The position numbers and the translations under genes were made by a program. DNA of 64,000 nt from Bacilli bacterium. GTDB taxonomy: Bacteria > Bacillota_I > Bacilli_A > RFN20 > CAG-826. The stretch covers positions 1 to 64,000 of the forward strand of contig JAFTDF010000020.1 in NCBI GenBank assembly GCA_017454295.1, in the 5' to 3' direction. The notes under the pieces were generated by a model. That model was not told the origin of the DNA. It ran no database searches and saw only the letters and a list, made by a program, of their open reading frames with translations. Below are positions 1 through 64,000 of this stretch, piece by piece; positions within the stretch are counted from its first letter, which is position 1, and each line of letters opens with the position of its first letter.

Positions 1-1
1 G

Positions 2-115
2 ACGAATTCTGCGATCCTGTGCAGGGAAATCTTGGCGAAGGCTATGCCTTTTGACGTCAGGGAAGCTTACGGGAAATGGCATTATGGGATCTTCGCAGAG
101 GATAAACATCAGTAG
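2..115 (+). CDS. C-terminal fragment of an unidentified protein (left edge)
   Basis: An open frame enters from the left edge and gives 37 residues ending in a TAG at 113-115. It has ordinary protein composition (it contains REILAKAMPF and GKWHYGIFAEDK). Its base composition is richer in G+C than the AT-rich DNA that starts right after its stop, so it may be the end of a real gene whose start lies outside the window. No family is recognisable from this length. It overlaps the 3' end of the opposing DUF4256 remnant, which suggests a recombination joint near 115-140. Confidence 0.35.
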   Translation, partial: TNSAILCREILAKAMPFDVREAYGKWHYGIFAEDKHQ

Positions 116-479
116 ACATGTAAAACAGAGCCAAAAATTTATAGATATCTAAATCCATTAACAAAATGCCGTTTTTGTTCGCTTCTTCCATCGCACTAGA
201 TATAGGGGCGTTTTTCTTTCTACTTAATCTAGCCTTCTCATCATAACAAAGGCCTCTTCTGCCTTTAGGTGTTTCTTTAGAAAAATCACAAAGGATTAAT
301 AGATTTAGTGGTGTAATAAAAGCAACATCTACTTCTCCACCAGTTTCTTCCAAATATTTAATTGAAGCCAATGTTTTGGGATTATTGATTTTAGGTAAAA
401 CATCATCCCATTTGATGCCTTCATGTCTATATAAATGTTGATCAAATCTGCTTTTTATTGTTTCTAAAACATCATTCAT
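57..479 (-). pseudogene. DUF4256 family protein, C-terminally truncated
   Basis: The 140-residue frame begins like DUF4256 proteins (ETIKSRFDQHLYRHEGIKW, then LEETGGEVDV, then CDFSKETPKGRRGLCYDEKA). Full-length members run to about 185 residues and end with a conserved segment rich in Gly, Phe and Tyr. Here similarity stops around residue 118, after DIYKFLALF, and the rest reads into DNA that fits better as the end of a plus-strand gene. About 50 conserved residues are therefore missing. The DNA is AT-rich compared with the core genes. The function of the family is unknown. A -10-like TATCAT lies 7 nt upstream of the start codon, with no clear ribosome site. Confidence 0.7.
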
Positions 480-485
480 TCTTTA

Positions 486-491
486 ATGATA
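486..491 (-). promoter_or_regulatory. -10 element (TATCAT) at leaderless spacing for the DUF4256 gene
   Basis: TATCAT is followed by six bases and then the ATG at 479, so the A of the start codon sits where +1 is expected. The only ribosome-site-like bases are a weak AAAGA. A -35 element is not convincing. Confidence 0.35.
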
Positions 492-603
492 TGGCAAATA
501 AGATTACTTCTAATATGAATATTTAAGAAATTTGAGGTATTTGTATTTAATTAAGAATTCAAATAGATGCTGCAAAGAGAAGCAAATCAATATGCAGATT
601 AAA

Positions 604-662
604 TAAGTGTCGTTATCCAAACCTATCCATCCTCGGTCGTCCAAAATCATCCGTCCTCCAAG
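604..662. repeat. Degenerate intergenic repeat, copy A
   Basis: On the reverse strand this stretch carries GGATGATTTTGGACGACC, which resembles GGATAAATGACTTTGGACGAC of the copy at 5171-5215. The shared core is GTCGTCCAAARTCATYYRTCC in plus orientation. The rest of the 275-base gap between 480 and 754 holds only the DUF4256 promoter region and the terminator at 667-697. Confidence 0.4.
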
Positions 663-666
663 GGCA

Positions 667-697
667 ACGAAAAAGGCCGCCCCTAACCGAGGCGACC
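667..697 (-). terminator. Rho-independent terminator after the GNAT gene
   Basis: Read on the minus strand: arm GGTCGCC, loop, arm GGCGGCC, then TTTTT. It lies about 60 bases past the stop codon of the acetyltransferase gene at 755-1372. Confidence 0.7.
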
Positions 698-754
698 CAT
701 GACGACGTCTTACCCGTTTTAAAGAAAAAGATATTGGTTAATGTAATCCCAAGA

Positions 755-1372
755 TTAAAACAGCTGTCCCGGAAGTTTCAAACGCTTTTTCGGAGGGAAA
801 TTTCGATCGAACTCGAGAACTTCATTCTGGTCGAAATCAGAAAATTCGGGGCAAAAGAACAATCGACCATGGATATTTTCCAATCTTCCTTCCCCCAATT
901 CATACGCCATTAATTCCGGGAAAGAAGACCCGTCATCCGCGACGATGCTAAAATCAGCCGCGGGTCTAAACCCAAATCTATGATAGTACTTTGGATTTCC
1001 GGTAATAAGCACTCCGGAAAAGCCCTCTTTTGCCGCCTTATCCAAAGTTAGTCGTATTAACGTAGAGCCGATGCCTTTTTTCTGATAATCGGGCAAAACG
1101 CTTATTGGGCCAAACGAAATAACGGGGAATACTTGGCCACGATCGGACACGACCTTTGTTTTTGTGTAGAAAATGTGACCGCAAATGATGTCTCCATCCA
1201 TGCAGACATAATTCAGACATTCCACAACGGCGGGATTATTACGCATTTTATGAACGATGAAATGTTCGTCGCATCCGGGTTGATACACATTCCAGAATGC
1301 CTCTCTTATGACTTCTTCAACGGAACCGTAATCAAGCGGAGTCTCTAATCGATAAGTAAATATATTTGTCAT
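755..1372 (-). CDS. GNAT family N-acetyltransferase
   Basis: A 205-residue protein with the GNAT fold signature: a beta-4 strand (VISFGPISVLPDYQ) followed by the acetyl-CoA binding loop QKKGIGSTLI near residues 97-106, then GVLITGNPKYYHRFGF, as in YhbS-type acetyltransferases. It transfers an acetyl group from acetyl-CoA to an amine; the substrate cannot be read from the sequence. The start is supported by an AAAGGAA ribosome site. It stands alone, with a terminator downstream and a repeat-bearing gap upstream. A small-molecule or resistance-type acetylation role is inference only. Confidence 0.85.
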   Translation of the reverse strand: MTNIFTYRLETPLDYGSVEEVIREAFWNVYQPGCDEHFIVHKMRNNPAVVECLNYVCMDGDIICGHIFYTKTKVVSDRGQVFPVISFGPISVLPDYQKKGIGSTLIRLTLDKAAKEGFSGVLITGNPKYYHRFGFRPAADFSIVADDGSSFPELMAYELGEGRLENIHGRLFFCPEFSDFDQNEVLEFDRNFPPKKRLKLPGQLF

Positions 1373-1476
1373 TTTTTAGTTCCTTTAAGAGGGTTTTTCC
1401 CGCCTCCTATTTTCGACTTTGCCAAGAAAGATTGCTATTTCAGATAATCGTGCAAGATGAAATCGACTTCAAGGCT

Positions 1477-1520
1477 GCCGATTTGTCCAACTGAGGACGA
1501 TCGGATTTAGGTGACGACGA
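1477..1520. repeat. Degenerate intergenic repeat, copy B
   Basis: TTTGTCCAACT, a middle part with GGAC and GGATTTAGG, then GACGACGACAAA. The same framework (TTTGTCCAACT, about 20 bases, GACGACGACAA) is found at 5171-5215. TTTGTC and GACAAA at the ends form an inverted pair. It occupies the gap between the GNAT and oxidase genes; nothing else was seen there. Confidence 0.45.
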
Positions 1521-1584
1521 CAAATGCGATTGTCTAAATAACTCTACCCACCATTTTGTCGTGTTTTCCTTCATCCGCATGCCC

Positions 1585-2001
1585 TTAAAGCTCGTATCTG
1601 ACTCCATGGGACATTAACACAGCATCGATTATCTTAATTTCTAAGATGATTGTGTTTTTGTCGTTTAAGTTCATGTGACCATTGTCAATCCATTCGTCGA
1701 AAGCTTTCTTCAATTTCCCTGCAATAGCAGCGTTGTTATCTTTTCCAAAATAGCCAAGGTTGATTGCTCTCCCGTGTCCGGAAAACCATTCCCCGGAAAT
1801 TGCGACGATATCGTTTTCCTTGATTTGGTCCATCTTTCTAGATAGGGCATACGTAATGACGTAAAAGGATCCGCCCTCGTAATAGGCGTTCACGGGCCGC
1901 ACATAAGGGGTGCCGCTAACCGCGGTGGCGAGCGAAATCACGCTATCGCGGCCAAACCTTTCTTTCATGATTTCTTCGGCTTTTTCATTCCAGTTTCCCA
2001 T
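1585..2001 (-). CDS. Pyridoxamine 5'-phosphate oxidase-like flavoprotein
   Basis: A 138-residue protein of the split-barrel flavin-binding type. It begins with a helix (AEEIMKERFG), then a strand pair in which SGTPYVRPVNAYYEGGSFYV has the usual xPxVRPV pattern, followed by YALSRKMDQIKENDIVAISG. Length and order fit the small PNPOx-like family found in many Bacillota. Members bind FMN or F420 or have lost activity; the substrate is unknown. It lies 12 bases after the ParE-like toxin gene and may be cotranscribed with the toxin-antitoxin pair. The only ribosome site is a weak GGGAA. Confidence 0.75.
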   Translation of the reverse strand: MGNWNEKAEEIMKERFGRDSVISLATAVSGTPYVRPVNAYYEGGSFYVITYALSRKMDQIKENDIVAISGEWFSGHGRAINLGYFGKDNNAAIAGKLKKAFDEWIDNGHMNLNDKNTIILEIKIIDAVLMSHGVRYEL

Positions 2002-2013
2002 AATCGGCGTTCC

Positions 2014-2325
2014 CTACAATTTTAGAATCGAGTTGTCCCTTCTGGTATCGATGACATCATAGATGACCACCGTATCGCCATCGACTTTATATAAGGCAAC
2101 GTAGCGCCCATCGCGAATCGCCATTTTTCGGATGCGGGCACCGGCGATCCTCAAATCTTGTATTTCGGGGTGTCTTTCCGTAAACGATGATAAGGAGCGA
2201 AGCGAAGTCATGGTTTCCCCGTATAACTCCTTCGCCGCTTCTAAAGAGACGTTCCGAACAAAAAGCACGTGTTCGCTGATGCTGGAAAACGCCTTCTGCG
2301 TAATCGAAATCTTGAGTTCAGCCAT
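2014..2325 (-). CDS. RelE/ParE-family toxin
   Basis: A 103-residue protein with the RelE/ParE layout: ITQKAFSSISEHVLFVRN, two helices, then the beta-sheet segment RIRKMAIRDGRYVALYKVDGDTVVIYDVIDTRRD. RelE relatives cleave mRNA on the ribosome and ParE relatives block gyrase; this sequence alone does not decide which. Its ATG shares one base with the stop codon of the antitoxin gene (TAATG), so translation is coupled. The order antitoxin then toxin is typical for type II modules. Confidence 0.85.
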   Translation of the reverse strand: MAELKISITQKAFSSISEHVLFVRNVSLEAAKELYGETMTSLRSLSSFTERHPEIQDLRIAGARIRKMAIRDGRYVALYKVDGDTVVIYDVIDTRRDNSILKL

Positions 2326-2588
2326 TAACCGACAATCCTTTTCAGGGCGGAATCGAGTTCGTCCAAACTATAGTATTTCGCGCCGCTTCTCTGCTCTAAC
2401 TCAATGTCTAGGAGCCGTTCTTTCAAGGCTAGGAGAGCTTCCTTCTTTTCATATGCCTCTATAGACATAACGACAAGATCGCCCTCGCCGTTTTTTGTCA
2501 GAAAGATTGGTTCTCCGGTGGCTTTGCAACGTTCGGAGATTTCGCTGTATTGGTTTCGTAAAGAAGCCGAAGGGAGAATAGTCATCAT
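2325..2588 (-). CDS. Phd/YefM-family antitoxin
   Basis: An 87-residue antitoxin. The N-terminal part (LPSASLRNQYSEISERCKATGEPIFLTKNGEGDLVVMSIEAY) is the Phd/YefM DNA-binding fold; the helical C-terminus (LLDIELEQRSGAKYYSLDELDSAL) would wrap the toxin. It should neutralise the ParE/RelE protein encoded just downstream and repress the shared promoter. A strong ribosome site (AGGAGGA) precedes the ATG. An inverted repeat TATCAA-GATT-TTGATA lies in the promoter spacer upstream and is a good candidate operator. Confidence 0.85.
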   Translation of the reverse strand: MMTILPSASLRNQYSEISERCKATGEPIFLTKNGEGDLVVMSIEAYEKKEALLALKERLLDIELEQRSGAKYYSLDELDSALKRIVG

Positions 2589-2607
2589 TGTTTCCTCCTG
2601 ACGATAT

Positions 2608-2636
2608 TATTTTATCAAGATTTTGATATTTCAGCA
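2608..2636 (-). promoter_or_regulatory. Toxin-antitoxin promoter with palindromic operator
   Basis: On the minus strand TTGCTG and TAAAAT are separated by 17 bases. The spacer contains the inverted repeat TATCAA-GATT-TTGATA (2613-2628). A repressor bound there would cover the promoter, as expected for antitoxin autoregulation. Confidence 0.5.
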
Positions 2637-2673
2637 AACGCGGCTTTTCTCATTGCGACGCTTTAGAGAGACC

Positions 2674-2694
2674 GCAACAGGACGTTGCTACTAT
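2674..2694 (+). promoter_or_regulatory. Extended -10 promoter with inverted repeat for the XRE/zinc-ribbon gene
   Basis: TGC-TACTAT (2686-2694) is an extended -10. Directly before it is the inverted repeat GCAAC-AGGAC-GTTGC (2674-2688), a possible operator for the encoded XRE protein. Confidence 0.4.
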
Positions 2695-2736
2695 GACAAA
2701 AGGTTGTTTGATATGATTTCGCCGGAGGCAAAAACG

Positions 2737-3501
2737 ATGGAAACAAAACAAATTCTATATGAGCTCAGGACCAAAAACGGGCTATCCCAAGACGAGCTTG
2801 CGGAAAAGGTTTTCGTGACGAGGCAAGCGGTTTCGCGCTGGGAAAACGGAGAGACGGTTCCCGCAACGGAGACACTGAAGCTGCTCTCTAAGCTCTTCAA
2901 CGTTTCGATTAATACGCTGCTTGGTTCTCCTCATCCCCTTTATTGCCAGTGCTGCGGCATGCCGCTAGATGATTCGATCATCGGCAAGAACGACGACGGT
3001 TCCCTAAACGAGGAGTATTGCAAATGGTGCTATGCGGACGGGACCTACACTTATGACAACATGGATGATCTCATCGATGTCTGCGTTCCCCATATGGCCA
3101 AGGAAGGATTTTCCGAGGAAGAGGCTCGCGCTTATATGAAGGAAAAACTTCCCAACCTTAACTATTGGAAACGCCATGACGAACTAAGCGATCAAGGGAA
3201 GTTCGATGCCTTTAAGAAAACACTAATCGAAGAAATAAACGGCCTGCACATCGAGGGTATGCCCCCAGTAACCAAGCTAAGCGCCCTCGTAGGCTCATAT
3301 GTAAACTTGGAATACCCATTGTCTAACGGGGCGAAGGTGAAATTCCTCAACGATGAGACAACGTACCTAGGCACTCAGCTCGAGTCCGAAACCGACATGG
3401 GGTTCTGCTATGGCGTCGTTGCCAATGTGGACTTCATCCTTATTTGCACCTATGGCGAGGGAGGTTCTGATCCAAAACTTGTCATGTACAAGAAAAGATA
3501 G
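2737..3501 (+). CDS. XRE-family regulator with zinc-ribbon domain
   Basis: Residues 1-60 form an XRE helix-turn-helix (LRTKNGLSQDELAEKV, then RQAVSRWENGETVPATETL). A putative zinc-ribbon domain follows, with Cys pairs CQCC and CKWC around residues 69-98. The last 60 residues form a separate beta-rich domain I do not recognise. I chose the ATG at 2737 because GGAGG lies 8 bases upstream; the open frame extends further but has no ribosome site there. XRE plus this zinc ribbon is known in Bacillota regulators. The effector is unknown. An inverted repeat near its promoter suggests self-control. Confidence 0.75.
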   Translation: METKQILYELRTKNGLSQDELAEKVFVTRQAVSRWENGETVPATETLKLLSKLFNVSINTLLGSPHPLYCQCCGMPLDDSIIGKNDDGSLNEEYCKWCYADGTYTYDNMDDLIDVCVPHMAKEGFSEEEARAYMKEKLPNLNYWKRHDELSDQGKFDAFKKTLIEEINGLHIEGMPPVTKLSALVGSYVNLEYPLSNGAKVKFLNDETTYLGTQLESETDMGFCYGVVANVDFILICTYGEGGSDPKLVMYKKR

Positions 3502-3548
3502 TTTCTGTTCTCGCGAACAAGAAAACTTCCTTCGTAATCAAAGAAGCC

Positions 3549-4208
3549 TCATTCAAGATTTCTTTCTAATATATTGGGTTGCGTTTCGATAAATCCTTTT
3601 GCTTTATAAAATAGTTTTGATTCCCAATATTTTTCATCTCCGATATGAATCGACATCTTTTTATAACCCTTATTTTTAATATACTCTTCAAGAGTTTGCA
3701 TCAAAGCGGTCCCAACGCCCTGCCTTTTTAAGTCGGGTTTAATATATAATCTATGGACCCTTGCTTCCCCAGGATTTATCGTCTCATATCCAACGCAGCC
3801 AATAACCCGTGCACCATCTAAGGCAACCCAAAACATATCTCCTCTATCAAGATAATTCGATTTAATATCTAATAAATCTGGATTAATTGATGGAATTTTT
3901 CCCAATGCATTCTTTGCCGACAGCACCATAAATATCATGTCATCTCGAAAACGTTCATCGTAACGGGCTATTTTAAATTCTGGCAATTTGCAAGTTTTGC
4001 CTGTAAAAAATATACCAACATGGACCTCTAAAAGTTCAGCAAGTTGTGCAAGTGCTTCCCCCGAAATATCGTTAACACCTGTTTCGATTTTTGTTAATCC
4101 AGAGCGATCTTTGAATCCCATCCTTTTGGATAGTTCCTCTTGGGAAAGCCCTCTCTCTTTTCTGATTTCCCTAATCGTCTCTCCAATTTCCTTTTTGGTT
4201 GTGTTCAT
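3549..4208 (-). CDS. XRE-GNAT fusion protein
   Basis: A 219-residue two-domain protein. Residues 1-65 are an XRE helix-turn-helix (IREIRKERGLSQEELSKRMGF, then SGLTKIETGVNDISGEALAQLAELL). Residues 75-219 are a GNAT acetyltransferase with the acetyl-CoA loop DLKRQGVGTALMQ. The ATG overlaps the stop codon of the RhuM-PLD gene upstream (ATGA), so the two are coupled. The DNA is AT-rich compared with core genes, a sign of transfer. XRE-GNAT fusions sit next to toxin or mobile loci in other genomes, but the acetylated target is not visible here. A HipB-like link to the upstream gene is speculation. Confidence 0.8.
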   Translation of the reverse strand: MNTTKKEIGETIREIRKERGLSQEELSKRMGFKDRSGLTKIETGVNDISGEALAQLAELLEVHVGIFFTGKTCKLPEFKIARYDERFRDDMIFMVLSAKNALGKIPSINPDLLDIKSNYLDRGDMFWVALDGARVIGCVGYETINPGEARVHRLYIKPDLKRQGVGTALMQTLEEYIKNKGYKKMSIHIGDEKYWESKLFYKAKGFIETQPNILERNLE

Positions 4209-5068
4209 AATATAACTCTATCCTTTAGAACGTCTTTAACATCCTCATCTTCGATAAGTGTAATCTGGGTGAATCTTTTTCCTAGATGATTAATTGACGC
4301 GCCAAGGTGATAGAAATATGTGCTGTCAATAATCAAATACCTATCATGGTAATTATCATCATGAGTCACACTAAGATTCCCATATTCTTGATTGAACAAG
4401 TCTATGTCAACTTGAGACACCTTTGCCTTAGAAGAAACGATGATTTTTAATTCAACCCCATCGCTCTTCCCTTTGAAGCAATTAAGCGCTTTTATATCGC
4501 AATACGGGTCAATCAAAACAATTTGTTTCACTGCCCTGCTAACCAAATCATTAATCAGAGATAGCGCATCAAAAATTTGTCCTCCAAAAACAACCCGATC
4601 TTTGAAGAAATAATTCTGATCTTTCTCAAGTTTTTCCATTCTTGAATCAAGCAAATCAACTTTTTTAATAAGTGCTGCATAATTGTCATTAGTAATTAAA
4701 GTTCTGTTTTCATCAACAACATAGCCTCTTAATAAATATTCCTTAAGAACATTGGCGGCCCACTTTCGAAAAATAATTCCATTTCGTGACTTGACTCTAT
4801 AACCGACAGAAATAACCACGTCTAGATTGTAATAATCTACATAATATGTTTTCCCATCAGAGCCAGTTCGGGCAAATTTTGCCCATACTGAATTTTTCTC
4901 ACATTCTTCCAAAAGAGCATTTTTTACATGTTTTCCTATTACCGATCGATCTCTACCAAAAAGCATTGCCATATCATCTAGCGACAGCCAAACAGTTTCT
5001 TCTGATGGCGAAACATTTACTTCGAGCTTTAAATCGCCATGCTCGAATCTAATTAATTCTAATTTCGT
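4205..5068 (-). CDS. RhuM-family protein with C-terminal PLD-like domain
   Basis: The N-terminal third matches RhuM/ORF6N proteins (TVWLSLDDMAMLFGRDRSVIGKH spans part of it, then KTYYVDYYNLDVVISVGYRV and FRKWAANVLKEYLLRGYVVD). A coiled-coil linker (LLDSRMEKLEKDQNYF) leads to a phospholipase D-like domain with one catalytic-type motif, HDRYLIID, which is HxKx4D with Arg in place of Lys. The first ATG in frame is at 4972, inside the conserved domain. The frame stays open upstream to 5077 and encodes the missing conserved residues, but has no ATG, GTG or TTG there. ACG at 5068 is the likely original start position, read as an altered ATG. The DNA is AT-rich. RhuM proteins are common on mobile DNA; their function is not settled. 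Confidence 0.7.
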   Translation of the reverse strand, partial: TKLELIRFEHGDLKLEVNVSPSEETVWLSLDDMAMLFGRDRSVIGKHVKNALLEECEKNSVWAKFARTGSDGKTYYVDYYNLDVVISVGYRVKSRNGIIFRKWAANVLKEYLLRGYVVDENRTLITNDNYAALIKKVDLLDSRMEKLEKDQNYFFKDRVVFGGQIFDALSLINDLVSRAVKQIVLIDPYCDIKALNCFKGKSDGVELKIIVSSKAKVSQVDIDLFNQEYGNLSVTHDDNYHDRYLIIDSTYFYHLGASINHLGKRFTQITLIEDEDVKDVLKDRVIL

Positions 5069-5074
5069 GTTGAT

Positions 5075-5103
5075 ATTTTATCACATGTGACGATTTGTCA
5101 CAT
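5075..5103 (-). promoter_or_regulatory. RhuM promoter with palindromes between -35 and -10
   Basis: GTGACA and TAAAAT with a spacer of about 15 bases that contains the inverted repeats GTGAC-AAATC-GTCAC and TCACATGTGA. The -10 ends 7 bases before the ACG codon at 5068, the spacing expected for a leaderless transcript. Confidence 0.45.
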
Positions 5104-5170
5104 ATAATTATTCGAAAACCCCAGTTCGAGGCACAAGAAAACCGCCCTTTCGGACGGCTGTCTATGGATA

Positions 5171-5215
5171 CGTCGTTTTGTCCAACTTCGGATAAATGAC
5201 TTTGGACGACGACAA
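5171..5215. repeat. Degenerate intergenic repeat, copy C
   Basis: TTTTGTCCAACTTCGG, then ATAAATGACTTTGG, then ACGACGACAAC. It shares TTTGTCCAACT and GACGACGACAA with copy B and GGACGAC plus flanks with copy A. TTGTCCAA and TTGGAC-GACAA can pair, so the unit may fold as a hairpin. Confidence 0.45.
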
Positions 5216-5229
5216 CAGGAAATAAAAAA

Positions 5230-5305
5230 TGGTGGAACATAGCGGGATCGAACCGCCGACCTCCTCGTTGCGAACGAGGCGCTCTCCCAGCTGAGCTAAT
5301 GTCCC
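5230..5305 (-). tRNA. tRNA-Ala(CGC)
   Basis: The 76-base minus-strand unit folds as a full cloverleaf. The acceptor stem is GGGACAT paired with ATGTTCC, the D arm reads AGCTCAGCTGGGAGAGC, the anticodon stem is CCTCG/CGAGG with loop TTCGCAA, the T arm has GGTTCGATCCC, and the discriminator A is followed by an encoded CCA. Anticodon CGC reads GCG (Ala). The 3' end faces the accessory block at 1-5,200, as in tRNA-targeted integration, but no second copy of the 3' end was found in the window. Confidence 0.95.
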
Positions 5306-5511
5306 ACAGCCCGATAATTATAACCTCCTCGCCACTTCGTTCAAGGTAAGAAAACGTCCCGCCTTGAAAATCTTTCATGAAAGTCAATTTTCCAGTCGCC
5401 CATTTTCAAAAGCGGCAACACACGCAAAAGAAAACAGAAACTCATCTTTGCGAAATACCAACCAAAAAAGTCAGCCGAAAAGACAAGCCTGTTTCCAAAA
5501 ATCTTTCGCAC

Positions 5512-5517
5512 TATCAT
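5512..5517 (+). promoter_or_regulatory. -10 element at leaderless spacing for the Y-family polymerase
   Basis: TATCAT is followed by six bases and the ATG at 5524, placing the start codon at +1. No ribosome site with usable spacing is present. No clear LexA box was seen upstream. Confidence 0.45.
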
Positions 5518-5523
5518 CGGGGT

Positions 5524-6777
5524 ATGGAAGAGGTCTATTGCGTCATCGATTTAAAAAGCTTCTACGCCTCCTGCGAATGCGCCGCACGCGGGCTCGATAT
5601 CTTTTCCACGCCGCTGGTGGTCGCCGATCCCGACCGCACCTCTTCGACCGTCGTCATGTCGGCCACGCCGTTTTTAAAAGAACGTTATGGCATTCCGAAC
5701 GTCTGCAGAGTCCGCGATTTGCCCGATGTTCCCGGCTTAATTTTAGCAAAACCGCGCATGGCATATTACCTGGAAATGTCCGCAAAAGTCGTCTCGATCT
5801 TCCTCGATTTCGTCGATGAGGAGGATCTTCACGTTTATTCGGTCGACGAATCCTTTCTCCGGCTAACCCCTTATTTAAAAATGAATCGCGCGACCCCGGA
5901 GCAACTCGTCGCCAAAATCCAAAAAGCCATCAAAGACGAACTTGGGCTCGTCGCCACTTCCGGCATCGGACCCAATATGTTCCTCGCCAAAATCTGCTTG
6001 GATAACGAAGGGAAAAAGAAGCCGCCTTATGTGGCGCGGTGGGGTTATGAAGATGTCCCGACCAAACTATGGAAGATCCAACCCATCACCAAGATCTGGG
6101 GCATCTCCCACGGCATCTCCTCCCACCTCTATCGGCTGGGCATTTATACCTTAGAGGCCTTGGCCAAAGCCGATGAAAAACTTTTGAAGAAAGAATTCGG
6201 AGTTATCGGACTTCAACTCAAAGATATGGCCAACGGCATCGATCGCACCGACATCCGGGAAAAATACGTCCCCAAAGAAACGAGCCTCAGCCAAGGGCAA
6301 ACCCTGTATCGCGATTACAACAAAGCCGGAGCGCGCCTCGTCTTGCGTGAACTCATCGACGATCTCGCTTATCGCCTGCGAGCCGCCTCCTCCAAAGCGG
6401 GTTTGGTTTTCGTTGGGGTCAATTATTCCGCCGCAAGCAATCGAAAGGGATTTTCCAAGCAAACTTCGCTCAATATTCCTACCGATGATTCCGAAACCTT
6501 GTATCAAGCTTGTCTCCGCCTATTCGACCAAGGGGTGGAAGAAGGTCCAATTCGGGGGCTCTATATCGCCTTTGGCAAGTTGATTTGCAACCACGGCACA
6601 CAGCAACTCTCCTTATTCGAAACCCCGGAAGAAGAGGAGAAACGGCATCGATTGGATTTGGCGTTGGACCAAGTATCCGCAATGTTTGGCCGCAACGCAG
6701 CCTTACGGGCTTCTTCGTTGACTGAGGATTCCAACATCAAAGAACGACATACCATGATTGGAGGGCATCACGCATGA
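5524..6777 (+). CDS. Y-family DNA polymerase (UmuC/DinB type)
   Basis: A 417-residue translesion polymerase. The catalytic acidic residues are visible in VIDLKSFYASCE (Asp9) and YSVDESF (Asp108, Glu109). The thumb segment has the helix-hairpin-helix KIWGISHGISSHLYRLGIYTLEALA. Near residue 361 QLSLF is a textbook sliding-clamp binding motif. The frame is open for 49 more codons upstream, but these residues do not look conserved and the ATG at 5524 opens the canonical domain. It overlaps the YolD gene by ATGA, an arrangement found for UmuC-type polymerases in Bacilli. It should bypass DNA damage at stalled forks. Confidence 0.9.
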   Translation: MEEVYCVIDLKSFYASCECAARGLDIFSTPLVVADPDRTSSTVVMSATPFLKERYGIPNVCRVRDLPDVPGLILAKPRMAYYLEMSAKVVSIFLDFVDEEDLHVYSVDESFLRLTPYLKMNRATPEQLVAKIQKAIKDELGLVATSGIGPNMFLAKICLDNEGKKKPPYVARWGYEDVPTKLWKIQPITKIWGISHGISSHLYRLGIYTLEALAKADEKLLKKEFGVIGLQLKDMANGIDRTDIREKYVPKETSLSQGQTLYRDYNKAGARLVLRELIDDLAYRLRAASSKAGLVFVGVNYSAASNRKGFSKQTSLNIPTDDSETLYQACLRLFDQGVEEGPIRGLYIAFGKLICNHGTQQLSLFETPEEEEKRHRLDLALDQVSAMFGRNAALRASSLTEDSNIKERHTMIGGHHA

Positions 6778-7118
6778 ACGATTCCGATCGTGGGATGATG
6801 AAATATGCCCCTTATAAATCTTTGGTGGAGCAATCGACCATCTTGGCCAAGATGCGTTATGAAAAAGGCAAGCGCCCCCGCCCTCTGATTTCCGCTGATC
6901 GGGCCAGGGAGATCAACGACGTTTTGGTCGGCTATGGCGGAGAAGAAGTCGAAGCCGAATACTATGAAGACGGTTACCGCCACCGCATCGAAGGCGTGAT
7001 CGAAACGATTTCAAGCACCCTGCGCTTCCTCATTATCGAAGGGAAGCAGATCGCGTTTGGAGATCTGCTAACGCTCGTGAGTTCCAAATTGGCACCGGTA
7101 GATTGTTGGAGCTGCTAA
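6774..7118 (+). CDS. YolD-like protein
   Basis: A 114-residue YolD-family protein (MMKYAPYKSLVEQSTILAKMRYEKGKRPRP spans its start, followed by a conserved beta-rich part GYRHRIEGVIETISSTLRFLIIEGK). Genes of this family often sit next to Y-family polymerases in Bacillota and have been proposed to act with them, like UmuD with UmuC; the mechanism is unproven. It is translationally coupled to the polymerase gene (ATGA) and is followed by a strong bidirectional terminator. Confidence 0.8.
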   Translation: MNDSDRGMMKYAPYKSLVEQSTILAKMRYEKGKRPRPLISADRAREINDVLVGYGGEEVEAEYYEDGYRHRIEGVIETISSTLRFLIIEGKQIAFGDLLTLVSSKLAPVDCWSC

Positions 7119-7130
7119 CCGAAGAACAAA

Positions 7131-7198
7131 AAAGGGGCTGTAATCCTCGCCTTTTGCCAGTGGTTGGCTTGAGGTTTTGTTACAGCCCCTTTTCTTTC
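7131..7198. terminator. Bidirectional rho-independent terminator
   Basis: GGGGCTGTAA pairs with TTACAGCCCC around an inner CCTC/GAGG hairpin. AAAAAA and TTTTCTTT flank the stem, so it can end the polymerase-YolD operon on the plus strand and the small peptide gene on the minus strand. Confidence 0.85.
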
Positions 7199-7207
7199 AA
7201 TGCTCAA

Positions 7208-7366
7208 TTAGAAGTTATAGATGGAGAGGGGGATACTCGGAGCGGCAGAGCAACGGATCGAGAGGTCAGCATAGGTCAAGGCGACCAGTGCATTGTCTTC
7301 TTCAGTCTTATTGATGTCGCTTTCATAGCCCAATTCTTCGTCAAGGAGCTTGATTGCGTCGGTCAT
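7208..7366 (-). CDS. Small peptide gene (52 residues), precursor-like
   Basis: A 52-codon frame, ATG at 7366 and TAA at 7208-7210. AAGGAGGT lies 6 bases before the ATG, a near-perfect ribosome site. A promoter is visible upstream (TTTACC-18-TATAGT) and a terminator follows directly. The first half is strongly acidic (KLLDEELGYESDINKTEEDN); the second half is hydrophobic and hydroxyl-rich with one Cys, ending SIRCSAAPSIPLSIYNF. The leader/core look resembles peptide precursors that are processed or modified, such as RiPPs or signalling peptides. No modification enzyme, protease-exporter or immunity gene is adjacent, so the class is unknown. There is no typical signal peptide. Confidence 0.7.
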   Translation of the reverse strand: MTDAIKLLDEELGYESDINKTEEDNALVALTYADLSIRCSAAPSIPLSIYNF

Positions 7367-7422
7367 GTGCCTACCTCCTTTCATGTTGTGTTTGATTTCG
7401 GTGGTCTTTTTTGACCGCCACC

Positions 7423-7452
7423 ACTATAGGCGTCTACAAAAAAGTTGGTAAA
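7423..7452 (-). promoter_or_regulatory. Promoter of the small peptide gene
   Basis: TTTACC and TATAGT separated by 18 bases on the minus strand. A short hairpin (GGTG-GC-GGTC with GACCACC) lies in the leader between this promoter and the ribosome site. Confidence 0.5.
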
Positions 7453-7453
7453 T

Positions 7454-7480
7454 AGAAAGCGTTTTCAGTAAGTGCTTTCA
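7454..7480 (-). promoter_or_regulatory. Two overlapping cre-like sites
   Basis: On the minus strand TGAAAACGCTTTCT fits the CcpA cre consensus TGWAARCGYTWNCW at every position. It overlaps by one base with TGAAAGCACTTACT, which differs at one position. Both lie just upstream of the peptide gene's -35, where CcpA activates in Bacilli. No ccpA gene is in the window. Confidence 0.5.
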
Positions 7481-7493
7481 AATTTTCTGAAAA

Positions 7494-7534
7494 TAAAAAG
7501 TGGCTTTTTATCGAACTTTTAGCCACTTTTTTGA
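7494..7534. terminator. Terminator after the M29 aminopeptidase gene
   Basis: AAAAAGTGGCT and AGCCACTTTTTT form the stem. On the minus strand it is followed by TTTTTATTTT. It separates the aminopeptidase transcript from the peptide gene. Confidence 0.8.
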
Positions 7535-7583
7535 AAGCGATACCAATTTTCGTTTTCAGTGTTTTGACTTGTTTTTTCAGTCT

Positions 7584-8810
7584 TTAGAAGGCCCAATTGC
7601 CATCTTTGAAGATCGCCACTTCCTTCCCATCTTCGGTGGTGCCGATGATGGAGAGGTCTTCCGAGCCGATCATGAAATCGACATGGCTCATGGATTGGTT
7701 GATGCCGAAGGAATGGATTTCCTCTTCGGTGTATTTCTCATAATCGGGATAAAGATTGGTGAACCCGCGCCCAAGTGCCAAATGGCAGGCGGCGTTTTCA
7801 TCGAACAAGGTGTTATAGAACAAAAGCCCGGTGTTGTTGATCGGCGAATCAAAGGGCACGAAGGCGCATTCGCCCAAATAAGCGGAGCCTTCATCCATGG
7901 TTAAGATGGAACGGAGGGCTTCTTCGCCTTGTTCGGCCCCGACATCGATGGCTTTGCCTTCGTGGAATTTAACCCAGAAGTTCTTAATCAATTGTCCTTG
8001 ATAAGAAAGGGGTTTGGTCGCGTAGACGATGCCTTCCGCTTCGCCTTTCATGGGGGAGGTGAAACATTCTTCGCTGGGGATATTGGGCTGGTAATAGGCG
8101 CCCTTGAGGTTGGATTCGCCACCGCCTAAGAAGATGACGCCGAGGATGAGGCCAACCGTAAAGTCAGTGCCGTTGGAGGAAGTGTAATGCAGCTTCTTCA
8201 ACCGGAGGGAATTCAAATAGTCGCACCGCTTCTTCAAATCCGCGTCATGGGCCTCCCAATTGGCGACGCCATTGCCGTCATCGGCGCGGGAGGTTTTCAA
8301 AATGGCTTCCCACAAAGCTTCGATGGCCGCTTTTTTGCTCAGTTCGGGGAAGACCTTCTTCGCCCAAGCGGCGCCCGGAACGCCGGCGATGCACCACTGA
8401 TACTTATTTTCACTGGCTTCGATATATTCGTGGAACGCTTGGTAACGGACTTTCTGGACATAGGCCATCTTGCCCATATCCATGCCCTTCATCCCATCGG
8501 GATCGCGGGAAGTCAAGGACAGTAAGCAAGGCAGTTCTTCGGCCCGCCACTTCATCAAAGCCTCATCCATCGGCAAAATGGACGCCAGGTTTTCCTTCTT
8601 ACTGCGTTTGAAGGCGATTTTATTGGTTTTGGCACTGGTCCAATTGACGAAGACTTTCTTAGCACCGGCCTTATAGCATTCTTCGACGACCATCGCGGCA
8701 AAATCCTCGATTTCGGTCTCGGCGATTAAGTAAACGGATTGTCCTTTTTTCAAGGCGATGCCGGATTTAACGATCAATTCGGCATACTTTTTAAGTAAAG
8801 TTTTTTTCAT
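7584..8810 (-). CDS. Aminopeptidase, M29 family (AmpS/PepS type)
   Basis: A 408-residue cytoplasmic metallo-aminopeptidase. Typical M29 segments are present: LKKGQSVYLIAETEIEDFAAMVVEE at the start is the conserved N-domain, then NIPSEECFTSP, GSAYLGECAFVPFDSPI, ACHLALGRGF and SHVDFMIGSEDLSIIG, which carry the Glu, His and Asp ligands for two metal ions. It removes N-terminal residues from peptides during peptide use. A strong ribosome site (AAGGAGG) precedes the ATG. It is monocistronic, bounded by a terminator downstream and a divergent membrane-protein gene upstream. Confidence 0.92.
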   Translation of the reverse strand: MKKTLLKKYAELIVKSGIALKKGQSVYLIAETEIEDFAAMVVEECYKAGAKKVFVNWTSAKTNKIAFKRSKKENLASILPMDEALMKWRAEELPCLLSLTSRDPDGMKGMDMGKMAYVQKVRYQAFHEYIEASENKYQWCIAGVPGAAWAKKVFPELSKKAAIEALWEAILKTSRADDGNGVANWEAHDADLKKRCDYLNSLRLKKLHYTSSNGTDFTVGLILGVIFLGGGESNLKGAYYQPNIPSEECFTSPMKGEAEGIVYATKPLSYQGQLIKNFWVKFHEGKAIDVGAEQGEEALRSILTMDEGSAYLGECAFVPFDSPINNTGLLFYNTLFDENAACHLALGRGFTNLYPDYEKYTEEEIHSFGINQSMSHVDFMIGSEDLSIIGTTEDGKEVAIFKDGNWAF

Positions 8811-8878
8811 GGAGCCTCCTTTTCTTTGAAAACCCCCATATAATAAAGCGTGTTGGAAAACAGGAAAGGGGAAACGTC

Positions 8879-9652
8879 ATGAGCAAAGCCCTCGAAAAAA
8901 GCAAAAAACTCAACCGCTTCTGGATGTGGTGGAACATCGTCGAAGCCGTCATCATTCTCGCCGCCGGCATCTTGGCCATCGTCGCCGGGGTCCGCAACGA
9001 CTCTTCCGGCAACATGGAGAATGTCCTCGCCTATGCTATTTCCGGCTTTGTTATCCTCGACGGAATCCTTCGCATCGTCGTCTACTTCTTCCGTTATCGC
9101 AAAGGCGATGAAGTGACGCCGTTAATCCTCGCCGGATTCCAAGTGAGCATCGGCACTCTTCTATTGGTCTTACAAATCAAAGCCAACATCGTCATCGTCG
9201 CCCTCATCAATTTCATCTCCATCGTACTCATGGTGATGGGCGTGTTAATCCTCACCTATTCGATCTTCCAAATCGTCCGCAAATACGCCGCGTTGGTTAT
9301 TCCCATCTCCACCATCGTCTTGGCGGCCGTCTTAATCGGCGTTGGCATCGCGATCACCATCCTCTACAATTCGCAAGACACCCACCAGCAGCTCGTTCTC
9401 ATCATGACCGGCTCCATCATGTCGATCGTCGGCTTGGCCCAGTTCATCGTCACCATGATCACCGCCAAGAAAGCCAAGAAGGAAATCAAACAATACGAAA
9501 AAGAAGAGCAGGGCAACTATGACGTGGTCGATTCCAAGAAGCAAAACGCCCCGGAACAGAAGGCCGAAACTCCGGAAGTCATCGAGGCCGAAGAAGCCCA
9601 CGAAGACCCCGCCCAAATCGAAGGTCCGAAAGCCATCGAAAACAAGGAATAA
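8879..9652 (+). CDS. Polytopic membrane protein, DUF308/HdeD-like
   Basis: A 257-residue protein with about six hydrophobic helices between residues 15 and 200 (for example VIILAAGILAIVAGV and FISIVLMVMGVLILTYSIF), followed by a charged, Glu/Lys/Ala-rich cytoplasmic tail of about 60 residues. The paired-helix layout resembles DUF308 proteins. A TATAAT (8850s) and an AAAGGGGA ribosome site precede it. A shorter relative is encoded at 10606-11292, on the far side of phoH. No function can be assigned; acid-stress proteins of the HdeD type are the nearest known family and the match is loose. Confidence 0.6.
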   Translation: MSKALEKSKKLNRFWMWWNIVEAVIILAAGILAIVAGVRNDSSGNMENVLAYAISGFVILDGILRIVVYFFRYRKGDEVTPLILAGFQVSIGTLLLVLQIKANIVIVALINFISIVLMVMGVLILTYSIFQIVRKYAALVIPISTIVLAAVLIGVGIAITILYNSQDTHQQLVLIMTGSIMSIVGLAQFIVTMITAKKAKKEIKQYEKEEQGNYDVVDSKKQNAPEQKAETPEVIEAEEAHEDPAQIEGPKAIENKE

Positions 9653-9673
9653 TCCGCAAAACCTGATTCTTTA

Positions 9674-9706
9674 AAGAAAATTCGCCAGGATTTGGCGAAT
9701 TTTTCT
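9674..9706. terminator. Bidirectional terminator between converging genes
   Basis: AAAATTCGCC, loop AGGATTT, GGCGAATTTTT. It serves both the membrane-protein gene on the plus strand and phoH on the minus strand. Confidence 0.85.
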
Positions 9707-10491
9707 TACTTCTGAGGATGTTTGTTTTTATATTCGACGAAGCGGAGATCAAAGTCCACAACGAAGGATGTTCGCATCGGATTCACCAACTCGACGTAGC
9801 CCACCAAACCCGTCGGCTTCAAGATTTCATACGAGATTTCAAAGGCGTTATGTTCCACGCTTTGGCCGGGGACATCGATTTGGTTGGGCGAGCCGATGAT
9901 CACCATTTTGCATTGGCTTCCAATACGGGTGACCATGGTATGCAGTTCATCAAGATCCATGTTCTGGGCTTCGTCGACGATGATGATGCAATCGTTGAAG
10001 GAGCGGCCGCGCACGAACTCCGGCGCAAGGGGGATAATGTCGCTAGGCAAACGTTGATATAAGTTGGATTCGATCACCTCGTCATCGAGCTCAACCGTCT
10101 TTTTCTTTTTCGGAGCCCGTAGATGGGACAAAAGCCCTTCCTCAGGACGGACGTTGGCCATGAGGTGGTTGTAGTTATCCAATAGCCCGCCTAAGTAGGG
10201 GCTATATTTTTCTTCCGCGGTGCCTTTTAGATAACCAAGGCGATGCCCGATTTCCACCGGCTCACGAACATAGAAGATGTTGCGGTATTTCTTCTTCGCG
10301 CCTTTTCCGCGCACCAAATTCAAGGAAGCGGCTAAAGCGGCAAAAGTTTTGCCGGTCCCGGCGCTGCCTTTGCAAAAAACAACAGGCGTCCTAGCACAAT
10401 CATCATTGATGAGGCGGACCAGTTCCCGTTGTCCTTCATTCGACCCGAAGTCATAGCCGAAGAGGTTGTAGTTGGAAGTTTGATTTGCCAT
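9706..10491 (-). CDS. PhoH-family ATPase, short phage-like type
   Basis: A 261-residue P-loop NTPase: Walker A GSAGTGKT at residues 42-49, YVREPVEIGHRLGYLKG, then FVRGRSFNDCIIIVDEAQNMD (Walker B), all PhoH landmarks. It lacks the PIN domain of YlaK-type and the extra N-terminal region of PhoL-type proteins, so it resembles the single-domain PhoH common in phages. PhoH proteins are thought to act on RNA with ATP hydrolysis. The frame also has a GTG at 10521. I prefer the ATG at 10491 because a TACAAT with AAGACA 17 bases upstream ends 10 bases before it, leaving almost no leader, and neither start has a ribosome site. Confidence 0.85.
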   Translation of the reverse strand: MANQTSNYNLFGYDFGSNEGQRELVRLINDDCARTPVVFCKGSAGTGKTFAALAASLNLVRGKGAKKKYRNIFYVREPVEIGHRLGYLKGTAEEKYSPYLGGLLDNYNHLMANVRPEEGLLSHLRAPKKKKTVELDDEVIESNLYQRLPSDIIPLAPEFVRGRSFNDCIIIVDEAQNMDLDELHTMVTRIGSQCKMVIIGSPNQIDVPGQSVEHNAFEISYEILKPTGLVGYVELVNPMRTSFVVDFDLRFVEYKNKHPQK

Positions 10492-10500
10492 GTTTGGAAC

Positions 10501-10529
10501 ATTGTAACCCTTGTTGGGCACTTTGTCTT
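10501..10529 (-). promoter_or_regulatory. phoH promoter, near-leaderless
   Basis: AAGACA, 17 bases, TACAAT on the minus strand. The -10 ends 10 bases before ATG 10491, predicting a leader of about 3 bases. Confidence 0.4.
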
Positions 10530-10550
10530 GATGAAATGCCCATTTCTCCT

Positions 10551-10579
10551 TTCGTTTTAACGAAAAGTTGGTAAACTAA
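10551..10579 (+). promoter_or_regulatory. Extended -10 and palindrome upstream of the second membrane-protein gene
   Basis: TTTCGTT-TT-AACGAAA is an inverted repeat, followed by TTGG-TAAACT, an extended -10-like element. The gene's ATG is about 30 bases further on. Confidence 0.35.
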
Positions 10580-10605
10580 ACCCACGAAATCAAAGGAGTT
10601 TGCTT

Positions 10606-11292
10606 ATGTTCAAACGCGGTAGTGTGGCTTGGCTGGTGTGGAACCTGGTCCTTGCCACCATCATTCTTGGCTTCGGAATTGCCAACCTCATCAACAACAA
10701 CGTTCCGGAATACCAATACGTCATCATCTTGATCCTTGGGATTGTGATCGTTACCGATGCGGCCTTCCGTTTGCTGCTGAATATCATCACCATCATCAAT
10801 TTGGGGAAGCGTAATCTCATTATCGATACCCGTGGTCACGCGGTCCTCGCTTCCTTCGAACTTGCGGTTGGTATCTCCACCATCCACTTGGCCCGCTTAA
10901 TCAACGCCGACATCACTCAAGCTGACTTCCTCTTCCGTTTCTTGGGCGATTTCATCGGCATTGCCGCGATCGTCTGTGGTGTCTTGGCGCTTGCTTATAC
11001 GATCATCATGATCGTCAAGAAAGCCGCTCAGCCCATCGACATGGGCCTTGGCATCGTCGGCAGCATCGTTTCGGTCACAGCTGGCATCTTGGTCTTGATC
11101 TATCTCACCAACGAAAACGTCTTACGTGCCTTCTTCATCCTCTTCGGCGTCATCGGGGTAGTGTTTGGCACCATGCTCATCCTCGGAACCCTCGTCCTTT
11201 ATTTCCGGGCCCGCAAAATGAAGAAAGCGTTGCAAGCCCATTTGGATAGCGCCTCGGAAGAAGAAAATCAAGCAGACGTCATCGAACAATAA
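10606..11292 (+). CDS. Polytopic membrane protein, relative of the 8879-9652 product
   Basis: A 228-residue protein with about six membrane helices (VWNLVLATIILGFGIANLI, YVIILILGIVIVTDAAFRLLL, and others) and a short acidic tail. Size, helix spacing and the sequence AxRLLL-type turns resemble the protein encoded at 8879-9652, so the two look like old duplicates that flank phoH. AAAGGAG sits 7 bases before the ATG at 10606; the TTG six bases earlier is a less likely start. Function unknown; loosely DUF308-like. Confidence 0.6.
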   Translation: MFKRGSVAWLVWNLVLATIILGFGIANLINNNVPEYQYVIILILGIVIVTDAAFRLLLNIITIINLGKRNLIIDTRGHAVLASFELAVGISTIHLARLINADITQADFLFRFLGDFIGIAAIVCGVLALAYTIIMIVKKAAQPIDMGLGIVGSIVSVTAGILVLIYLTNENVLRAFFILFGVIGVVFGTMLILGTLVLYFRARKMKKALQAHLDSASEEENQADVIEQ

Positions 11293-11296
11293 GAAG

Positions 11297-11330
11297 AAGC
11301 GGCCCCGGAAGCCCCTGGAGCCGCTTTTTG
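11297..11330 (+). terminator. Rho-independent terminator
   Basis: AAGCGGC and GCCGCTT arms followed by TTTTTG, directly after the membrane-protein gene. Confidence 0.75.
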
Positions 11331-11331
11331 T

Positions 11332-13074
11332 TTACCTTAGGCCGGATTTTTTATCGACGTCGGCTTTCCGTGGGAATAAGCGACGGGAGAGGCGGCACCC
11401 TAGGAATGCCTCCGGGCCCACATGGAATTCGGTGCCACGGGGCACGAAAGTCTTCAAGGAAGCGCAATTTTGGAAGGCACCTTCGCCGATGGTCAATTTC
11501 CTGGTGGACTTGCCGGTTTCGAAACGCTCTAACTTTTTACAATTCATGAACGTATAGAGATCGATGCAGATTTCCTCACCTTGCAAAACCACGACGCTTA
11601 AAGACGGGCAATCCCGGAACGCGTTGGCGTCGAGCGTCAATTTGTCGGCGGTGATGGCAATCGCGAAAAGACGGGGACAATTTTGGAACGCCCCTTCTCC
11701 GACGAAGAAGGAATCCGTTTTGGGGAATCCGATCTTGGTAATCATCGATCCCTGAAACGCATGGTCTTGGATTTCTTTGACCGTGGAGGGCAGTTGCACC
11801 ACTTCAACGGTTGATCCACGGAAAGCATGTGGGCCAATGGAAGTAATCCCTTCGGGTAACCCGAGGTTTTTATGGTTCCCTTTATAGCGGATGAGGACTC
11901 CATTGCGGACTTCCAAGCTTGGGTCGTCAATGGCGGGATAATCACGCGTTAGCGGCGTTTTGGCCAGACCGGCTTTAACGTTTTTGGCAACATTGGAAAA
12001 TAAATTCTTCACAAAGCCGCGGCCCTTGGGGGCACTTGGTTTTGGCGTCGGTTCGGGCTGGGGATTCGGGGTTTCCACTTTGGGGGCGGATTCTTTGGCT
12101 GCGGTTTTGGCTTTTTTGGGTTTGGGCGTAGGGGCTTCCATAGCGGTGGATTCAAAGCGAAGCAACCGTTCCACAAGGTCTTCTTTATCGCGGCACCACT
12201 CCAAATTCGCGAACACGCTCCGCAAAATCGATTTGGCGGCGAATTTGGTTTGGGGACCATATTCTTGCCCCAAATATTCGACGCGGTTCATTTTGGGTAG
12301 GTGGTCCCGGATATAGGGGAGTTCAAACCGCATGGCATCGCAACTAAGACGACGGGAATTCTCCGTGGAAACGAAAACCACCGTTTTACAATGGGCCATC
12401 GCGTCATGAAGGGCATCTTGATAGTTTTCCTTAGCCCCTTTGCCGTGGCGAAGATTCCGCACGGCCACGAAGACCGTGAATTCGTTTTCTTCCAAAAAGT
12501 CGGCAATGGAAATGGCCAAAGGAAGATCGGCGCTGGAATAGGCCAAGAAGACATCGCGGGGAAGGTTGGTTAGATAGACGCCTTCTTCCACCCGTTCGGC
12601 TTCTTTTTCCACTTTGTTATAGGCATCCAGAAGCGCATCGCCTTTTAAAGACCGTTCGAAATAGGCTTTTAAGGCAAAGACGTTGCGTACATCTAAATTT
12701 AATAAGGAAAAGCGCAACACTTCTTTCGCGGTGGTGGGATCAGGACGAGCAATGGTCAAAAAATGGTTGAGCGCCGCCGGCTCTTTATCTAGACAAGCAA
12801 GATAGAAACGAGCCATTTCATCCTCGGCGAAAATGGACAAAACGTCTTGGGCCGCGGCAAAAAGTTCGGTGGAAGAGACATTCTCCCGATGGGCCGCATC
12901 CCAAAGCAAGCGACGGCGGTTGGATAAAAGCGCGAGTTTTTCTTCGGCAACGAAAGAAGCGAGCTCTTCCAAATCCGCTCCTTTGTCATAAATGGCGCCA
13001 CAATAAGGGCAGCGGTAGTTTTCCCCTTCTTGGAGAAGCTGTTCGCCACATTGCTGACATACATGCCGCTTCAT
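11332..13074 (-). CDS. Zinc-ribbon / TIR / BspA-type leucine-rich-repeat protein
   Basis: A 580-residue multidomain protein with no signal peptide. A zinc ribbon has Cys6, Cys9, Cys22 and Cys25. A helical region of about 130 residues follows. Residues 173-260 form a TIR domain: RDVFLAYSSADLPLAISIADF, BB-loop region VRNLRHGKGAKENY, and CDAMRFELPYI, whose Glu251 aligns with the catalytic Glu of NAD-hydrolysing TIRs. A Lys/Pro/Ala-rich linker (about 312-355) leads to about seven BspA-type (LRR_5) repeats, such as ITSIGPHAFRGSTVEVVQLP. I chose ATG 13074 because GGGGG lies 7 bases upstream. It follows folD by 13 bases and should share its transcript. NAD cleavage or a defence role is inferred from the TIR only. 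Confidence 0.85.
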   Translation of the reverse strand: MKRHVCQQCGEQLLQEGENYRCPYCGAIYDKGADLEELASFVAEEKLALLSNRRRLLWDAAHRENVSSTELFAAAQDVLSIFAEDEMARFYLACLDKEPAALNHFLTIARPDPTTAKEVLRFSLLNLDVRNVFALKAYFERSLKGDALLDAYNKVEKEAERVEEGVYLTNLPRDVFLAYSSADLPLAISIADFLEENEFTVFVAVRNLRHGKGAKENYQDALHDAMAHCKTVVFVSTENSRRLSCDAMRFELPYIRDHLPKMNRVEYLGQEYGPQTKFAAKSILRSVFANLEWCRDKEDLVERLLRFESTAMEAPTPKPKKAKTAAKESAPKVETPNPQPEPTPKPSAPKGRGFVKNLFSNVAKNVKAGLAKTPLTRDYPAIDDPSLEVRNGVLIRYKGNHKNLGLPEGITSIGPHAFRGSTVEVVQLPSTVKEIQDHAFQGSMITKIGFPKTDSFFVGEGAFQNCPRLFAIAITADKLTLDANAFRDCPSLSVVVLQGEEICIDLYTFMNCKKLERFETGKSTRKLTIGEGAFQNCASLKTFVPRGTEFHVGPEAFLGCRLSRRLFPRKADVDKKSGLR

Positions 13075-13087
13075 ATCCACGCCCCCT

Positions 13088-13882
13088 TTATTTTTCTTTG
13101 ACCGCCAATAATAGATTCGAAATTAACGCTAAGCGCGTGAGCAAGCCAACCCCACCAGGGACCGGCGTTTGTAAAGCCACGGGGAGACCAGGCACGGCAT
13201 CGCCATGGAGTTTGCCGTCCTCGCCCCGATTGATGCCGATGTCGACAATGACGGCGCTGGGTTTATAGGCGAACGATTCATTCAGATAGCCAAGGCGGCC
13301 AATCGCCACGACGATGAGATCGGCATGCGCAAGATAGAAAGCTTTATCTTCTTGGGTGGTTTTCGAATGCAGCACCGTGACGTTGCAATTTTTCTTAAGT
13401 AACATCTTCGCCATGGGTTTTCCCACGATTTCGCTGCGTCCAAGAACCACGGCATTGGCGCCTTGGAAGGGGAATCCCTCGGCGGAGAGATAATCGATGA
13501 TGCCTTTCGGGGTGCAGGGATCGAACGAGGTCAAGGGGTGAAACCCATCGACGTCTTTTTTTGGATTCACCGCGAATTTGATATGGGCTTCACTGATATG
13601 GGGCGGCAAAGGAAGCTGAACGATAATGCCATCGATCTCGTCATCGCAATTGGCTTTCTCGATTTCCGCGATCAATTCCGCTTCGGAAATATCCACGGGG
13701 AAGCGCCGCAAAATGGCGTTGGCCCCGATTTCGCCGGCATCTTTGATTTTGCCGCGAATATAGGCGTCCGAAGCCGGGTTTTCGTTGGCTTGGATGATTA
13801 AGAGAGTCGGTGGGTTTTCTAAGGAGGCCACTTCTTGGGCGAGTATGCCTTTTTGCGCTGCTACGAATTCTTTAATAGTCAT
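13088..13882 (-). CDS. folD: Methylenetetrahydrofolate dehydrogenase/cyclohydrolase FolD
   Basis: A 264-residue bifunctional enzyme of one-carbon metabolism that interconverts 5,10-methylene-, 5,10-methenyl- and 10-formyl-tetrahydrofolate in the cytosol. The catalytic YxxxK motif is Y41-K45 (YIRGK). IIVQLPLPPHI, DVDGFHPL, VLGRSEIVGKPMA and TPVPGGVGLLT are the family signatures, including the NADP-binding loop. It starts a transcript that continues into the TIR-LRR gene. There is no ribosome site; TGT-TAAGAT ends 7 bases before the ATG. Confidence 0.97.
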   Translation of the reverse strand: MTIKEFVAAQKGILAQEVASLENPPTLLIIQANENPASDAYIRGKIKDAGEIGANAILRRFPVDISEAELIAEIEKANCDDEIDGIIVQLPLPPHISEAHIKFAVNPKKDVDGFHPLTSFDPCTPKGIIDYLSAEGFPFQGANAVVLGRSEIVGKPMAKMLLKKNCNVTVLHSKTTQEDKAFYLAHADLIVVAIGRLGYLNESFAYKPSAVIVDIGINRGEDGKLHGDAVPGLPVALQTPVPGGVGLLTRLALISNLLLAVKEK

Positions 13883-13888
13883 AAGGCT

Positions 13889-13897
13889 ATCTTAACA
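13889..13897 (-). promoter_or_regulatory. Extended -10 at leaderless spacing for folD
   Basis: TGT-TAAGAT on the minus strand, then six bases and the ATG at 13882. The start codon falls on the expected +1. Confidence 0.45.
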
Positions 13898-13915
13898 TTC
13901 CCCATAAATAGATAA

Positions 13916-13938
13916 AGAAAAAACGACCAAAGGTCGTT
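13916..13938 (-). terminator. Terminator after secG
   Basis: AACGACC, loop of three, GGTCGTT, followed by a T-run on the minus strand. It closes the secA-prfB-yitT-uvrB-HAD-secG transcript. Confidence 0.85.
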
Positions 13939-13958
13939 ATCTTTCTCTTTTTCCTTGG

Positions 13959-14234
13959 TTACATCAAGGCGGCAACGCTGGAGGAGGCTTCTCCCGAGGA
14001 GGCGTTCCCAGACACAACCGAGATGACGAGGGCGAGGAAGAGGAAGACCACCGCGAATCCGAAGGTCAGCCAGGTGACGACCTTCTCGGAACCGCGTTCT
14101 TTGGTTTTGGCGAAAACGTTCAATCCGCCACCGGTAATCGCGCCGGAAGCACCTTCCGATTTCCCACCTTGGAGCAAGGAAAGAATGATGATGATCAGCG
14201 ACACGATGAAGAAGATGACATCATACCATTGCAT
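13959..14234 (-). CDS. secG: Protein translocase subunit SecG
   Basis: A 91-residue protein with two membrane helices (VIFFIVSLIIIILSLLQGGKS and TFGFAVVFLFLALVISVV) around a loop with GLNVFAKTKERGSEKVV, the SecG pattern. It is the accessory subunit of the SecYEG channel. A GAAAGGAG ribosome site precedes the start. It lies at the end of a minus-strand cluster that begins with secA, so two parts of the export machinery may be cotranscribed. Confidence 0.85.
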   Translation of the reverse strand: MQWYDVIFFIVSLIIIILSLLQGGKSEGASGAITGGGLNVFAKTKERGSEKVVTWLTFGFAVVFLFLALVISVVSGNASSGEASSSVAALM

Positions 14235-14290
14235 ACTCTTTTGCTCCTTTCAGCGTTACAAAGGATAAACCACCACTTTGCCTTTGGCAA

Positions 14291-14914
14291 CTAAATAAGC
14301 AAATCTCGAAGCGAAGAAATCTTCGTTCCGACAAATTCCGGCATGGTGTTTTCCCGGTCGACCAAGATGGCGCTTGCATGGGCGGCAAGCCCCGTCGCGA
14401 CATCTTGAAGGGAATCGCCAACGTAAACGACCCGTTGGTCACAAGGCACATGGAGGTCCTCGCAAATCAACTCAACAAGATCGGGAGCAGGTTTGGTGTG
14501 CTTCACCCGGTCGCTTCCAGCAAACGCTTGAAATAGAGAGGTGAGGCCATGCACATCTAAGACATCGCGGATATGCGGCACCACGTTATTGGAAGCAATC
14601 GCCAACTTTTTCCCGCGTTTCAAGAGGGCCTCCATCACTTCTTTCGTCTCTTCAAACGGCACGATGAGCCGATTGGTTTCAGGGGCGTTTAGCGAGGTGA
14701 TAATCGCCTCGAGAAAACGTTGCTGATCCGCCTCGGGAATCTTTGCTTCTTCGATGGTTTGAAGCAAGCTTTGATGCATATAATGGGCGGATTGTTCCCG
14801 GGTGCAGGTTCTGCCAATCTCCGCAAAACCGACTTGAAAAACGTGAAACAGCGAATATTCCGAATCCACCAAAGTGCCATCGAAATCAAAGATATAAGTA
14901 TCGAATTCTTCCAT
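14291..14914 (-). CDS. HAD-superfamily phosphatase, phosphoglycolate-phosphatase-like
   Basis: A 207-residue haloacid-dehalogenase-type hydrolase. Motif I is FDFDGTLVDS (Asp nucleophile), motif II is LAIASNN, Lys in KHTKPAPD is motif III, and VYVGDSLQDV is motif IV. The helical cap after motif I places it with PGP/beta-phosphoglucomutase-like proteins. It begins one base after the uvrB stop codon and so is in the same operon. Its substrate cannot be inferred. A small hairpin (TTGCC-AAA-GGCAA) follows the stop codon but lacks a T-run. Confidence 0.85.
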   Translation of the reverse strand: MEEFDTYIFDFDGTLVDSEYSLFHVFQVGFAEIGRTCTREQSAHYMHQSLLQTIEEAKIPEADQQRFLEAIITSLNAPETNRLIVPFEETKEVMEALLKRGKKLAIASNNVVPHIRDVLDVHGLTSLFQAFAGSDRVKHTKPAPDLVELICEDLHVPCDQRVVYVGDSLQDVATGLAAHASAILVDRENTMPEFVGTKISSLRDLLI

Positions 14915-14915
14915 A

Positions 14916-16889
14916 TCAGAGCTCCGCTTTCAGTTCGAACATGATGTCGCGCAATTTGGCCGCTTCCTCGAAATCGAATTCTTTGGCGGCCTTCTTCATG
15001 GCCTTCTCCACCTCGGCGATGCGACGCTCGAGTTCCTTCCGCGAGGAATGGCCTTTCATCTGCAAGAAGGAATCCGCCTCGTCTTCACTATTATGAAGCG
15101 GGGGTCGAATCTCTTTGATGATCGTCATGGGAACGATGCCGTTTTCTTCGTTATAGGCCTGCTGAATGCGACGGCGACGATTGGTTTCGGCAATGGCCTC
15201 ATTCATGGAATCACTATAGGAGTCGGCATACATGATCACTTTGCCGTTGGCGTTTCTGGCGGTACGCCCGATGATTTGAATCAAGGAACGGGTTGACCGG
15301 AGGAATCCCTCTTTGTCCGCATCCAAAATCGTGATTAACGAGACTTCGGGGATATCGAGGCCTTCTCGTAATAGGTTAATTCCCACCAACACGTCGTATT
15401 TGCCTTTGCGGAGCTGATAGATGATTTCGGTGCGCTCCAAGGTTTTGGTTTCGTTATGGAGGTAGGTGACTTTGATGCCCCGTTCCTTTAAATAGGCCGT
15501 TAAATCTTCGGCCATCTTGATGGTGAGGGTAACGATCATGACGCGTTCGTTTTTTGCTTTGCGAATCTCAATTTCGTGTATGATGTCTTGGATTTGGCCC
15601 AAAGAAGGGCGCACTTCAATGATGGGATCAAGCAAACCCGTAGGACGGATGATTTGTTCCACCACCTCTCCGCCGGTACGGCCTAGTTCATAATCTCCAG
15701 GCGTCGCTGAGGTGCAAATCACGGTGGAAGGCATCAAGGCTTCGAATTCTTGGAAATTCAAAGGTCGGTTATCTAAAGCGGAAGGCAAGCGGAAGCCATA
15801 TTCCACCAATGTCTCCTTCCGGGAACGATCCCCGTTATACATGCCGCGGACCTGCGGAATCGAAACGTGGGATTCGTCGATCAAAAGGATAAAATCCTTG
15901 GGCATATAATCTAATAAGGTATAAGGACGTTGGCCTGGTTTGCGCCCATCGATGTGACGAGAATAATTCTCGATACCAGGACACCGTCCGAACTCCAGCA
16001 TCGATTCGATATCCTGGCGGGTGCGAAGTTCCAGACGCTCCGCTTCTAACAATTTTCCGTTTGCCCGGAAATAGGCGAGTCGTTCCTCTAATTCCGCTTG
16101 AATCGTCTCGCAGGCGGCTTCGATCCGTTTCCTGGTCGAGGCGTGGTCATAAGCCGGGAAAATCGGATATGTGTGGTAGGTTTTCTCCACCTCTCCAGTG
16201 ACGACATTGATTTGAGAAATCTTTTCTACCTCATCGCCAAAGCAGTCTAGGCGGATATAGAAGTCGTGGGTGGCGGGAGCGATATCGATGACGTCTCCAT
16301 GCACACGGAAAGTGCCAGGTTTGAGTTCGAGGTTGTTCCGCGTGTATTGGGCATCTAAAAGATGGGCGAATAATTCTTTGCGGTCGAGTTCTTCGCCTTG
16401 GCGGATCTCAAAGATCAAGCCTTTATATTCGTTAGGGTCGCTTAGACCATAAATCGCAGCTACCGAAGCGACGACAATGGTGTCGTGGCGAGACAAAACG
16501 GAATTCATCGCCGCGGTACGCATCATGTCGATTTCCTCGTTCATGACCGCGTTTTTATCGATATAGGTATCGGTCTTGGGAAGATAGGCTTCCGGTTGGT
16601 AGAAATCGAAGTTCGAAATGAAGAACTCCACCCGGTTTTCCGGGAAGAGTTCCTTCAATTCGGCGTAAAGTTGCCCCGCGAGGGTTTTGTTATGAACCAA
16701 AACCAGGGCTGGACGATCCAGCTTCGCCACGATATTGGCGTCGGTAAAGGTTTTCCCTGTTCCGGTGGCCCCTTGAATGACTTGGACTTGTTTCCCTTGG
16801 GCAACGCCTTGAAGGATTTCGGCGATGGCTTTGGGCTGGTCCCCGGTTGGGACAAAAGGCGAAATGATTTTGAAATGATGATCGTCCAT
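14916..16889 (-). CDS. uvrB: Excinuclease ABC subunit B, UvrB
   Basis: A 657-residue nucleotide-excision-repair helicase. Walker A GATGTGKT is at residues 40-47; the DNA-wedging hairpin region FDFYQPEAYLPKTDTYIDK, LLIDESHVSIPQ, and RLIQIIGRTARN-type helicase motifs follow; the C-terminal UVR domain is ERRIAEVEKAMKKAAKEFDF. It takes damaged DNA from UvrA and recruits UvrC; neither gene is in the window. It starts just after the yitT stop without a clear ribosome site and probably depends on coupled translation. Confidence 0.98.
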   Translation of the reverse strand: MDDHHFKIISPFVPTGDQPKAIAEILQGVAQGKQVQVIQGATGTGKTFTDANIVAKLDRPALVLVHNKTLAGQLYAELKELFPENRVEFFISNFDFYQPEAYLPKTDTYIDKNAVMNEEIDMMRTAAMNSVLSRHDTIVVASVAAIYGLSDPNEYKGLIFEIRQGEELDRKELFAHLLDAQYTRNNLELKPGTFRVHGDVIDIAPATHDFYIRLDCFGDEVEKISQINVVTGEVEKTYHTYPIFPAYDHASTRKRIEAACETIQAELEERLAYFRANGKLLEAERLELRTRQDIESMLEFGRCPGIENYSRHIDGRKPGQRPYTLLDYMPKDFILLIDESHVSIPQVRGMYNGDRSRKETLVEYGFRLPSALDNRPLNFQEFEALMPSTVICTSATPGDYELGRTGGEVVEQIIRPTGLLDPIIEVRPSLGQIQDIIHEIEIRKAKNERVMIVTLTIKMAEDLTAYLKERGIKVTYLHNETKTLERTEIIYQLRKGKYDVLVGINLLREGLDIPEVSLITILDADKEGFLRSTRSLIQIIGRTARNANGKVIMYADSYSDSMNEAIAETNRRRRIQQAYNEENGIVPMTIIKEIRPPLHNSEDEADSFLQMKGHSSRKELERRIAEVEKAMKKAAKEFDFEEAAKLRDIMFELKAEL

Positions 16890-16891
16890 CG

Positions 16892-17881
16892 TTATTTCCG
16901 CTTCCGCTTTCTCGTTTTATTTGCTTCTTCGATCAATGCCTTGGCATCTGGGGTCACCAACGGGGCAAAACCTTCTCCATGCACCATAGAGGCCGTAACG
17001 AAGGTGGCGAAAGCACTGGGGTCAATGCGGGAAATCGCTTCTTTAAACTCGGATAATTCGCGATGGGAAAAGGCAACACGTACCACTTGTTTTTGGTTGC
17101 CGGAATATCCGCCGATGGCTTGGAAAATCGTCGTGGTGCGGTCCATTTGGGTCTCGACGTATTGTTTGACTTCTTCCACTTTGTCCGTGACGACGTCGGC
17201 GATGATAAAGCCGGTGCCGTTGACATAGGCGAGTTGGATGACCGCCGAGCAAACGACCGCCGAAACGATACCCAATAAACCTTGGATGAAGTCCCACATA
17301 ATCAACATACCGGCCAAGACCAGCGTTCCGTCGATCGCGAAGGTCATTTGCCCTTCTTTGATACGAGAGACTTTGGCCACGATCACGGCGACGATGTCGA
17401 GCCCACCCGTGGTTCCACCTCCGGCAAAGGAGCAAGCAACGCCCGTGCCGACAAGCGCCCCGCCGAATACGGCGGCAAGCAGCGACACGGCCAGAGGTTC
17501 ATTGGAACCGTCGTTCATCGCCTGGAAGATAAATTCCCCAAGACTTAAGTTATTGACGAAATGGATGCGGTAAAGCAGCGTAAACAGCACTGGGTAAAGA
17601 ACGGAGGCAAATAAAGTGCGAATCGTGTATTGCCGACCGAGAAAGACAAAACTGACGCCCAAGAAAACCACTTGTAGGATCCAGGTGACGATATCGACGA
17701 CCTGGAAAGCAACGCCTGCTTTCGTCACGAAAAACTGGGTGATGACGGCAATGGAGGTAATGCCCCCGGTAATGAGGCTATTCGGGACGATAAACAAGGC
17801 ATTCCCCAATGCTAGAATCAGACAGCCTAAAGAAACCAACAGATAGTTTTTAATCAATTGTTTCCTTCCGGCACGCATCAT
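16892..17881 (-). CDS. YitT family membrane protein (DUF161/DUF2179)
   Basis: A 329-residue protein with five or six membrane helices in the first 230 residues ([19 protein letters not shown], the YitT motif [11 protein letters not shown], and [21 protein letters not shown]) and a C-terminal soluble DUF2179 domain ([21 protein letters not shown]). Family length and layout are normal. Function is unknown; transport has been proposed for some members. The ATG overlaps the prfB stop codon (ATGA), so it is in the secA-prfB operon. Confidence 0.9.
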
Positions 17882-19006
17882 GAATTCCCCTTTTGGTTGC
17901 TTTCGTTACGTGCCTCCATTTCCAAGAAGGCATAAATAAACGGATTCAGATTCCCATCCATGACCCCGTTGACATCCCCGCTTTCAAAGGACGTGCGATG
18001 ATCTTTAACCATCGTATAGGGTTGGAAGACATAGGAACGGATTTGGGAACCCCATTCGATATTCTTTTGCTCGCCGACGACGGATTTGAGTTTGGCGCTA
18101 CGCTCTTCAAGTTTGCGCTGCATCAATAAGTCGGTCAGCATCGACATACAGTTGGCTTTGTTCATCAGTTGGCTGCGCTCCACCTGACACTGAACGACGA
18201 TCCCCGTCGGTAAGTGGGTGATGCGGACCGCAGAAGAAACCTTGTTGACGTTTTGTCCGCCGGCACCACCGGAACGATACGTGTCGACGCGGAGGTCTTT
18301 GGGGTCGATTTCGATATCGCTGACGGCCCCGAATTCCGGGATGACGTTGACCGAGGCGAAAGAAGTGTGACGCCTGGCGGCTGCATCGAAAGGAGAAATA
18401 CGGACTAAACGATGCACGCCCTTCTCCCCTTTGAGATGACCATAGGCATCCACTCCACTGATTTTGACGGTCGCAGATTTGATGCCGGCTTCTTCTCCTT
18501 CTTCGATATCGAGGACTTGGAGTTTGAAATCATTCCGTTCGCAATAACGGCCATACATACGCAGAAGCATGTTCGCCCAGTCTTGGGCTTCGGTGCCACC
18601 CGCTCCAGCATGGATTTCCAAGGTACAATTGAGGGAATCATATTCACCGGAAAACAACAGCTTGTGACGGAGCTCTTCGCATTCCTCGGCTAGCTCGTCT
18701 TCCATGGTCGTCAAAAGTTCCAACATCTCGGTATCGCCTTCGGAAACCTCGGGCAACATGTCCTTGATGTCTTGGTAAGCGTTGGCGGCTTTGGTGTAGC
18801 CACCTAATTTGTTGTTTAACGCCGCTAAGCGGGAGTTCACCGTCTTGGCTAGATTCTGGTTATCCCAGAAGCCTTCTTGGTTTTGTTGTTCCTCCAGCGC
18901 GGCGATTTCGGCTTTGATCTTGGGCAGGTCAAAGAGAGTCACCGAGCTGCGAGACAAGCCGTCCGAGTTCGACGGAGGTTTGTTTAAGTTCGACTAGCTC
19001 TTTCAT
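17878..19006 (-). CDS. prfB: Peptide chain release factor 2, with programmed +1 frameshift
   Basis: RF2 recognises UGA and UAA and frees the peptide. The zero frame starts at ATG 19006 and encodes 25 residues to an in-frame TGA (18931-18929) in the context CTT-TGA-C, the conserved slippery site. Skipping one base continues as GAC-CTG in the frame 18930-17878, giving about 375 residues. The catalytic GGQ is in [14 protein letters not shown]. The ATG overlaps the secA stop codon (TAATG). Low RF2 would favour frameshifting, so the gene is autoregulated. The internal stop also shows that UGA is not Trp in this organism. Confidence 0.97.
18926..18937 (-). promoter_or_regulatory. RF2 programmed frameshift site
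   Basis: CTT-TGA-C with the stop codon at 18931-18929. A GGTGA six bases upstream could act as the stimulatory ribosome-pairing sequence, though it is weaker than the usual AGGGGG. Confidence 0.9.
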
Positions 19007-21513
19007 TATTCCTCTTCCTTTTGTTCGGGTTCTGCGGGTTTCTCCGCTTCTTTGATGGGTTTTTCGGGAACTTCGGTTTGGACCGCTTCTTCGCCTTCGA
19101 CGACGTTGCCGCTGTTCTCGGCAGCTTCCGTCGGAGCAGGTTCTTCCTTCTTGACGATGCGGACGTTCATAAAGTTATAGACCGAGTCCACGGCAATGCT
19201 TTGGTTCATTTCGCGGAAGAGTGAATACCCTTCGTTGACATAATCCTGCAAGGGGTTGGTTTGGGCATAGGAACGTAAGCCGATGCCTTCGCGGAGGTGG
19301 GCCATGACGTCGATATGACGGGTCCAGTTCCGGTCGGTCACGGAGAGGGAGATCTGACGTTCGACTTGATCGGCTTGTTCGGGGGGCCATTCTTTCCGGC
19401 GCTTGAGATATTGCTGATACAGGAATTCGCCAAGGTCCTCGCCGCCTTCTTCCACCGTCGCTTCATCATAGGCGCGAGCAGGGAAGGAGCCTTCGGGAAC
19501 AAACGCGGGTTCGACAAGCTTCTTTAAGGATTCGCCGACGATTAAGCCATCGTCGCGCCCGGAAACCGTCGCACGCTTGGCAAGGTATTTCCCGGTTTCT
19601 TCGAAATAGGAGTGGATCAATTCGCCGATATCTTGGGCCAAGATGATGGAGTCGCGGCGATCGTAGATGATCTGGCGCTGTTTGGCCAAAACGTCATCGT
19701 AATCGAGCAAGTTCTTACGGGTGTCGAAGTTGCGACCTTCGATTTGCTTTTGGGCATTGGTGACGACGCTTTGGAGCATGCGGTTTTCCAAATGGTCATC
19801 GCCAAGTTGCTTTTGGAACGAGGCGCGGAGGTTATCCGGTACGAAACGACGCATCAATTCATCGTCAAAAGAAACATAGAACCGGGAGAAGCCGGGGTCG
19901 CCTTGACGGCCGGAACGGCCTCGAAGCTGGTTATCGATACGACGGGATTCGTGACGTTCGGTGCCGAAGACGGCAAGGCCACCGAGTTCTTTGACGCCTT
20001 CGCCTAACTTAATATCGGTACCACGACCCGCCATGTTGGTGGCAAGCGTCACGGCGCCGCGTTCGCCAGCGTGGGAGATGATTTCGGCTTCACGGGCTTG
20101 GTTTTTCGCGTTGAGGACTTCGTGGGGAATACCCGCGGCGGTTAATAGTTCAGACACTTCTTCGTTGCTTTCGACGGAGACGGTGCCGATCAAAACCGGC
20201 TGGCCCTTTTCGTGACGGGCTTTGACTTCTGCGACAAGCCCGGCGAGTTTGGCTTTATGGGTGCCATAGATGTAATCGGGGGCATCGATACGTTGAATCG
20301 GACGGTTGGTCGGAATCACGATGACCTTCATGTTGTAGATCTTCTCGAATTCCTCTTCTTCGGTTTTCGCGGTACCGGTCATGCCGGAGAGTTTTTTATA
20401 AAGACGGAAGAAGTTCTGATAGGTGATCGTGGCCAAGACGACGGTCTCTTGTTTGATCTCGACCCCTTCTTTGGCTTGGATGGCCTGTTGGAGACCATCA
20501 TTATATTCACGGCCTTTCATGATACGGCCGGTGAATTGGTCGATGAGTTGGATGGTCCGTTCGGCATCGACCATGTATTCGACGTCACGGGTCATGACAT
20601 AGTTGGCTTTCAAGGCTTGGTGGATACGGTGCACCAATTCTTGGTTTTCGGGATCGTAAAGGTTGCGGATACCGAACATCCGTTCCGCTTTGTTGTTGCC
20701 TTCGTCGGTCAAGTTACAGGTTTTGGTCTTGATGTCGATGGTGAAATCGCGTTCTTTGCGAAGGGTTTTAACGAAACGGTCGGCGACTTGATATTGGCTC
20801 GCGGAAGACTTTTGCCCACCGGAAATGATAAGCGGGGTACGGGATTCGTCGATTAAGACGGAGTCGGCTTCGTCGACGATGCAATATTTCAAACCACGGA
20901 GGACGCGGTTGGAGAGGGATTGGGTCATGTTGTCGCGAAGGTAGTCGAAACCAAGTTCGGAGTTGGTCGTATAGGTGATGTCGCAGAGGTAGGCTTCTTT
21001 CTTTTCGGACGAGGTTTTGGAAGCGAGGTTAATCCCAACGGTCAAACCGAGGAACCGATAAACCTGGCCCATCCATTCGGCGTCACGGGAAGCGAGGTAT
21101 TCGTTGACGGTAATAACATGCACGCCTTCGCCACGGCAGGCGTTAAGATAGACGCACATCGTACAGGTGAGGGTTTTCCCTTCACCGGTTTTCATTTCGG
21201 CGACGTTGCCGTCATTTAAGACCAAGGAACCGATGATTTGGACCTTATACGGGAACTGATGGAGGGTGCGCCATGCGCCTTCACGGCAGACGGCGAATGC
21301 CTCGATCTTGATCTCCGCCATACGGCGGTCTTTTTCCTCAGAGGTGTCGGCAGCGGCGAGGTAGTCTTGGAATTTTTTGGTTCTTGCCCGAAGTTCGTCG
21401 TCGGACAAAGCGCGCATCTCGTCTTGTAAAGCGATGACCTTATCGGCCTCTTTTGCATAACGTTTGAGTTCACGTTTCTCGAGATGGAAGATTGCTTCGA
21501 TAATATTTGCCAC
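19006..21513 (-). CDS. secA: Preprotein translocase ATPase SecA
   Basis: An 835-residue motor that drives proteins through SecYEG. Walker A is MKTGEGKT (residues 107-114), the DEAD-type box is VDEADSVLID, and MAGRGTDIKLGEGV and GRSGRQGDPG are the second ATPase half. The start codon is GTG at 21513 with AGGAG seven bases upstream. The C-terminus is a Glu/Pro/Lys-rich tail; the zinc-binding Cys motif found at the end of many SecA proteins is absent. prfB follows with overlapping codons. Confidence 0.98.
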   Translation of the reverse strand: MANIIEAIFHLEKRELKRYAKEADKVIALQDEMRALSDDELRARTKKFQDYLAAADTSEEKDRRMAEIKIEAFAVCREGAWRTLHQFPYKVQIIGSLVLNDGNVAEMKTGEGKTLTCTMCVYLNACRGEGVHVITVNEYLASRDAEWMGQVYRFLGLTVGINLASKTSSEKKEAYLCDITYTTNSELGFDYLRDNMTQSLSNRVLRGLKYCIVDEADSVLIDESRTPLIISGGQKSSASQYQVADRFVKTLRKERDFTIDIKTKTCNLTDEGNNKAERMFGIRNLYDPENQELVHRIHQALKANYVMTRDVEYMVDAERTIQLIDQFTGRIMKGREYNDGLQQAIQAKEGVEIKQETVVLATITYQNFFRLYKKLSGMTGTAKTEEEEFEKIYNMKVIVIPTNRPIQRIDAPDYIYGTHKAKLAGLVAEVKARHEKGQPVLIGTVSVESNEEVSELLTAAGIPHEVLNAKNQAREAEIISHAGERGAVTLATNMAGRGTDIKLGEGVKELGGLAVFGTERHESRRIDNQLRGRSGRQGDPGFSRFYVSFDDELMRRFVPDNLRASFQKQLGDDHLENRMLQSVVTNAQKQIEGRNFDTRKNLLDYDDVLAKQRQIIYDRRDSIILAQDIGELIHSYFEETGKYLAKRATVSGRDDGLIVGESLKKLVEPAFVPEGSFPARAYDEATVEEGGEDLGEFLYQQYLKRRKEWPPEQADQVERQISLSVTDRNWTRHIDVMAHLREGIGLRSYAQTNPLQDYVNEGYSLFREMNQSIAVDSVYNFMNVRIVKKEEPAPTEAAENSGNVVEGEEAVQTEVPEKPIKEAEKPAEPEQKEEE

Positions 21514-21542
21514 AGGTGATCTCCTATCTAAACAGCGGGTAA

Positions 21543-21567
21543 ATCATACCATTTTAAAAATGGTAAT
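21543..21567 (-). promoter_or_regulatory. Possible secA promoter with inverted repeat
   Basis: TGG-TATGAT is an extended -10. TACCATTTT and AAAATGGTA form an inverted repeat that runs into it. Confidence 0.35.
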
Positions 21568-21578
21568 GGAATAAGCGG

Positions 21579-22220
21579 TCATTTTTCCTTTTTTGGGGTC
21601 CTTGCGATCACCAACCCTTCCACCTTCTTTACCCCGGCTTTTCGCAAAAGGGCTATGCAAGCCCTCGCCGTCGATCCGGTGGTATAGACATCGTCAACGA
21701 ACAAGACGTTCTTTCCTTTTAAATCGGCTTGGGAATCAAAGGCTAGGAAATTCCCAATATGGGTCCGCTCCTCAGCCGAGCAATCGCTTTGTTTCCGTTT
21801 CCCGGTTTTCCGAATTGCCTTCACGATCGGTAGACCAAGCGAAGCAAACATTTCTTGGACATGGTTGAACCCGCGAACACAATCATCTTCTTCATGAGAA
21901 GGGGCGGGCACAACGACATAACGGCGATAACGAAGACGGAGCAACGTGAGAGGATAAGCCAAAAAGACGGGAGCTAGTTCAACATCGCCGCAACCTTTGA
22001 ACTGAAATATCAAGGAGCGGAGCACATCCTCATAAGGATAGATTGCCGTAAAACGCACCCCGGAGGTCACCCATCTAAGGAACACCGGATTCATCTCACG
22101 GTAACACCGCTGACAAAGCGGCAACGTTGCCCTCCCCAAAAGCAAAAGGTTGTCCTTGCCCAAATCACGAAAGCAGACTTTACAAAAAGGTGTTGCAGAA
22201 GGCGATTTCTTTTTTGGCAC
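21579..22220 (-). CDS. comFC: ComFC-like phosphoribosyltransferase-fold protein
   Basis: A 213-residue protein with an N-terminal zinc finger (CKVC and CQRC) and a PRTase-type C-terminal domain, NVLFVDDVYTTGSTARACIALL, the ComFC/GntX signature. In competent bacteria it works with ComFA in handling incoming single-stranded DNA. Its start overlaps the end of comFA by 41 bases; no better internal start exists before the zinc finger. Length is normal for the family. Confidence 0.9.
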   Translation of the reverse strand: MPKKKSPSATPFCKVCFRDLGKDNLLLLGRATLPLCQRCYREMNPVFLRWVTSGVRFTAIYPYEDVLRSLIFQFKGCGDVELAPVFLAYPLTLLRLRYRRYVVVPAPSHEEDDCVRGFNHVQEMFASLGLPIVKAIRKTGKRKQSDCSAEERTHIGNFLAFDSQADLKGKNVLFVDDVYTTGSTARACIALLRKAGVKKVEGLVIARTPKKEK

Positions 22221-23322
22221 GCTTCATCCCCTCGCTTTCTTTTTGGCCGATGAACAAAACCTCTCCGGTTGGAGCGCTGGCTTTCCGTCCCGCCCGCCCT
22301 GCGATCTGAATCAGGGCGCTTGCGTCATAGACCGCATCGTCCGCGTGGAAAACGATGACCTGCAAATCCGGAACGGTTACCCCGCGTTCAAGCACCGCCG
22401 TCGTTACCAAGAAACGGTACTTGCCGCTTTTGAATCCAGCGATCACCTCATCGCGGTTTTCTCGCTTTGAAGACACGTAATTACCATCCTTGAAAAAGCG
22501 GTTTAGAAAGCGGAACACCGACTCCGATAACGCCACGGTTGGAACAAAGATAAAGCAGGGCTTGCGTCGTTTTTGAAAATCCCGCAATTTTCGATAAAGA
22601 TAGAAGTATTGCAGGAAAATCGGGCCATTTTTCGAGGTTGGCACGGGAATGGGATGACGGTGGAATCTCGTTCTTAAGGTCAACAAATCGTGGCCCGGTT
22701 TTTTAAAGCGATCCACCACATCTTTTGAGGGGGTGGCAGACATCATCACGCAATGGCCGCGCAGGGCATTTTCGAAAAGTTTGATAAGTACCGGATTGCC
22801 TTTGAAAGGAAAGGCGTCGATCTCATCCAAAACCAATAAATCAAAGTATTTTGGATAGCGATAAAGCTGATGGGTTGTGAGAATGATGCAATCGCCTTCT
22901 AAGGTGGCGGTATGTTCTCCATAGACGGCCACAATCCGGTTTTTGGGAAACGCATCTTTGAGGCGAAAGAATAGCTCGATGACGACGTCTCGCCGTGGCA
23001 AGGCAAAGCCCACACTAAGACCTTGGGCCATCGCATAGGCAATCACACCATAAGAAATCTCCGTCTTTCCCGAGCCGGTCACGGCATATACCAATGTATC
23101 GATTCCATTGACGAAGTTTTCGATGATTCGATCCGACAGCTCCTTTTGCTTTGCCGAAAGCGGGTATCCCAGAGATAGCGTGACCTCTTTCCTTGGCTTA
23201 TGGACCGGCTGCAAAACCGTTCCGGAGAAAGAAATACAACGTCGGCAATAAGGTTTCCCTTGTTTGATGCCGATATAACGAGGATCAGAATTCCCACAAC
23301 GTTCACAAATAAAAGGCCCCAT
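22180..23322 (-). CDS. comFA: ComFA-like DNA helicase/translocase
   Basis: A 380-residue helicase-fold ATPase. An N-terminal four-Cys zinc site (C6, C9, C26, C29) is followed by Walker A AVTGSGKTE, LVLDEIDAFP as the DEAD-like box, MSATPS and QIAGRAGRK. ComFA uses ATP to help pull transforming DNA into the cell. The ATG lies inside the 3' arm of the upstream transcription terminator. A TATAAG in that hairpin's loop ends 6 bases before the ATG, so the gene may be transcribed from inside the terminator as a leaderless mRNA. Confidence 0.92.
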   Translation of the reverse strand: MGPFICERCGNSDPRYIGIKQGKPYCRRCISFSGTVLQPVHKPRKEVTLSLGYPLSAKQKELSDRIIENFVNGIDTLVYAVTGSGKTEISYGVIAYAMAQGLSVGFALPRRDVVIELFFRLKDAFPKNRIVAVYGEHTATLEGDCIILTTHQLYRYPKYFDLLVLDEIDAFPFKGNPVLIKLFENALRGHCVMMSATPSKDVVDRFKKPGHDLLTLRTRFHRHPIPVPTSKNGPIFLQYFYLYRKLRDFQKRRKPCFIFVPTVALSESVFRFLNRFFKDGNYVSSKRENRDEVIAGFKSGKYRFLVTTAVLERGVTVPDLQVIVFHADDAVYDASALIQIAGRAGRKASAPTGEVLFIGQKESEGMKRAKKEIAFCNTFL

Positions 23323-23353
23323 ACCTTCTTATACGGGTATCGGGCCTATTTTT
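23309..23353 (-). terminator. Terminator after the TsaC-RpiB gene, overlapping the comFA start codon
   Basis: AGGCCCGATACC and GGTATGGGGCCT pair over 12 positions with one mismatch and a 10-base loop, followed by TTTTATTTG. The ATG of comFA is in the 3' arm, and TATAAG (23328-23333) is in the loop. Confidence 0.75.
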
Positions 23354-23364
23354 GAGAATTCGGT

Positions 23365-24423
23365 TTATTCCAAGGCGGCGATTTGGTTGATGCGACGGTG
23401 ATGCTTTTCCAATTTGCTAGGCATCTCGGTGAGGAAGATGTCGATGCGGCGCAGCACATCCTCTTCCTCCATATACTTTGCCCCAAAGGCAATCATGTTG
23501 GCACCATTGTGTTCCCTGGTTTTGCCAGAGGCAACATCGTCATAGCCGATGCCGCAACGGATCCCTTTGATTTTATTGGCGGCAATCGCCACGCCTTCGC
23601 CGGAAGTGCAGAATAGTAGCCCCAATTCGGAGGCACCGGAAGCAACGCGCTTCGCCGCGTCGGCGGCAAATAGGGGATAATCGCAAGAAGCGCTCGAATG
23701 GGTGCCGGCATCATAACAGGAGAATCCCATGCCCGATAAATGGGCTTTTGCCTTTTCCTTTAAAAGGAATCCGCCATGATCGGAAGCAACGGCAATCTCG
23801 GTAGAACGGCTCTCTAAGAATGCCTTTTCGATTAAGACAAACGGCACACGTCCCTCGCGAATTAAATGGATTTGATGGGGTTTGGATAAATCCACAATCG
23901 TCGAAGGCAAACCATCGCCTACGGGACCATCGATTACCGCAGGGAGTTCTCCATCGAATTCCCACTTCACGGAGGCGGCGTTTTGTAAAGGTGGCTGCCC
24001 GGAACGATTGGCCGAAGGCACTAATAGCGGCTCGTCCACCGCTTCGATTAACGCGCTCACTTCGGCATGGGCGGGAAAGCGGACCCCTAGAATCCCAGTC
24101 CCTAAGTCCATTTGATAAGGAAGATCTTTTCTAGCTTTTAAAAGGAAGGTGACTTCCCCCGGCATGAAAATGTGGATGAGGCGAATAATGGCGGCGTCGA
24201 CTTCGGCAAACCGGGCAATATCGGTGTAATTCGAAACCATCAATGTGAAAGGCTTATCGGCAGGGCGACGTTTCAAAGAAACGAGACGATCGAACGCCTC
24301 TTTGCTTGAAGCGATGACGCCCATTCCGTAAACCGTTTCGGTAGGAAAAGCAACGGCCTCGCCTTGTTTTAATAATGCAACCGCATCTTTGGTGTTTTCC
24401 CAGTGTAAGATTTTTGTTTCCAT
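23365..24423 (-). CDS. Fusion of threonylcarbamoyl-AMP synthase (TsaC/YwlC) and ribose-5-phosphate isomerase B
   Basis: A 352-residue two-domain protein. Residues 1-200 are a Sua5/TsaC domain (FPTETVYGMG, KRRPADKPFTLMV, LLVPSANRSG) that makes threonylcarbamoyl-AMP for the t6A37 modification of tRNA. Residues 208-352 are RpiB (ASDHGGFLLKE, FCTSGEGVAIAANKIKGIRC, REHNGANMIAFGAK), which interconverts ribose 5-phosphate and ribulose 5-phosphate. I chose ATG 24423 because AGGAG is just upstream. In B. subtilis the two genes lie near each other downstream of prfA-prmC, so the fusion is explained by neighbourhood. Confidence 0.93.
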   Translation of the reverse strand: METKILHWENTKDAVALLKQGEAVAFPTETVYGMGVIASSKEAFDRLVSLKRRPADKPFTLMVSNYTDIARFAEVDAAIIRLIHIFMPGEVTFLLKARKDLPYQMDLGTGILGVRFPAHAEVSALIEAVDEPLLVPSANRSGQPPLQNAASVKWEFDGELPAVIDGPVGDGLPSTIVDLSKPHQIHLIREGRVPFVLIEKAFLESRSTEIAVASDHGGFLLKEKAKAHLSGMGFSCYDAGTHSSASCDYPLFAADAAKRVASGASELGLLFCTSGEGVAIAANKIKGIRCGIGYDDVASGKTREHNGANMIAFGAKYMEEEDVLRRIDIFLTEMPSKLEKHHRRINQIAALE

Positions 24424-24431
24424 AAATTCTC

Positions 24432-25277
24432 CTAGTGGCAATAAACAAATAGGAACCTACGAAGCCCATTTAAGTCATCGAGGAATTCATATTCATAGTC
24501 TTCCAAGTATTTTGCCATGGCCTCTTTCAAGAAGTCTTCCAAGTCATAGCCGATTTCAAACGCCATGAGCAAACTTCCTTTTTTGACTTTCTTGTAGTCG
24601 CGAAAGATGTCTTCATATACGGATTTTCCTTCTTCCATATATAAAGCGGATTCGGGCTCAAAACGTTTAACGGAATCCTGGACTTCCTCCCGGTTTTTAA
24701 TATAAGGAGGATTGGAAACGATGATGTCCAAATTCATCTTGTTTTCAATAAAAGGTTCAAGGCTTTTCCCTTGCAGAGTTTCTACGCGCTCCCCATAGGT
24801 GCGGAAGTTGCGTTTTGCGACTTCTAAAGCCTTATCCGAAAGATCGCTAGCAACAAGGATCCAGTTGGGGAACAAGGATTTTAAGGCAAGGGCAATCGCC
24901 CCAGAACCAGTCCCGATATCAGCCACGACCAAGTAGTTCCTCGGATCATAATAGTCGGTGATTTTTTCAGAGAGGTTGGCCACGAGCTCTTCGGTCTCCC
25001 CCCGAGGGATCAAGACGTTTTCATCCACATATAACTTATGCTGCAAAAAGGTGGCTTCATGGATAATGTATTCCACCGGTTCACCATCCAATAAACGCGC
25101 AAATTGCGCTTCAAATTTCGATAAATTGCGCATTTCCTGGTCTTTTTGGTAAAGCGTTTCGATGGGCGAGGAAAAACCGTTATCGTAGGCAATCAAGGTT
25201 CTCAAATCACTTGAAAGAACCCCTTTTTCTTTGCCTTTTTCGAGGGCGGAAGTATAGACGGAAAAAATACTAGGCAT
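24432..25277 (-). CDS. prmC: Release-factor glutamine methyltransferase PrmC
   Basis: A 281-residue SAM-dependent enzyme that methylates the Gln of the GGQ motif in release factors. Motif I is VVADIGTGSGAIAL, and the catalytic IVSNPPYIK is present. The frame is open further upstream, but ATG 25277 has a GGAG ribosome site and overlaps the prfA stop codon by 8 bases. It lies between prfA (its substrate) and the TsaC-RpiB gene. Confidence 0.95.
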   Translation of the reverse strand: MPSIFSVYTSALEKGKEKGVLSSDLRTLIAYDNGFSSPIETLYQKDQEMRNLSKFEAQFARLLDGEPVEYIIHEATFLQHKLYVDENVLIPRGETEELVANLSEKITDYYDPRNYLVVADIGTGSGAIALALKSLFPNWILVASDLSDKALEVAKRNFRTYGERVETLQGKSLEPFIENKMNLDIIVSNPPYIKNREEVQDSVKRFEPESALYMEEGKSVYEDIFRDYKKVKKGSLLMAFEIGYDLEDFLKEAMAKYLEDYEYEFLDDLNGLRRFLFVYCH

Positions 25278-26361
25278 GATCTCCTTCGCCTTCCTTGAGA
25301 AGCTGTTGTTCCTGGTCGAAATGGATAAGGGCCTCGATGAGGCCATCGAGCTCGCCTTCCATGATGCGATCGAGTTGATTCACGGTATAGCCGATGCGGT
25401 GATCGGTCACGCGGTTTTGGGGATAATTGTAGGTACGAATTTTCTCGGAACGCTCGCCGGTGCCAACCTTCAGTTTCCGTTCGGTTGCCCGCTTCTGATC
25501 TTCTTGTTCTTGGAAGAAAGCAAAGACTTTCGCCCGGATCATCTGCATCGCGATTTCTTTGTTTTGAAGTTGGGCTTTTTCCGTCTGGCAAGCGGCCACG
25601 ATCCCCGTCGGAATGTGGGTGATGCGGACGGCGGATTCCGTTTTATTGACGTTTTGGCCGCCGGCTCCTTGGGAATGGTACGTATCGATCTTTAAGTCGT
25701 TGGGATTAATTTGAACGTCGACTTCCTTGGCTTCCGGCATGACCAATACGGTCGCGGTCGAGGTATGGATTCTGCCACTGGCCTCGGTCTTCGGAACACG
25801 TTGGACGCGGTGGGCACCGGATTCAAACTTTAACTTGGAATATACAGATTCCCCTTTGATCATGAAAGAAACGGAAGCATATCCGCCGGAAGCGCCCAAA
25901 GAGGCATCAAGCAATTGCAACTTCCAGCCCTGCTTTTCGGCATATTTGGCATACATGCGCATCAAATCTCCGGCAAAGATGTTAGCTTCGTCGCCACCGA
26001 CGGCACCCCGGATTTCAACGATGATGTTTTTGTCATCATTGGGATCTTTGGGGAGCAATAACAAGCGGAGCCGCTCCTCGATTTTGACCATGTCGTTCTG
26101 CGCTTTTTTACGCTCTTCTTTGGCAAGCTCGATAAGTTCGGGATCCCCGGAAGCTTCCATTTCCAAAGAATCGGCCACGGTTTGTTCCGCGGCGAGATAT
26201 TCCTTATAGGAAAGATAAGGGGCTTCGAGGTCCGCGCGTTCCTTGCTGATTTTGGTAAAACGGTCCAAATCGGCCGTTGCATCGTCTTGGGCAAGTTCTT
26301 CATCCAAGACGTGAATTCTCTCCGCGATGGCGTGGAGACGCTTTTTCATTGATTCATCCAT
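25270..26361 (-). CDS. prfA: Peptide chain release factor 1
   Basis: RF1 terminates at UAA and UAG. The GGQ motif is in [20 protein letters not shown]. The ATG at 26382 lies inside the -10 element TATAAT and would be upstream of the transcription start, so it is excluded; ATG 26361, or ATG 26349 as in the usual RF1 N-terminus, is the real start. It heads the prfA-prmC-TsaC::RpiB operon and is divergent from dnaX. Confidence 0.96.
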   Translation of the reverse strand: MDESMKKRLHAIAERIHVLDEELAQDDATADLDRFTKISKERADLEAPYLSYKEYLAAEQTVADSLEMEASGDPELIELAKEERKKAQNDMVKIEERLRLLLLPKDPNDDKNIIVEIRGAVGGDEANIFAGDLMRMYAKYAEKQGWKLQLLDASLGASGGYASVSFMIKGESVYSKLKFESGAHRVQRVPKTEASGRIHTSTATVLVMPEAKEVDVQINPNDLKIDTYHSQGAGGQNVNKTESAVRITHIPTGIVAACQTEKAQLQNKEIAMQMIRAKVFAFFQEQEDQKRATERKLKVGTGERSEKIRTYNYPQNRVTDHRIGYTVNQLDRIMEGELDGLIEALIHFDQEQQLLKEGEGDHA

Positions 26362-26380
26362 ATTTGTAATTCCCGGACGC

Positions 26381-26389
26381 ATTATAGCA
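26381..26389 (-). promoter_or_regulatory. prfA promoter, extended -10
   Basis: TGC-TATAAT on the minus strand, about 20 bases before ATG 26361. Further upstream, CTAATC-TAT-GATTAG (26401-26415) is an inverted repeat between the divergent promoters. Confidence 0.6.
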
Positions 26390-26441
26390 TACTTTCCTTC
26401 CTAATCTATGATTAGCCCTAGGAAGAACCTGCTTTCGGGGC

Positions 26442-26447
26442 TATAAT
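26442..26447 (+). promoter_or_regulatory. dnaX -10 element, near-leaderless
   Basis: A perfect TATAAT ends 10 bases before the ATG at 26457, predicting a leader of only 2-4 bases. There is no ribosome site. Confidence 0.55.
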
Positions 26448-26456
26448 TTCCCCAAT

Positions 26457-28382
26457 ATGGCATACAAAGCACTCTACAACAAATACCGCCCTTCCACCTT
26501 TGAGGAAGTCGCCGGACAATCCAGCGTTGTGCGCACTTTGCGCAACGCAATCGTCAATGACAAAATCGGACACGCCTATCTTTTCACCGGTCCCCGTGGC
26601 ACCGGGAAAACCTCAATGGCCCGTCTTTTTGCCAAGGCTTTAGATTGTGAGGAAGGTCTCGGGCATCAGTGCAACCATTGCCGAAACTGCCAACAAATCA
26701 ATAGCAATTCCCATCCCGACGTCATCGAAATCGACGCCGCTAGCAACAATGGGGTCGATCAGGTCCGCGACTTAATCGAACAGGTCCGTTATTCCCCTTT
26801 AAGCGGGCGATATAAGGTCTACATCATCGACGAAGTCCATATGATGAGCCAAGGTGCTTTCAACGCATTGCTAAAAACATTGGAAGAACCTCCGGCCCAC
26901 GTCATTTTCATCTTGGCGACCACTGAGCCCCACAAAGTGCTTCCTACGATTCTTTCCCGTTGCCAACGCTATGACTTCGCCAAAATCGAAGATCGGGAAA
27001 TTCAAAACAAATTGGAATGGGTTTTGAAACAAGAAGGGGTCTATTACGAAAAAGACGCTCTATCCGAAATCGTGGCTTTGGCCGATGGCGGGATGCGCGA
27101 CGCCCTTTCGCTTTTGGACCAAGCCCTTGCCTATGGTGGCAACCAGCTGCTTGAAAAAGACGTGTTGTCAGTCTTTGGTCTTGCTTCTAACGCCGAGAAA
27201 ATCGCCTTACTGAAATTGATTTCCCAAGGGGATATTCCCGGTATTCTTTCGAAGCTGGATGCTTTCGTTGCCGCCGGCGTCGATATCAAGCGTCTTACCC
27301 TCTCTTTGCTGGCAATCATGAAGGACGTGCTGGTCTATTCCCGGACCGGACGCGACGATTTGCTGGATGAGCTTCGGCAAAACGAAGCCGAGGATTTATC
27401 GCGGAGCCTTTCCGCCGCCTTCTGCAACGCGACCATCGACGGATTGCTCCAAGCCCAAATCGATTTCAAATCCGTTTCCGATATCCGTTCCTTATTAGAA
27501 TTAACCTTGCTGCGTTTGGCCGGCACCACTTTCAAAGAAACTCCGGTTGCTGCTCCGGTTGCACCCAAAGAAGAACCAAAACCAACCATCCAAGCGCCGG
27601 TCGAAGAAAAGAAAACGCCCGTTGTGGCAACCATGCCCGAGCCCATCGAAGCTCCTAAACCTGCGCCAGAGCCCGTTTTCGAAGCGAAGCCTGCTCCCGC
27701 CCCAGCCCCCAAAGAAGAGCCGCAAGGCATTTATTCGGGAAACACCGCGCCCGATTTCCTCTTTGAGGAAGACACTGAACCTGTGGTGGAACAAGCGCCC
27801 GTCATCGAGAAGCCCTCGCCAAAGCCGGAAGCCCAGCCCGCGCCCAAGCCGATTCCTGAGCCAACCCCTGCTCCGGCCCCCACGCCTGCACCAAAAGAAG
27901 AGCCAGTCCCGATGCCGGCCATCGATATTTCCGCCGCGGCAGGCAAAGAAATCGCCTCTGAGGGAACGCCGCTATTCATCAGCGACGAAACCATCGTGAA
28001 CATTATGTTCTTAGGCACCCGCTTCAAAGCCGAGCGAAAGGCGCTTTATGACAAGTGGTCCGTGTTCGAGAGCCTAAAGTTCGATCCCAAAGTCGGCAAT
28101 GCCGCCACCATTCTCGCCCAAGCCAGACCTTTCTGCCTTTGCCAAGAAGCGTTGCTGATTAACTTCAGTTTCACCAAGCAGAAAGAGCAAGCCAACCTCC
28201 AGGAAAACCAAGAAGCCTTATCCAGTTTGGTAGCCTCTGTTCTCGGAAGGAAGGTTTTGGTCTATGGCTTAGACCGCAACGACTCCAACCGTTGCCAAAA
28301 GTCGTTCTACGATTTGCAGCAGATCGGCCAAGTTCCCGATCGCGATTCCATCGTTCTCAATTTGCCAAAAGGAGGCAACTAA
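26457..28382 (+). CDS. dnaX: DNA polymerase III subunit gamma/tau
   Basis: A 641-residue clamp-loader ATPase. Walker A GPRGTGKT is at residues 45-52; the zinc site is C..CNHCRNC; IIDEVHMMSQGAFNALLKTLEEPP is the Walker B and sensor region. A Pro/Ala/Glu/Lys-rich linker of about 120 residues (365-490) precedes the tau-type C-terminus. I see no obvious frameshift heptamer for a gamma form. It starts the operon dnaX-ybaB-recR-tmk-holB-ricT-rsmI, which is conserved in Bacilli. Confidence 0.97.
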   Translation: MAYKALYNKYRPSTFEEVAGQSSVVRTLRNAIVNDKIGHAYLFTGPRGTGKTSMARLFAKALDCEEGLGHQCNHCRNCQQINSNSHPDVIEIDAASNNGVDQVRDLIEQVRYSPLSGRYKVYIIDEVHMMSQGAFNALLKTLEEPPAHVIFILATTEPHKVLPTILSRCQRYDFAKIEDREIQNKLEWVLKQEGVYYEKDALSEIVALADGGMRDALSLLDQALAYGGNQLLEKDVLSVFGLASNAEKIALLKLISQGDIPGILSKLDAFVAAGVDIKRLTLSLLAIMKDVLVYSRTGRDDLLDELRQNEAEDLSRSLSAAFCNATIDGLLQAQIDFKSVSDIRSLLELTLLRLAGTTFKETPVAAPVAPKEEPKPTIQAPVEEKKTPVVATMPEPIEAPKPAPEPVFEAKPAPAPAPKEEPQGIYSGNTAPDFLFEEDTEPVVEQAPVIEKPSPKPEAQPAPKPIPEPTPAPAPTPAPKEEPVPMPAIDISAAAGKEIASEGTPLFISDETIVNIMFLGTRFKAERKALYDKWSVFESLKFDPKVGNAATILAQARPFCLCQEALLINFSFTKQKEQANLQENQEALSSLVASVLGRKVLVYGLDRNDSNRCQKSFYDLQQIGQVPDRDSIVLNLPKGGN

Positions 28383-28383
28383 T

Positions 28384-28683
28384 ATGAACCCCATGCAACA
28401 AATGATGATGCAAGCCCAGCGCATGCAGCGCGAACTTGCCAAAGCGAAAGCCGCTCTTGCCGAGCAAGAATTCAAAGTGTCCAAAGGCGGGATGGTCGAA
28501 TTAACCATGAAGGGCGACCGCACCGTGGCCGCTTTGTCCATCGACGAGGCCGCCATCGATCCCGAAAACAAGGAAATGCTCGAAGAGACCATCGCCATGG
28601 CCATCAACGAAGCGCTTGAACAAATCAACGCCGCCAACGACGAGATCGAAGAGAAGATCACGGGCAAAACTAACCTATTCTAA
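28384..28683 (+). CDS. YbaB/EbfC nucleoid-associated protein
   Basis: A 99-residue DNA-binding protein, Met/Gln-rich at the start (NPMQQMMMQAQRMQRELAKA), followed by EFKVSKGGMVELTMKGDRTV and SIDEAAIDPENKEMLEETI, the YbaB/EbfC pattern. It forms a dimer that binds DNA. It lies between dnaX and recR, its standard position, with GGAGG upstream that is encoded in the end of dnaX. Confidence 0.93.
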   Translation: MNPMQQMMMQAQRMQRELAKAKAALAEQEFKVSKGGMVELTMKGDRTVAALSIDEAAIDPENKEMLEETIAMAINEALEQINAANDEIEEKITGKTNLF

Positions 28684-29285
28684 TGAAAGACCTTCCTTCT
28701 TTTGAATTACTCGTCGATTCTTTCGCCAAGCTTCCCGGGGTAGGACGCAAATCCGCCGAACGGATGGCTTCCGCGGTTTTGGATATGCCGCAGGAAGACG
28801 CAGAGCAATTCTCCAAATCCCTCATCGATGCCAAAAATCGCATCCATCCGTGCCCAAACTGCGGCCTTTTTACAGAAAAAGACACTTGTTTTTATTGTGC
28901 GGACGAATCTCGGGACCACAGCCTTTGCATCGTGGTTGCCCGTCCCAAAGATGCCGATGCCTTTGAAAAAATCGGCGTCTTGAATTGCGTTTACCATGTC
29001 CTGGGCGGACTACTAAACCCCGCCAAAGGAATCGGCCCGGAAGACCTGGCCATCGACCATTTGGTGGAGCGCATCCAAAACGAGGGAATCAAAGAAATTG
29101 TGTTGGCGATGAATCCGACGATCGAAGGGGAAACCACTTCCTTATTCTTGGCCCACGCCTTAGCCGCAGTGGCTCCAGAAGTGAAAATCACGCGCCTTGG
29201 TTATGGTTTGCCTATGGGCGCCTCTTTGGATTACGCGGACGCCTTGACCTTGCAAAAGGCGTTAGAAGGGAGAAAGAGTTTATGA
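28683..29285 (+). CDS. recR: Recombination mediator RecR
   Basis: A 200-residue protein with an N-terminal helix-hairpin-helix (LPGVGRKSAERMA), a zinc finger (CPNCGLFTEKDTCFYC) and a Toprim domain (CIVVARPKDADAFEKIG and EIVLAMNPTIEGETT). With RecO it loads RecA on gapped DNA. The ATG shares one base with the ybaB stop codon (TAATG). Confidence 0.97.
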   Translation: MKDLPSFELLVDSFAKLPGVGRKSAERMASAVLDMPQEDAEQFSKSLIDAKNRIHPCPNCGLFTEKDTCFYCADESRDHSLCIVVARPKDADAFEKIGVLNCVYHVLGGLLNPAKGIGPEDLAIDHLVERIQNEGIKEIVLAMNPTIEGETTSLFLAHALAAVAPEVKITRLGYGLPMGASLDYADALTLQKALEGRKSL

Positions 29286-29905
29286 GCCTGTTCATTACAT
29301 TCGAAGGCGGTGAAGGATCGGGAAAATCTTCCGCTCTCCGCCTCTTGCAAGAACGTTTATCGAACGAAGGATACGAAATCGTGGTGACTCGCGAGCCGGG
29401 AGGAACCCCGATCGCCGAGGAAATCCGTAACGTCATCCTCGATAAAAAGAACGTGGCGATGGATCCCCGCACCGAAGCTTTGCTTTATGCCGCCAGCCGT
29501 CGCCAGCATCTGGTCGAAAAGGTATGGCCCGCGCTAAAAGAGGGGAAAATCGTCCTTTGCGATCGCTATTTGGATTCTTCCTTGGCCTATCAAGGCGGAG
29601 CCCGTGGCCTTGGCATCGACCAAGTCCTCGCCGTGAATATGTTTGCCACGGAAGGCACCTTCCCGGACTTAACGTTGCTATTTGACATTGAGCCTGAGCA
29701 AGGCCTAGCGCGCATCGCGGCCAACGCCGGACGGGAAGTCAACCGCCTCGATTTGGAAAAGATCGATTTCCATCGCGGCGTCCGTGCCACTTTCCATGAA
29801 ATCGCCGCCCGTTATCCGGAACGATTTGTGATCATCGACGCCTCTAAGCCGCTCGAGCAAGTCGTCGAAGATGCCTATCAGGCTATTAAAGCCCGTCTAT
29901 CATGA
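29282..29905 (+). CDS. tmk: Thymidylate kinase
   Basis: A 207-residue kinase making dTDP from dTMP. The P-loop is GGEGSGKSS (9-17), the DR(Y/H) motif is CDRYLDSSLAYQG, and TREPGGTPIAEEIR is the substrate loop. The ATG overlaps the recR stop codon (ATGA). The frame extends about 100 codons upstream within recR, but that part is out-of-frame recR sequence. Confidence 0.97.
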   Translation: MSLFITFEGGEGSGKSSALRLLQERLSNEGYEIVVTREPGGTPIAEEIRNVILDKKNVAMDPRTEALLYAASRRQHLVEKVWPALKEGKIVLCDRYLDSSLAYQGGARGLGIDQVLAVNMFATEGTFPDLTLLFDIEPEQGLARIAANAGREVNRLDLEKIDFHRGVRATFHEIAARYPERFVIIDASKPLEQVVEDAYQAIKARLS

Positions 29906-30897
29906 AATTCGGAACCTACCTCAAAACCCATCAGCCGTTGCTTTACCAAACGTTTTCCAACGCTTTGTTAACGGGACGCACGCCCCACTCGGTTTTGATT
30001 GAAGGGGAGGTAGGCACACCCCTAAAAGAAACGGCTTTGTATTTAGCCAAATCCTATCTTTGCGACCACCCAGAACCATTGGCGTGCGAAGAATGCACCA
30101 CCTGTGTCCGCGTCTTTGCCGAAGAATATCCCGACCTCGTCGTTTTCGATGGGGAAGAATCCTCAATTAAGAAAGGCGACGTAGAATCCGTCGTCACGTT
30201 CTTCCAGCAAACCCCTTTAGAAAAAAAGGGGATCATGATTTACGTTCTCCATTTGGCGGAGAATATGACCCAAGAAGCCGCGAATGCCTTGTTGAAGTTT
30301 TTGGAAGAACCCGCTCCACATGCCTATGCGATTTTGACGACGCAAAACAAAGAAAAACTGCTCCCCACCATCGTCTCGCGGTGCGAAACCCTCCGGTTAT
30401 TCCTTTTGCCGCGAGAGCAGGCTTACCAAGACGCATTGTCCCTTCAAGTGAAAGAGGAAGATGCGGAATTGCTTTCTTTCGTCATTAATGACGGACCCAC
30501 CATTTCTAGGAAAGCCCAAGACGCTTCATACCAAAAAGCAAAAGAAGCGTTCCTCACCACGGTGGATGCTTTAGGGGAAGGGCCCAAACGGCTACGCTTC
30601 GTCATGCAAAAAGACGTGGTGAAACTATTAAGCGACAAGCCCGCGATTCGCTTCTATTTCGATTTCATGGCGCTTGCCTATAAAGAATTTATCGGTTTGC
30701 GACGGGGAGAAGCGCCTTTGCTGCCCCATTATGCTAAAATGTTTGCCGAGGTTGAACCCAATATCAACCATCCAGAAGCATCGCTTCTTTCTCTGATGAC
30801 GCTGCGGAGAGAAGCGGAGACACCGATCAACGCCTCGTTGTTGTTAACCCATTTATCCAGCGTCCTGACCAAGGAGATTCCCCATGGAAGAGAATAA
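29902..30897 (+). CDS. holB: DNA polymerase III subunit delta-prime
   Basis: A 331-residue clamp-loader subunit. It has the DnaX-like fold with a zinc site (CDHPEPLACEECTTC), SIKKGDVESVVTFFQQTP and EAANALLKFLEEPAPHAYAILTT spanning the sensor region, and no intact Walker A, as expected for delta-prime. It overlaps tmk by ATGA and ricT by 14 bases. Confidence 0.93.
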   Translation: MKFGTYLKTHQPLLYQTFSNALLTGRTPHSVLIEGEVGTPLKETALYLAKSYLCDHPEPLACEECTTCVRVFAEEYPDLVVFDGEESSIKKGDVESVVTFFQQTPLEKKGIMIYVLHLAENMTQEAANALLKFLEEPAPHAYAILTTQNKEKLLPTIVSRCETLRLFLLPREQAYQDALSLQVKEEDAELLSFVINDGPTISRKAQDASYQKAKEAFLTTVDALGEGPKRLRFVMQKDVVKLLSDKPAIRFYFDFMALAYKEFIGLRRGEAPLLPHYAKMFAEVEPNINHPEASLLSLMTLRREAETPINASLLLTHLSSVLTKEIPHGRE

Positions 30898-32107
30898 AAC
30901 CGGCTCTTATTTCGTCGGCATCCGTTTCCCGACGAGCGAGAAATCTTATTATTTCTCCACTACCGATACCGACCTCAACATCGGTGATTTGGTCGTCGTG
31001 GAAACCGTCGGCGGTTTGGAAATCGCCACCGTCTCCACCCCGGTCCGCGATCAAGCCGAATACAAAAACAATTTGCAATTAAAGCCTTTGCTTCGTAAAG
31101 CGGACGACGTCGATTTGACCAACCACGAAATCAACCAACGCAACGCCAAACGGGCCCTCGAAATCGCCGCTAGGGAAATCAAAGCCCTTGGGCTGGCGAT
31201 GGATTTGGTATCCGCCAATTACACCCTTGACGGATCGAAAGTTACGATTTGCTATACCTCCACTGAAAAACGGGTCGATTTCCGCGAATTGCTCCGCGTC
31301 TTGGGGCCGCAACTTGGCGCTCGTTTGGAATTGTTCCAAATGGCGGCTCGTGATAAAGCCAAATATGTCGGTGGAATCGGCATCTGCGGTTTGCCCTTAT
31401 GCTGCTCCACGTTCTTAACTTCGTTTGATTCCATTTCCGTGCATATGGCCAAGAATCAGATGCTGGCCATCAATAACAGCAAATTAACTGGCCCGTGCGG
31501 CAAATATCTTTGCTGTTTGGCCTATGAAGACGGGCTTTATACCGAAGAGAAGAAAAAGTATCCCTCCTTTGGCACCACCATCAAAACCCCAGATGGCGAT
31601 TATAACGTCGATGGGATCAATATCCTTTCCGAGACCGTCCGTTTGGCCAAACCCGATCGCAGCGACTATAAAACCTATCCTTTGGAAGACGTCAAAGCCA
31701 TGATCCGGGGCGACTATCGTCCCCAAATCGAGCCTTTGAAGGCCAAGGAAGAAGAACTCCCCTCCTTTGATTTCTCTCCCAAGAAACCCAACGAAGGAAG
31801 AGATGTCTCCTATGGTGGCATGCATCCCTCCAAATACGACCGCGGCAACTATAACCACGTGGCCGAGCAGGACCAAAACCGGAACGACCGTGAGGATCGC
31901 CGCAATAAGAAGCATCGCCACGGCAAAGACGGAAGAAACAACCAACCGCAAAACCAGAATCGCCCCCAGCAAAACCAAAAGCCTCAAGGGCAAAACAACA
32001 ATCAGCAGAATAACCAGCAAGGGCAAAACCAAGGCGGGAACCCCCATCGCCGTCACCATCATCACAACCATCGCGGCGGCCGCGGCGGCAACAATCAGCA
32101 ACAATGA
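30884..32107 (+). CDS. ricT: PSP1-domain protein RicT (YaaT) with a long Asn/Gln-rich tail
   Basis: The first 280 residues match RicT/YaaT: VVVETVGGLEIATVS, FRELLRVLGPQLGARLELFQM, GICGLPLCCSTFL and TGPCGKYLCCLAYE, with the conserved cysteines that help bind Fe-S clusters with RicA and RicF. In B. subtilis that complex controls mRNA processing, competence and sporulation. Here the protein is 407 residues; the last 110 are disordered-looking, very rich in Asn, Gln, Gly, His and Arg (for example QNQNRPQQNQKPQGQNNN, then HRRHHHHNHRGGRGG). This tail is absent from the usual 275-residue form and may bind RNA or form condensates. Confidence 0.92.
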   Translation: MEENKTGSYFVGIRFPTSEKSYYFSTTDTDLNIGDLVVVETVGGLEIATVSTPVRDQAEYKNNLQLKPLLRKADDVDLTNHEINQRNAKRALEIAAREIKALGLAMDLVSANYTLDGSKVTICYTSTEKRVDFRELLRVLGPQLGARLELFQMAARDKAKYVGGIGICGLPLCCSTFLTSFDSISVHMAKNQMLAINNSKLTGPCGKYLCCLAYEDGLYTEEKKKYPSFGTTIKTPDGDYNVDGINILSETVRLAKPDRSDYKTYPLEDVKAMIRGDYRPQIEPLKAKEEELPSFDFSPKKPNEGRDVSYGGMHPSKYDRGNYNHVAEQDQNRNDREDRRNKKHRHGKDGRNNQPQNQNRPQQNQKPQGQNNNQQNNQQGQNQGGNPHRRHHHHNHRGGRGGNNQQQ

Positions 32108-32961
32108 TCGAACGCGAACTCAACTTTGAGGGCACCTCCCCCATTCTCTATTTGATCCCAACCCCGATTGGGAATCTTTCGGAATGGTCCCCCCGCATCC
32201 TCTCCTTGGTAGAAGAAGCCGATTTCGTGGCGGCTGAAGATACGCGCAACGCCTCCTCTTTGCTTAGCCACTTCAATCTCAAGAAGGCCACGATTTCCTG
32301 CCACGAGCATAACGAAGAAGAGGCGGGCGCGAAGATCGTCGAATTGCTAAAAGAGGGAAAGAAAGTCGTCTATATGTCCGATGCCGGTTATCCTGGCATT
32401 TCCGACCCCGGAGAACGTCTGGTGCGCCGCTGCCTTGGCGAAGGCATCAAAGTCTCCGTCGCTTCTGGCCCGAGCGCTTTTGCCAACGCGTTGGTGGTAT
32501 CCGGATTGAGCACGAAGCACTTTCATTTTGAGGGGTTTTTGCCCGCAAAAGAAAGCGAAAGGACCGCAAGACTCCATCAATTAATCAAAAACGAGGATAC
32601 CTTGATCTTCTATGAAGCACCCCATCGTATCCTGAAAACCCTCATTGCTATGGCAGCCACATTAGGGGATCGCAAAGCCGCCCTTTGTCGAGAACTCACT
32701 AAGGCCCACGAGGAAATCATCCGAGGCAGTCTAAGCGAGCTTGCCTTGCTTCCCGAAGAGAGTTTGCGCGGGGAAATGGTCATCGTCGTGGAGGGTTATT
32801 TCAACCATGAAGAAATCGATGACCAAACCATCGCCTTCGCCTTGAAGGAACAACTAGAATACGGCTTACGAGGCAAGGAAGCCGTAAAACGGGTCTGCGA
32901 AACCTTGGACGTCAAAAAGAACCGCGTCTACGAAATCTATCTCAAGACCTTCGAGCGTTAA
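32104..32961 (+). CDS. rsmI: 16S rRNA 2'-O-methyltransferase RsmI
   Basis: A 285-residue enzyme of the tetrapyrrole-methylase fold that methylates C1402 of 16S rRNA. Motifs are LYLIPTPIGNLSEWSPR, AAEDTRNASSLL, SDAGYPGISDPGERLV and FEGFLPAKESER. It overlaps ricT by ATGA. Its terminator runs into the 3' end of the convergent yfhO-like gene. This is the last gene of the dnaX operon. Confidence 0.96.
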   Translation: MIERELNFEGTSPILYLIPTPIGNLSEWSPRILSLVEEADFVAAEDTRNASSLLSHFNLKKATISCHEHNEEEAGAKIVELLKEGKKVVYMSDAGYPGISDPGERLVRRCLGEGIKVSVASGPSAFANALVVSGLSTKHFHFEGFLPAKESERTARLHQLIKNEDTLIFYEAPHRILKTLIAMAATLGDRKAALCRELTKAHEEIIRGSLSELALLPEESLRGEMVIVVEGYFNHEEIDDQTIAFALKEQLEYGLRGKEAVKRVCETLDVKKNRVYEIYLKTFER

Positions 32962-32979
32962 GCCCGAGGTCTTTTTTTC
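32944..32979 (+). terminator. Terminator after rsmI
   Basis: AAGACCT and AGGTCTT arms followed by TTTTTTTC. It starts inside the rsmI coding end and overlaps the 3' end of the opposing gene. Confidence 0.7.
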
Positions 32980-35900
32980 TTGTGGACGGCTAAGAAGAAG
33001 CTGCCGCCCAAAAACCCAAAATAGCCAATCACCCCGCAGCACCACAAGAAGGCGGAGAGTTTGGAATAGGGCGTTTCATAACGTAATAGATAACGATAGG
33101 TTTGGGGTCCCGTTTCGCCAACGCTTCCGCGCGCCACAAAGCCCACGAGACCGCCGTCGAGTTTGAGCATGGTTAAGGGCTCGGTCTTGCCACCTGGTAA
33201 AGTAACGGTGCCACCCCAGCCTTTATCAAATCCGAGGGTCGTGACGACGACGCGGTCTTTTTCATAGTTGGTAGAAAAGGAGAAGGTGTTGACGTCGGTT
33301 TGCACGTCTTGGAGACGATTCTCCTGCAAGGTGTCGTACACCGTTGCGATTTCAGCGAATTCTTTCTTTATATAATAAACGTCGCTCATATTGACCGAGA
33401 TTTCACCCGACCCACCATAGCAGAAGCATAGGTATTTCACGCGGCCCCGAGCATATAGGCCAAAGGTCGCCATCTTGTTTTGCCAATAAGAGGAACGGAC
33501 CGCGTTGGAGACGAGGGCGTGATCGAAGGAGAGGACGGCGTTTTCCTCCACGAGTTTGCCCGTTTCGTCAAAGCGATCGCCGATGGCATAGACACGAGGC
33601 CCTTCGTCTTTGCTGGAATTGTAATAATGGAATTCGAAATAAGCGCCACGGGGATCGTCGTTCAGATACTCCCCGTTTTGATGCAGCACGACTTTCCCAT
33701 AATCCCGTTTTACGGTTTGCGAGGCGGAAGCGGAAAGGTCGTTGAATTTGAGGTTGTGGTTTAAGAAATAGGCGAGCCCCTCCCCGGCATAATCGGCTTT
33801 GCCATCGGGGAGTAGTTTGTCCTCCTGGGAGAGTCCGGTTTCGTAGTAACGGACTTTGACGCCATTACCGACGGCATAGCGGCGAAGGCCATAATTCACC
33901 AGCATGTCTTGGTCGGATAAAACGGAGGGCACGGTCTTCTTAATTTCAAAACCCGGAAGCACGACATTGTCTTCGATCATCGCCCCCCAAAGTTGGACTT
34001 CTTGAGCTCGCTGCATTTCTCGGAATGCGGCCGTTCCGTAATTATCATGATAGAACGAGGTTTCATAGACGGGTCGCGTTTCATCGTGGCCGAGGTAATA
34101 AAGCTCATCGTCGCTAACGGCATAACCCAAGTTGGGGAGTTTATCCTGAGGCACCCCATAGACCCGGTAGCGATCACGGTTTAAAGAAGTGGGGATTTCT
34201 TGGGCGAAAAAAGGAACGTTCGGGGTGAAGAAATACGATTCTCCTTCTGGACTACGATATCCCGAATAATTGTTCTTGATCATGTAGTAACGGTAACCCA
34301 TGGTGGTGTCCGCCCCAAAACGCTTATGCAGATAAGAACCCGACCAATTGGGGTTATAGATCTTCGTGTCACCATAGGTGGTGCTAGTGGATCCCGCGTT
34401 TTTCAACTGGTTGTTAAAGGCGAAATCATCCACTTCGAAATTCATCAGCGAATGGAAGGCAATCGCGGTTTTATATCCTGCTACGCTCGATAAATAAGAG
34501 GTGCCTTGGTCTAAATCGTTATGGGCGCGGAAGAAAGAATTGTCTTGGGCTTTGATGGCTTCCGTCATCTTCAGCGACGCCTGGACATTCTCCGTGCCCC
34601 CGCCAAAGGATCGGGAAAGGCTCCATAATCCGTTATAGGCATAGGTGATGTTGCCCATCAATACGATTTCCACCGTCAGGCAACCAAACAACGCTTTGGG
34701 GAGCCATTGTTTGCGATATCCCACGAGCAATACGACGGTCTCGATGAAGATCAAGGCCAATTGGTAATAGAAGAACCATGCGGCATACACCCCATCGTAG
34801 ATTTCGCTGGCGGTATGGTATTCGCTTTGCCAGTAGGTTGTGCCATGGACGTTATAGATTGAGGCTTCGAATTTCACCCCTTTGAGCACCGCGTCGGCCA
34901 CATAGTAGACGATGATGGTGCCGGCTAGCGTTAATAGCGAAGCCAAAATCGGAATCGCCCGCGAGGATTCACCCCGTTGCTCAAGCCCCCAGCAAGCATA
35001 AGCGATGATGACGGGGACCAAGACGATGTACCAACGGCCATAGCCATTCCCGGAGAAGGCGTAGAACATGAAATAGGCCATGTTGGTAAAGCATAGATAG
35101 GCACAAAGCAGCACGGCGATGATGTGATTCCATTTCCGCAAGCGCAAAGAATGAAGCAACGCCATCGTAAAGGCGATCAATAGCGGCGTATAGCAAAATA
35201 ACGCGGCGGTCCAAGCATCGTAACCGGAGTTGGCTAGCGGTAACCTCGTAAACCCGCCGGTGGGGAAAAAGAAGGAGATTAGCCCCATGAGTTCGCGGCC
35301 TGGATGATCACCTACTTCTTCAAAGATAAAGCCGAAAAAACTCGCAAAATCATGACTTTTTAGCGAATTTAGCACCGCATGGAGATAGGCCGATCCGATA
35401 CTGGAAGCCCGTCCCGATAACGCCGATTCGCGCACGGAAGGAATCCAAGTGAAGGCGCATAACATTAAACCAGCGGCAAAGGAGCAAACGCCCAAAACGA
35501 TGGTGCAGACGTTGGCTCTGCGGTCTCTACTCTTGATGGTCCAGAAATAACGCCACAAGGCATAGAAGACGCCCCAGATGCACACCACGACCAAATAGAA
35601 GAAAGAGGTGATGCCCTCCAGGAAGATCCCCCAAATCAGGACTCCGGGTTTTTGCTCTTTGATGACCCGTTCGATTCCCCAAAGGATCATGGGAATATAG
35701 ACGGTCGCGGTTAACACATTGGGAAAGCCCGACATGAAGGTGGCAAAACCGGAAAAGGCATAGGCAATCGCCCCGATTCGGGCCACCCATTCCGAAGTCC
35801 CAAGGTATTTCAGATACGAACGCATCAGCAAGGCGCTGACGGCAAAACGCAGGAAGGTCAAAATGGCATAGGCTTGGGGAAGCGCGGCGCGCGGGAAAAG

Positions 35901-36251
35901 AATCAAGGCCACGACAAAGGGGTCGAATAGCCCATAATAACTCCCTGAACCGATATTATCGGTGCCCAAGAACACGTTTCCGTCATAGAGGGGGAAATGG
36001 CCGGTGGCGAAGAAGGTCCGCCAAGCGTCGTGATAATCATAGGCAAAGGGAAGGAACTGCCAGGTATAGTCCCAGTTGAGCATCTGGGTAAATTCATTGG
36101 TAATCAGGGCATAGCCCATCCAGGCCATGGATAGAAAGATGACGAATAAAGCGAAATAAAAGGTGCTGCCAATGTGGAACAAACCGGGGAAATGAAGATG
36201 GAAAAACGCCGCTACACGCCCCTGCCTTTTTTCTTTCGCCGCTCCTACCAT
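32958..36251 (-). CDS. YfhO family large membrane protein
   Basis: A 1097-residue protein. The first ~560 residues hold about 12 membrane helices in the pattern of YfhO and GT-C-type glycosyltransferases, with an early loop containing DGNVFLGTDNIGSGSYYGLFD. The large extracytoplasmic part (about 560-1060) is beta-rich, and a last helix precedes KKKRPRA. B. subtilis YfhO has been linked to lipoteichoic-acid glycosylation; the sugar donor here is unknown. It starts one base after the PII-like gene's stop without a ribosome site and is likely coupled to it. Confidence 0.85.
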   Translation of the reverse strand: MVGAAKEKRQGRVAAFFHLHFPGLFHIGSTFYFALFVIFLSMAWMGYALITNEFTQMLNWDYTWQFLPFAYDYHDAWRTFFATGHFPLYDGNVFLGTDNIGSGSYYGLFDPFVVALILFPRAALPQAYAILTFLRFAVSALLMRSYLKYLGTSEWVARIGAIAYAFSGFATFMSGFPNVLTATVYIPMILWGIERVIKEQKPGVLIWGIFLEGITSFFYLVVVCIWGVFYALWRYFWTIKSRDRRANVCTIVLGVCSFAAGLMLCAFTWIPSVRESALSGRASSIGSAYLHAVLNSLKSHDFASFFGFIFEEVGDHPGRELMGLISFFFPTGGFTRLPLANSGYDAWTAALFCYTPLLIAFTMALLHSLRLRKWNHIIAVLLCAYLCFTNMAYFMFYAFSGNGYGRWYIVLVPVIIAYACWGLEQRGESSRAIPILASLLTLAGTIIVYYVADAVLKGVKFEASIYNVHGTTYWQSEYHTASEIYDGVYAAWFFYYQLALIFIETVVLLVGYRKQWLPKALFGCLTVEIVLMGNITYAYNGLWSLSRSFGGGTENVQASLKMTEAIKAQDNSFFRAHNDLDQGTSYLSSVAGYKTAIAFHSLMNFEVDDFAFNNQLKNAGSTSTTYGDTKIYNPNWSGSYLHKRFGADTTMGYRYYMIKNNYSGYRSPEGESYFFTPNVPFFAQEIPTSLNRDRYRVYGVPQDKLPNLGYAVSDDELYYLGHDETRPVYETSFYHDNYGTAAFREMQRAQEVQLWGAMIEDNVVLPGFEIKKTVPSVLSDQDMLVNYGLRRYAVGNGVKVRYYETGLSQEDKLLPDGKADYAGEGLAYFLNHNLKFNDLSASASQTVKRDYGKVVLHQNGEYLNDDPRGAYFEFHYYNSSKDEGPRVYAIGDRFDETGKLVEENAVLSFDHALVSNAVRSSYWQNKMATFGLYARGRVKYLCFCYGGSGEISVNMSDVYYIKKEFAEIATVYDTLQENRLQDVQTDVNTFSFSTNYEKDRVVVTTLGFDKGWGGTVTLPGGKTEPLTMLKLDGGLVGFVARGSVGETGPQTYRYLLRYETPYSKLSAFLWCCGVIGYFGFLGGSFFLAVHKKKRPRA

Positions 36252-36252
36252 G

Positions 36253-36576
36253 TTATTGCTCTTGATTCACCGGAAGGCCGACGATGTCGGAAAGGGGAAG
36301 GGAAAAGGCAATGCCCATGCCCTTGGTGTCCATGCCAGCGCCTTTATTGACGGCGGATAACACGGTGTCCCGGATATCTTTGGGGACGATGATTAAAACG
36401 ATTTCTTTTTCGGGGGTCACGGGAATGCCAAAGAACTGTTCGGCATCGGGGTTGCCGGTGCCGCGCCCGGAAATCACGGTACCACCTCTTGCCCCGGAAG
36501 CCTTCGCGGCCTCCATGACCAAATCGGAATACCCTTTGTTGACGATGCAAAGGATGGCTTCGTAATTATTTTCCAT
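36253..36576 (-). CDS. PII-like signalling protein 1
   Basis: A 107-residue PII-fold protein (YEAILCIVNKGYSDLVMEAAKASGARGGTVISGRGTG, then EIVLIIVPKDIRDTVLSAVNKG). The loop between the first two parts corresponds to the PII T-loop. ATG 36576 has a GAAGGAGA ribosome site; the longer open frame is antisense-like and not conserved. It follows a second PII-like gene and the DUF1538 transporter gene, so it probably senses a nucleotide or metabolite and controls that transporter. Confidence 0.85.
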   Translation of the reverse strand: MENNYEAILCIVNKGYSDLVMEAAKASGARGGTVISGRGTGNPDAEQFFGIPVTPEKEIVLIIVPKDIRDTVLSAVNKGAGMDTKGMGIAFSLPLSDIVGLPVNQEQ

Positions 36577-36988
36577 GGTGCTTCTCCTTCTTGGATTTTG
36601 AAATCGGAGCTTCGAACGTCCGTGTGTTGCTGAGCATCTTATAGATGGAAACGCCGGCCACCGCATCGATGGGAATGGCAAATGCGACGCCTCTGGCCAT
36701 TTCCGAAACGCCAAAGCGTTCCTTGATGTGGGAACGATAAACGGCCCATTTATCGGTGCGTAGGATGCCAAAAACGACATCTTTTCTGGGAATGGCCGAC
36801 GAGGAAAAGGCATAGAATTCGCTGGGGGCGGTACCGCGCCCTTGGTGGATGAAGGTGAAATAGGCTTCATTCTCTTTTAGGAGTGAGGAAACCGCATCTC
36901 CTTGTCCATGGTTGACGATGGTGACCGTCAACACCAAGGAACGGAGACGGTGATTGGATTCATAGGGCGTGAATTCTTTGTCGCTCAT
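36566..36988 (-). CDS. PII-like signalling protein 2
   Basis: A 140-residue PII-fold protein (LRSLVLTVTIVNHGQGDAVSSLLKENEAYFTFIHQGRGTA, then VVFGILRTDKWAVYRSHIKERFG). It is distantly related to the next gene product and has a Lys-rich C-terminus. Its stop codon overlaps the next gene by 11 bases and its start overlaps the DUF1538 stop (ATGA). The ligand is unknown. The two may form a heteromeric sensor. Confidence 0.8.
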   Translation of the reverse strand: MSDKEFTPYESNHRLRSLVLTVTIVNHGQGDAVSSLLKENEAYFTFIHQGRGTAPSEFYAFSSSAIPRKDVVFGILRTDKWAVYRSHIKERFGVSEMARGVAFAIPIDAVAGVSIYKMLSNTRTFEAPISKSKKEKHHGK

Positions 36989-38574
36989 GAGAACGCCTCC
37001 TCCACATTGAGATGGATGATTTGGTCGTCATCCTCTTCCACGATACGGCGCCGTGCTTTGGCCAAAGCAAAACGATCTTTCAAAGTCGCGCTTAAACCCA
37101 TGCCTTGAATGACGATCAAAGGCATCATGGCGACCATGGCGACGAGCCCGAAGCCATAGAGATAGACGTCGTTTCCCGTGGTGACCGAAAGCCCGATGCA
37201 GAAAGGCAGCACAAACGTGGAGGTCATCGGCCCGGAAGCGACGCCGCCAGAGTCAAACGCCATGGCGGTATAGATCTTGGGAACGAGGAAGGAAAGGATG
37301 AATGCCAAAATGTAGCCCGGCACCAAATAGTAGGCAATGGAGAATTCGAAATGGGTGCGAATAACATGCAAAACGACGGCAACTCCATTCGAAATCGCCA
37401 AAATCCACAAGACTTTTGCGGCTTTAATCGAACCATCGGAGACCTCTTCGATTTGATGGGTTAAAACATGGACGGCGGGTTCGGCAAGCACGCCAAACAC
37501 GCCAAATAAACCGCCGATGGCCATCGCCCAATAATGGAAGGCCGGCTGGGTCCCAAACATAAATCCGACGGTCTGGGCTACGGGGAGGAAGCCCCAACTG
37601 ACAGCGGCGAGGAATAGCACCAAACCGGCGTAGGTCACAAACATGCCTACCACGATACGGAAGACCACCTTTTTCGGTAGCCTGATAAAAATCAATTCAT
37701 AAATCAAGAAGAACAAAAGCAAGGGCCCCATCGAAATCGCGACCCCGGATAAGGCATCTACCATCTTGGCGCCGAGGTTCGGCCAAATATCGGCGGGGTC
37801 GACAACTACCACCGGATAGACGGAAGGCAGCTCTTTTCCCATGGCCTTCATCAATAACGAAATCAAAATCACCGAAAGGATCGGCCCAATGGAACAAAGG
37901 GCGGTTAGACCGAAGGATTCTTCGGAATTGTGGCCGCCTTTACGGGAAGCGGCCAAGCCAAGGCCAAACCCCAGCAGGAAGGGGACCGTCATCGGCCCGG
38001 TGGTCACACCCCCGGAATCAAAGCAAACCGGGAGGAACCGTGGGTCGATTAAATACATCAAAGCAAACGCCAAAGCATAAAAAGCGAGGAACATGACGCG
38101 AAGATCTTGCTTCAAAGAGATGCGGATGACCCCAATGACCAAAAACAAGCCAACGCCCAAGCCGATGCTCAGCACGATGATAAACGAGGAGATCCCGATC
38201 TGCCCGGAGAGGACCGTCAAGTCGGGTTCGGCAATCGTGACCAGGACGCCCAAAACGAAAGTCATGGCCAAGACAAAGAAAAAGTTCTTCTTTTTGACCA
38301 AGGAGCTGCCGATGATCTTTCCCACTTCGGTCATGGACTCTTCGGTGCCGGCATTAAATAGCGTCATCCCGAAGACGATCATGATGACGGCGATGCCAAA
38401 GGAAATCATGGTGTTCGGCGACAAAGAATAGGAGGTGCCGCCGATGCTAAATGTATTGGGGTCGAGCCCGAACTTCGTGATGAGGAAAAGCACGAGCACC
38501 ACGACCGCAATCGGGAGCGTCGAAAGTGCCGACTCCTTAAGTTTTCCAAGCCAGAAGAACGCCCGTAGTTTCAT
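36985..38574 (-). CDS. DUF1538 family membrane transporter
   Basis: A 529-residue protein with about 14 membrane helices in two repeats. Each repeat carries a re-entrant-like motif: FDSGGVTTGPMTVPF near residue 185 and FDSGGVASGPMTSTF near residue 442. A DUF1538 pair (UmpAB) from Halomonas has, as I recall, been reported as a cation/proton antiporter, so ion transport is plausible but unproven here. Two PII-like genes follow with overlapping codons. Its start overlaps the rluA-type gene (TGATGA). Confidence 0.85.
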   Translation of the reverse strand: MKLRAFFWLGKLKESALSTLPIAVVVLVLFLITKFGLDPNTFSIGGTSYSLSPNTMISFGIAVIMIVFGMTLFNAGTEESMTEVGKIIGSSLVKKKNFFFVLAMTFVLGVLVTIAEPDLTVLSGQIGISSFIIVLSIGLGVGLFLVIGVIRISLKQDLRVMFLAFYALAFALMYLIDPRFLPVCFDSGGVTTGPMTVPFLLGFGLGLAASRKGGHNSEESFGLTALCSIGPILSVILISLLMKAMGKELPSVYPVVVVDPADIWPNLGAKMVDALSGVAISMGPLLLFFLIYELIFIRLPKKVVFRIVVGMFVTYAGLVLFLAAVSWGFLPVAQTVGFMFGTQPAFHYWAMAIGGLFGVFGVLAEPAVHVLTHQIEEVSDGSIKAAKVLWILAISNGVAVVLHVIRTHFEFSIAYYLVPGYILAFILSFLVPKIYTAMAFDSGGVASGPMTSTFVLPFCIGLSVTTGNDVYLYGFGLVAMVAMMPLIVIQGMGLSATLKDRFALAKARRRIVEEDDDQIIHLNVEEAFS

Positions 38575-39617
38575 CAGCGGCCTCTTTTCTTCGACTGCCC
38601 AAAATAATCGGGCTTTCGGGCCCGTCCTTTTTTGATTCGGGTTTGGCTTCTGGTATCACGGCTATCTTCTTTTTTGGGCGCTGGTTTGACCGGCGCCTTG
38701 CCAAACATCAACGCCTTAAAAGACGCGGGCATTTCCGCCGTGAAGTGATATTGCTTCCCATTATAGGGATTGGTGAATTTCAGCGAATAGGCATGGAGGC
38801 CAAGCCTTCCCAAGGGATTGGATGGCTCTCCGTATTTGTCGTCGCCGATGACATAATGGCCGCGGTGGCCAAGTTGGACGCGGATTTGGTTTTTCCTACC
38901 GCTATCGATATGAACGTCGAGTAAGGTATAAGGCCCCTTTTCGGCGATTTGCTTGTAGTTGGTAATGGCGAGTTTTCCCTTGGCTTTGTTTTTCGTGACG
39001 TAGACCAAATGGAGATCGTTTTGATCGAGATAATCCTTTAAGGTGCCTTCACTAGGTTCCATCTTTCCCTCGACGATCGCGTAATAGCCACGGTCCGCCA
39101 CGATTTCCTGCCAATGGTTTTGTAAGGTTTCGCGCACCTTGTTGCTTTTGGCGAAAATGAGTACCCCCGATGTATCTTCGTCCAAACGGTGGACCACATA
39201 AATCCGGCTTTTGGGGGAATTCATCGACACGTAGTCCGAAATCAACCGATAAGCGGTACGGCCTTTTTCTTTATCGGTAGCCACCGAAAGCAAGCCCGAG
39301 GGTTTGTTGATGGCGATGATGTCTTCGTCTTCGTAAATGATCGGAAGGTCTTTGCGATTATGCTTGGCGATGCGGTTTTTACTGATGGTCACCACATCTT
39401 CTTTGACCAAGGGGTAATCGAATTGCGAAACGGGAACGCCATTGACGGCCACGCAATGTTTCGAAAGCATCGTTTTAACGTTTTTGCGAGGGGTGTTTGG
39501 CATTTTGAACAGCAAAAAATCCAAAAGCCCGGTCTCGACATACACCGTGAATTCGGTGATGGACCGAGGATCGACGAGCCCTTTTTGGCGAGTGGGTTTC
39601 TTGGCGTTCGCGTTCAT
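38574..39617 (-). CDS. RluA-family pseudouridine synthase
   Basis: A 347-residue enzyme. An N-terminal S4-like domain (KNVKTMLSKHCVAVNGVPVS) is followed by the catalytic domain with HRLDEDTSG (catalytic Asp), RGYYAIVEG, and GRKNQIRVQLGHRGHYVIGDDKYG. The C-terminal 45 residues are Lys/Arg-rich. It isomerises uridine in rRNA or tRNA; the exact site is not readable. ATG 39617 overlaps the patatin stop codon (ATGA). Confidence 0.93.
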   Translation of the reverse strand: MNANAKKPTRQKGLVDPRSITEFTVYVETGLLDFLLFKMPNTPRKNVKTMLSKHCVAVNGVPVSQFDYPLVKEDVVTISKNRIAKHNRKDLPIIYEDEDIIAINKPSGLLSVATDKEKGRTAYRLISDYVSMNSPKSRIYVVHRLDEDTSGVLIFAKSNKVRETLQNHWQEIVADRGYYAIVEGKMEPSEGTLKDYLDQNDLHLVYVTKNKAKGKLAITNYKQIAEKGPYTLLDVHIDSGRKNQIRVQLGHRGHYVIGDDKYGEPSNPLGRLGLHAYSLKFTNPYNGKQYHFTAEMPASFKALMFGKAPVKPAPKKEDSRDTRSQTRIKKGRARKPDYFGQSKKRGR

Positions 39618-40471
39618 GCGTCTAAGTATACGCGCAAAGCGGCGATTCTGCGCCGGCAAGCTTCCTTTCCTTGCTCATAAAGTTCTTCGAGCTTTTTCAT
39701 ATCCCGTTCTGCGATGCCAACGGTGGGTGGGATATCGGGACGGATGACAAAGACACGCCCCTGCTTTTCTAGCTCTTCCACTTCTCGCATATCGCGGTTA
39801 AACACTTCGGCGGAGTGAATATAACTTTGGACGAATTCCGGATACTTCCGATATTTCCTTAAGGCCTTGCGGGCGGTCTTTTCTTTCACCGTCGGTTGAA
39901 CAAAACCAAATTCACGCGTCAGGATAATGACGATTTTCTCTTTGTTCTCCGAAAGGGGCTTCTTGTATGGGAAGGGAGCGAGTTGGCCGCCATCGAGATA
40001 TTTCTTGCCATCGATCTTCACCGGTTTAGAAAACAGGGGGAGAGAGGCAGAAGAGGCCAAACAGCGATAGGTTTTATTTCGGTTGGCGGTCTTGGGCAAA
40101 TACGCCACGGTACCGTCTTCAAGGCAAGTGGAAACGGCATAGAAGTTCACGGGGCTTCTGAAGAAGGCGTCTTCGTTAAACGGAGACTTCTTTTTCGGGA
40201 CCACGCGGAAAAGATATTTGAAATTGAACAGGTTTCCGGTCATGAGAAAATGGCCCACGGAAATAAAGCGGCGATCGCCCATCAATTCGGTAACGATATA
40301 ACGGCTCCGGCCCAGGTCGCCGGAAATGAAGTTGCAAGCGGTCAAAGCGCCAGCGGAAGTGCCGTATACATCGGTAAAGGAAAGTCCTTCTTCCATCAGC
40401 ACATCCAAAACTCCGGCCGCAAAGGCGCCTCTGGTTCCTCCACCTTGAACCACTAATGCCGCATCGATCAT
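39614..40471 (-). CDS. Patatin-like phospholipase
   Basis: A 285-residue serine hydrolase. The oxyanion loop is VVQGGGTRGAF, the nucleophile elbow is YGTSAGAL, and the Asp of the dyad is in YLDGGQLAPFP. There is no signal peptide, so it acts in the cytosol or on the inner membrane face, as in YjjU-type proteins. ATG 40471 has AAAGGTGG upstream. It heads a coupled operon with rluA, DUF1538, two PII-like genes and yfhO. Confidence 0.9.
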   Translation of the reverse strand: MIDAALVVQGGGTRGAFAAGVLDVLMEEGLSFTDVYGTSAGALTACNFISGDLGRSRYIVTELMGDRRFISVGHFLMTGNLFNFKYLFRVVPKKKSPFNEDAFFRSPVNFYAVSTCLEDGTVAYLPKTANRNKTYRCLASSASLPLFSKPVKIDGKKYLDGGQLAPFPYKKPLSENKEKIVIILTREFGFVQPTVKEKTARKALRKYRKYPEFVQSYIHSAEVFNRDMREVEELEKQGRVFVIRPDIPPTVGIAERDMKKLEELYEQGKEACRRRIAALRVYLDA

Positions 40472-40495
40472 GTCTATTCCACCTTTCGGGACTAA

Positions 40496-40504
40496 TGGTA
40501 TAGT
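40496..40504 (+). promoter_or_regulatory. Extended -10 at leaderless spacing for the 5'-nucleotidase gene
   Basis: TGG-TATAGT ends 7 bases before ATG 40511. No ribosome site. The bases overlap the opposing promoter region of the patatin gene. Confidence 0.5.
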
Positions 40505-40510
40505 GTGGTT

Positions 40511-42022
40511 ATGCAAAACTCAAAGAAATTTGTAATTTCTTGCCTCGTGCTTTTTTCCTTAGCCGCTTGTGCTGGACAAAACCAAAGTGAGAGTCTCTCC
40601 AGTTCCGATGCCTCGGTTTCCAGCCAAGCCTCGACCACGTTGGACTTTTATTGCGTTAACGATTTCCATGGTTCCGTGATCGAACGGATGAACGGGAATT
40701 ATTACGAGGCGGGAATCGAGAAGTGTTTCGGCCGTCTAAAAGAACTCAAGCAACGCGATCCAGAACATACCGTCATCTTATCCGCGGGCGATATGTTCCA
40801 AGGATCATTCGAGAGTAATTTCAATTACGGAAACTTCGTGACGGAAGCGATGAACGCGGTCCCCTTTGATGCAATGACGCTTGGGAATCATGAGTTCGAT
40901 TATGGGATCGAAAAGCTCTTGACCAACCGTGATCTCGCCCAATTCCCAATGCTCGCTGGCAATATCCGCAAGGTCGAAGGAACCGTGGACAAAGGCGATT
41001 GGGAAGAATTCGGCTCCTCCTTTGTCCTGGAACGGGGCGGTTGCAAAATCGGCATCGTCGGCATGATTGGTGCCGCCCAGACAACTTCCATTACCTCCAC
41101 TTATGTTTCGACTTTGGATTTTGCCGATCCCGAATCGTTCGCCATTTCCGAATCCGCGTCCTTAAAAGCCCAAGGCTGCAATGTCGTCATCCTTACTCTC
41201 CACGCCGATTCCAAAGAACTGGGTATGTGGACCGAATCGAAGAATCTGAAAAAGTATTTCGATGGTGTCTTTACCGGCCATAGCCACCGCCGCAACAACG
41301 ATACGATCGGTGGGGTAAGAGCCGTTCAATCCTATTGCAACGGCGAAGCCATTTCTCACATCCAATTGCGAGTGAGAGGAGATTCGGTTACCACCTCTTA
41401 TAGTGAAAATATCAACAGCAATAAAAGTTGGCAAAAATCCAATGAAATATCGGCAGTTTGCGACAAATATTTCCAAAATGAGACGTTTTTAGAAAAGCAA
41501 AATGGCGTGGCTGGCACTTTGAGTGGAAGCTTTAACCCCACCACCGTCACCGACTTTTCGGCCCAATCGATTTATCATCGTTTCATCGGGGAACACCCGA
41601 CTTTGGCCGTGGTCATCGAGAACAAGCAACGAGCCAGCGTTAACACGGGCACCGTCACCTATAGCGACCTCTATAAAGCTTTGCCCTTTACCAACCACAT
41701 CGTCATTGCCGACGTTCCTGGACGCGATATCTTGTCCAACGCCAAAGTCAATGAAACCTATACGGGAGACTTACTCAACTACGGAACCCTCGAGCCGAAT
41801 CAAATATACCGCATTGCCGTCATCGATTACCTTTTCTACCACCAAAACGAAAAGAAGGTATTCGACTATTATCCTTCCCTAAATACCGGAGAAGCCAAAG
41901 TTGTGGCCGATGTCCCAGAATACCCCGTCGATATCGCCTATGACTATTTCGTGAATGCCTGCGAAGGCAAAGTCAGCGCCTCTGATTATGGTGGCGGAGA
42001 CCACTTCAATCATTATCGCTGA
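40511..42022 (+). CDS. 5'-nucleotidase/metallophosphatase lipoprotein
   Basis: A 503-residue secreted lipoprotein. The signal peptide (FVISCLVLFSLAAC) ends in the lipobox LAAC with Cys20. The metallophosphatase domain has NDFHGS, LSAGDMFQGS, TLGNHEFDYG and TGHSHRR, which bind two metal ions; the C-terminal 5'-nucleotidase domain carries the substrate pocket region (SDLYKALPFTNHIVIADVPG). It would dephosphorylate extracellular nucleotides to nucleosides. Its last 17 bases overlap the convergent esterase gene. Confidence 0.93.
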   Translation: MQNSKKFVISCLVLFSLAACAGQNQSESLSSSDASVSSQASTTLDFYCVNDFHGSVIERMNGNYYEAGIEKCFGRLKELKQRDPEHTVILSAGDMFQGSFESNFNYGNFVTEAMNAVPFDAMTLGNHEFDYGIEKLLTNRDLAQFPMLAGNIRKVEGTVDKGDWEEFGSSFVLERGGCKIGIVGMIGAAQTTSITSTYVSTLDFADPESFAISESASLKAQGCNVVILTLHADSKELGMWTESKNLKKYFDGVFTGHSHRRNNDTIGGVRAVQSYCNGEAISHIQLRVRGDSVTTSYSENINSNKSWQKSNEISAVCDKYFQNETFLEKQNGVAGTLSGSFNPTTVTDFSAQSIYHRFIGEHPTLAVVIENKQRASVNTGTVTYSDLYKALPFTNHIVIADVPGRDILSNAKVNETYTGDLLNYGTLEPNQIYRIAVIDYLFYHQNEKKVFDYYPSLNTGEAKVVADVPEYPVDIAYDYFVNACEGKVSASDYGGGDHFNHYR

Positions 42023-42914
42023 GATGACGGTCCATGAAGGCGATCATGGCGTCGTTAACCCGGATCGAATCCGGTAATTTGAGATTCAAAACGTTATGGA
42101 CGTGAGCGACTTTTTTGTCGTCTGAATCGATGAAGCAGAACTCGTAATCCTTACCCAGTTTTTTCGCATCGTCTTCGAGGCGTTTGGAATGAACGCCGAT
42201 GAAATCACGCTTGCAGCTGGAGAAGAATAACGGGGTTTGGAGTTTGGGGAAATAGGTTTTCGGGGAGACCAGATTTAAATAGGCCTCGTCGACATGGCGT
42301 TTCCCGATGAGTTGGGTTGCCACGTAATGCGTCATCGGGTTCTCTCGGCCCACGGTTGCGAAATCGTAGACCGGGCAATTGAGCAATACTCCAAGCGGGG
42401 AAAGATCGATCTTGGGCCATCCAAACGCCTCGCGAGTCGCTGGATCGGTTAAAGCAATCGCTAACAGCAAGGCGAAATGGCCGCCCGCGGAATCCCCCGT
42501 GATAAAAACGCGAGATCCTAGCCCATACTCTTGCCAATGGGCAACTAAATGGGCGAATTGCTCCCAGAGGATATTCAGTTGATCCTGGCAATCTTGTTTT
42601 CCGTTATTCAGGGGATAATCCAAAGCGACGATATCAAACCCACGTTCCAAAAAGTAATTGAGGAAAAGCTCGTTATGGCGACGGGTAGAATAAACATAAG
42701 CCCCGCCATGGATATCGATGAGCGTCACATTCTTCCGATTGCTTTCTTTCGCCAGAATCACGTCATAACGATGGCTATCGAGGCCGGAATCGTCGATATC
42801 GACGTTGAGGAACTTCTGGTATTCAGCAAAATCGGGCTTGGCCCTTAAAAACGCTTTGCCCGTATGGTTTAGCCATGCTTTGGCAAGGGAAAAAGTCATT
42901 CTGCCGATTTTCAT
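42006..42914 (-). CDS. Alpha/beta hydrolase, esterase of the HSL type
   Basis: A 302-residue hydrolase. The oxyanion motif is IDIHGGAYVY, the nucleophile elbow is FITGDSAGGHFAL, and the His is likely in AHVHNVLN. These belong to the hormone-sensitive-lipase-like (Abhydrolase_3) group, which cleaves small acyl esters. It overlaps the HAD gene by ATGA and is last in the GH2-HAD-esterase operon, so it may deacetylate glycan breakdown products; that is inference. Confidence 0.88.
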   Translation of the reverse strand: MKIGRMTFSLAKAWLNHTGKAFLRAKPDFAEYQKFLNVDIDDSGLDSHRYDVILAKESNRKNVTLIDIHGGAYVYSTRRHNELFLNYFLERGFDIVALDYPLNNGKQDCQDQLNILWEQFAHLVAHWQEYGLGSRVFITGDSAGGHFALLLAIALTDPATREAFGWPKIDLSPLGVLLNCPVYDFATVGRENPMTHYVATQLIGKRHVDEAYLNLVSPKTYFPKLQTPLFFSSCKRDFIGVHSKRLEDDAKKLGKDYEFCFIDSDDKKVAHVHNVLNLKLPDSIRVNDAMIAFMDRHLSDND

Positions 42915-43693
42915 AAAAGCACCCCCAAATCAAGTAACGCCTTCGCTAATCCGTCTTCCCCAATCGGCGCGGCCACATAATCCGCGGCTTCTTTCACCTC
43001 GTCTTTGCCGTTGCCCATGGCCACGAAGAAAGAATGGTCTTTCATGGAGATATCCTGGACATCGTCGCCAAAGGAAATGGCTTCGTCGTCTTCGATTCCA
43101 AGTTCGCGCAAAATACTGGCGATGCCTTCGCCCTTTAAGTGTTCTTCGGGCATGATGTCCACGCCAAAGGGATGAAAACGATAATAAGTCAGATGCGGTA
43201 GCGCCGCTTGGAATTCGGCGTCATGGGAATCGGGGGCAAACAAAAGAACGCCGGTGCAAGGCCCGCCTTTATAAGGATGGACGGGTGGAACGATGTCGCT
43301 ATAAGTGCCGTGATAAGACTCTAAATAGGTGTTTCCAGGGGCAATCAGAAACCTCGTCCGAGGCGTCACGACCTCCATGGTGAGGTCTAATTTTTTGGCG
43401 ATGGAACAAAGTTTACGGACGTCTTTTTCCGCCATGAGGGTTTGCTTGACATAGCGATTGCCAACGACGGCGATGGCTCCGCTAGACGCGATATAACCAT
43501 CCCAATGGATTCCCAAATCGAACGCCCCGAATTCCTTTTGGGACATATAGGGACGGGCGGATGCCAAAAATACTTTCACGCCCTGCTTTTTTAATCGTTT
43601 GATTGCTTGGATGGAGGAATCGTTATATTCCTTCTTTTTCCAGTTATAGAGGGTGTTGTCGATATCGAAAAAAGCGGCTTTGATTGGTTTCAT
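42911..43693 (-). CDS. HAD phosphatase, Cof-type
   Basis: A 260-residue HAD hydrolase: motif I FFDIDNTLYNW, motif II VFLASARP, and GEGIASILRELGIEDDEAISFGDDVQDISM spanning motifs III and IV, with a Cof-type cap between. Members dephosphorylate sugar phosphates or nucleotides. ATG 43693 overlaps the GH2 stop (ATGA). Position 2 of the common DxD motif I is intact. Confidence 0.88.
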   Translation of the reverse strand: MKPIKAAFFDIDNTLYNWKKKEYNDSSIQAIKRLKKQGVKVFLASARPYMSQKEFGAFDLGIHWDGYIASSGAIAVVGNRYVKQTLMAEKDVRKLCSIAKKLDLTMEVVTPRTRFLIAPGNTYLESYHGTYSDIVPPVHPYKGGPCTGVLLFAPDSHDAEFQAALPHLTYYRFHPFGVDIMPEEHLKGEGIASILRELGIEDDEAISFGDDVQDISMKDHSFFVAMGNGKDEVKEAADYVAAPIGEDGLAKALLDLGVLL

Positions 43694-45408
43694 TGTTTGA
43701 GTTCCTCGTTGAGGGCGATCATGGTTTTTGCTTTCACCTTGGTCACCTTGCGGTCGTAGGTCAATAATCCGTTGGTCTCTTCTTCCACATCGCAAAGCTG
43801 GGTCAAAATAGCCACGGATAGACCTTGTTTTTTGGCAGGGATCACTTGTTCCCGATAGAGTTTTTCCAAACGGGCGGTAAGTTCTTTTTCGTCTTTGGTT
43901 TTGGCATAGCCAAAGTTTTTATGGCTATACACATGGTCTTCCACACGAAGGGAATATCCTCCGAATTCGGTTAAGGCCAGGATGCGGTTGGGGGAAGGTT
44001 TCAATCGGATCTTTCGGAAATAGATATGGCGGGAAGCGAAATCGCCCACGCCTTGATCAAACCAGCCAGAAGTGGAGTCAATTAGGCGGTTTGGATCCAA
44101 TTTCCGTAGCTTGGCGGTTAAGCGCTTGGCTTCGAATTGGCCCCAGCCTTCATTAAACAAAGTCCAAATGGCGATACAGGGGCAGTTTTTCAAACGTTCC
44201 ACCGTGCCGACGAGTTCCTGCTCGAAGAAAGCGCGGCTCGCTTCGTCTCCCCGCCCAAACCGATTCATTCGCTTGGTGTCATCTTTCTTCCAAGGGATAA
44301 AAGGGGCACTCACAATCAGGAACGGATTATAGGGGGCTCCCCCGTTGACCATATCTTGAATGACAATCATGCCCAAACGGTCGGCATGGTAATACCAGCG
44401 CATGGGCTCAATCTTGATGTGCTTGCGAAGGCAGTTGAAACCCAGGGACTTCATCACTTCGATATCATCGGCCATCGCCTTGTCGGTGGGTGGGGTTAAT
44501 CCGCTTTCGGGGAAATACCCTTGATCCAAAACCCCGGTTAGGAAGAGGGGCTCGTTGTTGAGGGCAAAGACCTTGTGCCCATCTTTTTCCATTACCGAGA
44601 ACTTTCGCATCCCGAAGTAGGAATAAACTTTATCTTGGTTGATTTGCACTTCCAAATCATAGAGTTTTGGGGACTTAGGACTCCATGGATAAAACGGCGA
44701 AATGGGGATTTCGCAGGTGAGGCTTTCGTCGAAAGCGGCTTCTGCGACCACATTTCCACCAAGGGATACGATCACTTTCGAAAAAGTGGCTTTTCCTTCA
44801 AATTTGGCCGCAATTCGCACCTTTTTTTCATCAAAAATCGGATGAATCTCCAAACTTTGAATCACCTGGGTCGGTACGGATTCGAGCCAGACGCTACCCC
44901 AAATGCCAGAGGTTGGCGTATACCAAATCCCACCCGGCTTAGGGCTTTGTTTGCCCCGTGGATACACCGGTGAGGTCACGTCGTCTTCGACCACGACCAC
45001 CAGTTCATTCTTGCCTCGTTTCAATTCCAAACAATCGACCGTGAACGGCAAGTAGCCACCTTCGTGATGGGCGATTTGGATGCCGTTGAGATAGACATCG
45101 CAGACTTGATCGACGGCCTCAAAATGAAGCAGTACCCGATCGCCACGGAAGCCCTCGGGCAATTCAAAGAATTTCCGATAATGAAGTTTCTGGTTTGCGG
45201 GGATGTTTTGATGGATGCCGGAAGCAGACGTTTCCGGAGCGTAGGGACCAATGATTTCTCGATCATATTCCTCCACGTTTGGAAGCGGGGAAAAGCAAAA
45301 CTCCCAACGCCCATTCAGTGAGAGAAAACTATCGCGCCGGAACTGGGGGGTCGGGTACTCTGGGAGGGGGCTATCCGCCTGAATTTTTCGGCATTCGAAG
45401 GTCTGCAC
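43690..45408 (-). CDS. Glycoside hydrolase family 2 enzyme
   Basis: A 572-residue cytoplasmic GH2 protein: jelly-roll domain (SLNGRWEFCFSP, LHFEAVDQVCDVYLNG), immunoglobulin-like domain, then a TIM barrel. FNEGWGQF holds the predicted acid/base Glu420 and LTEFGG the predicted nucleophile Glu481. No signal peptide. Beta-galactosidase, beta-glucuronidase and beta-mannosidase are all in this family; I cannot choose. The start is GTG 45408, with a TACAAT ending 7 bases before it and no ribosome site. Confidence 0.9.
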   Translation of the reverse strand: MQTFECRKIQADSPLPEYPTPQFRRDSFLSLNGRWEFCFSPLPNVEEYDREIIGPYAPETSASGIHQNIPANQKLHYRKFFELPEGFRGDRVLLHFEAVDQVCDVYLNGIQIAHHEGGYLPFTVDCLELKRGKNELVVVVEDDVTSPVYPRGKQSPKPGGIWYTPTSGIWGSVWLESVPTQVIQSLEIHPIFDEKKVRIAAKFEGKATFSKVIVSLGGNVVAEAAFDESLTCEIPISPFYPWSPKSPKLYDLEVQINQDKVYSYFGMRKFSVMEKDGHKVFALNNEPLFLTGVLDQGYFPESGLTPPTDKAMADDIEVMKSLGFNCLRKHIKIEPMRWYYHADRLGMIVIQDMVNGGAPYNPFLIVSAPFIPWKKDDTKRMNRFGRGDEASRAFFEQELVGTVERLKNCPCIAIWTLFNEGWGQFEAKRLTAKLRKLDPNRLIDSTSGWFDQGVGDFASRHIYFRKIRLKPSPNRILALTEFGGYSLRVEDHVYSHKNFGYAKTKDEKELTARLEKLYREQVIPAKKQGLSVAILTQLCDVEEETNGLLTYDRKVTKVKAKTMIALNEELKQ

Positions 45409-45414
45409 GTGTTA

Positions 45415-45420
45415 ATTGTA
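45415..45420 (-). promoter_or_regulatory. -10 element at leaderless spacing for the GH2 gene
   Basis: TACAAT on the minus strand, six bases, then GTG 45408. Confidence 0.5.
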
Positions 45421-45436
45421 TCACTTTCCCGCCCTT

Positions 45437-45451
45437 TTAGTTGTAAACTAA
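45437..45451. promoter_or_regulatory. Palindrome between divergent GH2 and ABC genes
   Basis: TTAGTT-GTA-AACTAA, a perfect 6-base inverted repeat in the 66-base divergent region. It lies upstream of the GH2 -10 and may be an operator shared by both genes. Confidence 0.4.
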
Positions 45452-45474
45452 CAAGAGCCAAAGGAGGAAGCGCC

Positions 45475-46179
45475 ATGGGGATTATCATGCAAGCTCGAAA
45501 CATCACCAAGGTTTATAAGGTGGGTGGCATCGAGGTCAAAGCCCTTTATAACGCCTCTTTCGTCTTGGAAGAAGGAACGCTCACGATTATCCTGGGTCCA
45601 TCCGGCGCCGGGAAATCCACTTTATTGAACGTCATCGGTGGGATGGACGTCCCCACCTATGGTTCTTTGGAAGTGGAAGGCGTGGAAGTGTCCCGTTTTA
45701 CGGAACGTGAACTCGCGAAATATCGTCGCGAAAAAATCGGCTTTGTTTTCCAGTTCTATAACCTGATGCCGAATCTGACCGCTTTAGAAAACGTCGAGTT
45801 GGCCACCGAATTGAAGAAAAACGCTAAGAATCCTCGTTCGGCCCTAGCCTCCGTTGGCCTGGCAGAACGGGAAAAGAACTTCCCAGGTCAGCTTTCCGGT
45901 GGGGAGCAACAACGCGTTGCCATCGCCCGCGCCGTGGCCAAAAACCCCACAATTCTGCTCTGCGATGAGCCCACGGGGGCTTTGGATTATGAAACCGGCA
46001 AAGAAGTGCTCGCGCTCTTAGAAAAAGAAGCACACGAGGAGCATAAAACGGTCGTCATCGTCACCCACAACTCCGCCTTATCGCGATTTGGCGACCATCT
46101 CATTAAATTAAAGAACGGCCAAATCATCACCGATAGGCAAATCAAAAACCCGAAACCGATTGAGGATATCGACTGGTAA
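45475..46179 (+). CDS. ABC transporter ATP-binding protein, MacB/LolD type
   Basis: A 234-residue ATPase. Walker A is GPSGAGKST, the Q-loop [18 protein letters not shown] is typical of the MacB/LolD/FtsE group, the signature is LSGGEQQR, Walker B is [11 protein letters not shown] and the switch His is in VTHNS. ATG 45475 has AAAGGAGG upstream. It is coupled to the permease gene (TAATG). Confidence 0.93.
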
Positions 46180-48014
46180 TGAGAAAGACCTACCTCAAAA
46201 CGCTCTGGCGCACCCTTTTCACCAATAAAGGGCGATTCCTTGGAAACTTCGCCATTACTTTGATTGCGGTTTTAATCACAGCTGGATTAGGGGCGATTCC
46301 TATGGAATTCCAAGAATCTTTTTTGGAAAACTACCAATCCACCACGGTGCCCGATCTCATCGTCAAAAGCAAAGCCATGACCGGGTTCTCGGACGAGCAG
46401 GTGACCACGTTGCTATCTTATCCCGGTGCCGAAGTGGCCGAGTCGTTCTTCTCGATCGACGCCAAGGAAGGCGATCAATATTATCGCTTCTATATTCGGG
46501 ACCTCGAGCACGCCGAAACCGATCCGGTAACCATCATCCAAGGGAATGCACCCCAAGCCAAAGGAGAGGTGTTGGTTGAAGCCGGCAACGCCGCGCGTTC
46601 TGCTCACAACGTCGGCGACACGTTCTCCTTCCCTTCCCTAGCGATGCTCGGGGTAAAGGACCTTACCGTGTCAGGCGTCGTCCGATCCCCGCTTTATCTA
46701 CATTCGGGAGGCACGAGAGCCAATTTGGAAGATCGCAGCCAAGTGGAATATGTCGCCGCGATTTTCTACATTGACTCCAAATTTGCCCTGTCGTTCTTGT
46801 CTCATTGGAAAACCGATGTTTATCTGCGTTTTGCCGATGCCCATGACTATATGAGCGATGCTTATAAAGCGCGCATGGAACAAAAGAAATCGGAAATCGT
46901 CGAACAATTGGGGGCGGACGAAGTGGAAGTCCTTACCCTAGAAGAGAACGAGTCATACATCTTGTTTAAGAGTTATAACAAAAAGGTCCGTTTGATCAGT
47001 TATGTTTTCCCCTTCTTTTTCTTGCTTCTTTGCGCGCTGGTGAATTCTATCACCATCAACCGCCTCGTAGCCGATGAACGCGGTCAAATCGCCACCGCGG
47101 TCAGTTTAGGGGAGAAGAAACGCCGCATCGTCAATAAATACTGCGTTTTCTCTGCAGCCTCCGTCACCTTAGGGGCGGCAGCCGGCTATTTCGCAGGCAT
47201 CTTCTTGATTCCATGGGTCGTCTATTTTGCCTATACGGCGGTCTTTAAATTAGGGCCTTTGCAATTCTCGCTGTTTAGCCCCGTTGGCCTTCTCACCTAT
47301 GCGGCCTTGCTGGCGATCACGCTTATCGTGACTTTGGTAACGATGCACGCCTATTTGAAAGCCCGCCCCGCCGAACTCGTAAAAGAAAAACAGCCGGCGG
47401 CCGGAAAAAAGATCCTCTTAGAACGAGTCGGCTTCCTTTGGAACCGTTTCTCTTTTTCCATGAAGTCGATGTTCCGGAATATCTTCCGCCTCAAAAAGAA
47501 CTTCTTCCTCACGAGTCTTGCCGTCATCGGTTCAACGCTGCTGGTGTTTATTGGATTCGCGCTGCTCAACGTCTCAAACAACCTGACCAATCACGAACTT
47601 TTTAAATATGTCGCCAAATCGATGGGGCTTATTTCCTTTGTCATTGTCTTGCTCGCCATCGGCATGTCCGTGTCCGTGGTCTATTTGCTTTGCAATATGA
47701 ACATCGAAGATCGGAAGCGGGAAATCGCCACCTTGAAAGTTCTGGGCTATTCCTTGAAGGAATGCTGCTTCTATTGTTTCCGTGAGATCGTCTTCATTGC
47801 CGCCCTTGCCGCTTTAGTCGGCTTGCCAATCAGCTATTTTGTCTCCGATTGGGTCTTCCGTTATCTCGAATTCGGCAACGGGAACGATATCCAATGGTGG
47901 ACCTTCGTCGCGTCGTTTGCCATCATCATGGCGTCCGTGGCCATCGTGAACTTATTGCTCATTAACCGCATTCGCAAAGTCGATCCGCTGACCAGTTTGA
48001 AATCGGTGGAATAG
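46179..48014 (+). CDS. FtsX-like ABC permease
   Basis: A 611-residue permease with one N-terminal helix, an extracytoplasmic domain (about 50-260), and two FtsX domains of three helices each (LISYVFPFFFLLLCALVNSI and GLISFVIVLLAIGMSVSVVYLL mark them). The segment NIEDRKREIATLKVLGYS is the cytoplasmic coupling region. It works with the ATPase encoded just upstream as a mechanotransmission-type system for lipoproteins, peptides or drugs; the substrate is unknown. Confidence 0.9.
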   Translation: MRKTYLKTLWRTLFTNKGRFLGNFAITLIAVLITAGLGAIPMEFQESFLENYQSTTVPDLIVKSKAMTGFSDEQVTTLLSYPGAEVAESFFSIDAKEGDQYYRFYIRDLEHAETDPVTIIQGNAPQAKGEVLVEAGNAARSAHNVGDTFSFPSLAMLGVKDLTVSGVVRSPLYLHSGGTRANLEDRSQVEYVAAIFYIDSKFALSFLSHWKTDVYLRFADAHDYMSDAYKARMEQKKSEIVEQLGADEVEVLTLEENESYILFKSYNKKVRLISYVFPFFFLLLCALVNSITINRLVADERGQIATAVSLGEKKRRIVNKYCVFSAASVTLGAAAGYFAGIFLIPWVVYFAYTAVFKLGPLQFSLFSPVGLLTYAALLAITLIVTLVTMHAYLKARPAELVKEKQPAAGKKILLERVGFLWNRFSFSMKSMFRNIFRLKKNFFLTSLAVIGSTLLVFIGFALLNVSNNLTNHELFKYVAKSMGLISFVIVLLAIGMSVSVVYLLCNMNIEDRKREIATLKVLGYSLKECCFYCFREIVFIAALAALVGLPISYFVSDWVFRYLEFGNGNDIQWWTFVASFAIIMASVAIVNLLLINRIRKVDPLTSLKSVE

Positions 48015-48022
48015 GAGAATTT

Positions 48023-49210
48023 ATGGAAATCGAAGCTATCAAACATTTGATTGCCCAGGAAGGGGCGGAGGCCTGGATCCTCGTGGATTACGAAAACCGC
48101 AACCCCAACCTCGTATCCCTTTTGGGGGAAAAGATGCTGACCCGCAAAATCGTGGCCGTCATTCCCGCGAAGGGTAAACCGGTTTTGATTTGCCACGCCA
48201 TCGATACCGTCTATCTCAAAGACGAACGCACGGCCCAAAACTTCGATTTGGCCGTCTACCACACTTGGCAGGAAATGTTGGCTTTGGAAAAGCAATATAT
48301 CGCTCCTTACAAAACCGTATTGATGGATGTTTCCGAGAACGGGTTATTGCCACGGGTATCCCTTGCTGATTATGGGTCCGTTTCCTATGTCAAAGAACTT
48401 GGGGTGGATATTCGCCCCTCAGCCAATCTCTTGCAAGAATTAAGCGCAATTGTTGGTCATAAAGGTCTAGAATCCCAGCGAAAAGCGTGCAATACCGCCT
48501 TAAAAATCAAAGATGAGGCATTCCGCTTGCTCGCGATGCACCTAAGGGAACGGGGAGAAAGCGATGAGCTTGCCATCCAGGATTTCATCGCCCGTCGTTT
48601 TGACGAAGAAGGCATGATCTATGACGAAAAACCGCTCGTTGCCATCGGCCCCAATGCTTCCGACCCCCATTACACCCCCACACCTGAGCAACATAGCAAA
48701 ATCCGAAAAGGAGACGTGGTCCTTATCGATATGTGGGCGAAATATAAAGGCAACGGCGAAGTCTATGCCGACATCACCTGGATGGGCTATTGTGGAGAAA
48801 GCGTCCCCCAAGAGGTCGAGGAACGTTTTGCGTTGGTGAAGGCGGCCCGAGATGGCGTTATCGAATTCCTAAGTCGGGAACTTCCCAAACGCGAAGTCCA
48901 AGCGTATGAAGCCGATGATGTGGCCCGTGCGATTATCACGAAAGGTGGGTACGGCCCTTATTTCATCCACCGTGTCGGCCATAACATTTCCGACGATGTT
49001 TCGCCCCATGGTCCAGGGGCCAACTTAGACAACTATGAATCCCATGATTTCCGGCGTTTGGCCGAAGGCACCTCCTTCTCGGATGAGCCGGGCATCTACG
49101 CCCCGGATTTCGGCGTTCGTTCCGAAACCGATTTGCATATTGAAAACCGCCAACTGATCGTCGTCGGCGGTTTACAGGATAAAGTGATTCCAATTCTTGC
49201 TTTGGATTAA
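48023..49210 (+). CDS. M24 family metallopeptidase (Xaa-Pro aminopeptidase-like)
   Basis: A 395-residue creatinase-fold peptidase. Metal ligands are visible: LIDMWAKY (Asp), ADITWM (Asp), HRVGHNI (His), SDEPGIY (Glu) and RSETDLHI (Glu). Residues 1-165 form the creatinase N-domain. It likely removes N-terminal residues ahead of proline. Ribosome site AGGAG. Its stop overlaps the convergent csoR by 4 bases. Confidence 0.92.
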   Translation: MEIEAIKHLIAQEGAEAWILVDYENRNPNLVSLLGEKMLTRKIVAVIPAKGKPVLICHAIDTVYLKDERTAQNFDLAVYHTWQEMLALEKQYIAPYKTVLMDVSENGLLPRVSLADYGSVSYVKELGVDIRPSANLLQELSAIVGHKGLESQRKACNTALKIKDEAFRLLAMHLRERGESDELAIQDFIARRFDEEGMIYDEKPLVAIGPNASDPHYTPTPEQHSKIRKGDVVLIDMWAKYKGNGEVYADITWMGYCGESVPQEVEERFALVKAARDGVIEFLSRELPKREVQAYEADDVARAIITKGGYGPYFIHRVGHNISDDVSPHGPGANLDNYESHDFRRLAEGTSFSDEPGIYAPDFGVRSETDLHIENRQLIVVGGLQDKVIPILALD

Positions 49211-49467
49211 TCCATCCGTGAAAGCAACGCTTCCACTTCTTTGATCTTCTGGTCCAATTCCTCACCGGGTTTGGCGTGTTTTAAGCAATGCTCTAGGTGC
49301 GCCGAAATCACGGCACGGTTCACGTTTTTCAGCATAGCAATGGCGGAAAGGATTTGGTTGGAGATGTCCATGCAGTAGGCATCTTCCTCCACCATTTTCG
49401 CAATTCCCTCCATCTGCCCTTTGACGATGGCAAGCTGATGACGGATTTTTTGATGGTCGGCTTGCAT
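49207..49467 (-). CDS. csoR: Copper-sensing repressor CsoR
   Basis: An 86-residue helical repressor with the Cu(I) ligand set Cys32, His57, Cys61 (AYCMDI and SAHLEHC). Cu(I) binding releases DNA. It is the last gene of copA-copZ-csoR, and its probable operator ATACCCCC-A-GGGGGTAT is in front of copA. Its start overlaps copZ's stop (TAATG). Confidence 0.93.
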   Translation of the reverse strand: MQADHQKIRHQLAIVKGQMEGIAKMVEEDAYCMDISNQILSAIAMLKNVNRAVISAHLEHCLKHAKPGEELDQKIKEVEALLSRMD

Positions 49468-49688
49468 TAGATCCGACCCCCATAGCGATAGCCGGCCTTT
49501 TCGATGGCCGCTTGAAGCTCGGCATCTTCCAGTTCGCGCTTGGTCTTGATCGTGACCTTCTTCGCTTTCAGGTCGACCTTCACATCGTTAACGCCCTCCA
49601 AAGCAGAAAGCGCGGTTTTCACGTGGGCGGCGCAATGCTCGCACATCATGCCCTCCACCAGGATCGTTTCGTTTTTGTTTCCAAACAT
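49467..49688 (-). CDS. copZ: Copper chaperone CopZ
   Basis: A 73-residue heavy-metal-associated domain with the Cu(I) motif MMCEHC (Cys16, Cys19). It delivers Cu(I) to CopA. ATG 49688 is preceded by GGAGG that is itself encoded by the last codons of copA (EGGN). The open frame extends 18 codons further, overlapping copA, but without a ribosome site. Confidence 0.92.
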   Translation of the reverse strand: MFGNKNETILVEGMMCEHCAAHVKTALSALEGVNDVKVDLKAKKVTIKTKRELEDAELQAAIEKAGYRYGGRI

Positions 49689-49689
49689 C

Positions 49690-52023
49690 TTAATTTCCTC
49701 CTTCATAGATTTTGGTTTTGAAAAAGCGTAATCGTAATGCATTCAAGACGACGGTGATCGAAGATAGCGACATCGCGATCGATCCGATCATCGGCGTCAA
49801 AACAAGGTGGGACTGGGAACCGGTGAACCAATTGGGCGGAACGCTAACGCCATATAAAGCCCCGGCAGCCAAAGGAATCAAAATCAGGTTGTAGAAGAAT
49901 GCCCAAGATAGGTTTTCCTTGATGTTGGCCACCACCTTTTTGCTGAGTTCGGCCACCGCCACCACATCCTTGGGGTCATTGCGAACTAACACGATATCCG
50001 AGCTCTCAATAGCGATATCGGTGCCGGCTCCGATGGCGATGCCAACATCCGCGGCCGTTAAGGCGGGCGCATCGTTGATCCCGTCTCCTACCATCGCCAC
50101 TTTATAACCTTGGGATTTGAGGCGGGAGACAATGCCTTCTTTCTGGTCTGGAAGGACTTCGGCATAGACTTCATCCACCCCTAACTGCGATGCAATATAA
50201 CGAGCCGTTTTTTCGTTATCACCCGTCAAAATTCCCACTCTTTTACCAAGTTTTTGCAAAGTTTTTACTGCGGATTTCGCGTTTTCTTTGATTTCGTCCG
50301 CCAAAGCAAAAAGCGCCAGTAATTCTCCATCTTTTGCTACGAAAATACCGGTTTTCCCCTCTTCGGAGAACCGCTGAAAATCCGTTTCCGCTAGGCTTAA
50401 ATCGACTTGCGCTTCGCTCATTAAGGTCCGGTTGCCAATGAGGAAGCCGTTGCCCCCAACACCCTTTCCGGGATAGTTGGAGAAATCTTCGGAAAGATGG
50501 GGGACGACCCCAAGTTCCACCGCATAAGAAACGATCGCTTTGGAAAGAGGGTGCTCACTATTAGATTCAACGCTGGCAACGCCTTCGAGCAATTGGTTTT
50601 CTTTCTTGGTGTAATAAATTGCATCGGATACGGCGGGAACGCCTTTGGTAAGCGTCCCGGTTTTATCAAACAGCACCACATTGACCTTTTCCATAGTCTC
50701 AAACGCCTCAGCGGATTTGATGAGTAGACCGTGCTCGGCACCTTTGCCCGTGCCCACCATAATCGCCACGGGGGTGGCAAGCCCTAAAGCGCAAGGGCAC
50801 GAAATGACAAGTACGGATATGGCGAGTTGAAACGCCAAGTTGGTATCGGGGCGGGCCATGGCCTCGACGCTGCCGGTGCCCGTTAAAATCATCCAAATTG
50901 TAAAAGTAATCAAACTAAGAAGCATGACGGCCGGAACAAAAAACAAAGAAATCCGATCGGCAAGGCGGGCGATAGGCGCTTTGGAATCACTTGCTTGCTG
51001 GACCAATTCGACGATTTTGCCAATGGTGGTGTCTTTCCCAACGGAAACGACGCGCATGCTAAACGTGCCATCCCGATTCAAGGTGGCACCAACCGCCTTA
51101 TCGCCCTCTTTTTTATAAACTGGCAGCGATTCACCCGTAATCGCGGATTCGTCGATTTCGCCATAGCCACGAACAATCACGCCGTCAGCGGGTACCGACA
51201 TACCGGGCTTAATCAATACCAAATCATCTTCTTGTAACGATTCGGTGGGAACTTCCACCGCCTCTTCTCCGCGCATTAGCAAAGCCGTTTCTGGCGTTAA
51301 TGCCATCAACGCGGCAATAGAGGCCGTGGTTTTGTTCGTAGCCCGCGATTCAAAATATTTCCCTAAGGAAATAAAGGCCGGAATCATCGCCGCGGATTCG
51401 ATATAAATATTCATCGATAAGGCCATGACGGTGCTGTTATCCCCTTTGGTGGCAGCGATGATCATCGCCGTCAAAGAATAAAGACCATAAATAATAGAGG
51501 CCGTGGAGCCCACCGCCACCAAGGCATCCATGTTCGGATGCAGTTTAAACAAACTTTTATAGCCAGAAGCGTAATGGTGAAAATTCAGAACGATAATCGG
51601 CACTAGCAAAACAAATTGCGCGGTGACGTTGGCGATGCAAAGGGCGATCATGTTGGGAGAATGGTGAATCCATTCCATCCAGGCCGGCACCAACATAGGG
51701 CCCATGGAGAAGGCCATCAAAACAATCAGCAACGCAACGCTGACGATCAGTTTATTCCGACGCACGGCCAGCTCTTTTTTCCGTTTTTCCTGAATTTGGC
51801 GAATCGTTTGATTTACAAACACCGAGCAAGAGTATCCAGCCCCATCCACGGCTTGGATAATGGCGTTTTCATCCACTTTGGCATCGTCATATTCGACGAC
51901 CATCGATTTCGAAAGAAGCGAGACATTCACCGCGGTCACGCCATCGAGTTTGGCAACCGCGCGATTGACGTTGGCCTGACAGGCGGCGCACATCATGCCG
52001 TTCACTTCAAATTTTCGTTTCAT
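49690..52023 (-). CDS. copA: Cu(I)-exporting P-type ATPase CopA
   Basis: A 777-residue P1B ATPase. One N-terminal HMA domain (MMCAAC, Cys12 and Cys15), TGES actuator motif, membrane CPC in SCPCALGLATP, phosphorylation site DKTGTLT, and GDGINDAPAL. It pumps Cu(I) out of the cell. ATG 52023 sits just after the operator; the longer frame would start before the transcription start. Only one HMA domain is present. Confidence 0.97.
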   Translation of the reverse strand: MKRKFEVNGMMCAACQANVNRAVAKLDGVTAVNVSLLSKSMVVEYDDAKVDENAIIQAVDGAGYSCSVFVNQTIRQIQEKRKKELAVRRNKLIVSVALLIVLMAFSMGPMLVPAWMEWIHHSPNMIALCIANVTAQFVLLVPIIVLNFHHYASGYKSLFKLHPNMDALVAVGSTASIIYGLYSLTAMIIAATKGDNSTVMALSMNIYIESAAMIPAFISLGKYFESRATNKTTASIAALMALTPETALLMRGEEAVEVPTESLQEDDLVLIKPGMSVPADGVIVRGYGEIDESAITGESLPVYKKEGDKAVGATLNRDGTFSMRVVSVGKDTTIGKIVELVQQASDSKAPIARLADRISLFFVPAVMLLSLITFTIWMILTGTGSVEAMARPDTNLAFQLAISVLVISCPCALGLATPVAIMVGTGKGAEHGLLIKSAEAFETMEKVNVVLFDKTGTLTKGVPAVSDAIYYTKKENQLLEGVASVESNSEHPLSKAIVSYAVELGVVPHLSEDFSNYPGKGVGGNGFLIGNRTLMSEAQVDLSLAETDFQRFSEEGKTGIFVAKDGELLALFALADEIKENAKSAVKTLQKLGKRVGILTGDNEKTARYIASQLGVDEVYAEVLPDQKEGIVSRLKSQGYKVAMVGDGINDAPALTAADVGIAIGAGTDIAIESSDIVLVRNDPKDVVAVAELSKKVVANIKENLSWAFFYNLILIPLAAGALYGVSVPPNWFTGSQSHLVLTPMIGSIAMSLSSITVVLNALRLRFFKTKIYEGGN

Positions 52024-52026
52024 AGG

Positions 52027-52070
52027 ATACCCCCAGGGGGTATTGTAAAACAGGGCCGCCCATCCGTAAA
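52027..52070 (-). promoter_or_regulatory. copA promoter and CsoR operator
   Basis: TTTACG-17-TACAAT on the minus strand, followed by the perfect palindrome ATACCCCC-A-GGGGGTAT (52027-52043, written on the plus strand). It overlaps the -10, +1 and the GGGGG that serves as ribosome site. Confidence 0.85.
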
Positions 52071-52082
52071 CCAATATGCACA

Positions 52083-52105
52083 AAAGAAAATCCCGCTAAG
52101 CGGGA
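52083..52105 (-). terminator. Terminator after hsp20
   Basis: TCCCGCT and AGCGGGA arms, then TTTTCTTTT on the minus strand. Confidence 0.8.
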
Positions 52106-52130
52106 CTTTCCTCAATACAACCCTAGGAGG

Positions 52131-52538
52131 TTAATTGATTTCGACGATATGGGCCTTCTTTTCTTCTTTGATTTTCGGCAGATGGATGGCCAGGACGCCG
52201 TTTTCTAGCTTCGCGCCGATGGCCTTTTCGTCAATTCCTTCAATATAGAAGGAGCGAGAGGCTTCGCCGGCAAAGCGTTCGCGGCGCACATACTTGATTT
52301 CCCCGGTCTCGGCATCCGTCTTCACCTTGAGGGTCAAGGTATTGTCTTCGTAAGCCAAGGACACGTTTTCTTTGGCAACCCCCGGAAGATCGACGAGCAA
52401 GGTGTAAGCATTCTCGTCTTCGATGATATCGGTCTTCATCGACAGCGTTCCGAAGTTTGCGGCGTTCTTCGTATCTTCCATGGCATCGAATAAGGGGCGA
52501 AGTAAGGGAGCCCAATAGGCATTGTTGTTGCAGTACAT
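52131..52538 (-). CDS. Hsp20-family small heat-shock protein
   Basis: A 135-residue alpha-crystallin protein: ENAYTLLVDLPGVAKENVSLAYEDNTLTLKV, then ARSFYIEGID-like strands and the AIHLPKIKEE end with the I/L-x-I/L-type tail (HIVEIN). It binds unfolding proteins without ATP. A strong GGAGG ribosome site precedes it, and a CIRCE element in front makes it a likely HrcA target. Confidence 0.94.
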   Translation of the reverse strand: MYCNNNAYWAPLLRPLFDAMEDTKNAANFGTLSMKTDIIEDENAYTLLVDLPGVAKENVSLAYEDNTLTLKVKTDAETGEIKYVRRERFAGEASRSFYIEGIDEKAIGAKLENGVLAIHLPKIKEEKKAHIVEIN

Positions 52539-52560
52539 AATGATTCCTCCTGAATCTGTT

Positions 52561-52587
52561 TTAGCACTCGCTCATTTCAAGTGCTAA
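52561..52587 (-). promoter_or_regulatory. CIRCE element (HrcA operator)
   Basis: TTAGCACTC, nine bases, AAGTGCTAA. The consensus is TTAGCACTC-N9-GAGTGCTAA, so one base differs. It lies directly downstream of the hsp20 -10. A further half-site GAGTGCTAA is at 52624-52632. Confidence 0.9.
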
Positions 52588-52591
52588 CCAT

Positions 52592-52619
52592 ATGATATAC
52601 CCCTTTTTGGCAGTGTCAA
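52592..52619 (-). promoter_or_regulatory. hsp20 promoter
   Basis: TTGACA, 16 bases, TATCAT on the minus strand. The -35 overlaps the stop codon of the upstream gene (52616-52618). Confidence 0.8.
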
Positions 52620-53056
52620 GCGTTGAGTGCTAATTTTCTTTGATTTCCTTCATTTTTCTCAAATTGACTCGATGCCATCGAAAGAAGTTGCTCTTCGATT
52701 TCTTTGATTCGGCGCGAAAAATCGGGTGTTACGTAATAATCTTTCTTAGAAATCGCGGCAATTTTCTTCTCGATGATGCGATTCAAAATCTCGCAGAATT
52801 CCTCGCAAACCCGCGAAAGGCTCATCTGGCTCCAACGGGTCAAGATTCGATTTTCGGCATCGCTAAGTTCACACCGATCCGGAAGGAACGTTGCGCGCAA
52901 AAACAAGAGGTCGGCATAATAGGAAACTTCCGCCATTGCCTCCTCGTCAAAGGGGAATTCGCGACGTAACGCGAATAAGGAGGTACACGCGTCATGCGCT
53001 AGGTTGAGGATGTATCGCGTAAATTGCGATTGTTTGGTTTCTAAGTCGTGGGACAT
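52616..53056 (-). CDS. Hypothetical helical protein (146 residues)
   Basis: I do not recognise a family. The protein is predicted almost wholly helical, with amphipathic segments (YILNLAHDACTSLFALRREF, EEFCEILNRIIEKKIAAI, FSRRIKEIEEQLLSMASS), three scattered Cys and no membrane helix. Its ribosome site AAAGGAG and the U-run before its ATG are the 3' arm and tail of the lysS terminator, so initiation may be controlled by that hairpin. Its stop codon overlaps the hsp20 -35. Confidence 0.65.
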   Translation of the reverse strand: MSHDLETKQSQFTRYILNLAHDACTSLFALRREFPFDEEAMAEVSYYADLLFLRATFLPDRCELSDAENRILTRWSQMSLSRVCEEFCEILNRIIEKKIAAISKKDYYVTPDFSRRIKEIEEQLLSMASSQFEKNEGNQRKLALNA

Positions 53057-53057
53057 A

Positions 53058-53103
53058 AAAAGCTCCTTTCCCTTTCTTATACGAACGGAAGGAGCCTTTT
53101 TGA
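53058..53103 (-). terminator. lysS terminator overlapping the next gene's ribosome site
   Basis: On the minus strand GGCTCCTTCC pairs with GGGAAAGGAGC around a loop of about 15 bases, then TTTTT-ATG. The AAAGGAG of the 3' arm is the ribosome site of the 146-residue gene. Confidence 0.75.
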
Positions 53104-53119
53104 GAAAAATCGTGGTTAT

Positions 53120-54601
53120 TTATTCGTCTTTCATCGTCGGGAAGAGAAGGACTTCGCGAATCGATTGAGAGTTGGTGAACAACATGACCAAGCGGTCGAT
53201 GCCAACGCCGATGCCGCCGGCAGGAGGCATCCCATAACGCATGGCATCCAAGAAGTTGTGGTCCATATCGGAAGCTTCTTCGTCGCCACGGCCTTTGGCT
53301 TCAAGTTGGGCCACAAAACGTTCTTTTTGATCAAACGGATCGTTTAATTCGCTATAAGCGTTGCCGAACTCCGAGCCGTTGATAAAGAATTCAAAGCGTT
53401 CCACAAACCGAGGATCAGCCGATTTCTTGGTAAGGGGCGAAACCTCGATGGGATAAGTATGGATGAACGTCGGTTGAATCAAGGTCGGTTCCACGAATTC
53501 ATCGAAGAACGCCTGAATGATATAACCCACAGAGTTCCAAGATTTTTCCAAAGGAACATTATGCTTTTTGGCCAAGAGGCAAGCTTCTTCAAAACTCATC
53601 TCGGCAGTGAAATCGATACCCGTTTTTTCTTTGATGGCATCGGTCATGGAAATCCAGGCAAACGGTTTGGAGAAATCGAGCTGGACTTCGCCCCAGGTCA
53701 ACTGCAGAGAACCAATGACCTTCTCGGCAATGTCTTTGAACAAGCCTTCGGTCCATTCACGCATGGATTGCAGGTCACCATAGGCTTGATAGAGCTCGAT
53801 GGTGGTGAATTCGGGGTTGTGATAGGTGTCGATGCCTTCGTTACGGAAGATACGGCCGATTTCATAGACGCGGTCAATTCCACCAATCATGGCCTTTTTC
53901 AGGTTCAATTCGGTGGCAATGCGAAGATAGAAGTCTTTATCCAAAGCGTTGTGGTGCGTGATAAAGGGGCGAGCAGAAGCGCCGCTATTGACGGAAGAAA
54001 GGATCGGGGTTTCGACTTCGATAAAGCCAAGTTCGTCGCAATAACGGCGAATCTCTTTGATGATGGCGGGGCGCAGCATGGCAATCTTCCGGGATTCGTC
54101 ATTGACGATCATATCCAAATAACGATGACGGTAACGATCTTCCGTATCGGTTAAACCATGGAACTTCTCAGGAAGAGGCTTTAAGCATTTGCTGATGTGG
54201 GTAAACCGCTCCACGTGGATGGTAAGTTCGCCGGTGCGGGACTTCATCAAAGTGCCCTTTAAGCCAACGATGTCACCTAAATCCGACAATCTGAAAACGG
54301 AATAATCGTGTTCGCCCAAAACGTCGATGCCAAGCCAGCCTTGGATATTGCCGTATTGGTCTTTTAAATTGACGAAAGCAGCTTTGCCCATTCTGCGAAT
54401 GGCAACCAAGCGGCCCGCCACGTCGACGACGATATTGCGTTCTTGTAATTCTTCGGCGCTGCATTCGCCGTATTTGGCGCGAATGTCGCGGATCGAATCG
54501 GTGAAATCATAGCGTTTGCCAAACGGCTCCACGCCAAGTTCGCGGTACTTGGCAAGTTTCTCAAATCGTACTTGCTCTTGATCGGTGAGTTTTTCTTCCA
54601 T
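53120..54601 (-). CDS. lysS: Lysyl-tRNA synthetase, class II
   Basis: A 493-residue enzyme charging tRNA-Lys. The OB-fold anticodon domain (RRMGKAAFVNLKDQYGNIQG) is followed by class II motifs: motif 2 NPEFTTIELYQAYGD and motif 3 GIGVGIDRLVML. ATG 54601 has GGAGG nine bases upstream; the longer frame is not conserved. No T-box is visible. Confidence 0.97.
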   Translation of the reverse strand: MEEKLTDQEQVRFEKLAKYRELGVEPFGKRYDFTDSIRDIRAKYGECSAEELQERNIVVDVAGRLVAIRRMGKAAFVNLKDQYGNIQGWLGIDVLGEHDYSVFRLSDLGDIVGLKGTLMKSRTGELTIHVERFTHISKCLKPLPEKFHGLTDTEDRYRHRYLDMIVNDESRKIAMLRPAIIKEIRRYCDELGFIEVETPILSSVNSGASARPFITHHNALDKDFYLRIATELNLKKAMIGGIDRVYEIGRIFRNEGIDTYHNPEFTTIELYQAYGDLQSMREWTEGLFKDIAEKVIGSLQLTWGEVQLDFSKPFAWISMTDAIKEKTGIDFTAEMSFEEACLLAKKHNVPLEKSWNSVGYIIQAFFDEFVEPTLIQPTFIHTYPIEVSPLTKKSADPRFVERFEFFINGSEFGNAYSELNDPFDQKERFVAQLEAKGRGDEEASDMDHNFLDAMRYGMPPAGGIGVGIDRLVMLFTNSQSIREVLLFPTMKDE

Positions 54602-54623
54602 GCTGAGTTTCCTCCAGGGGCAT

Positions 54624-54651
54624 ATTGTAGCGGAAACTGTTTTTCTTGTAA
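54624..54651 (-). promoter_or_regulatory. lysS promoter
   Basis: TTACAA, 16 bases, TACAAT on the minus strand, giving a leader of about 20 bases with GGAGG. Confidence 0.6.
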
Positions 54652-54704
54652 TGTATGACATTAAAGAAAAGCCAAAACCCTGCCAGAAAATGGGTCTTTT
54701 CATT

Positions 54705-54735
54705 TAAAAAGACCGCTTCGCTAAGAAACGGTCGT
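54705..54735 (-). terminator. Terminator after the ABC exporter operon
   Basis: GACCG and CGGTC arms with an inner TTC/GAAG pairing, then TTTTT on the minus strand. Confidence 0.65.
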
Positions 54736-54741
54736 TTGGGA

Positions 54742-56685
54742 TTATTCCTCGGTGACTTGGCCACCGGTATAGAGGGTGTAATACTTGCCTTTTTGTTTGA
54801 GCAAGGATTCGTGATTGCCCCGCTCAATGATCTCGCCTTGTTCCAAGACCATAATGACATCGCTGTCTTGAATCGTGGAGAGACGGTGGGCGATGACGAA
54901 GACGGTACGTCCTTTCATAATCGCATCCATGCCCTCCGCGACCAATTTTTCGGTACGGGAGTCGATGGAAGAGGTTGCCTCATCTAAGATGAGGGCGGGC
55001 GGATTGGCGCAGGCGGCACGGGCAATGGAGAGTAACTGGCGTTGCCCTTGGGAAAGCCCCGCACCAGCTCCGGTTAAGACGGTGTCGTAGCCGTTTGGCA
55101 GCATACGGATAAAACCGTCTGCGTTGGCGAGTTTGGCAGCTTCGACGACTTGCTCATCGGTGGCCTCGGGGTTGCCATAACGGATATTCTCGCGAACCGT
55201 GTCGGTAAAGAGGTTGGTCTCTTGCAAAACCATGCCAAGGGCGCGACGCAGATCGCTTTTTTTGATTTTGTTGATGTTGATATCATCAAAGCGGATTTTC
55301 CCATCGTCGATATCGTAGAAGCGGTTCAACAAATTCGTGATGGTGGTTTTCCCAGCGCCGGTTGGCCCGACGAAGGCAATCTTTTGCCCTGGTTCGGCAT
55401 ATAAAGTCACGTTATGGAGAATACGTTTACCGGGAACATAAGAGAAGTCCACGTCATAGAGATTGATCTTCCCTTTCAACCACGTATACGTCGTGGTCCC
55501 ATCTTGATGGGGATGCTTCCAAGCCCACTTTCCAGTTCGGGTTTCGCTTTCCACGGGGTTCCCGTTTTCGTCTTCAAGGGCATTCACCAACAACACGTAC
55601 CCTTCGTCTTTTTCGGAAGGGGCGTCCATCATCTCAAAGATACGTTGGGCGCCCGCCATGGCCATGATCACCATGTTGATGTTCATGGCGATTTGGTTGA
55701 TCGGCATGACAAATTGACGGCCTAGCATCAAGAAGGAAACAATCACGCCCGGGTTCATGTTGACGACGTTTGGATCGATGCGACCCGCATCAATGCCGAC
55801 GATCAATAGTGCGCCCACCAAAGCAAGGACGACGAATTGCAGGTTGGATAAATTGTTCACCACCGGGCCCATGATGTTGGAGGATTTGGCGGCATTGGTG
55901 GTTTGGGCGCAGAGGTTGTCGTTGAGAACATCGAAGCCTTCTTTCGTCGCCGCTTCGTGATTAAAGACTTTGATGACTTTTTGGCCTGCGGTCATTTCTT
56001 CGATATAGCCATTGACCGCGCCGAGTCCACGTTGTTGCCCAATGAAATAACGGGAGGAACGTTTGGAGGTGCGTAGCACGAAGGTCAGAATTACGAAGAA
56101 GAAGGCGATGACGACCAGTAGCAACGCCCAGGATAATGTCGCCATCATCACAAAGGCCATGACCATCGTGACCAAAGACTGCAAGATGGCCGGCATGACG
56201 CGGGAAATCAATTCACGTAGCGTGTCGATATCGTTGGTATAGACCGACATCATATCCCCGTGGGTACGAGAATCGAAATACGACAAGGGTAACGTCTCCA
56301 TGTGGGAGAAGAGCTCGTCGCGGATTTTCTTTTGGGTGCCTTGTCCCACGATGGAAACGAGGACTTGATAGGCATAGGCGGTGATAATGCCGATGCTGTA
56401 AACGCCGATCATAACGAAGATGGCGGTGGAAAGATCCATCGGAATGCCGAGGAACGAAGTGGGTTCCCCATGGATCGTGGGTAAGATGAACCCATCGATC
56501 AAAATGGTACCCATGAAGAGGTTTCCGGCAACGGATGCCCCAGAGGAAAGGAGAATGCAAACGATGGCCAAGGCGATTTGCCATCCATACGATTTAAACA
56601 TCCGTCCCAAAAGACGCTTCATCAACGAAAGGGTTTCTTTGCCGCTTAATTTTTTCGCGCGACTATCTGCTCTCATCCTTGGCAT
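54742..56685 (-). CDS. ABC exporter half-transporter, catalytic-site subunit
   Basis: A 647-residue membrane-ATPase. Six helices are followed by an ATPase domain with Walker A GPTGAGKTT, signature LSQGQRQ, Walker B LILDEATSSID (Glu intact) and switch VIAHRLSTI (His intact). About 45 residues rich in Glu, Asn and Trp are inserted between the membrane domain and the ATPase. ATG 56685 has GGGGGTGA upstream and overlaps the partner gene by 23 bases. It pairs with the next protein as a heterodimeric drug or peptide exporter. Confidence 0.92.
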   Translation of the reverse strand: MPRMRADSRAKKLSGKETLSLMKRLLGRMFKSYGWQIALAIVCILLSSGASVAGNLFMGTILIDGFILPTIHGEPTSFLGIPMDLSTAIFVMIGVYSIGIITAYAYQVLVSIVGQGTQKKIRDELFSHMETLPLSYFDSRTHGDMMSVYTNDIDTLRELISRVMPAILQSLVTMVMAFVMMATLSWALLLVVIAFFFVILTFVLRTSKRSSRYFIGQQRGLGAVNGYIEEMTAGQKVIKVFNHEAATKEGFDVLNDNLCAQTTNAAKSSNIMGPVVNNLSNLQFVVLALVGALLIVGIDAGRIDPNVVNMNPGVIVSFLMLGRQFVMPINQIAMNINMVIMAMAGAQRIFEMMDAPSEKDEGYVLLVNALEDENGNPVESETRTGKWAWKHPHQDGTTTYTWLKGKINLYDVDFSYVPGKRILHNVTLYAEPGQKIAFVGPTGAGKTTITNLLNRFYDIDDGKIRFDDININKIKKSDLRRALGMVLQETNLFTDTVRENIRYGNPEATDEQVVEAAKLANADGFIRMLPNGYDTVLTGAGAGLSQGQRQLLSIARAACANPPALILDEATSSIDSRTEKLVAEGMDAIMKGRTVFVIAHRLSTIQDSDVIMVLEQGEIIERGNHESLLKQKGKYYTLYTGGQVTEE

Positions 56686-58513
56686 CGAAATCACCCCCTT
56701 TCTGTTGGCTATCATAGGTCTCACGGTAAATCCCGTTCTTGGCCATTAATTCTTGATGCGTGCCCATTTCCGCGATTTCACCTTGGTCCAGTACCACGAT
56801 CAAATCGCAGTCTTTGATGGATAAAACGCGTTGCGCGACGATGAGTTTGGTCACGTCGGGAATCTCGGTTTGGAAGGCATGACGAATCGAGGCGTCGGTT
56901 TTGGTGTCGACGGCGGATGTGGAGTCATCCAAAATCAAAACTTTGGGCTGTTTCAATAGCGCCCTCGCGATGCAAAGACGTTGCCGTTGACCACCAGAAA
57001 AATTGGTTCCACCTTGTTCGACGGGCGAGTCATATTTGTCCTGCATTCTTTCGATAAATTCGTCGGCGCAGGCTAGTTTTGCGGCTTTTTCCAGATGTTC
57101 TTGGGTTGCATTCGGATTGCCCCAAAGTAAATTGGAACGAATCGTTCCGGTGAAGAGAACATTCTTTTGCAATACGACCGCAACCGCGTCGCGCAGAACT
57201 TCCAAATCGTATTCGCGAACGTCTTTTCCACCCACTTTGACGCTCCCTTGATCGACGTCATAAAGACGGGCAATCAGGGAAACGAACGTCGACTTGGACG
57301 AGCCGGTCGCCCCAATGACACCAACCATAGCTCCGCTGGGAATGTGGATGTTGATGTCGTGGAGAACCTCCTTTTCAGAGTTTTTGTTGTAGCGGAAGCC
57401 CACATGCTCGAAATCAATGGATCCATCGGCCACCTCGGTGACCGCATTTGCGGGAGAGACGAGGTCGGGTTCTTCTTGGAGAACCTCAACGATACGTTCC
57501 GCCGAGTTACGGGCGATGATGATCATGACGAATGACATCGAGAGCATCATCAGCGACATGAGAATCTGCATGACATAGGTCAGAAGCGAGGCGAGGGAGC
57601 CGGTATTGAAGCCGTCGGCCGCGTTGCCACTTTCGATGATCATCCGGGAGCCAAAATAGGCAATCACCAGCATCGAGGCATAGGTGGCTAGTTGCATCGC
57701 GGGGTTATTTAACGCAAGCAAACGTTCCGCTTTGACGAATGTTTTGTAAATAAACTGGGAAACTTTTCCGAATTTAGCCGTCTCATGTTCTTCGCGGGCG
57801 TAGGATTTCACCACGCGAATACCTTGTAGGTTTTCTTGCACGGATGCGTTGAGGTCATCATAAGCGTTAAAGACACGGACGAAGGTGGGGTGCACTTTGA
57901 TGGCAACGCCAAATAAAACGAAGGCCAAGAAGGGGATCGCACCCACGAACACGAGGGCCAATTGCCAGGAAATGGTGGATGCCATAACCAAGGCAAAAAT
58001 CATCATAAAAGGCGAGCGCACCACCATCCGCAAGATCATTTGCAAAGAGTTTTGAACGTTGGTGACGTCGGTCGTCATGCGGGTAATCAAGCTTGAAGTA
58101 GAGAAATGATCGATGTTCTTAAACGAGAAATCCTGAATCTTGTAATACATCGCCTGACGGAGGTTCCGCCCAAATCGAGCGGAGGCGATGGCGGAAAACA
58201 CACCTGCCAAAATACCGGCGGTGCAAGACAGAATCGCCATCCCAAGCATCGCCCCGGCCATGCCAAATAGTTCGCCGGTATGATCGGCGACTTTGTATCC
58301 TTGGGCAATCGCTTCGGCGCCCGGGTTGATGATATTGATGATAAATTGTGAGAAATAAGGGATGAGGACCTCACACACGACTTCGGCGGCTACGGTCACC
58401 CATGCCAAAATCGCAAACGTCCACGCCCCTTTCATATAACCAGCAAGGTTTTTTAGCACACGGGCTTTTTCTTTTTTCTCGGTTCCTTGCTGTAACGCTG
58501 CTTCTGCGCTCAT
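56663..58513 (-). CDS. ABC exporter half-transporter, degenerate-site subunit
   Basis: A 616-residue partner. Walker A is GATGSSKST, the signature is FSGGQRQR, Walker B is LILDDSTSAVD with Asp in place of the catalytic Glu, and the switch position is AQRVLSI with Gln in place of His. This matches the degenerate half of LmrCD/TM287-288-type heterodimers. Its start overlaps the marR stop (ATGA), and it is controlled with it. Confidence 0.92.
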   Translation of the reverse strand: MSAEAALQQGTEKKEKARVLKNLAGYMKGAWTFAILAWVTVAAEVVCEVLIPYFSQFIINIINPGAEAIAQGYKVADHTGELFGMAGAMLGMAILSCTAGILAGVFSAIASARFGRNLRQAMYYKIQDFSFKNIDHFSTSSLITRMTTDVTNVQNSLQMILRMVVRSPFMMIFALVMASTISWQLALVFVGAIPFLAFVLFGVAIKVHPTFVRVFNAYDDLNASVQENLQGIRVVKSYAREEHETAKFGKVSQFIYKTFVKAERLLALNNPAMQLATYASMLVIAYFGSRMIIESGNAADGFNTGSLASLLTYVMQILMSLMMLSMSFVMIIIARNSAERIVEVLQEEPDLVSPANAVTEVADGSIDFEHVGFRYNKNSEKEVLHDINIHIPSGAMVGVIGATGSSKSTFVSLIARLYDVDQGSVKVGGKDVREYDLEVLRDAVAVVLQKNVLFTGTIRSNLLWGNPNATQEHLEKAAKLACADEFIERMQDKYDSPVEQGGTNFSGGQRQRLCIARALLKQPKVLILDDSTSAVDTKTDASIRHAFQTEIPDVTKLIVAQRVLSIKDCDLIVVLDQGEIAEMGTHQELMAKNGIYRETYDSQQKGGDFDAKDESR

Positions 58514-58947
58514 TGCTTGGCCTCCTTCATTTTGGCGGTCACTTTTTCATAGATCGAGTTAAATGCGGCAAGCTCTTCGTCGGTGACGTCGGCAAATAGC
58601 CGCGCATCGTGGGCAAGAAGCGTTTCCCGTGATAATTCGTTGATACGCTTTCCCTTTTCGGTGATGAAAAGCTGTTTTCCGCGCTTGTCGTTTGGATCGA
58701 TACGCGATTCCAAATATCCTTTGACTTCTAAAAAGGAAAGAACCTCAGAGGCGGTGCTCTTCGTTAATTCGAAAAGCGCGGCAATGCGAGATTGGTTGGT
58801 CCCGGGGTTGTTCCTTAAATAAGCAAGGATGCGGTCTCCAGTGGGGGAAATCTCATCCCCAAAGCGATTTCGGAATTCGTTTGCAAAGCTGTTGCGAAGC
58901 AAACGACCGAGTCGCACGATGTTTTGTCCAGGTAATTCTGTTCTCAT
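58510..58947 (-). CDS. MarR-family transcriptional regulator
   Basis: A 145-residue winged-helix regulator (NPGTNQSRIAALFELTKSTASEVLSFLEVKGYLESRIDPNDKRGKQLFITEKG is its full DNA-binding core in outline; recognition helix near residues 65-80). It is first in an operon with the ABC exporter, the usual arrangement for a substrate-responsive repressor. A palindrome GTTCGG-GG-CCGAAC is just upstream. Confidence 0.9.
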   Translation of the reverse strand: MRTELPGQNIVRLGRLLRNSFANEFRNRFGDEISPTGDRILAYLRNNPGTNQSRIAALFELTKSTASEVLSFLEVKGYLESRIDPNDKRGKQLFITEKGKRINELSRETLLAHDARLFADVTDEELAAFNSIYEKVTAKMKEAKQ

Positions 58948-58949
58948 TT

Positions 58950-58963
58950 GTTCGGCCCCGAAC
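58950..58963. promoter_or_regulatory. Probable MarR operator
   Basis: GTTCGG and CCGAAC arms around two bases, between a TATTAA-like -10 and the ATG. Position and symmetry fit autorepression. Confidence 0.55.
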
Positions 58964-59005
58964 TATTTAATACCTTTCGGGTTGGCCGAGCAAGAAAAAA
59001 CACCT

Positions 59006-59509
59006 TTATTTGAGGAATTCGCCCCACTCTTTCGCCAAGCGTTCCAATGTATATTGGGCATTCGCTGGAGAAGTGGAGGGAAGACAAACGTGGGGGATGC
59101 CAAGTTCGGATTGATAAAGTTCGAAATAATGGAGGGATGCTTTGCCGTTGCAAACCACGAGGGAAATCTGCGTGCCCTGCACAATGCTTTTTAGATCCGC
59201 GGGTTCCACGTCTTTGATGGTCGCGTCGCTTGAACCGATGATGGCGCAAGACTCGATACTGTCATAGAGGGCGTAGTGATGACGTTTGCAGAAGGCGGTT
59301 TTTTCAGCAATCGTGGCGGGCGTGGATTCGTTTGCGATCTTCGCCAGCAGCGGCCAAAAGCGATTCTGGGGATGCCCATAGAAAAAGGCGGCCTCCCTTG
59401 ATTTGACGGAGGGAAACGACCCAAGAATCAAGATTTTGGAGTCGGGGAACACCAGTGGCGGAAAGCCATGCTCCACCCGTTTATAATCCTTCTTGGGTTT
59501 CGATGCCAT
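59006..59509 (-). CDS. DNA-deoxyinosine glycosylase (UDG superfamily)
   Basis: A 167-residue glycosylase. ILILGSFPSVKSREAAFFYG is the motif of the hypoxanthine-DNA-glycosylase branch, followed by HPQNRFWPLLA; the second motif is LPSTSPAN. It would remove deaminated bases such as hypoxanthine from DNA. It overlaps dus by 29 bases at its start. Confidence 0.87.
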   Translation of the reverse strand: MASKPKKDYKRVEHGFPPLVFPDSKILILGSFPSVKSREAAFFYGHPQNRFWPLLAKIANESTPATIAEKTAFCKRHHYALYDSIESCAIIGSSDATIKDVEPADLKSIVQGTQISLVVCNGKASLHYFELYQSELGIPHVCLPSTSPANAQYTLERLAKEWGEFLK

Positions 59510-60452
59510 GGAACACCGCCTCGATGTCGGCTTGGGTATTGGCTCCGGTTAGGGCCAACCGATACTTTTTATAGCCGCTAAAACCGGAAAGGAAATGGGG
59601 TAGGATGCTTCGCATTTCCTTTACTGCACGGATTTCTCCGTGAAGATCAATTAGCATCTTCGCGTATTGTCTTGCGTAACGAAGTTGGTCGCCTAGAGTT
59701 GGGTTAGGCAAACGCTCTCCGGTTTTAAAATACTGATCGATTTGGGTCACTAGAAAAGGGTTCCCGATTCCGCCACGAGCTACCATAATGCCGTCGCAAC
59801 GGGTCACCTCATGAGCGCGTATGGCATCCTCCAAAGAGAAGATGTCGCCAGAGACAATCAAGGGAATATGTAGTTGATCCTTCAAGCCGGCAATCCGTTC
59901 GTAATCCGCCTTTCCAGCGTAGAACTGGCTTCTGGTGCGGCAATGGATCGCGAGGGCTTGTACACCGGTTTTCTCTAGCCCCAAGGCCACTTCTTCCACA
60001 TTGATGGAATCCTCATCCCATCCAAGGCGAATTTTGGCCGTCACCGGCTTTTCGGAAAGGTGGCACACTGTTTCCATATAGGCAAACAGCGCTTCTGGGT
60101 TCCGAAGCCAAGCGGAACCGGCACCGGTCTTTACAACCTTGGGAACCGGGCAGCCTAAATTGATATCCAAAACTTCGTAATCTGCGCTTTTTTGCACCAA
60201 TTCAATGGCTTTTGCAGTGTTTTTGATATCGAATCCAAACAATTGAAGGCCCACAGGGTGATCGATTTTCGAGGTTTCCAAATAATCGAATGTCCGTTTG
60301 TTTCCATAGGCGATTCCGCAATCGGAAATCATCTCCGAATAAGACAAAGCCACCCCAAAGGGTTTCATAAAATCGCGATAAGCGACGTTGGTGACGCCCG
60401 CCATCGGGCCGAGGATGACGTTGCCTTGTAATTCGAGGTTCCCGATTTTCAT
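59481..60452 (-). CDS. tRNA-dihydrouridine synthase, DusB-like
   Basis: A 323-residue FMN enzyme. LGPMAGVTNVAYR, INLGCPVPKVVKTGAGSAWL (with the catalytic Cys), IHCRTRSQFYAG and IMVARGGIGNP are Dus landmarks. It reduces uridines in the tRNA D-loop. A hairpin terminator of ftsH ends only a few bases before its ATG, and there is no ribosome site. Confidence 0.94.
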   Translation of the reverse strand: MKIGNLELQGNVILGPMAGVTNVAYRDFMKPFGVALSYSEMISDCGIAYGNKRTFDYLETSKIDHPVGLQLFGFDIKNTAKAIELVQKSADYEVLDINLGCPVPKVVKTGAGSAWLRNPEALFAYMETVCHLSEKPVTAKIRLGWDEDSINVEEVALGLEKTGVQALAIHCRTRSQFYAGKADYERIAGLKDQLHIPLIVSGDIFSLEDAIRAHEVTRCDGIMVARGGIGNPFLVTQIDQYFKTGERLPNPTLGDQLRYARQYAKMLIDLHGEIRAVKEMRSILPHFLSGFSGYKKYRLALTGANTQADIEAVFHGIETQEGL

Positions 60453-60454
60453 AA

Positions 60455-60484
60455 ATGAAGAACCGGCCCTTTCGAGCCGGTCTG
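60455..60484 (-). terminator. Weak terminator between ftsH and dus
   Basis: ACCGGC and GCCGGT arms, then TCTTCATTT on the minus strand, running into the dus start. Confidence 0.5.
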
Positions 60485-60486
60485 GT

Positions 60487-62703
60487 TTATTCTTCGTCTT
60501 TCTTCTCGGCGGCCTTCTTGGCTGGGGCTTTCTTTTTGGCCGGAGCCTTCTTGACGCTAGAAGCGGCTTTCTTCGGAGCGGTTTTGGCTTTCGGGGACTT
60601 GGGTGCAGGTTCCTTGGCCTCTTCTGTGGGCGCTTCTTCGGCAGGCGCTTCGTCCTTCGGGGCTTCTTTGGGCTCTTGGCTCGGCAGCTTGCCGGTAGCG
60701 CAAAGCGATTCGATTTCCTCGGCCGTGATGGTTTCCTTGTCTAACAAGGTCTCGGCAATGAGGATGACCTGATCTTTCTTTTCTTCCAAAAGCTTACGGG
60801 CGGCTTCATGGGCATCTTCGATGATCTGACGGACGGCCTTATCGATTTCATAAGCGATTTGGGTGGAGAAGTTCTTTTGGGTAGAGGCGTAGTCTCTTCC
60901 TAAGAAAACGGAACCCGTATCGCGTTCATATTGGATGGGGCCAAGTTCGGACATCCCGAATTCGGTGACCATCAAACGGGCCAAACGAGTGGCTTGTTCG
61001 ATATCGTTGGAAGCGCCGGTGGAGACATCCTGGAAGAAGATTTCTTCGGAGGTACGGCCGCCAAGCAAACCGGTAATGCGGGCGAGCAGCTCGTTTTTGG
61101 TCATCAAGAAACGATCGTCTTCGGGGGTCATTAAGACATGGCCACCAGTATTGCCTCTAGGCACGATGGTAATCTTTTGAACCTTGTCGGAATAAGGCAA
61201 GTTGATGCCGATAACAGCATGGCCGGCTTCGTGGTAGGCAACCTGCTTCCGTTCTTTTTCGGAAAGACCTTTAGAGGATTTGGCAGGACCGGAGATACGG
61301 CGATCGATGGCTTCGTCGATTTCAGCCATGGTGATGAGGTCTTTGTTGCCACGGACCGCTAAGATCGCGGCTTCGTTTAACACGTTATCCAAATCGGCGC
61401 CGGAGAAGCCCACCGTCCGTTTGGCAAGGGCGCCGAAGTCGACGTCGGGAGAAATCATTTTATCGCGGGCGTGCACTTTCAAAATCGCTTCACGCCCTGC
61501 TTTATCCGGGAGGGAAACGGTGATGGTCCGGTCGAAACGTCCAGCACGGCGCAGCGCCGGGTCGAGGACGTCGTCACGGTTGGTGGCGGCAATGACCAAG
61601 ATGCCCGAATTGGGTTCGAAGCCATCCATTTCGACGAGCAATTGGTTCAAGGTTTGTTCACGTTCGTCGTTGCCACCGCCTAAACCAGCGCCACGCTGAC
61701 GGCCAACAGCATCGATTTCATCGATGAAGATTAAGCAAGGAGCAGCCGCTTTGGCTTGATGGAACAAGTCACGAACACGTCCCGCACCAACACCGACATA
61801 CATTTCTACGAAGTCGGAACCAGAAATCGAGAAGAAGGGTACGCCCGCTTCGCCAGCAACGGCTTTGGCAAGCAACGTCTTACCGGTACCAGGAGAACCG
61901 ATCAAAAGCACGCCTTTGGGCAAACGGGCACCGAAACGGGAGTAACGTTTGGGATCTTTGAGGTATTCCACGAGTTCCACCATTTCGGCTTTTTCCTCGT
62001 CGCATCCAGCGACATCGCTGAATTTGACTTTGTTGTTATTGACCTTGCGGGCCGGGGATTTGTTGAAGCTAAAGATTCCGTTGTTGGAATTGTTCATCGA
62101 CCGGCTCATCGAAGCGAAGATGAAGAAGCCGATGATCACCACGATGCCGGTGGAGATGATGGTCGGTCCCCAGTTGTCCCACCAAGAGCGGGCAAAGGCA
62201 TCGCGGACGCCCATCGCGGGGATGACGCGCTCGTTGCCGGCAAAGTAGACTTTGGCGTCCTGGATCGCGCCTTCAAAAATAGAACGGTAGGAAGGATGGA
62301 TGATGGTCTTGCCGTTATATAAATAAGAGAAGTCGGTTCCCCACGCTTCTTCGTCGATTAAAACAACGAATTTGCCGGAACCGGTGATTTTGCCATCGGC
62401 GTTGGTGACGGCATAGGTACCATTAACGGTAACGGCTTTGTAACTTTGACTGACTTCAGCGGTAACGACCTTCTTCGCCAGATCACGGTATTCTTGGACA
62501 CGCACGACCTTGCCGCTTCCGGCACCGTCGTCTTGGACTTTATAGCCAAACGCCGTATCCAAATTCGACACATACCAAGTCTCGGTACGGTTGGTCATCT
62601 GAGAAAGAATCAGCCATAAAAACATACCGATGGTGATGGCCATCAGCAAATAGGGTAGCAAACGCCCGAACGGGCTTCTTCTTGGGGCTTGTCCATCATT
62701 CAT
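60487..62703 (-). CDS. ftsH: ATP-dependent zinc metalloprotease FtsH
   Basis: A 738-residue membrane protease. Two helices (about 15-36 and 177-198) enclose a large extracytoplasmic domain. Walker A is GSPGTGKT, Walker [11 protein letters not shown], and the zinc site is HEAGH. The last 70 residues are Lys/Ala/Pro-rich ([18 protein letters not shown]), longer than usual. It degrades membrane and short-lived proteins. AAGGAG ribosome site. Confidence 0.97.
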
Positions 62704-62760
62704 AGTTGGAGTCTCCTTGTCGTAAACAAATAACTAGCTGCCTTTTTTCAAAGGCACATA

Positions 62761-62788
62761 ACTTTATTCCATGTGGAATTTAAGTCAA
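62761..62788 (-). promoter_or_regulatory. ftsH promoter with palindromic spacer
   Basis: TTGACT, 16 bases, TAAAGT on the minus strand. ATTCCA-CA-TGGAAT sits in the spacer and is a candidate operator. Confidence 0.5.
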
Positions 62789-62790
62789 TG

Positions 62791-64000
62791 TTAACGCTCG
62801 TCGTCTTTGAGCTTCATCCGAAGGACCGAAGTGTGTTCTTCCGAGAAGTTCTGGCGGTAGCGCGGCACGTAGATGATACGGCCGTTTTTGTTGAGGAAGA
62901 TCGGCCAAACATAACGGAGGCGCATCGGCATCTTCCAAATGGAATAGAGGGTGTGGACGGATTCGAGGTAATCGTGGACGACGTAGGTGTCGTAAGGAAG
63001 GGCCGTGCGAATCGTTAGCGGATAGTCGTCTTCGTGGATGCCACGGTCTTCGGCGCCCATTGAGAAGTCGAGGTAGAAGTTGGGCGTATCGAGCACGGTC
63101 GGTTTGCCAAGCAAATAGGTATAAGGCAATTCGTCAAAGCGATGGCCGATTAAGATGATGTCATATTGCTTCATCAAATAGGTGTCACCGGTTAATTGAA
63201 GGGAATCGTTTGGGGTCTGAGACAAGCAGAACGCGCGGATCTTCGCAAGAAGTTCGGGGGTTACGATCACTTCGTCGGTGGCTTGGTTGATAAAGCGAAC
63301 CATCGTATCGGCGAATTCGTCTTTGGATAACGAAATCAAGGCGCGGATATCGAGTTCTTCCCCTTCGGCAATACGCTGCCGGAATTCGTGGGCCATCTTG
63401 ATGTCTTCGTCATTGGCCGCAATCATTTCGGATAGCAGGTTTTCGCGGTCGATTTCCGATAACGCAGCCACTTCCCGATAATAGGAAGATTTCGTGTAAT
63501 TCTTTTCAAACACCGAAGTTTTGCGGGAATAGGGGACGTTATTCTCTTCGCAATAGTCCAGCAAATCCTGAGCCGAGAAGTGCAGCAACGGGCGAACGAT
63601 CATCATGCCGTTTTCCACCGCAGTGGGGCTAATGCCGTATTTGGCCTTTCCGACTTCGTGCTTCTTTTGGTAGAGGTAGGTTTCCAGCAAATCGTCCTGA
63701 CTGTGGGAGAGGAACAAGGCGCTGCCCTTTACTTCGTCATAAATCTTCTTGAAGAAGTCGTAGCGAATGCCCCTGGCCCAAGTAACGAAGTCGACCCCTT
63801 CCGGCGCTTTGGGGGCATCGGCGATTTCGTAACGGAGTCCATTCTTCGCGCAATAGGCTTTTAGTTCTTCGAAATCGGAATCGAATTCGCCGTTGGGGGA
63901 ATAATCCACGGCCACAACGATGGGTTTGACCCCTTGCTTCAAAAGCATGTCGACGAGGGCCATCGATTCCATGCTGTAGTTGCACGCAACTAGGTAGTTG
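62791..64000 (-). CDS. tilS: tRNA(Ile)-lysidine synthetase TilS-like, 5' end outside the window
   Basis: More than 400 residues with TilS features: SMALVDMLLKQGVKPIVVAVDYS, FLSHSQDDLLETYLYQKKHEV, and MMIVRPLLHFS, which belong to the N-type PP-loop domain, plus a C-terminal domain. The frame continues past the right edge. The nucleotide-binding motif SGGxDS, present in nearly all TilS, reads NYSMES here (just upstream of the first ATG at 63972). TilS makes lysidine at C34 of tRNA-Ile(CAU). With the loop degenerate, activity is uncertain. Confidence 0.8.
   Translation of the reverse strand, partial: NYLVACNYSMESMALVDMLLKQGVKPIVVAVDYSPNGEFDSDFEELKAYCAKNGLRYEIADAPKAPEGVDFVTWARGIRYDFFKKIYDEVKGSALFLSHSQDDLLETYLYQKKHEVGKAKYGISPTAVENGMMIVRPLLHFSAQDLLDYCEENNVPYSRKTSVFEKNYTKSSYYREVAALSEIDRENLLSEMIAANDEDIKMAHEFRQRIAEGEELDIRALISLSKDEFADTMVRFINQATDEVIVTPELLAKIRAFCLSQTPNDSLQLTGDTYLMKQYDIILIGHRFDELPYTYLLGKPTVLDTPNFYLDFSMGAEDRGIHEDDYPLTIRTALPYDTYVVHDYLESVHTLYSIWKMPMRLRYVWPIFLNKNGRIIYVPRYRQNFSEEHTSVLRMKLKDDER

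Follow-up and report, generated by a model that had tools for sequence, protein, structure and literature searches.

An unlisted reading frame for 52 residues in a genome of uncultured Bacilli raises the question of whether so short a sequence is a gene and, if so, what its product might do. The original prediction had read it as an expressed gene with features of a peptide precursor. The gene itself stands, while the main point had been missed: its promoter is shared, and many other small genes carry it. It is this promoter-defined set of small proteins that we consider worth following.

A small gene conserved beside yolD-umuC

In the window, the 64,000-nucleotide stretch of contig JAFTDF010000020.1 analysed here, the frame reads along the minus strand, a point left unstated in the original prediction, with an ATG at 7366-7364 and a stop codon ending at 7208, and its 52-residue product is MTDAIKLLDEELGYESDINKTEEDNALVALTYADLSIRCSAAPSIPLSIYNF. 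The near-consensus ribosome site expected for it is there as a Shine-Dalgarno sequence, AAAGGAGG, at normal spacing from the ATG (7381-7364, comprising AAAGGAGGTAGGCAC and the start codon), as is the strong terminator, an intrinsic one at 7130-7193 on the minus strand with a 14-bp perfect inverted repeat (7130-7143 and 7180-7193) and then a T-run. The stem is symmetrical, so the terminator might work for yolD as well, from the opposite direction. On the same strand, a -10 hexamer, TATAGT, lies at 7423-7428 and a weak -35-like hexamer, TTTACC or TTACCA, at 7446-7452, 17-18 nt upstream of the -10. A simple promoter scan finds this pair, but at chance level when taken alone (2 found against 1.9 expected); the call rises above chance because the -10, its spacing, the operator boxes described below and the Shine-Dalgarno sequence recur in 13 aligned relatives, and this conservation bears out the claim that the gene has a promoter of its own.

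An M29 aminopeptidase gene lies upstream in the same orientation, and on the other side a yolD-umuC pair converges on the frame. The nearby products are the M29 aminopeptidase, a YolD-like protein, a UmuC-type polymerase, PhoH and others; as had been stated, maturation genes are absent beside the frame. The 52-residue peptide has no match in Pfam, NCBIfam, PHROGs or PADLOC, and its homologues give only weak single matches (PHROGs at E ≥ 0.08, and for one homologue PADLOC PDC-M01B at E 0.0053, probably by chance). An Rfam scan of the window returns a tRNA only, and nothing at this locus. Elsewhere on the minus strand of the window, 11332-13080 encodes a protein that has both a TIR_2 domain and leucine-rich repeats of the BspA type, and 4205-4972 a 255-aa protein with a RhuM-family N-terminal domain, beside an HTH-GNAT fusion at 3549-4208.

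The original prediction had staked itself on conservation in close relatives, and 13 of the 31 genomes of the genus carry a homologue of 49-55 aa, the window's gene and 12 others, which we call class A. The genus consists of uncultured Bacilli near 'Candidatus Alloenteromonas', and isolate names indicate that some of them came from reindeer, goat rumen and horse faeces. A single-sequence search of 193 relatives yielded one convincing homologue, in genome G001, with the same neighbours and the same AAAGGAGGTAGGCAC stretch, 15 bases identical, before its start codon; the others came from reading the gap between M29 and yolD and then from profile searches. At every locus whose flank was read, the class A gene adjoins yolD-umuC, including one (G027) without an adjacent M29 gene. 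In leave-one-out tests, where each member was scored with a profile made from the remaining 12, all but one of the 13 exceeded every one of 200 shuffled versions of themselves; the exception is the member from G006. Four class A pairs give dN/dS values of 0.31, 0.39, 0.44 and 0.23; the closest pair, G008/G028, gives 1.25, a value resting on six changes, and another pair is saturated at synonymous sites. Several members of the genus have no class A gene at the M29 site. One of them is G018 (59% complete), which has the most closely related M29, and its lack of the gene marks the latter as dispensable. The occurrence of class A across the genus, in a kept gene order and with codon-level constraint and conserved signals, supports the earlier view of a real small gene that is probably expressed.

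Class A proteins share an acidic N-terminal half, a middle motif, NTExNxYIAxVYAxLS, and a variable tail, the motif being better kept than the tail. The window's peptide has a net charge of -7, within a class range of -2 to -10. A signal peptide or transmembrane segment is absent throughout class A, where the first 15 residues have a net charge of -1 to -6 and the top 19-residue hydropathy is 1.14. AlphaFold2, run with the 13 sequences, predicts one helix over residues 3-41 followed by a loose tail (pLDDT 76, pTM 0.43).

A promoter architecture shared by unrelated small genes

The 155 nt upstream align well across the 13 class A loci. In the window, on the minus strand, they hold a cre-like box, TGAAAACGCTTTCT, centred near -44 (7454-7467), a second, TGAAAGCACTTACT, near -57 (7467-7480), which forms a 13-bp tandem with the first, and a distal one, TGGTATCGCTTTCA, near -122 (7532-7545). 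Aligning the 13 loci also brings out a conserved element, TCGATAAA..GCCACTTTTT, at 7495-7516 on the minus strand; in the window genome this element overlaps an inverted repeat resembling a terminator of the upstream M29 gene. By leader folding, the predicted transcript would begin with a hairpin, GGTGGCGGTC-AAAAAA-GACCACC, at 7400-7422 (minus strand).

The same features, namely cre-like boxes, a sigma70-type -10, a 5' hairpin and AGGAGG, are shared well beyond class A. Across 41 promoters with a callable -10, the boxes match TGWAANCGNTTNCA at 9-11 of 11 scored positions, and their centres fall at -43/-45, -53/-54, -56/-58, -66/-67, -79/-80, -120/-122 and -132/-134. These positions form two registers, offset by about one helical turn: class A uses about -44, -57 and -121, and several other classes about -53, -66, -79 and -133. 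The boxes thus lie upstream of the -35 in fixed helical register, often as a 13-bp tandem. Mean identity is 0.384 at a lag of 13, where most other lags give about 0.27. All 21 leaders that were folded start with a hairpin, with stem sequences that differ and a mean z of -2.95 against mononucleotide shuffles.

Two promoter models were built from DNA only, without protein sequence: R1 from the aligned upstream region of the class A loci, and the broader R2 partly from loci that it then re-finds. At E ≤ 0.1, R1 has matches in 164 of the family's 224 genomes and in 31 of its 35 genera. R2 matches all 31 genomes of the genus (E ≤ 0.5) and, at E ≤ 0.01, 130 of the order's 279 genomes, four other families included; the weaker matches will contain chance ones. 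Among 88 matches read, 81 precede an ORF that has a Shine-Dalgarno site and is no longer than 90 aa, mostly 35-60 aa, as against 11% at random positions in the same loci. Since the model contains the Shine-Dalgarno site, which biases hits to gene starts, a fairer baseline would be the lengths of ORFs at gene starts in general; most bacterial genes exceed 90 aa. Exceptions behind the promoter include groES, genes for a lipoprotein and an AdhE-like protein and, in two genomes from another family of the order, a LacI-family gene.

The proteins encoded by these small ORFs are mostly acidic and belong to several classes, among which no common ancestry is detectable. Beside class A, these are class B (YTxxLExIAxxGxxF-DEE), class C (YxxADxLxExxxxNAxExxNTGxxF), class D (ESYGxN), class E (DNHN..GW), class F (WxxAAFxQT) and class G (xELGYPEDHEYYED). 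The window genome has a class C copy of its own on another contig (G000:C17, locus L190, 3300-6000), MEEKETYEEVETHEVPLMYQIADRLVECLYINNAELSNTGDSF, with a weak match to the promoter model (E 0.007). In G015 (L119/L102, JAUNOH010000001.1), a promoter of class A type precedes two different small ORFs in tandem within one operon, one of 54 aa and rich in Lys/Arg, the other of 53 aa and acidic. Kinship with class A was considered for L233 (G041), which is alike by eye but scores within its shuffles, and so common descent of the classes is not claimed. The string LDEELGY, common to the window's peptide and a class G member (L155, SLDEELGYPEDHEYYED), was set aside as coincidence, as it does not recur elsewhere in class A.

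Some surroundings of these small genes are recorded here in their own right. At L140, L141 and L142, two class B genes stand in tandem, each with a full promoter and three cre-like boxes at 13-bp spacing. Small acidic ORFs at L125, L126, L131 and L139 lie a few hundred bases upstream of an apparent ECF-transporter S-component gene, and at L134, L137, L149 and L237 the downstream gene encodes an XRE-type HTH protein.

A candidate activator and probable carbon control

The window genome encodes exactly one LacI-family protein (the assembly is about 90% complete). Its nearest relative in NCBIfam and in the PDB is CcpA, and it scores 178 bits against a ccpA equivalog cutoff of 442, so far below that CcpA orthology is not certified. 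A perfect cre palindrome, TGWAANCGNTTNCA, occurs at 9 sites in this genome as against 0-1 for the reversed pattern, near genes that we judged by eye to encode a sugar-type ABC binding protein, a beta-glucosidase-like protein and lipoproteins. In Bacillus subtilis, where the cre consensus is WTGNNARCGNWWWCAW, a cre upstream of the -35 goes with CcpA activation that depends on the helix face (PMC3463425). From the boxes upstream of the -35 and a single LacI-family regulator nearest CcpA, we infer CcpA-type activation of the promoter set. A full-length double operator unique in the genome would suggest a dedicated regulator, an idea that was dropped in view of the looser form of the cre pattern and of the presence of just one LacI-family gene. 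At L220 and L224, which belong to another family of the order, the promoter model matches upstream of the LacI-family regulator gene, which suggests autoregulation.

The explanation we favour is that the gene is one of several unrelated small-protein classes sharing a promoter across a taxonomic family. It would form a single-gene transcription unit whose promoter, with tandem cre-like boxes placed upstream of the -35, is most likely activated by the sole LacI-family, CcpA-like protein when a preferred sugar is available. The 5' hairpin would probably stabilise the transcript, and translation would proceed from the strong Shine-Dalgarno site. The product would be an acidic, mostly helical and presumably cytosolic small protein, which, we conjecture, most likely acts by binding a specific partner (an enzyme, transporter or regulator) and tuning it to carbon status. 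The whole, a carbon-controlled regulon of cytosolic small proteins governed by a CcpA-like regulator and acting by partner binding, seems to us about evenly poised between right and wrong.

Alternative explanations

A chance ORF or decaying gene without function would fit a sequence that changes fast and is absent from the M29 site in several members of the genus, but it is hardly credible for a gene kept in 13 genomes with its promoter, Shine-Dalgarno sequence and synteny, and whose leave-one-out profile scores lie beyond those of shuffles. The transcript could instead act mainly as a regulatory RNA, the ORF being fortuitous or adding a further function, on the model of SR1/SR1P: it would be short and monocistronic, with a 5' hairpin, a strong terminator and control of carbon type, and B. 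subtilis SR1 is a dual-function RNA of just this type (PMC7430163). Recovery of the class A protein in 12 of 13 leave-one-out profiles, a synonymous excess in most pairs and the conserved Shine-Dalgarno sequence make this quite unlikely, as do the lone tRNA that Rfam reports in the window and 5' leader sequences that, hairpin aside, diverge between species. It is easier to imagine, though still unlikely on balance, that the promoter set is real while another LacI-type or unknown activator answers a different signal, the small proteins being stress or growth-phase proteins. The 13-bp tandem arrays differ from the single-box form of B. subtilis CcpA targets, the LacI-family regulator falls under the CcpA equivalog cutoff, and groES and an AdhE-like gene are among the weaker promoter matches; against this, that regulator is the only LacI-family protein in the roughly 90% complete assembly, and perfect cre palindromes lie near apparent genes for sugar uptake and glycoside hydrolysis.

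The remaining alternatives concern the peptide itself. In the precursor reading, whether for a RiPP or a leaderless pheromone, the N-terminal half would be a leader and the tail a core, with maturation and export genes unlinked. The original prediction rested this on an acidic front and a hydrophobic, Ser/Pro-rich back with one Cys, which is literally true of the window's peptide, although the Cys and Pro residues vary in homologues. A conserved middle motif followed by a variable tail is what a processed core would give, the tails are rich in Ala, Ser, Gly and hydrophobic residues, and other classes have conserved C-terminal motifs (WGIAAFMQTxxA, AELxNTGDSF, GWEN). The class A tail nonetheless has no conserved modifiable residues (no Cys/Ser/Thr pattern), no leader is common to the sister peptides or classes, and the locus lacks a maturation or export gene. 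Class A also has neither the signal peptide nor the hydrophobic N-terminus of a Sec-exported pheromone. The suggested co-occurrence with unlinked modifying enzymes, looked for among SPASM radical-SAM proteins, did not materialise: 6 of the 13 carrier genomes encode such proteins, as do 10 of the 18 genomes without the peptide. We therefore regard a modified or signalling precursor as improbable. A broader version, in which unrelated short peptides under one CcpA-type promoter make up an undescribed, lineage-wide peptide system of intracellular effectors or of precursors for unlinked machinery, is a possibility we hold tentatively and with some doubt. If it were true, the supply of sugar would turn on a whole layer of peptide-based regulation or communication among the uncultured Bacilli of the gut.

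Relation to known systems and implications

The carbon-controlled small-protein regulon that we favour has relatives of several kinds among known systems. The cre-type boxes upstream of the -35 recall the CcpA-activated genes ackA, pta and ilvB of B. subtilis (PMC3463425), and the regulator here is likewise of the LacI family and nearest CcpA. Unlike those genes, the targets here are monocistronic small-protein genes, with two or three boxes, a 13-bp tandem and a distal box near -121 or -133, and the regulator lies below the CcpA equivalog cutoff. SR1P is a very short protein that binds GapA and whose gene answers to carbon regulators (PMC7430163), a likeness in size and in carbon control; enzyme binding belongs to SR1P and would be conjecture here, and under glycolytic conditions CcpN represses SR1, as CcpA does weakly, whereas activation is what we expect of the class A promoter. 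In cyanobacteria, IF7, IF17, PirA and CP12 are likewise small proteins under a global nutrient regulator, and IF7 and IF17 bind glutamine synthetase and PirA binds PII (PMC7760959); there the phylum and regulator are different, and the partner binding conjectured here is known.

Individual members of our classes may already be listed in GMSC or sORFdb. These are reportedly catalogues of microbiome small proteins, covering short unannotated ORFs in gut bacteria.

If the favoured reading is right, a single promoter grammar would mark dozens of unannotated small proteins of uncultured gut bacteria and predict when they are produced, and small genes could be found through their control region instead of through sequences that are too short. 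The Bacilli would then have a sugar-dependent layer of small-protein control, resembling that which small proteins exert in cyanobacteria by binding enzymes.

Follow-up and report, generated by a model that had tools for sequence, protein, structure and literature searches.

The window, by which we mean the whole 64,000-nucleotide stretch of DNA that was analysed, carries on its minus strand a gene for a 580-residue protein that follows folD. The features assigned at this locus are as follows.

13088..13882, minus strand: folD (identity confirmed by Pfam), an adjacent housekeeping gene and not a conserved partner
13082..13087, minus strand: ribosome-site-like AGGGGG, 7 bases 5' of the ATG, read directly from the sequence
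11332..13074, minus strand: gene for the zinc-ribbon/helical/TIR/BspA-LRR protein, 580 aa, ATG at 13074
11332..13080, minus strand: the same gene from an alternative GTG start at 13080
12979..13074, minus strand: four-Cys zinc ribbon, residues 1-32, with Cys6, 9, 22 and 25
12586..12945, minus strand: helical region, residues 44-163, seven helices in the AlphaFold2 model
12139..12567, minus strand: TIR domain, residues about 170-312, from Pfam, PADLOC and structural matches
12322..12324, minus strand: codon of Glu251, the predicted catalytic Glu
11935..12138, minus strand: Pro/Lys-rich linker, residues 313-380, mostly disordered in the model
11395..11919, minus strand: BspA-type leucine-rich repeats (LRRs), residues 386-560, seven repeat motifs

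The order of zinc ribbon, helical region, TIR domain, linker and BspA-type LRRs had been proposed in an initial annotation and was borne out by Pfam and AlphaFold2. The LRR_5 match is strong (E 3e-31, 108.3 bits), TIR_2 lies just over its cut-off of 28 bits (30.1 bits, E 7.6e-7) and covers the first half of the TIR domain only, and zinc-ribbon models match the four cysteines weakly (DZR, E 0.011). These cysteines are nevertheless kept in 43 of 45 relatives (distinct ORFs after removal of duplicates), the other two being without that part of the alignment. AlphaFold2 modelled residues 1-320 with a mean pLDDT of 88.4, giving the zinc-ribbon strands, seven helices and a TIR domain, and the full-length protein with a mean of 83.6, in which the LRR solenoid is mostly above 90 and linker residues 313-359 fall below 50 and are disordered. 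No transmembrane segment was found in the protein by a hydrophobicity scan (maximum 1.32) and no signal peptide or export signal was seen; we regard the protein as a soluble, cytoplasmic chain. As the list of VIA-align matches for the protein spans residues 170-312 only, the helical region is without a fold assignment; it may serve as an adaptor or oligomerisation part. The GC content of the TIR gene (0.512) is no different from that of the window (0.497) or of folD (0.516).

The gene had also been placed in an operon with folD. The adjacency itself stands, with folD on the same strand and ending at 13088, separated by 13 bases from the ATG of the TIR gene, but it is confined to this genome. 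A match to folD was obtained in 26 of 31 congeneric genomes (five gave none), and only at the locus in the window's own genome does the TIR gene adjoin it; the other 25 loci have different neighbours, among which small membrane genes and PhoH-like genes are frequent (names by reading). As none of these 25 folD loci has the TIR gene, we rejected a functional link between the two genes; a special role for folD is not supported. A genome survey for the same architecture and neighbours, which the initial annotation had advised, recovered a family with exchanged C-termini but no conserved folD neighbour. The genes adjoining the TIR gene are folD and a membrane protein gene without a PADLOC match; we identified no defence gene beside it, its neighbours being housekeeping or small membrane genes, and recognised no adjoining secretion genes. 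Two small membrane proteins of unknown function, similar-looking to each other, are encoded at 8879-9652 and 10600-11292 of the window, and relatives of this type come after folD in many congeners.

Both the sequence profile and the predicted fold place the protein in the TIR domain superfamily. Its structural neighbours by Foldseek and VIA-align are the TIR domains of SARM1, RUN1/RPV1, IL-1RAcPb and TIR-APAZ proteins, the best being IL-1RAcPb, SARM1 and RUN1/RPV1 (VIA-align Z 14-15, up to 15.2); the SARM1 TIR domain superposes with Z 14.9 and 2.5 A over 122 residues. PDB titles among these neighbours include the SARM1 E642A and RUN1 E100A mutants. In the AlphaFold2 model Glu251 sits in the helix after strand 229-236. 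Alignments of PDB entries to profiles built from near members alone (A2 and A4) end before Glu251, and distant members were therefore added (A5, twelve rows, of which ten are distant members and two near); the residue-level alignment of Glu251 with known NADases depends on this inclusion of distant members. The Glu251 column is invariant in A5, and through that profile it lines up with the Glu of AbTir (7uwg), of PdTIR (3h16) and of the C. elegans protein titled 'NAD(+) hydrolase tir-1' (8p2m). Presumably its counterparts are E642 in SARM1 and E208 in AbTir. A Glu occupies the column in 41 of the 45 relatives; the four without an aligned Glu are the fragments L037 and L048, L041, which has Glu-Glu at the site with an aligner gap, and L025, which is gapped there. 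The initial annotation had called Glu251 catalytic-type, to be abandoned if it did not align with the catalytic Glu of NADase TIRs. Structure prediction and alignment with such TIRs uphold the call, giving a TIR fold and, at the level of sequence, a Glu251 in register with the Glu of AbTir and tir-1, so that this ground for abandoning it does not arise. On sequence evidence, Glu251 is probably the catalytic Glu of a TIR NADase.

The window's genome (1.63 Mb, 90% complete) encodes six paralogues, making seven family members in all. The paralogues, with open frames of 561-1294 aa, align from residue 1 to about residue 306-332, with 39-49% identity, and leave the LRRs unmatched; according to Pfam, three of the six end in LRR_5, one in a Ribosomal_L12 C-terminal domain and one in a sub-threshold TPR, with nothing recognised beyond the TIR domain in the sixth. 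The paralogues adjoin unrelated genes. Used as a query, the 320-aa N-terminal half matched in 6 of 41 genomes, and a profile of the seven proteins matched in 6 of 31 congeneric genomes (with 1-10 copies where present and nil in the rest), 9 of 395 of the class and 5 of 392 in a draw from the phylum, all five belonging to the same class; these three draws share genomes, and the window's own is in every one of them. A contig search added 17 loci, from MAGs whose titles name Erysipelotrichaceae, Bacillales, Clostridia and Oscillospiraceae. Searches of plasmids, phages and viral contigs returned no relative, so there is no sign of mobile-element carriage, and carriage by plasmids or phages was rejected as a candidate.

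The constancy of the N-terminal half and the exchange of what follows it extend across the relatives. A Pfam scan covering 37 of the 45 ORFs found C-terminal LRR_5 in 16, Sel1 in six, DUF6273 in two, Ribosomal_L12, UvrD and a sub-threshold TPR in one each, and no recognised domain in ten; across all 45, the N-terminal half is also joined to membrane helices or extra zinc ribbons, a simple hydrophobicity scan finding a hydrophobic stretch in ten (L014 being doubtful). Exchange is most direct in L064 (LRR) and L066 (Sel1), which come from one MAG and are 73.5% identical over 468 columns, with nothing significant thereafter; L010 (L12-like) and L017 (LRR) are likewise 57% identical over 441 columns and then share nothing significant. 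In 12 of 12 hand-chosen pairs the C-terminal part was less alike than the N-terminal half, a quicker divergence that may be due in part to linkers and repeats. On a tree of 43 N-terminal halves, from which two fragments were excluded, the C-terminal types are intermixed and the presence of LRRs changes at least eight times (37 scanned rows). The window protein clusters with L016, L010 and L017 (support 99/94), and as its tree neighbours L016 and L010 are without an LRR match, its LRRs were not simply inherited along with the N-terminal half. Three loci deserve separate mention. At 2987-4866 of L065 the zinc-ribbon/TIR half is fused to a UvrD-type helicase resembling GajB and other defence helicases, in an ORF cut by the contig end. 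The L010 member (2847-5717) has a domain resembling the L7/L12 C-terminal domain of the ribosome, which is perhaps bait for something that targets ribosomes. Near the paralogue in L014, an ATPase gene at 6153-7580 gives a strong PADLOC match (E 3e-104) to PDC-S01, a candidate defence model.

One branch of the family has a constant neighbour. In five of five members of a clade (L009=L002, L012=L005, L013=L006, L026 and L031; support 100/98) a DUF1292-type gene lies directly upstream on the same strand.

L009 401-1444: DUF1292-type gene, Pfam 6.5e-10
L012 2412-3116: DUF1292-type gene, no Pfam match, 42% identical to that of L026
L013 8040-9074: DUF1292-type gene, Pfam 9.3e-5, just under the cut-off
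L026 847-1497: DUF1292-type gene, Pfam 7.9e-4, under the cut-off
L031 3-341 and 353-1258: two DUF1292-type genes, Pfam 9.2e-5 and 7.7e-8

DUF1292 is a domain of unknown function, and some of the partner genes contain several stretches of it. The partner requires a single change on the tree, and four of the five matches in a PF06949 search of seven genomes were these partners; the other examined loci had no DUF1292-type gene, bar a lone one in genome G016. The window protein falls outside this sister clade, and a DUF1292 partner for its gene, sought within the window, was not found. The DUF1292 and zinc-ribbon/TIR/LRR genes possibly form a two-gene module, which would give DUF1292 a testable role as the partner or restraint of a predicted TIR enzyme.

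There is a second neighbourhood, present in two Clostridia MAGs as well as one Bacilli-class genome, in which TIR-LRR genes accompany genes for MIT/Vps4-like AAA proteins, Snf7-like coiled coils and FtsK-/TraG-type ATPases (L117 5601-15820; first 10 kb of L067 and L069). In genome G033 two TIR-LRR genes, one with its TIR gapped at the Glu column, are flanked on one side by a gene that joins an FtsK-type ATPase to a Snf7-like coiled coil and on the other by an MIT-like AAA gene. In the Clostridia MAGs of L067 and L069 a TIR-LRR gene lies near AAA genes; L067 further encodes a TraG-type coupling ATPase and a partial AAA protein that matches Vps4_C. Between G033 and L067, identity is 46% for the AAA proteins and 26%, over 120 residues, for the coiled coils. 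The labels 'MIT' and 'ESCRT-III-like' are our reading of these neighbours: Snf7 matched the L067 protein at E 0.062, and at E 0.01 the coiled coils of G033 and L069 gave no match. Just upstream of the FtsK/TIR cluster, L117 2385-5384 encodes a 999-aa protein with InlB-type repeats and a Hint module.

Our preferred reading, in which we place a little more belief than doubt, is that these proteins are a family of intracellular sensor-executors, whose exchangeable C-terminus triggers NAD cleavage by the TIR domain, probably for phage defence. The constant half (zinc ribbon, helical region and TIR) would act as executor, and the C-terminal LRRs, on their flexible linker, would bind a trigger such as a phage protein or another foreign or damaged protein. 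Binding would lead the protein to self-associate, upon which the TIR domain would cleave NAD+ using Glu251, either to deplete it and stop the infected cell or to produce a signalling nucleotide. Joined to other C-termini in the paralogues, the same executor would give the genome a small repertoire of triggers. NAD cleavage, autoinhibition, self-association, the nature of the trigger and phage defence are what we infer for the family, with phage defence probably its likeliest use. A sensor-triggered NADase repertoire is consistent with an executor that stays constant while its C-termini change, with the conservation of the Glu, with the patchy presence in several copies and with the UvrD fusion; the weak ThsB-type matches in PADLOC also count in its favour. 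Counting against it, no defence gene was identified beside the window gene, no relative turned up in plasmids, phages or viral contigs, Pfam matches half of the TIR domain only, the alignment of Glu251 depends on distant members, and BspA repeats, being widespread among the surface proteins of mucosal microbes, reveal little about the ligand. A broader proposal, which we put forward tentatively and would not bet on as a whole, is a combinatorial innate-immune receptor family of small-genome gut Bacilli and Clostridia, with swapped sensors on a constant executor in up to 7-10 copies per 1.3-2.4 Mb genome, one branch being controlled by an upstream-encoded tandem DUF1292 protein and distant branches being coupled to an ESCRT-III/Vps4-like machine. 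Such a family would be the counterpart, in bacteria, of TIR-NLR repertoires and would do without a STAND NTPase.

Among the alternatives, a sensor-executor or scaffold answering to something other than phage, such as envelope damage, competitor toxins, kin recognition or stress-induced arrest, survives best, and we consider it unlikely but worth serious attention. Ten of the 45 relatives are predicted to be membrane-anchored (one doubtfully), and some carry Sel1, DUF6273 or InlB-like repeats, which are often found in envelope-facing proteins; some distant relatives adjoin the MIT/Vps4-like AAA, FtsK-/TraG-type ATPase and Snf7-like coiled-coil genes, and the surroundings of the window gene showed no defence island. 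The window protein, however, is without a membrane segment, and the UvrD fusion and the patchy, expanded presence fit conflict over foreign DNA at least equally well. For the members with membrane helices we hold an envelope trigger to be as likely as phage. It is improbable that the TIR domain is a non-catalytic interaction module and the protein a scaffold: many animal TIRs act as adaptors and Pfam matches only part of the window TIR, but retention of the Glu column in all relatives except two fragments, L041 and L025 argues against it. An effector directed at the host, blunting animal TLR signalling as TcpB does, is very unlikely. BspA repeats occur in mucosal microbes, and the MAGs of the relatives read, from their titles, as animal-gut lineages; the zinc ribbon at the N-terminus, the absence of any visible signal peptide or membrane segment, the free swapping of C-termini and the lack of recognisable secretion genes alongside all speak against it. 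That the protein regulates folate- or NADP-linked metabolism together with FolD can be practically dismissed despite the shared strand and 13-base spacing, as the TIR gene adjoins 1 of 26 folD loci of the genus and the paralogues adjoin unrelated genes.

Returning to the sensor-executor reading, the window protein shares some features with several known systems and differs from each in others. With the TIR NADases (SARM1, C. elegans TIR-1, AbTir and plant TIRs) it has the TIR fold and the aligned Glu in common, to which it adds the N-terminal zinc ribbon, helical region and exchangeable C-terminus, its activity being predicted. Thoeris ThsB matches its TIR weakly (PADLOC ThsB E 5e-7; NCBIfam ThcB4 22 bits against a cut-off of 220), but the protein has large extra domains, and neither adjacent position holds a ThsA-like gene, which sets the locus apart from Thoeris as defined by adjacency. 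Profile and solenoid fold both assign the repeats to the BspA type (LRR_5), the Foldseek neighbours being LRR proteins such as 4fd0 and 6mlx; several of these are titled cell-surface, whereas the window chain is without an export signal. In its TIR-like domain with variable auxiliary domains and a conserved Glu the family resembles the DUF4062/Swarozyc NADase defence proteins (PMC13174449), although the accessible part of that source has no zinc-ribbon or LRR form, and Pfam does not match DUF4062 in the window protein. Varied auxiliary domains are in general a known feature of bacterial TIRs (PMC7075850, PMC13174449), and as diverse architectures are typical of prokaryotic TIR groups (PMC7075850), modularity as such is nothing new. 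The open-licence literature, in its accessible portions, yielded no description of the zinc-ribbon/helical/TIR family, its C-terminal exchange or its DUF1292 pairing, which is no proof of absence from print, and the zinc-ribbon/TIR/LRR family is not described in the accessible text of PMC13142454, PMC7159879 and PMC9092222. Animal Toll-like receptors also combine LRRs and TIR in one chain, but the window protein has the opposite domain order and no membrane span and so falls outside that class. Plant TIR-NB-LRR receptors share with it TIR and C-terminal LRRs in one cytoplasmic chain together with expansion of the gene family; unlike them, the window protein has BspA-type LRRs, a zinc ribbon and no NB-ARC/STAND NTPase, and as no NB-ARC, NACHT or other STAND NTPase matched it in Pfam up to E 1, it is not an NLR/STAND protein. 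Since single small genomes contain naturally occurring sensor swaps on a shared TIR executor, sensing by the C-terminus and switching of the TIR without a STAND NTPase are directly testable here, and the seven-protein set looks like a small bacterial counterpart of the immune-receptor families of plants and animals.
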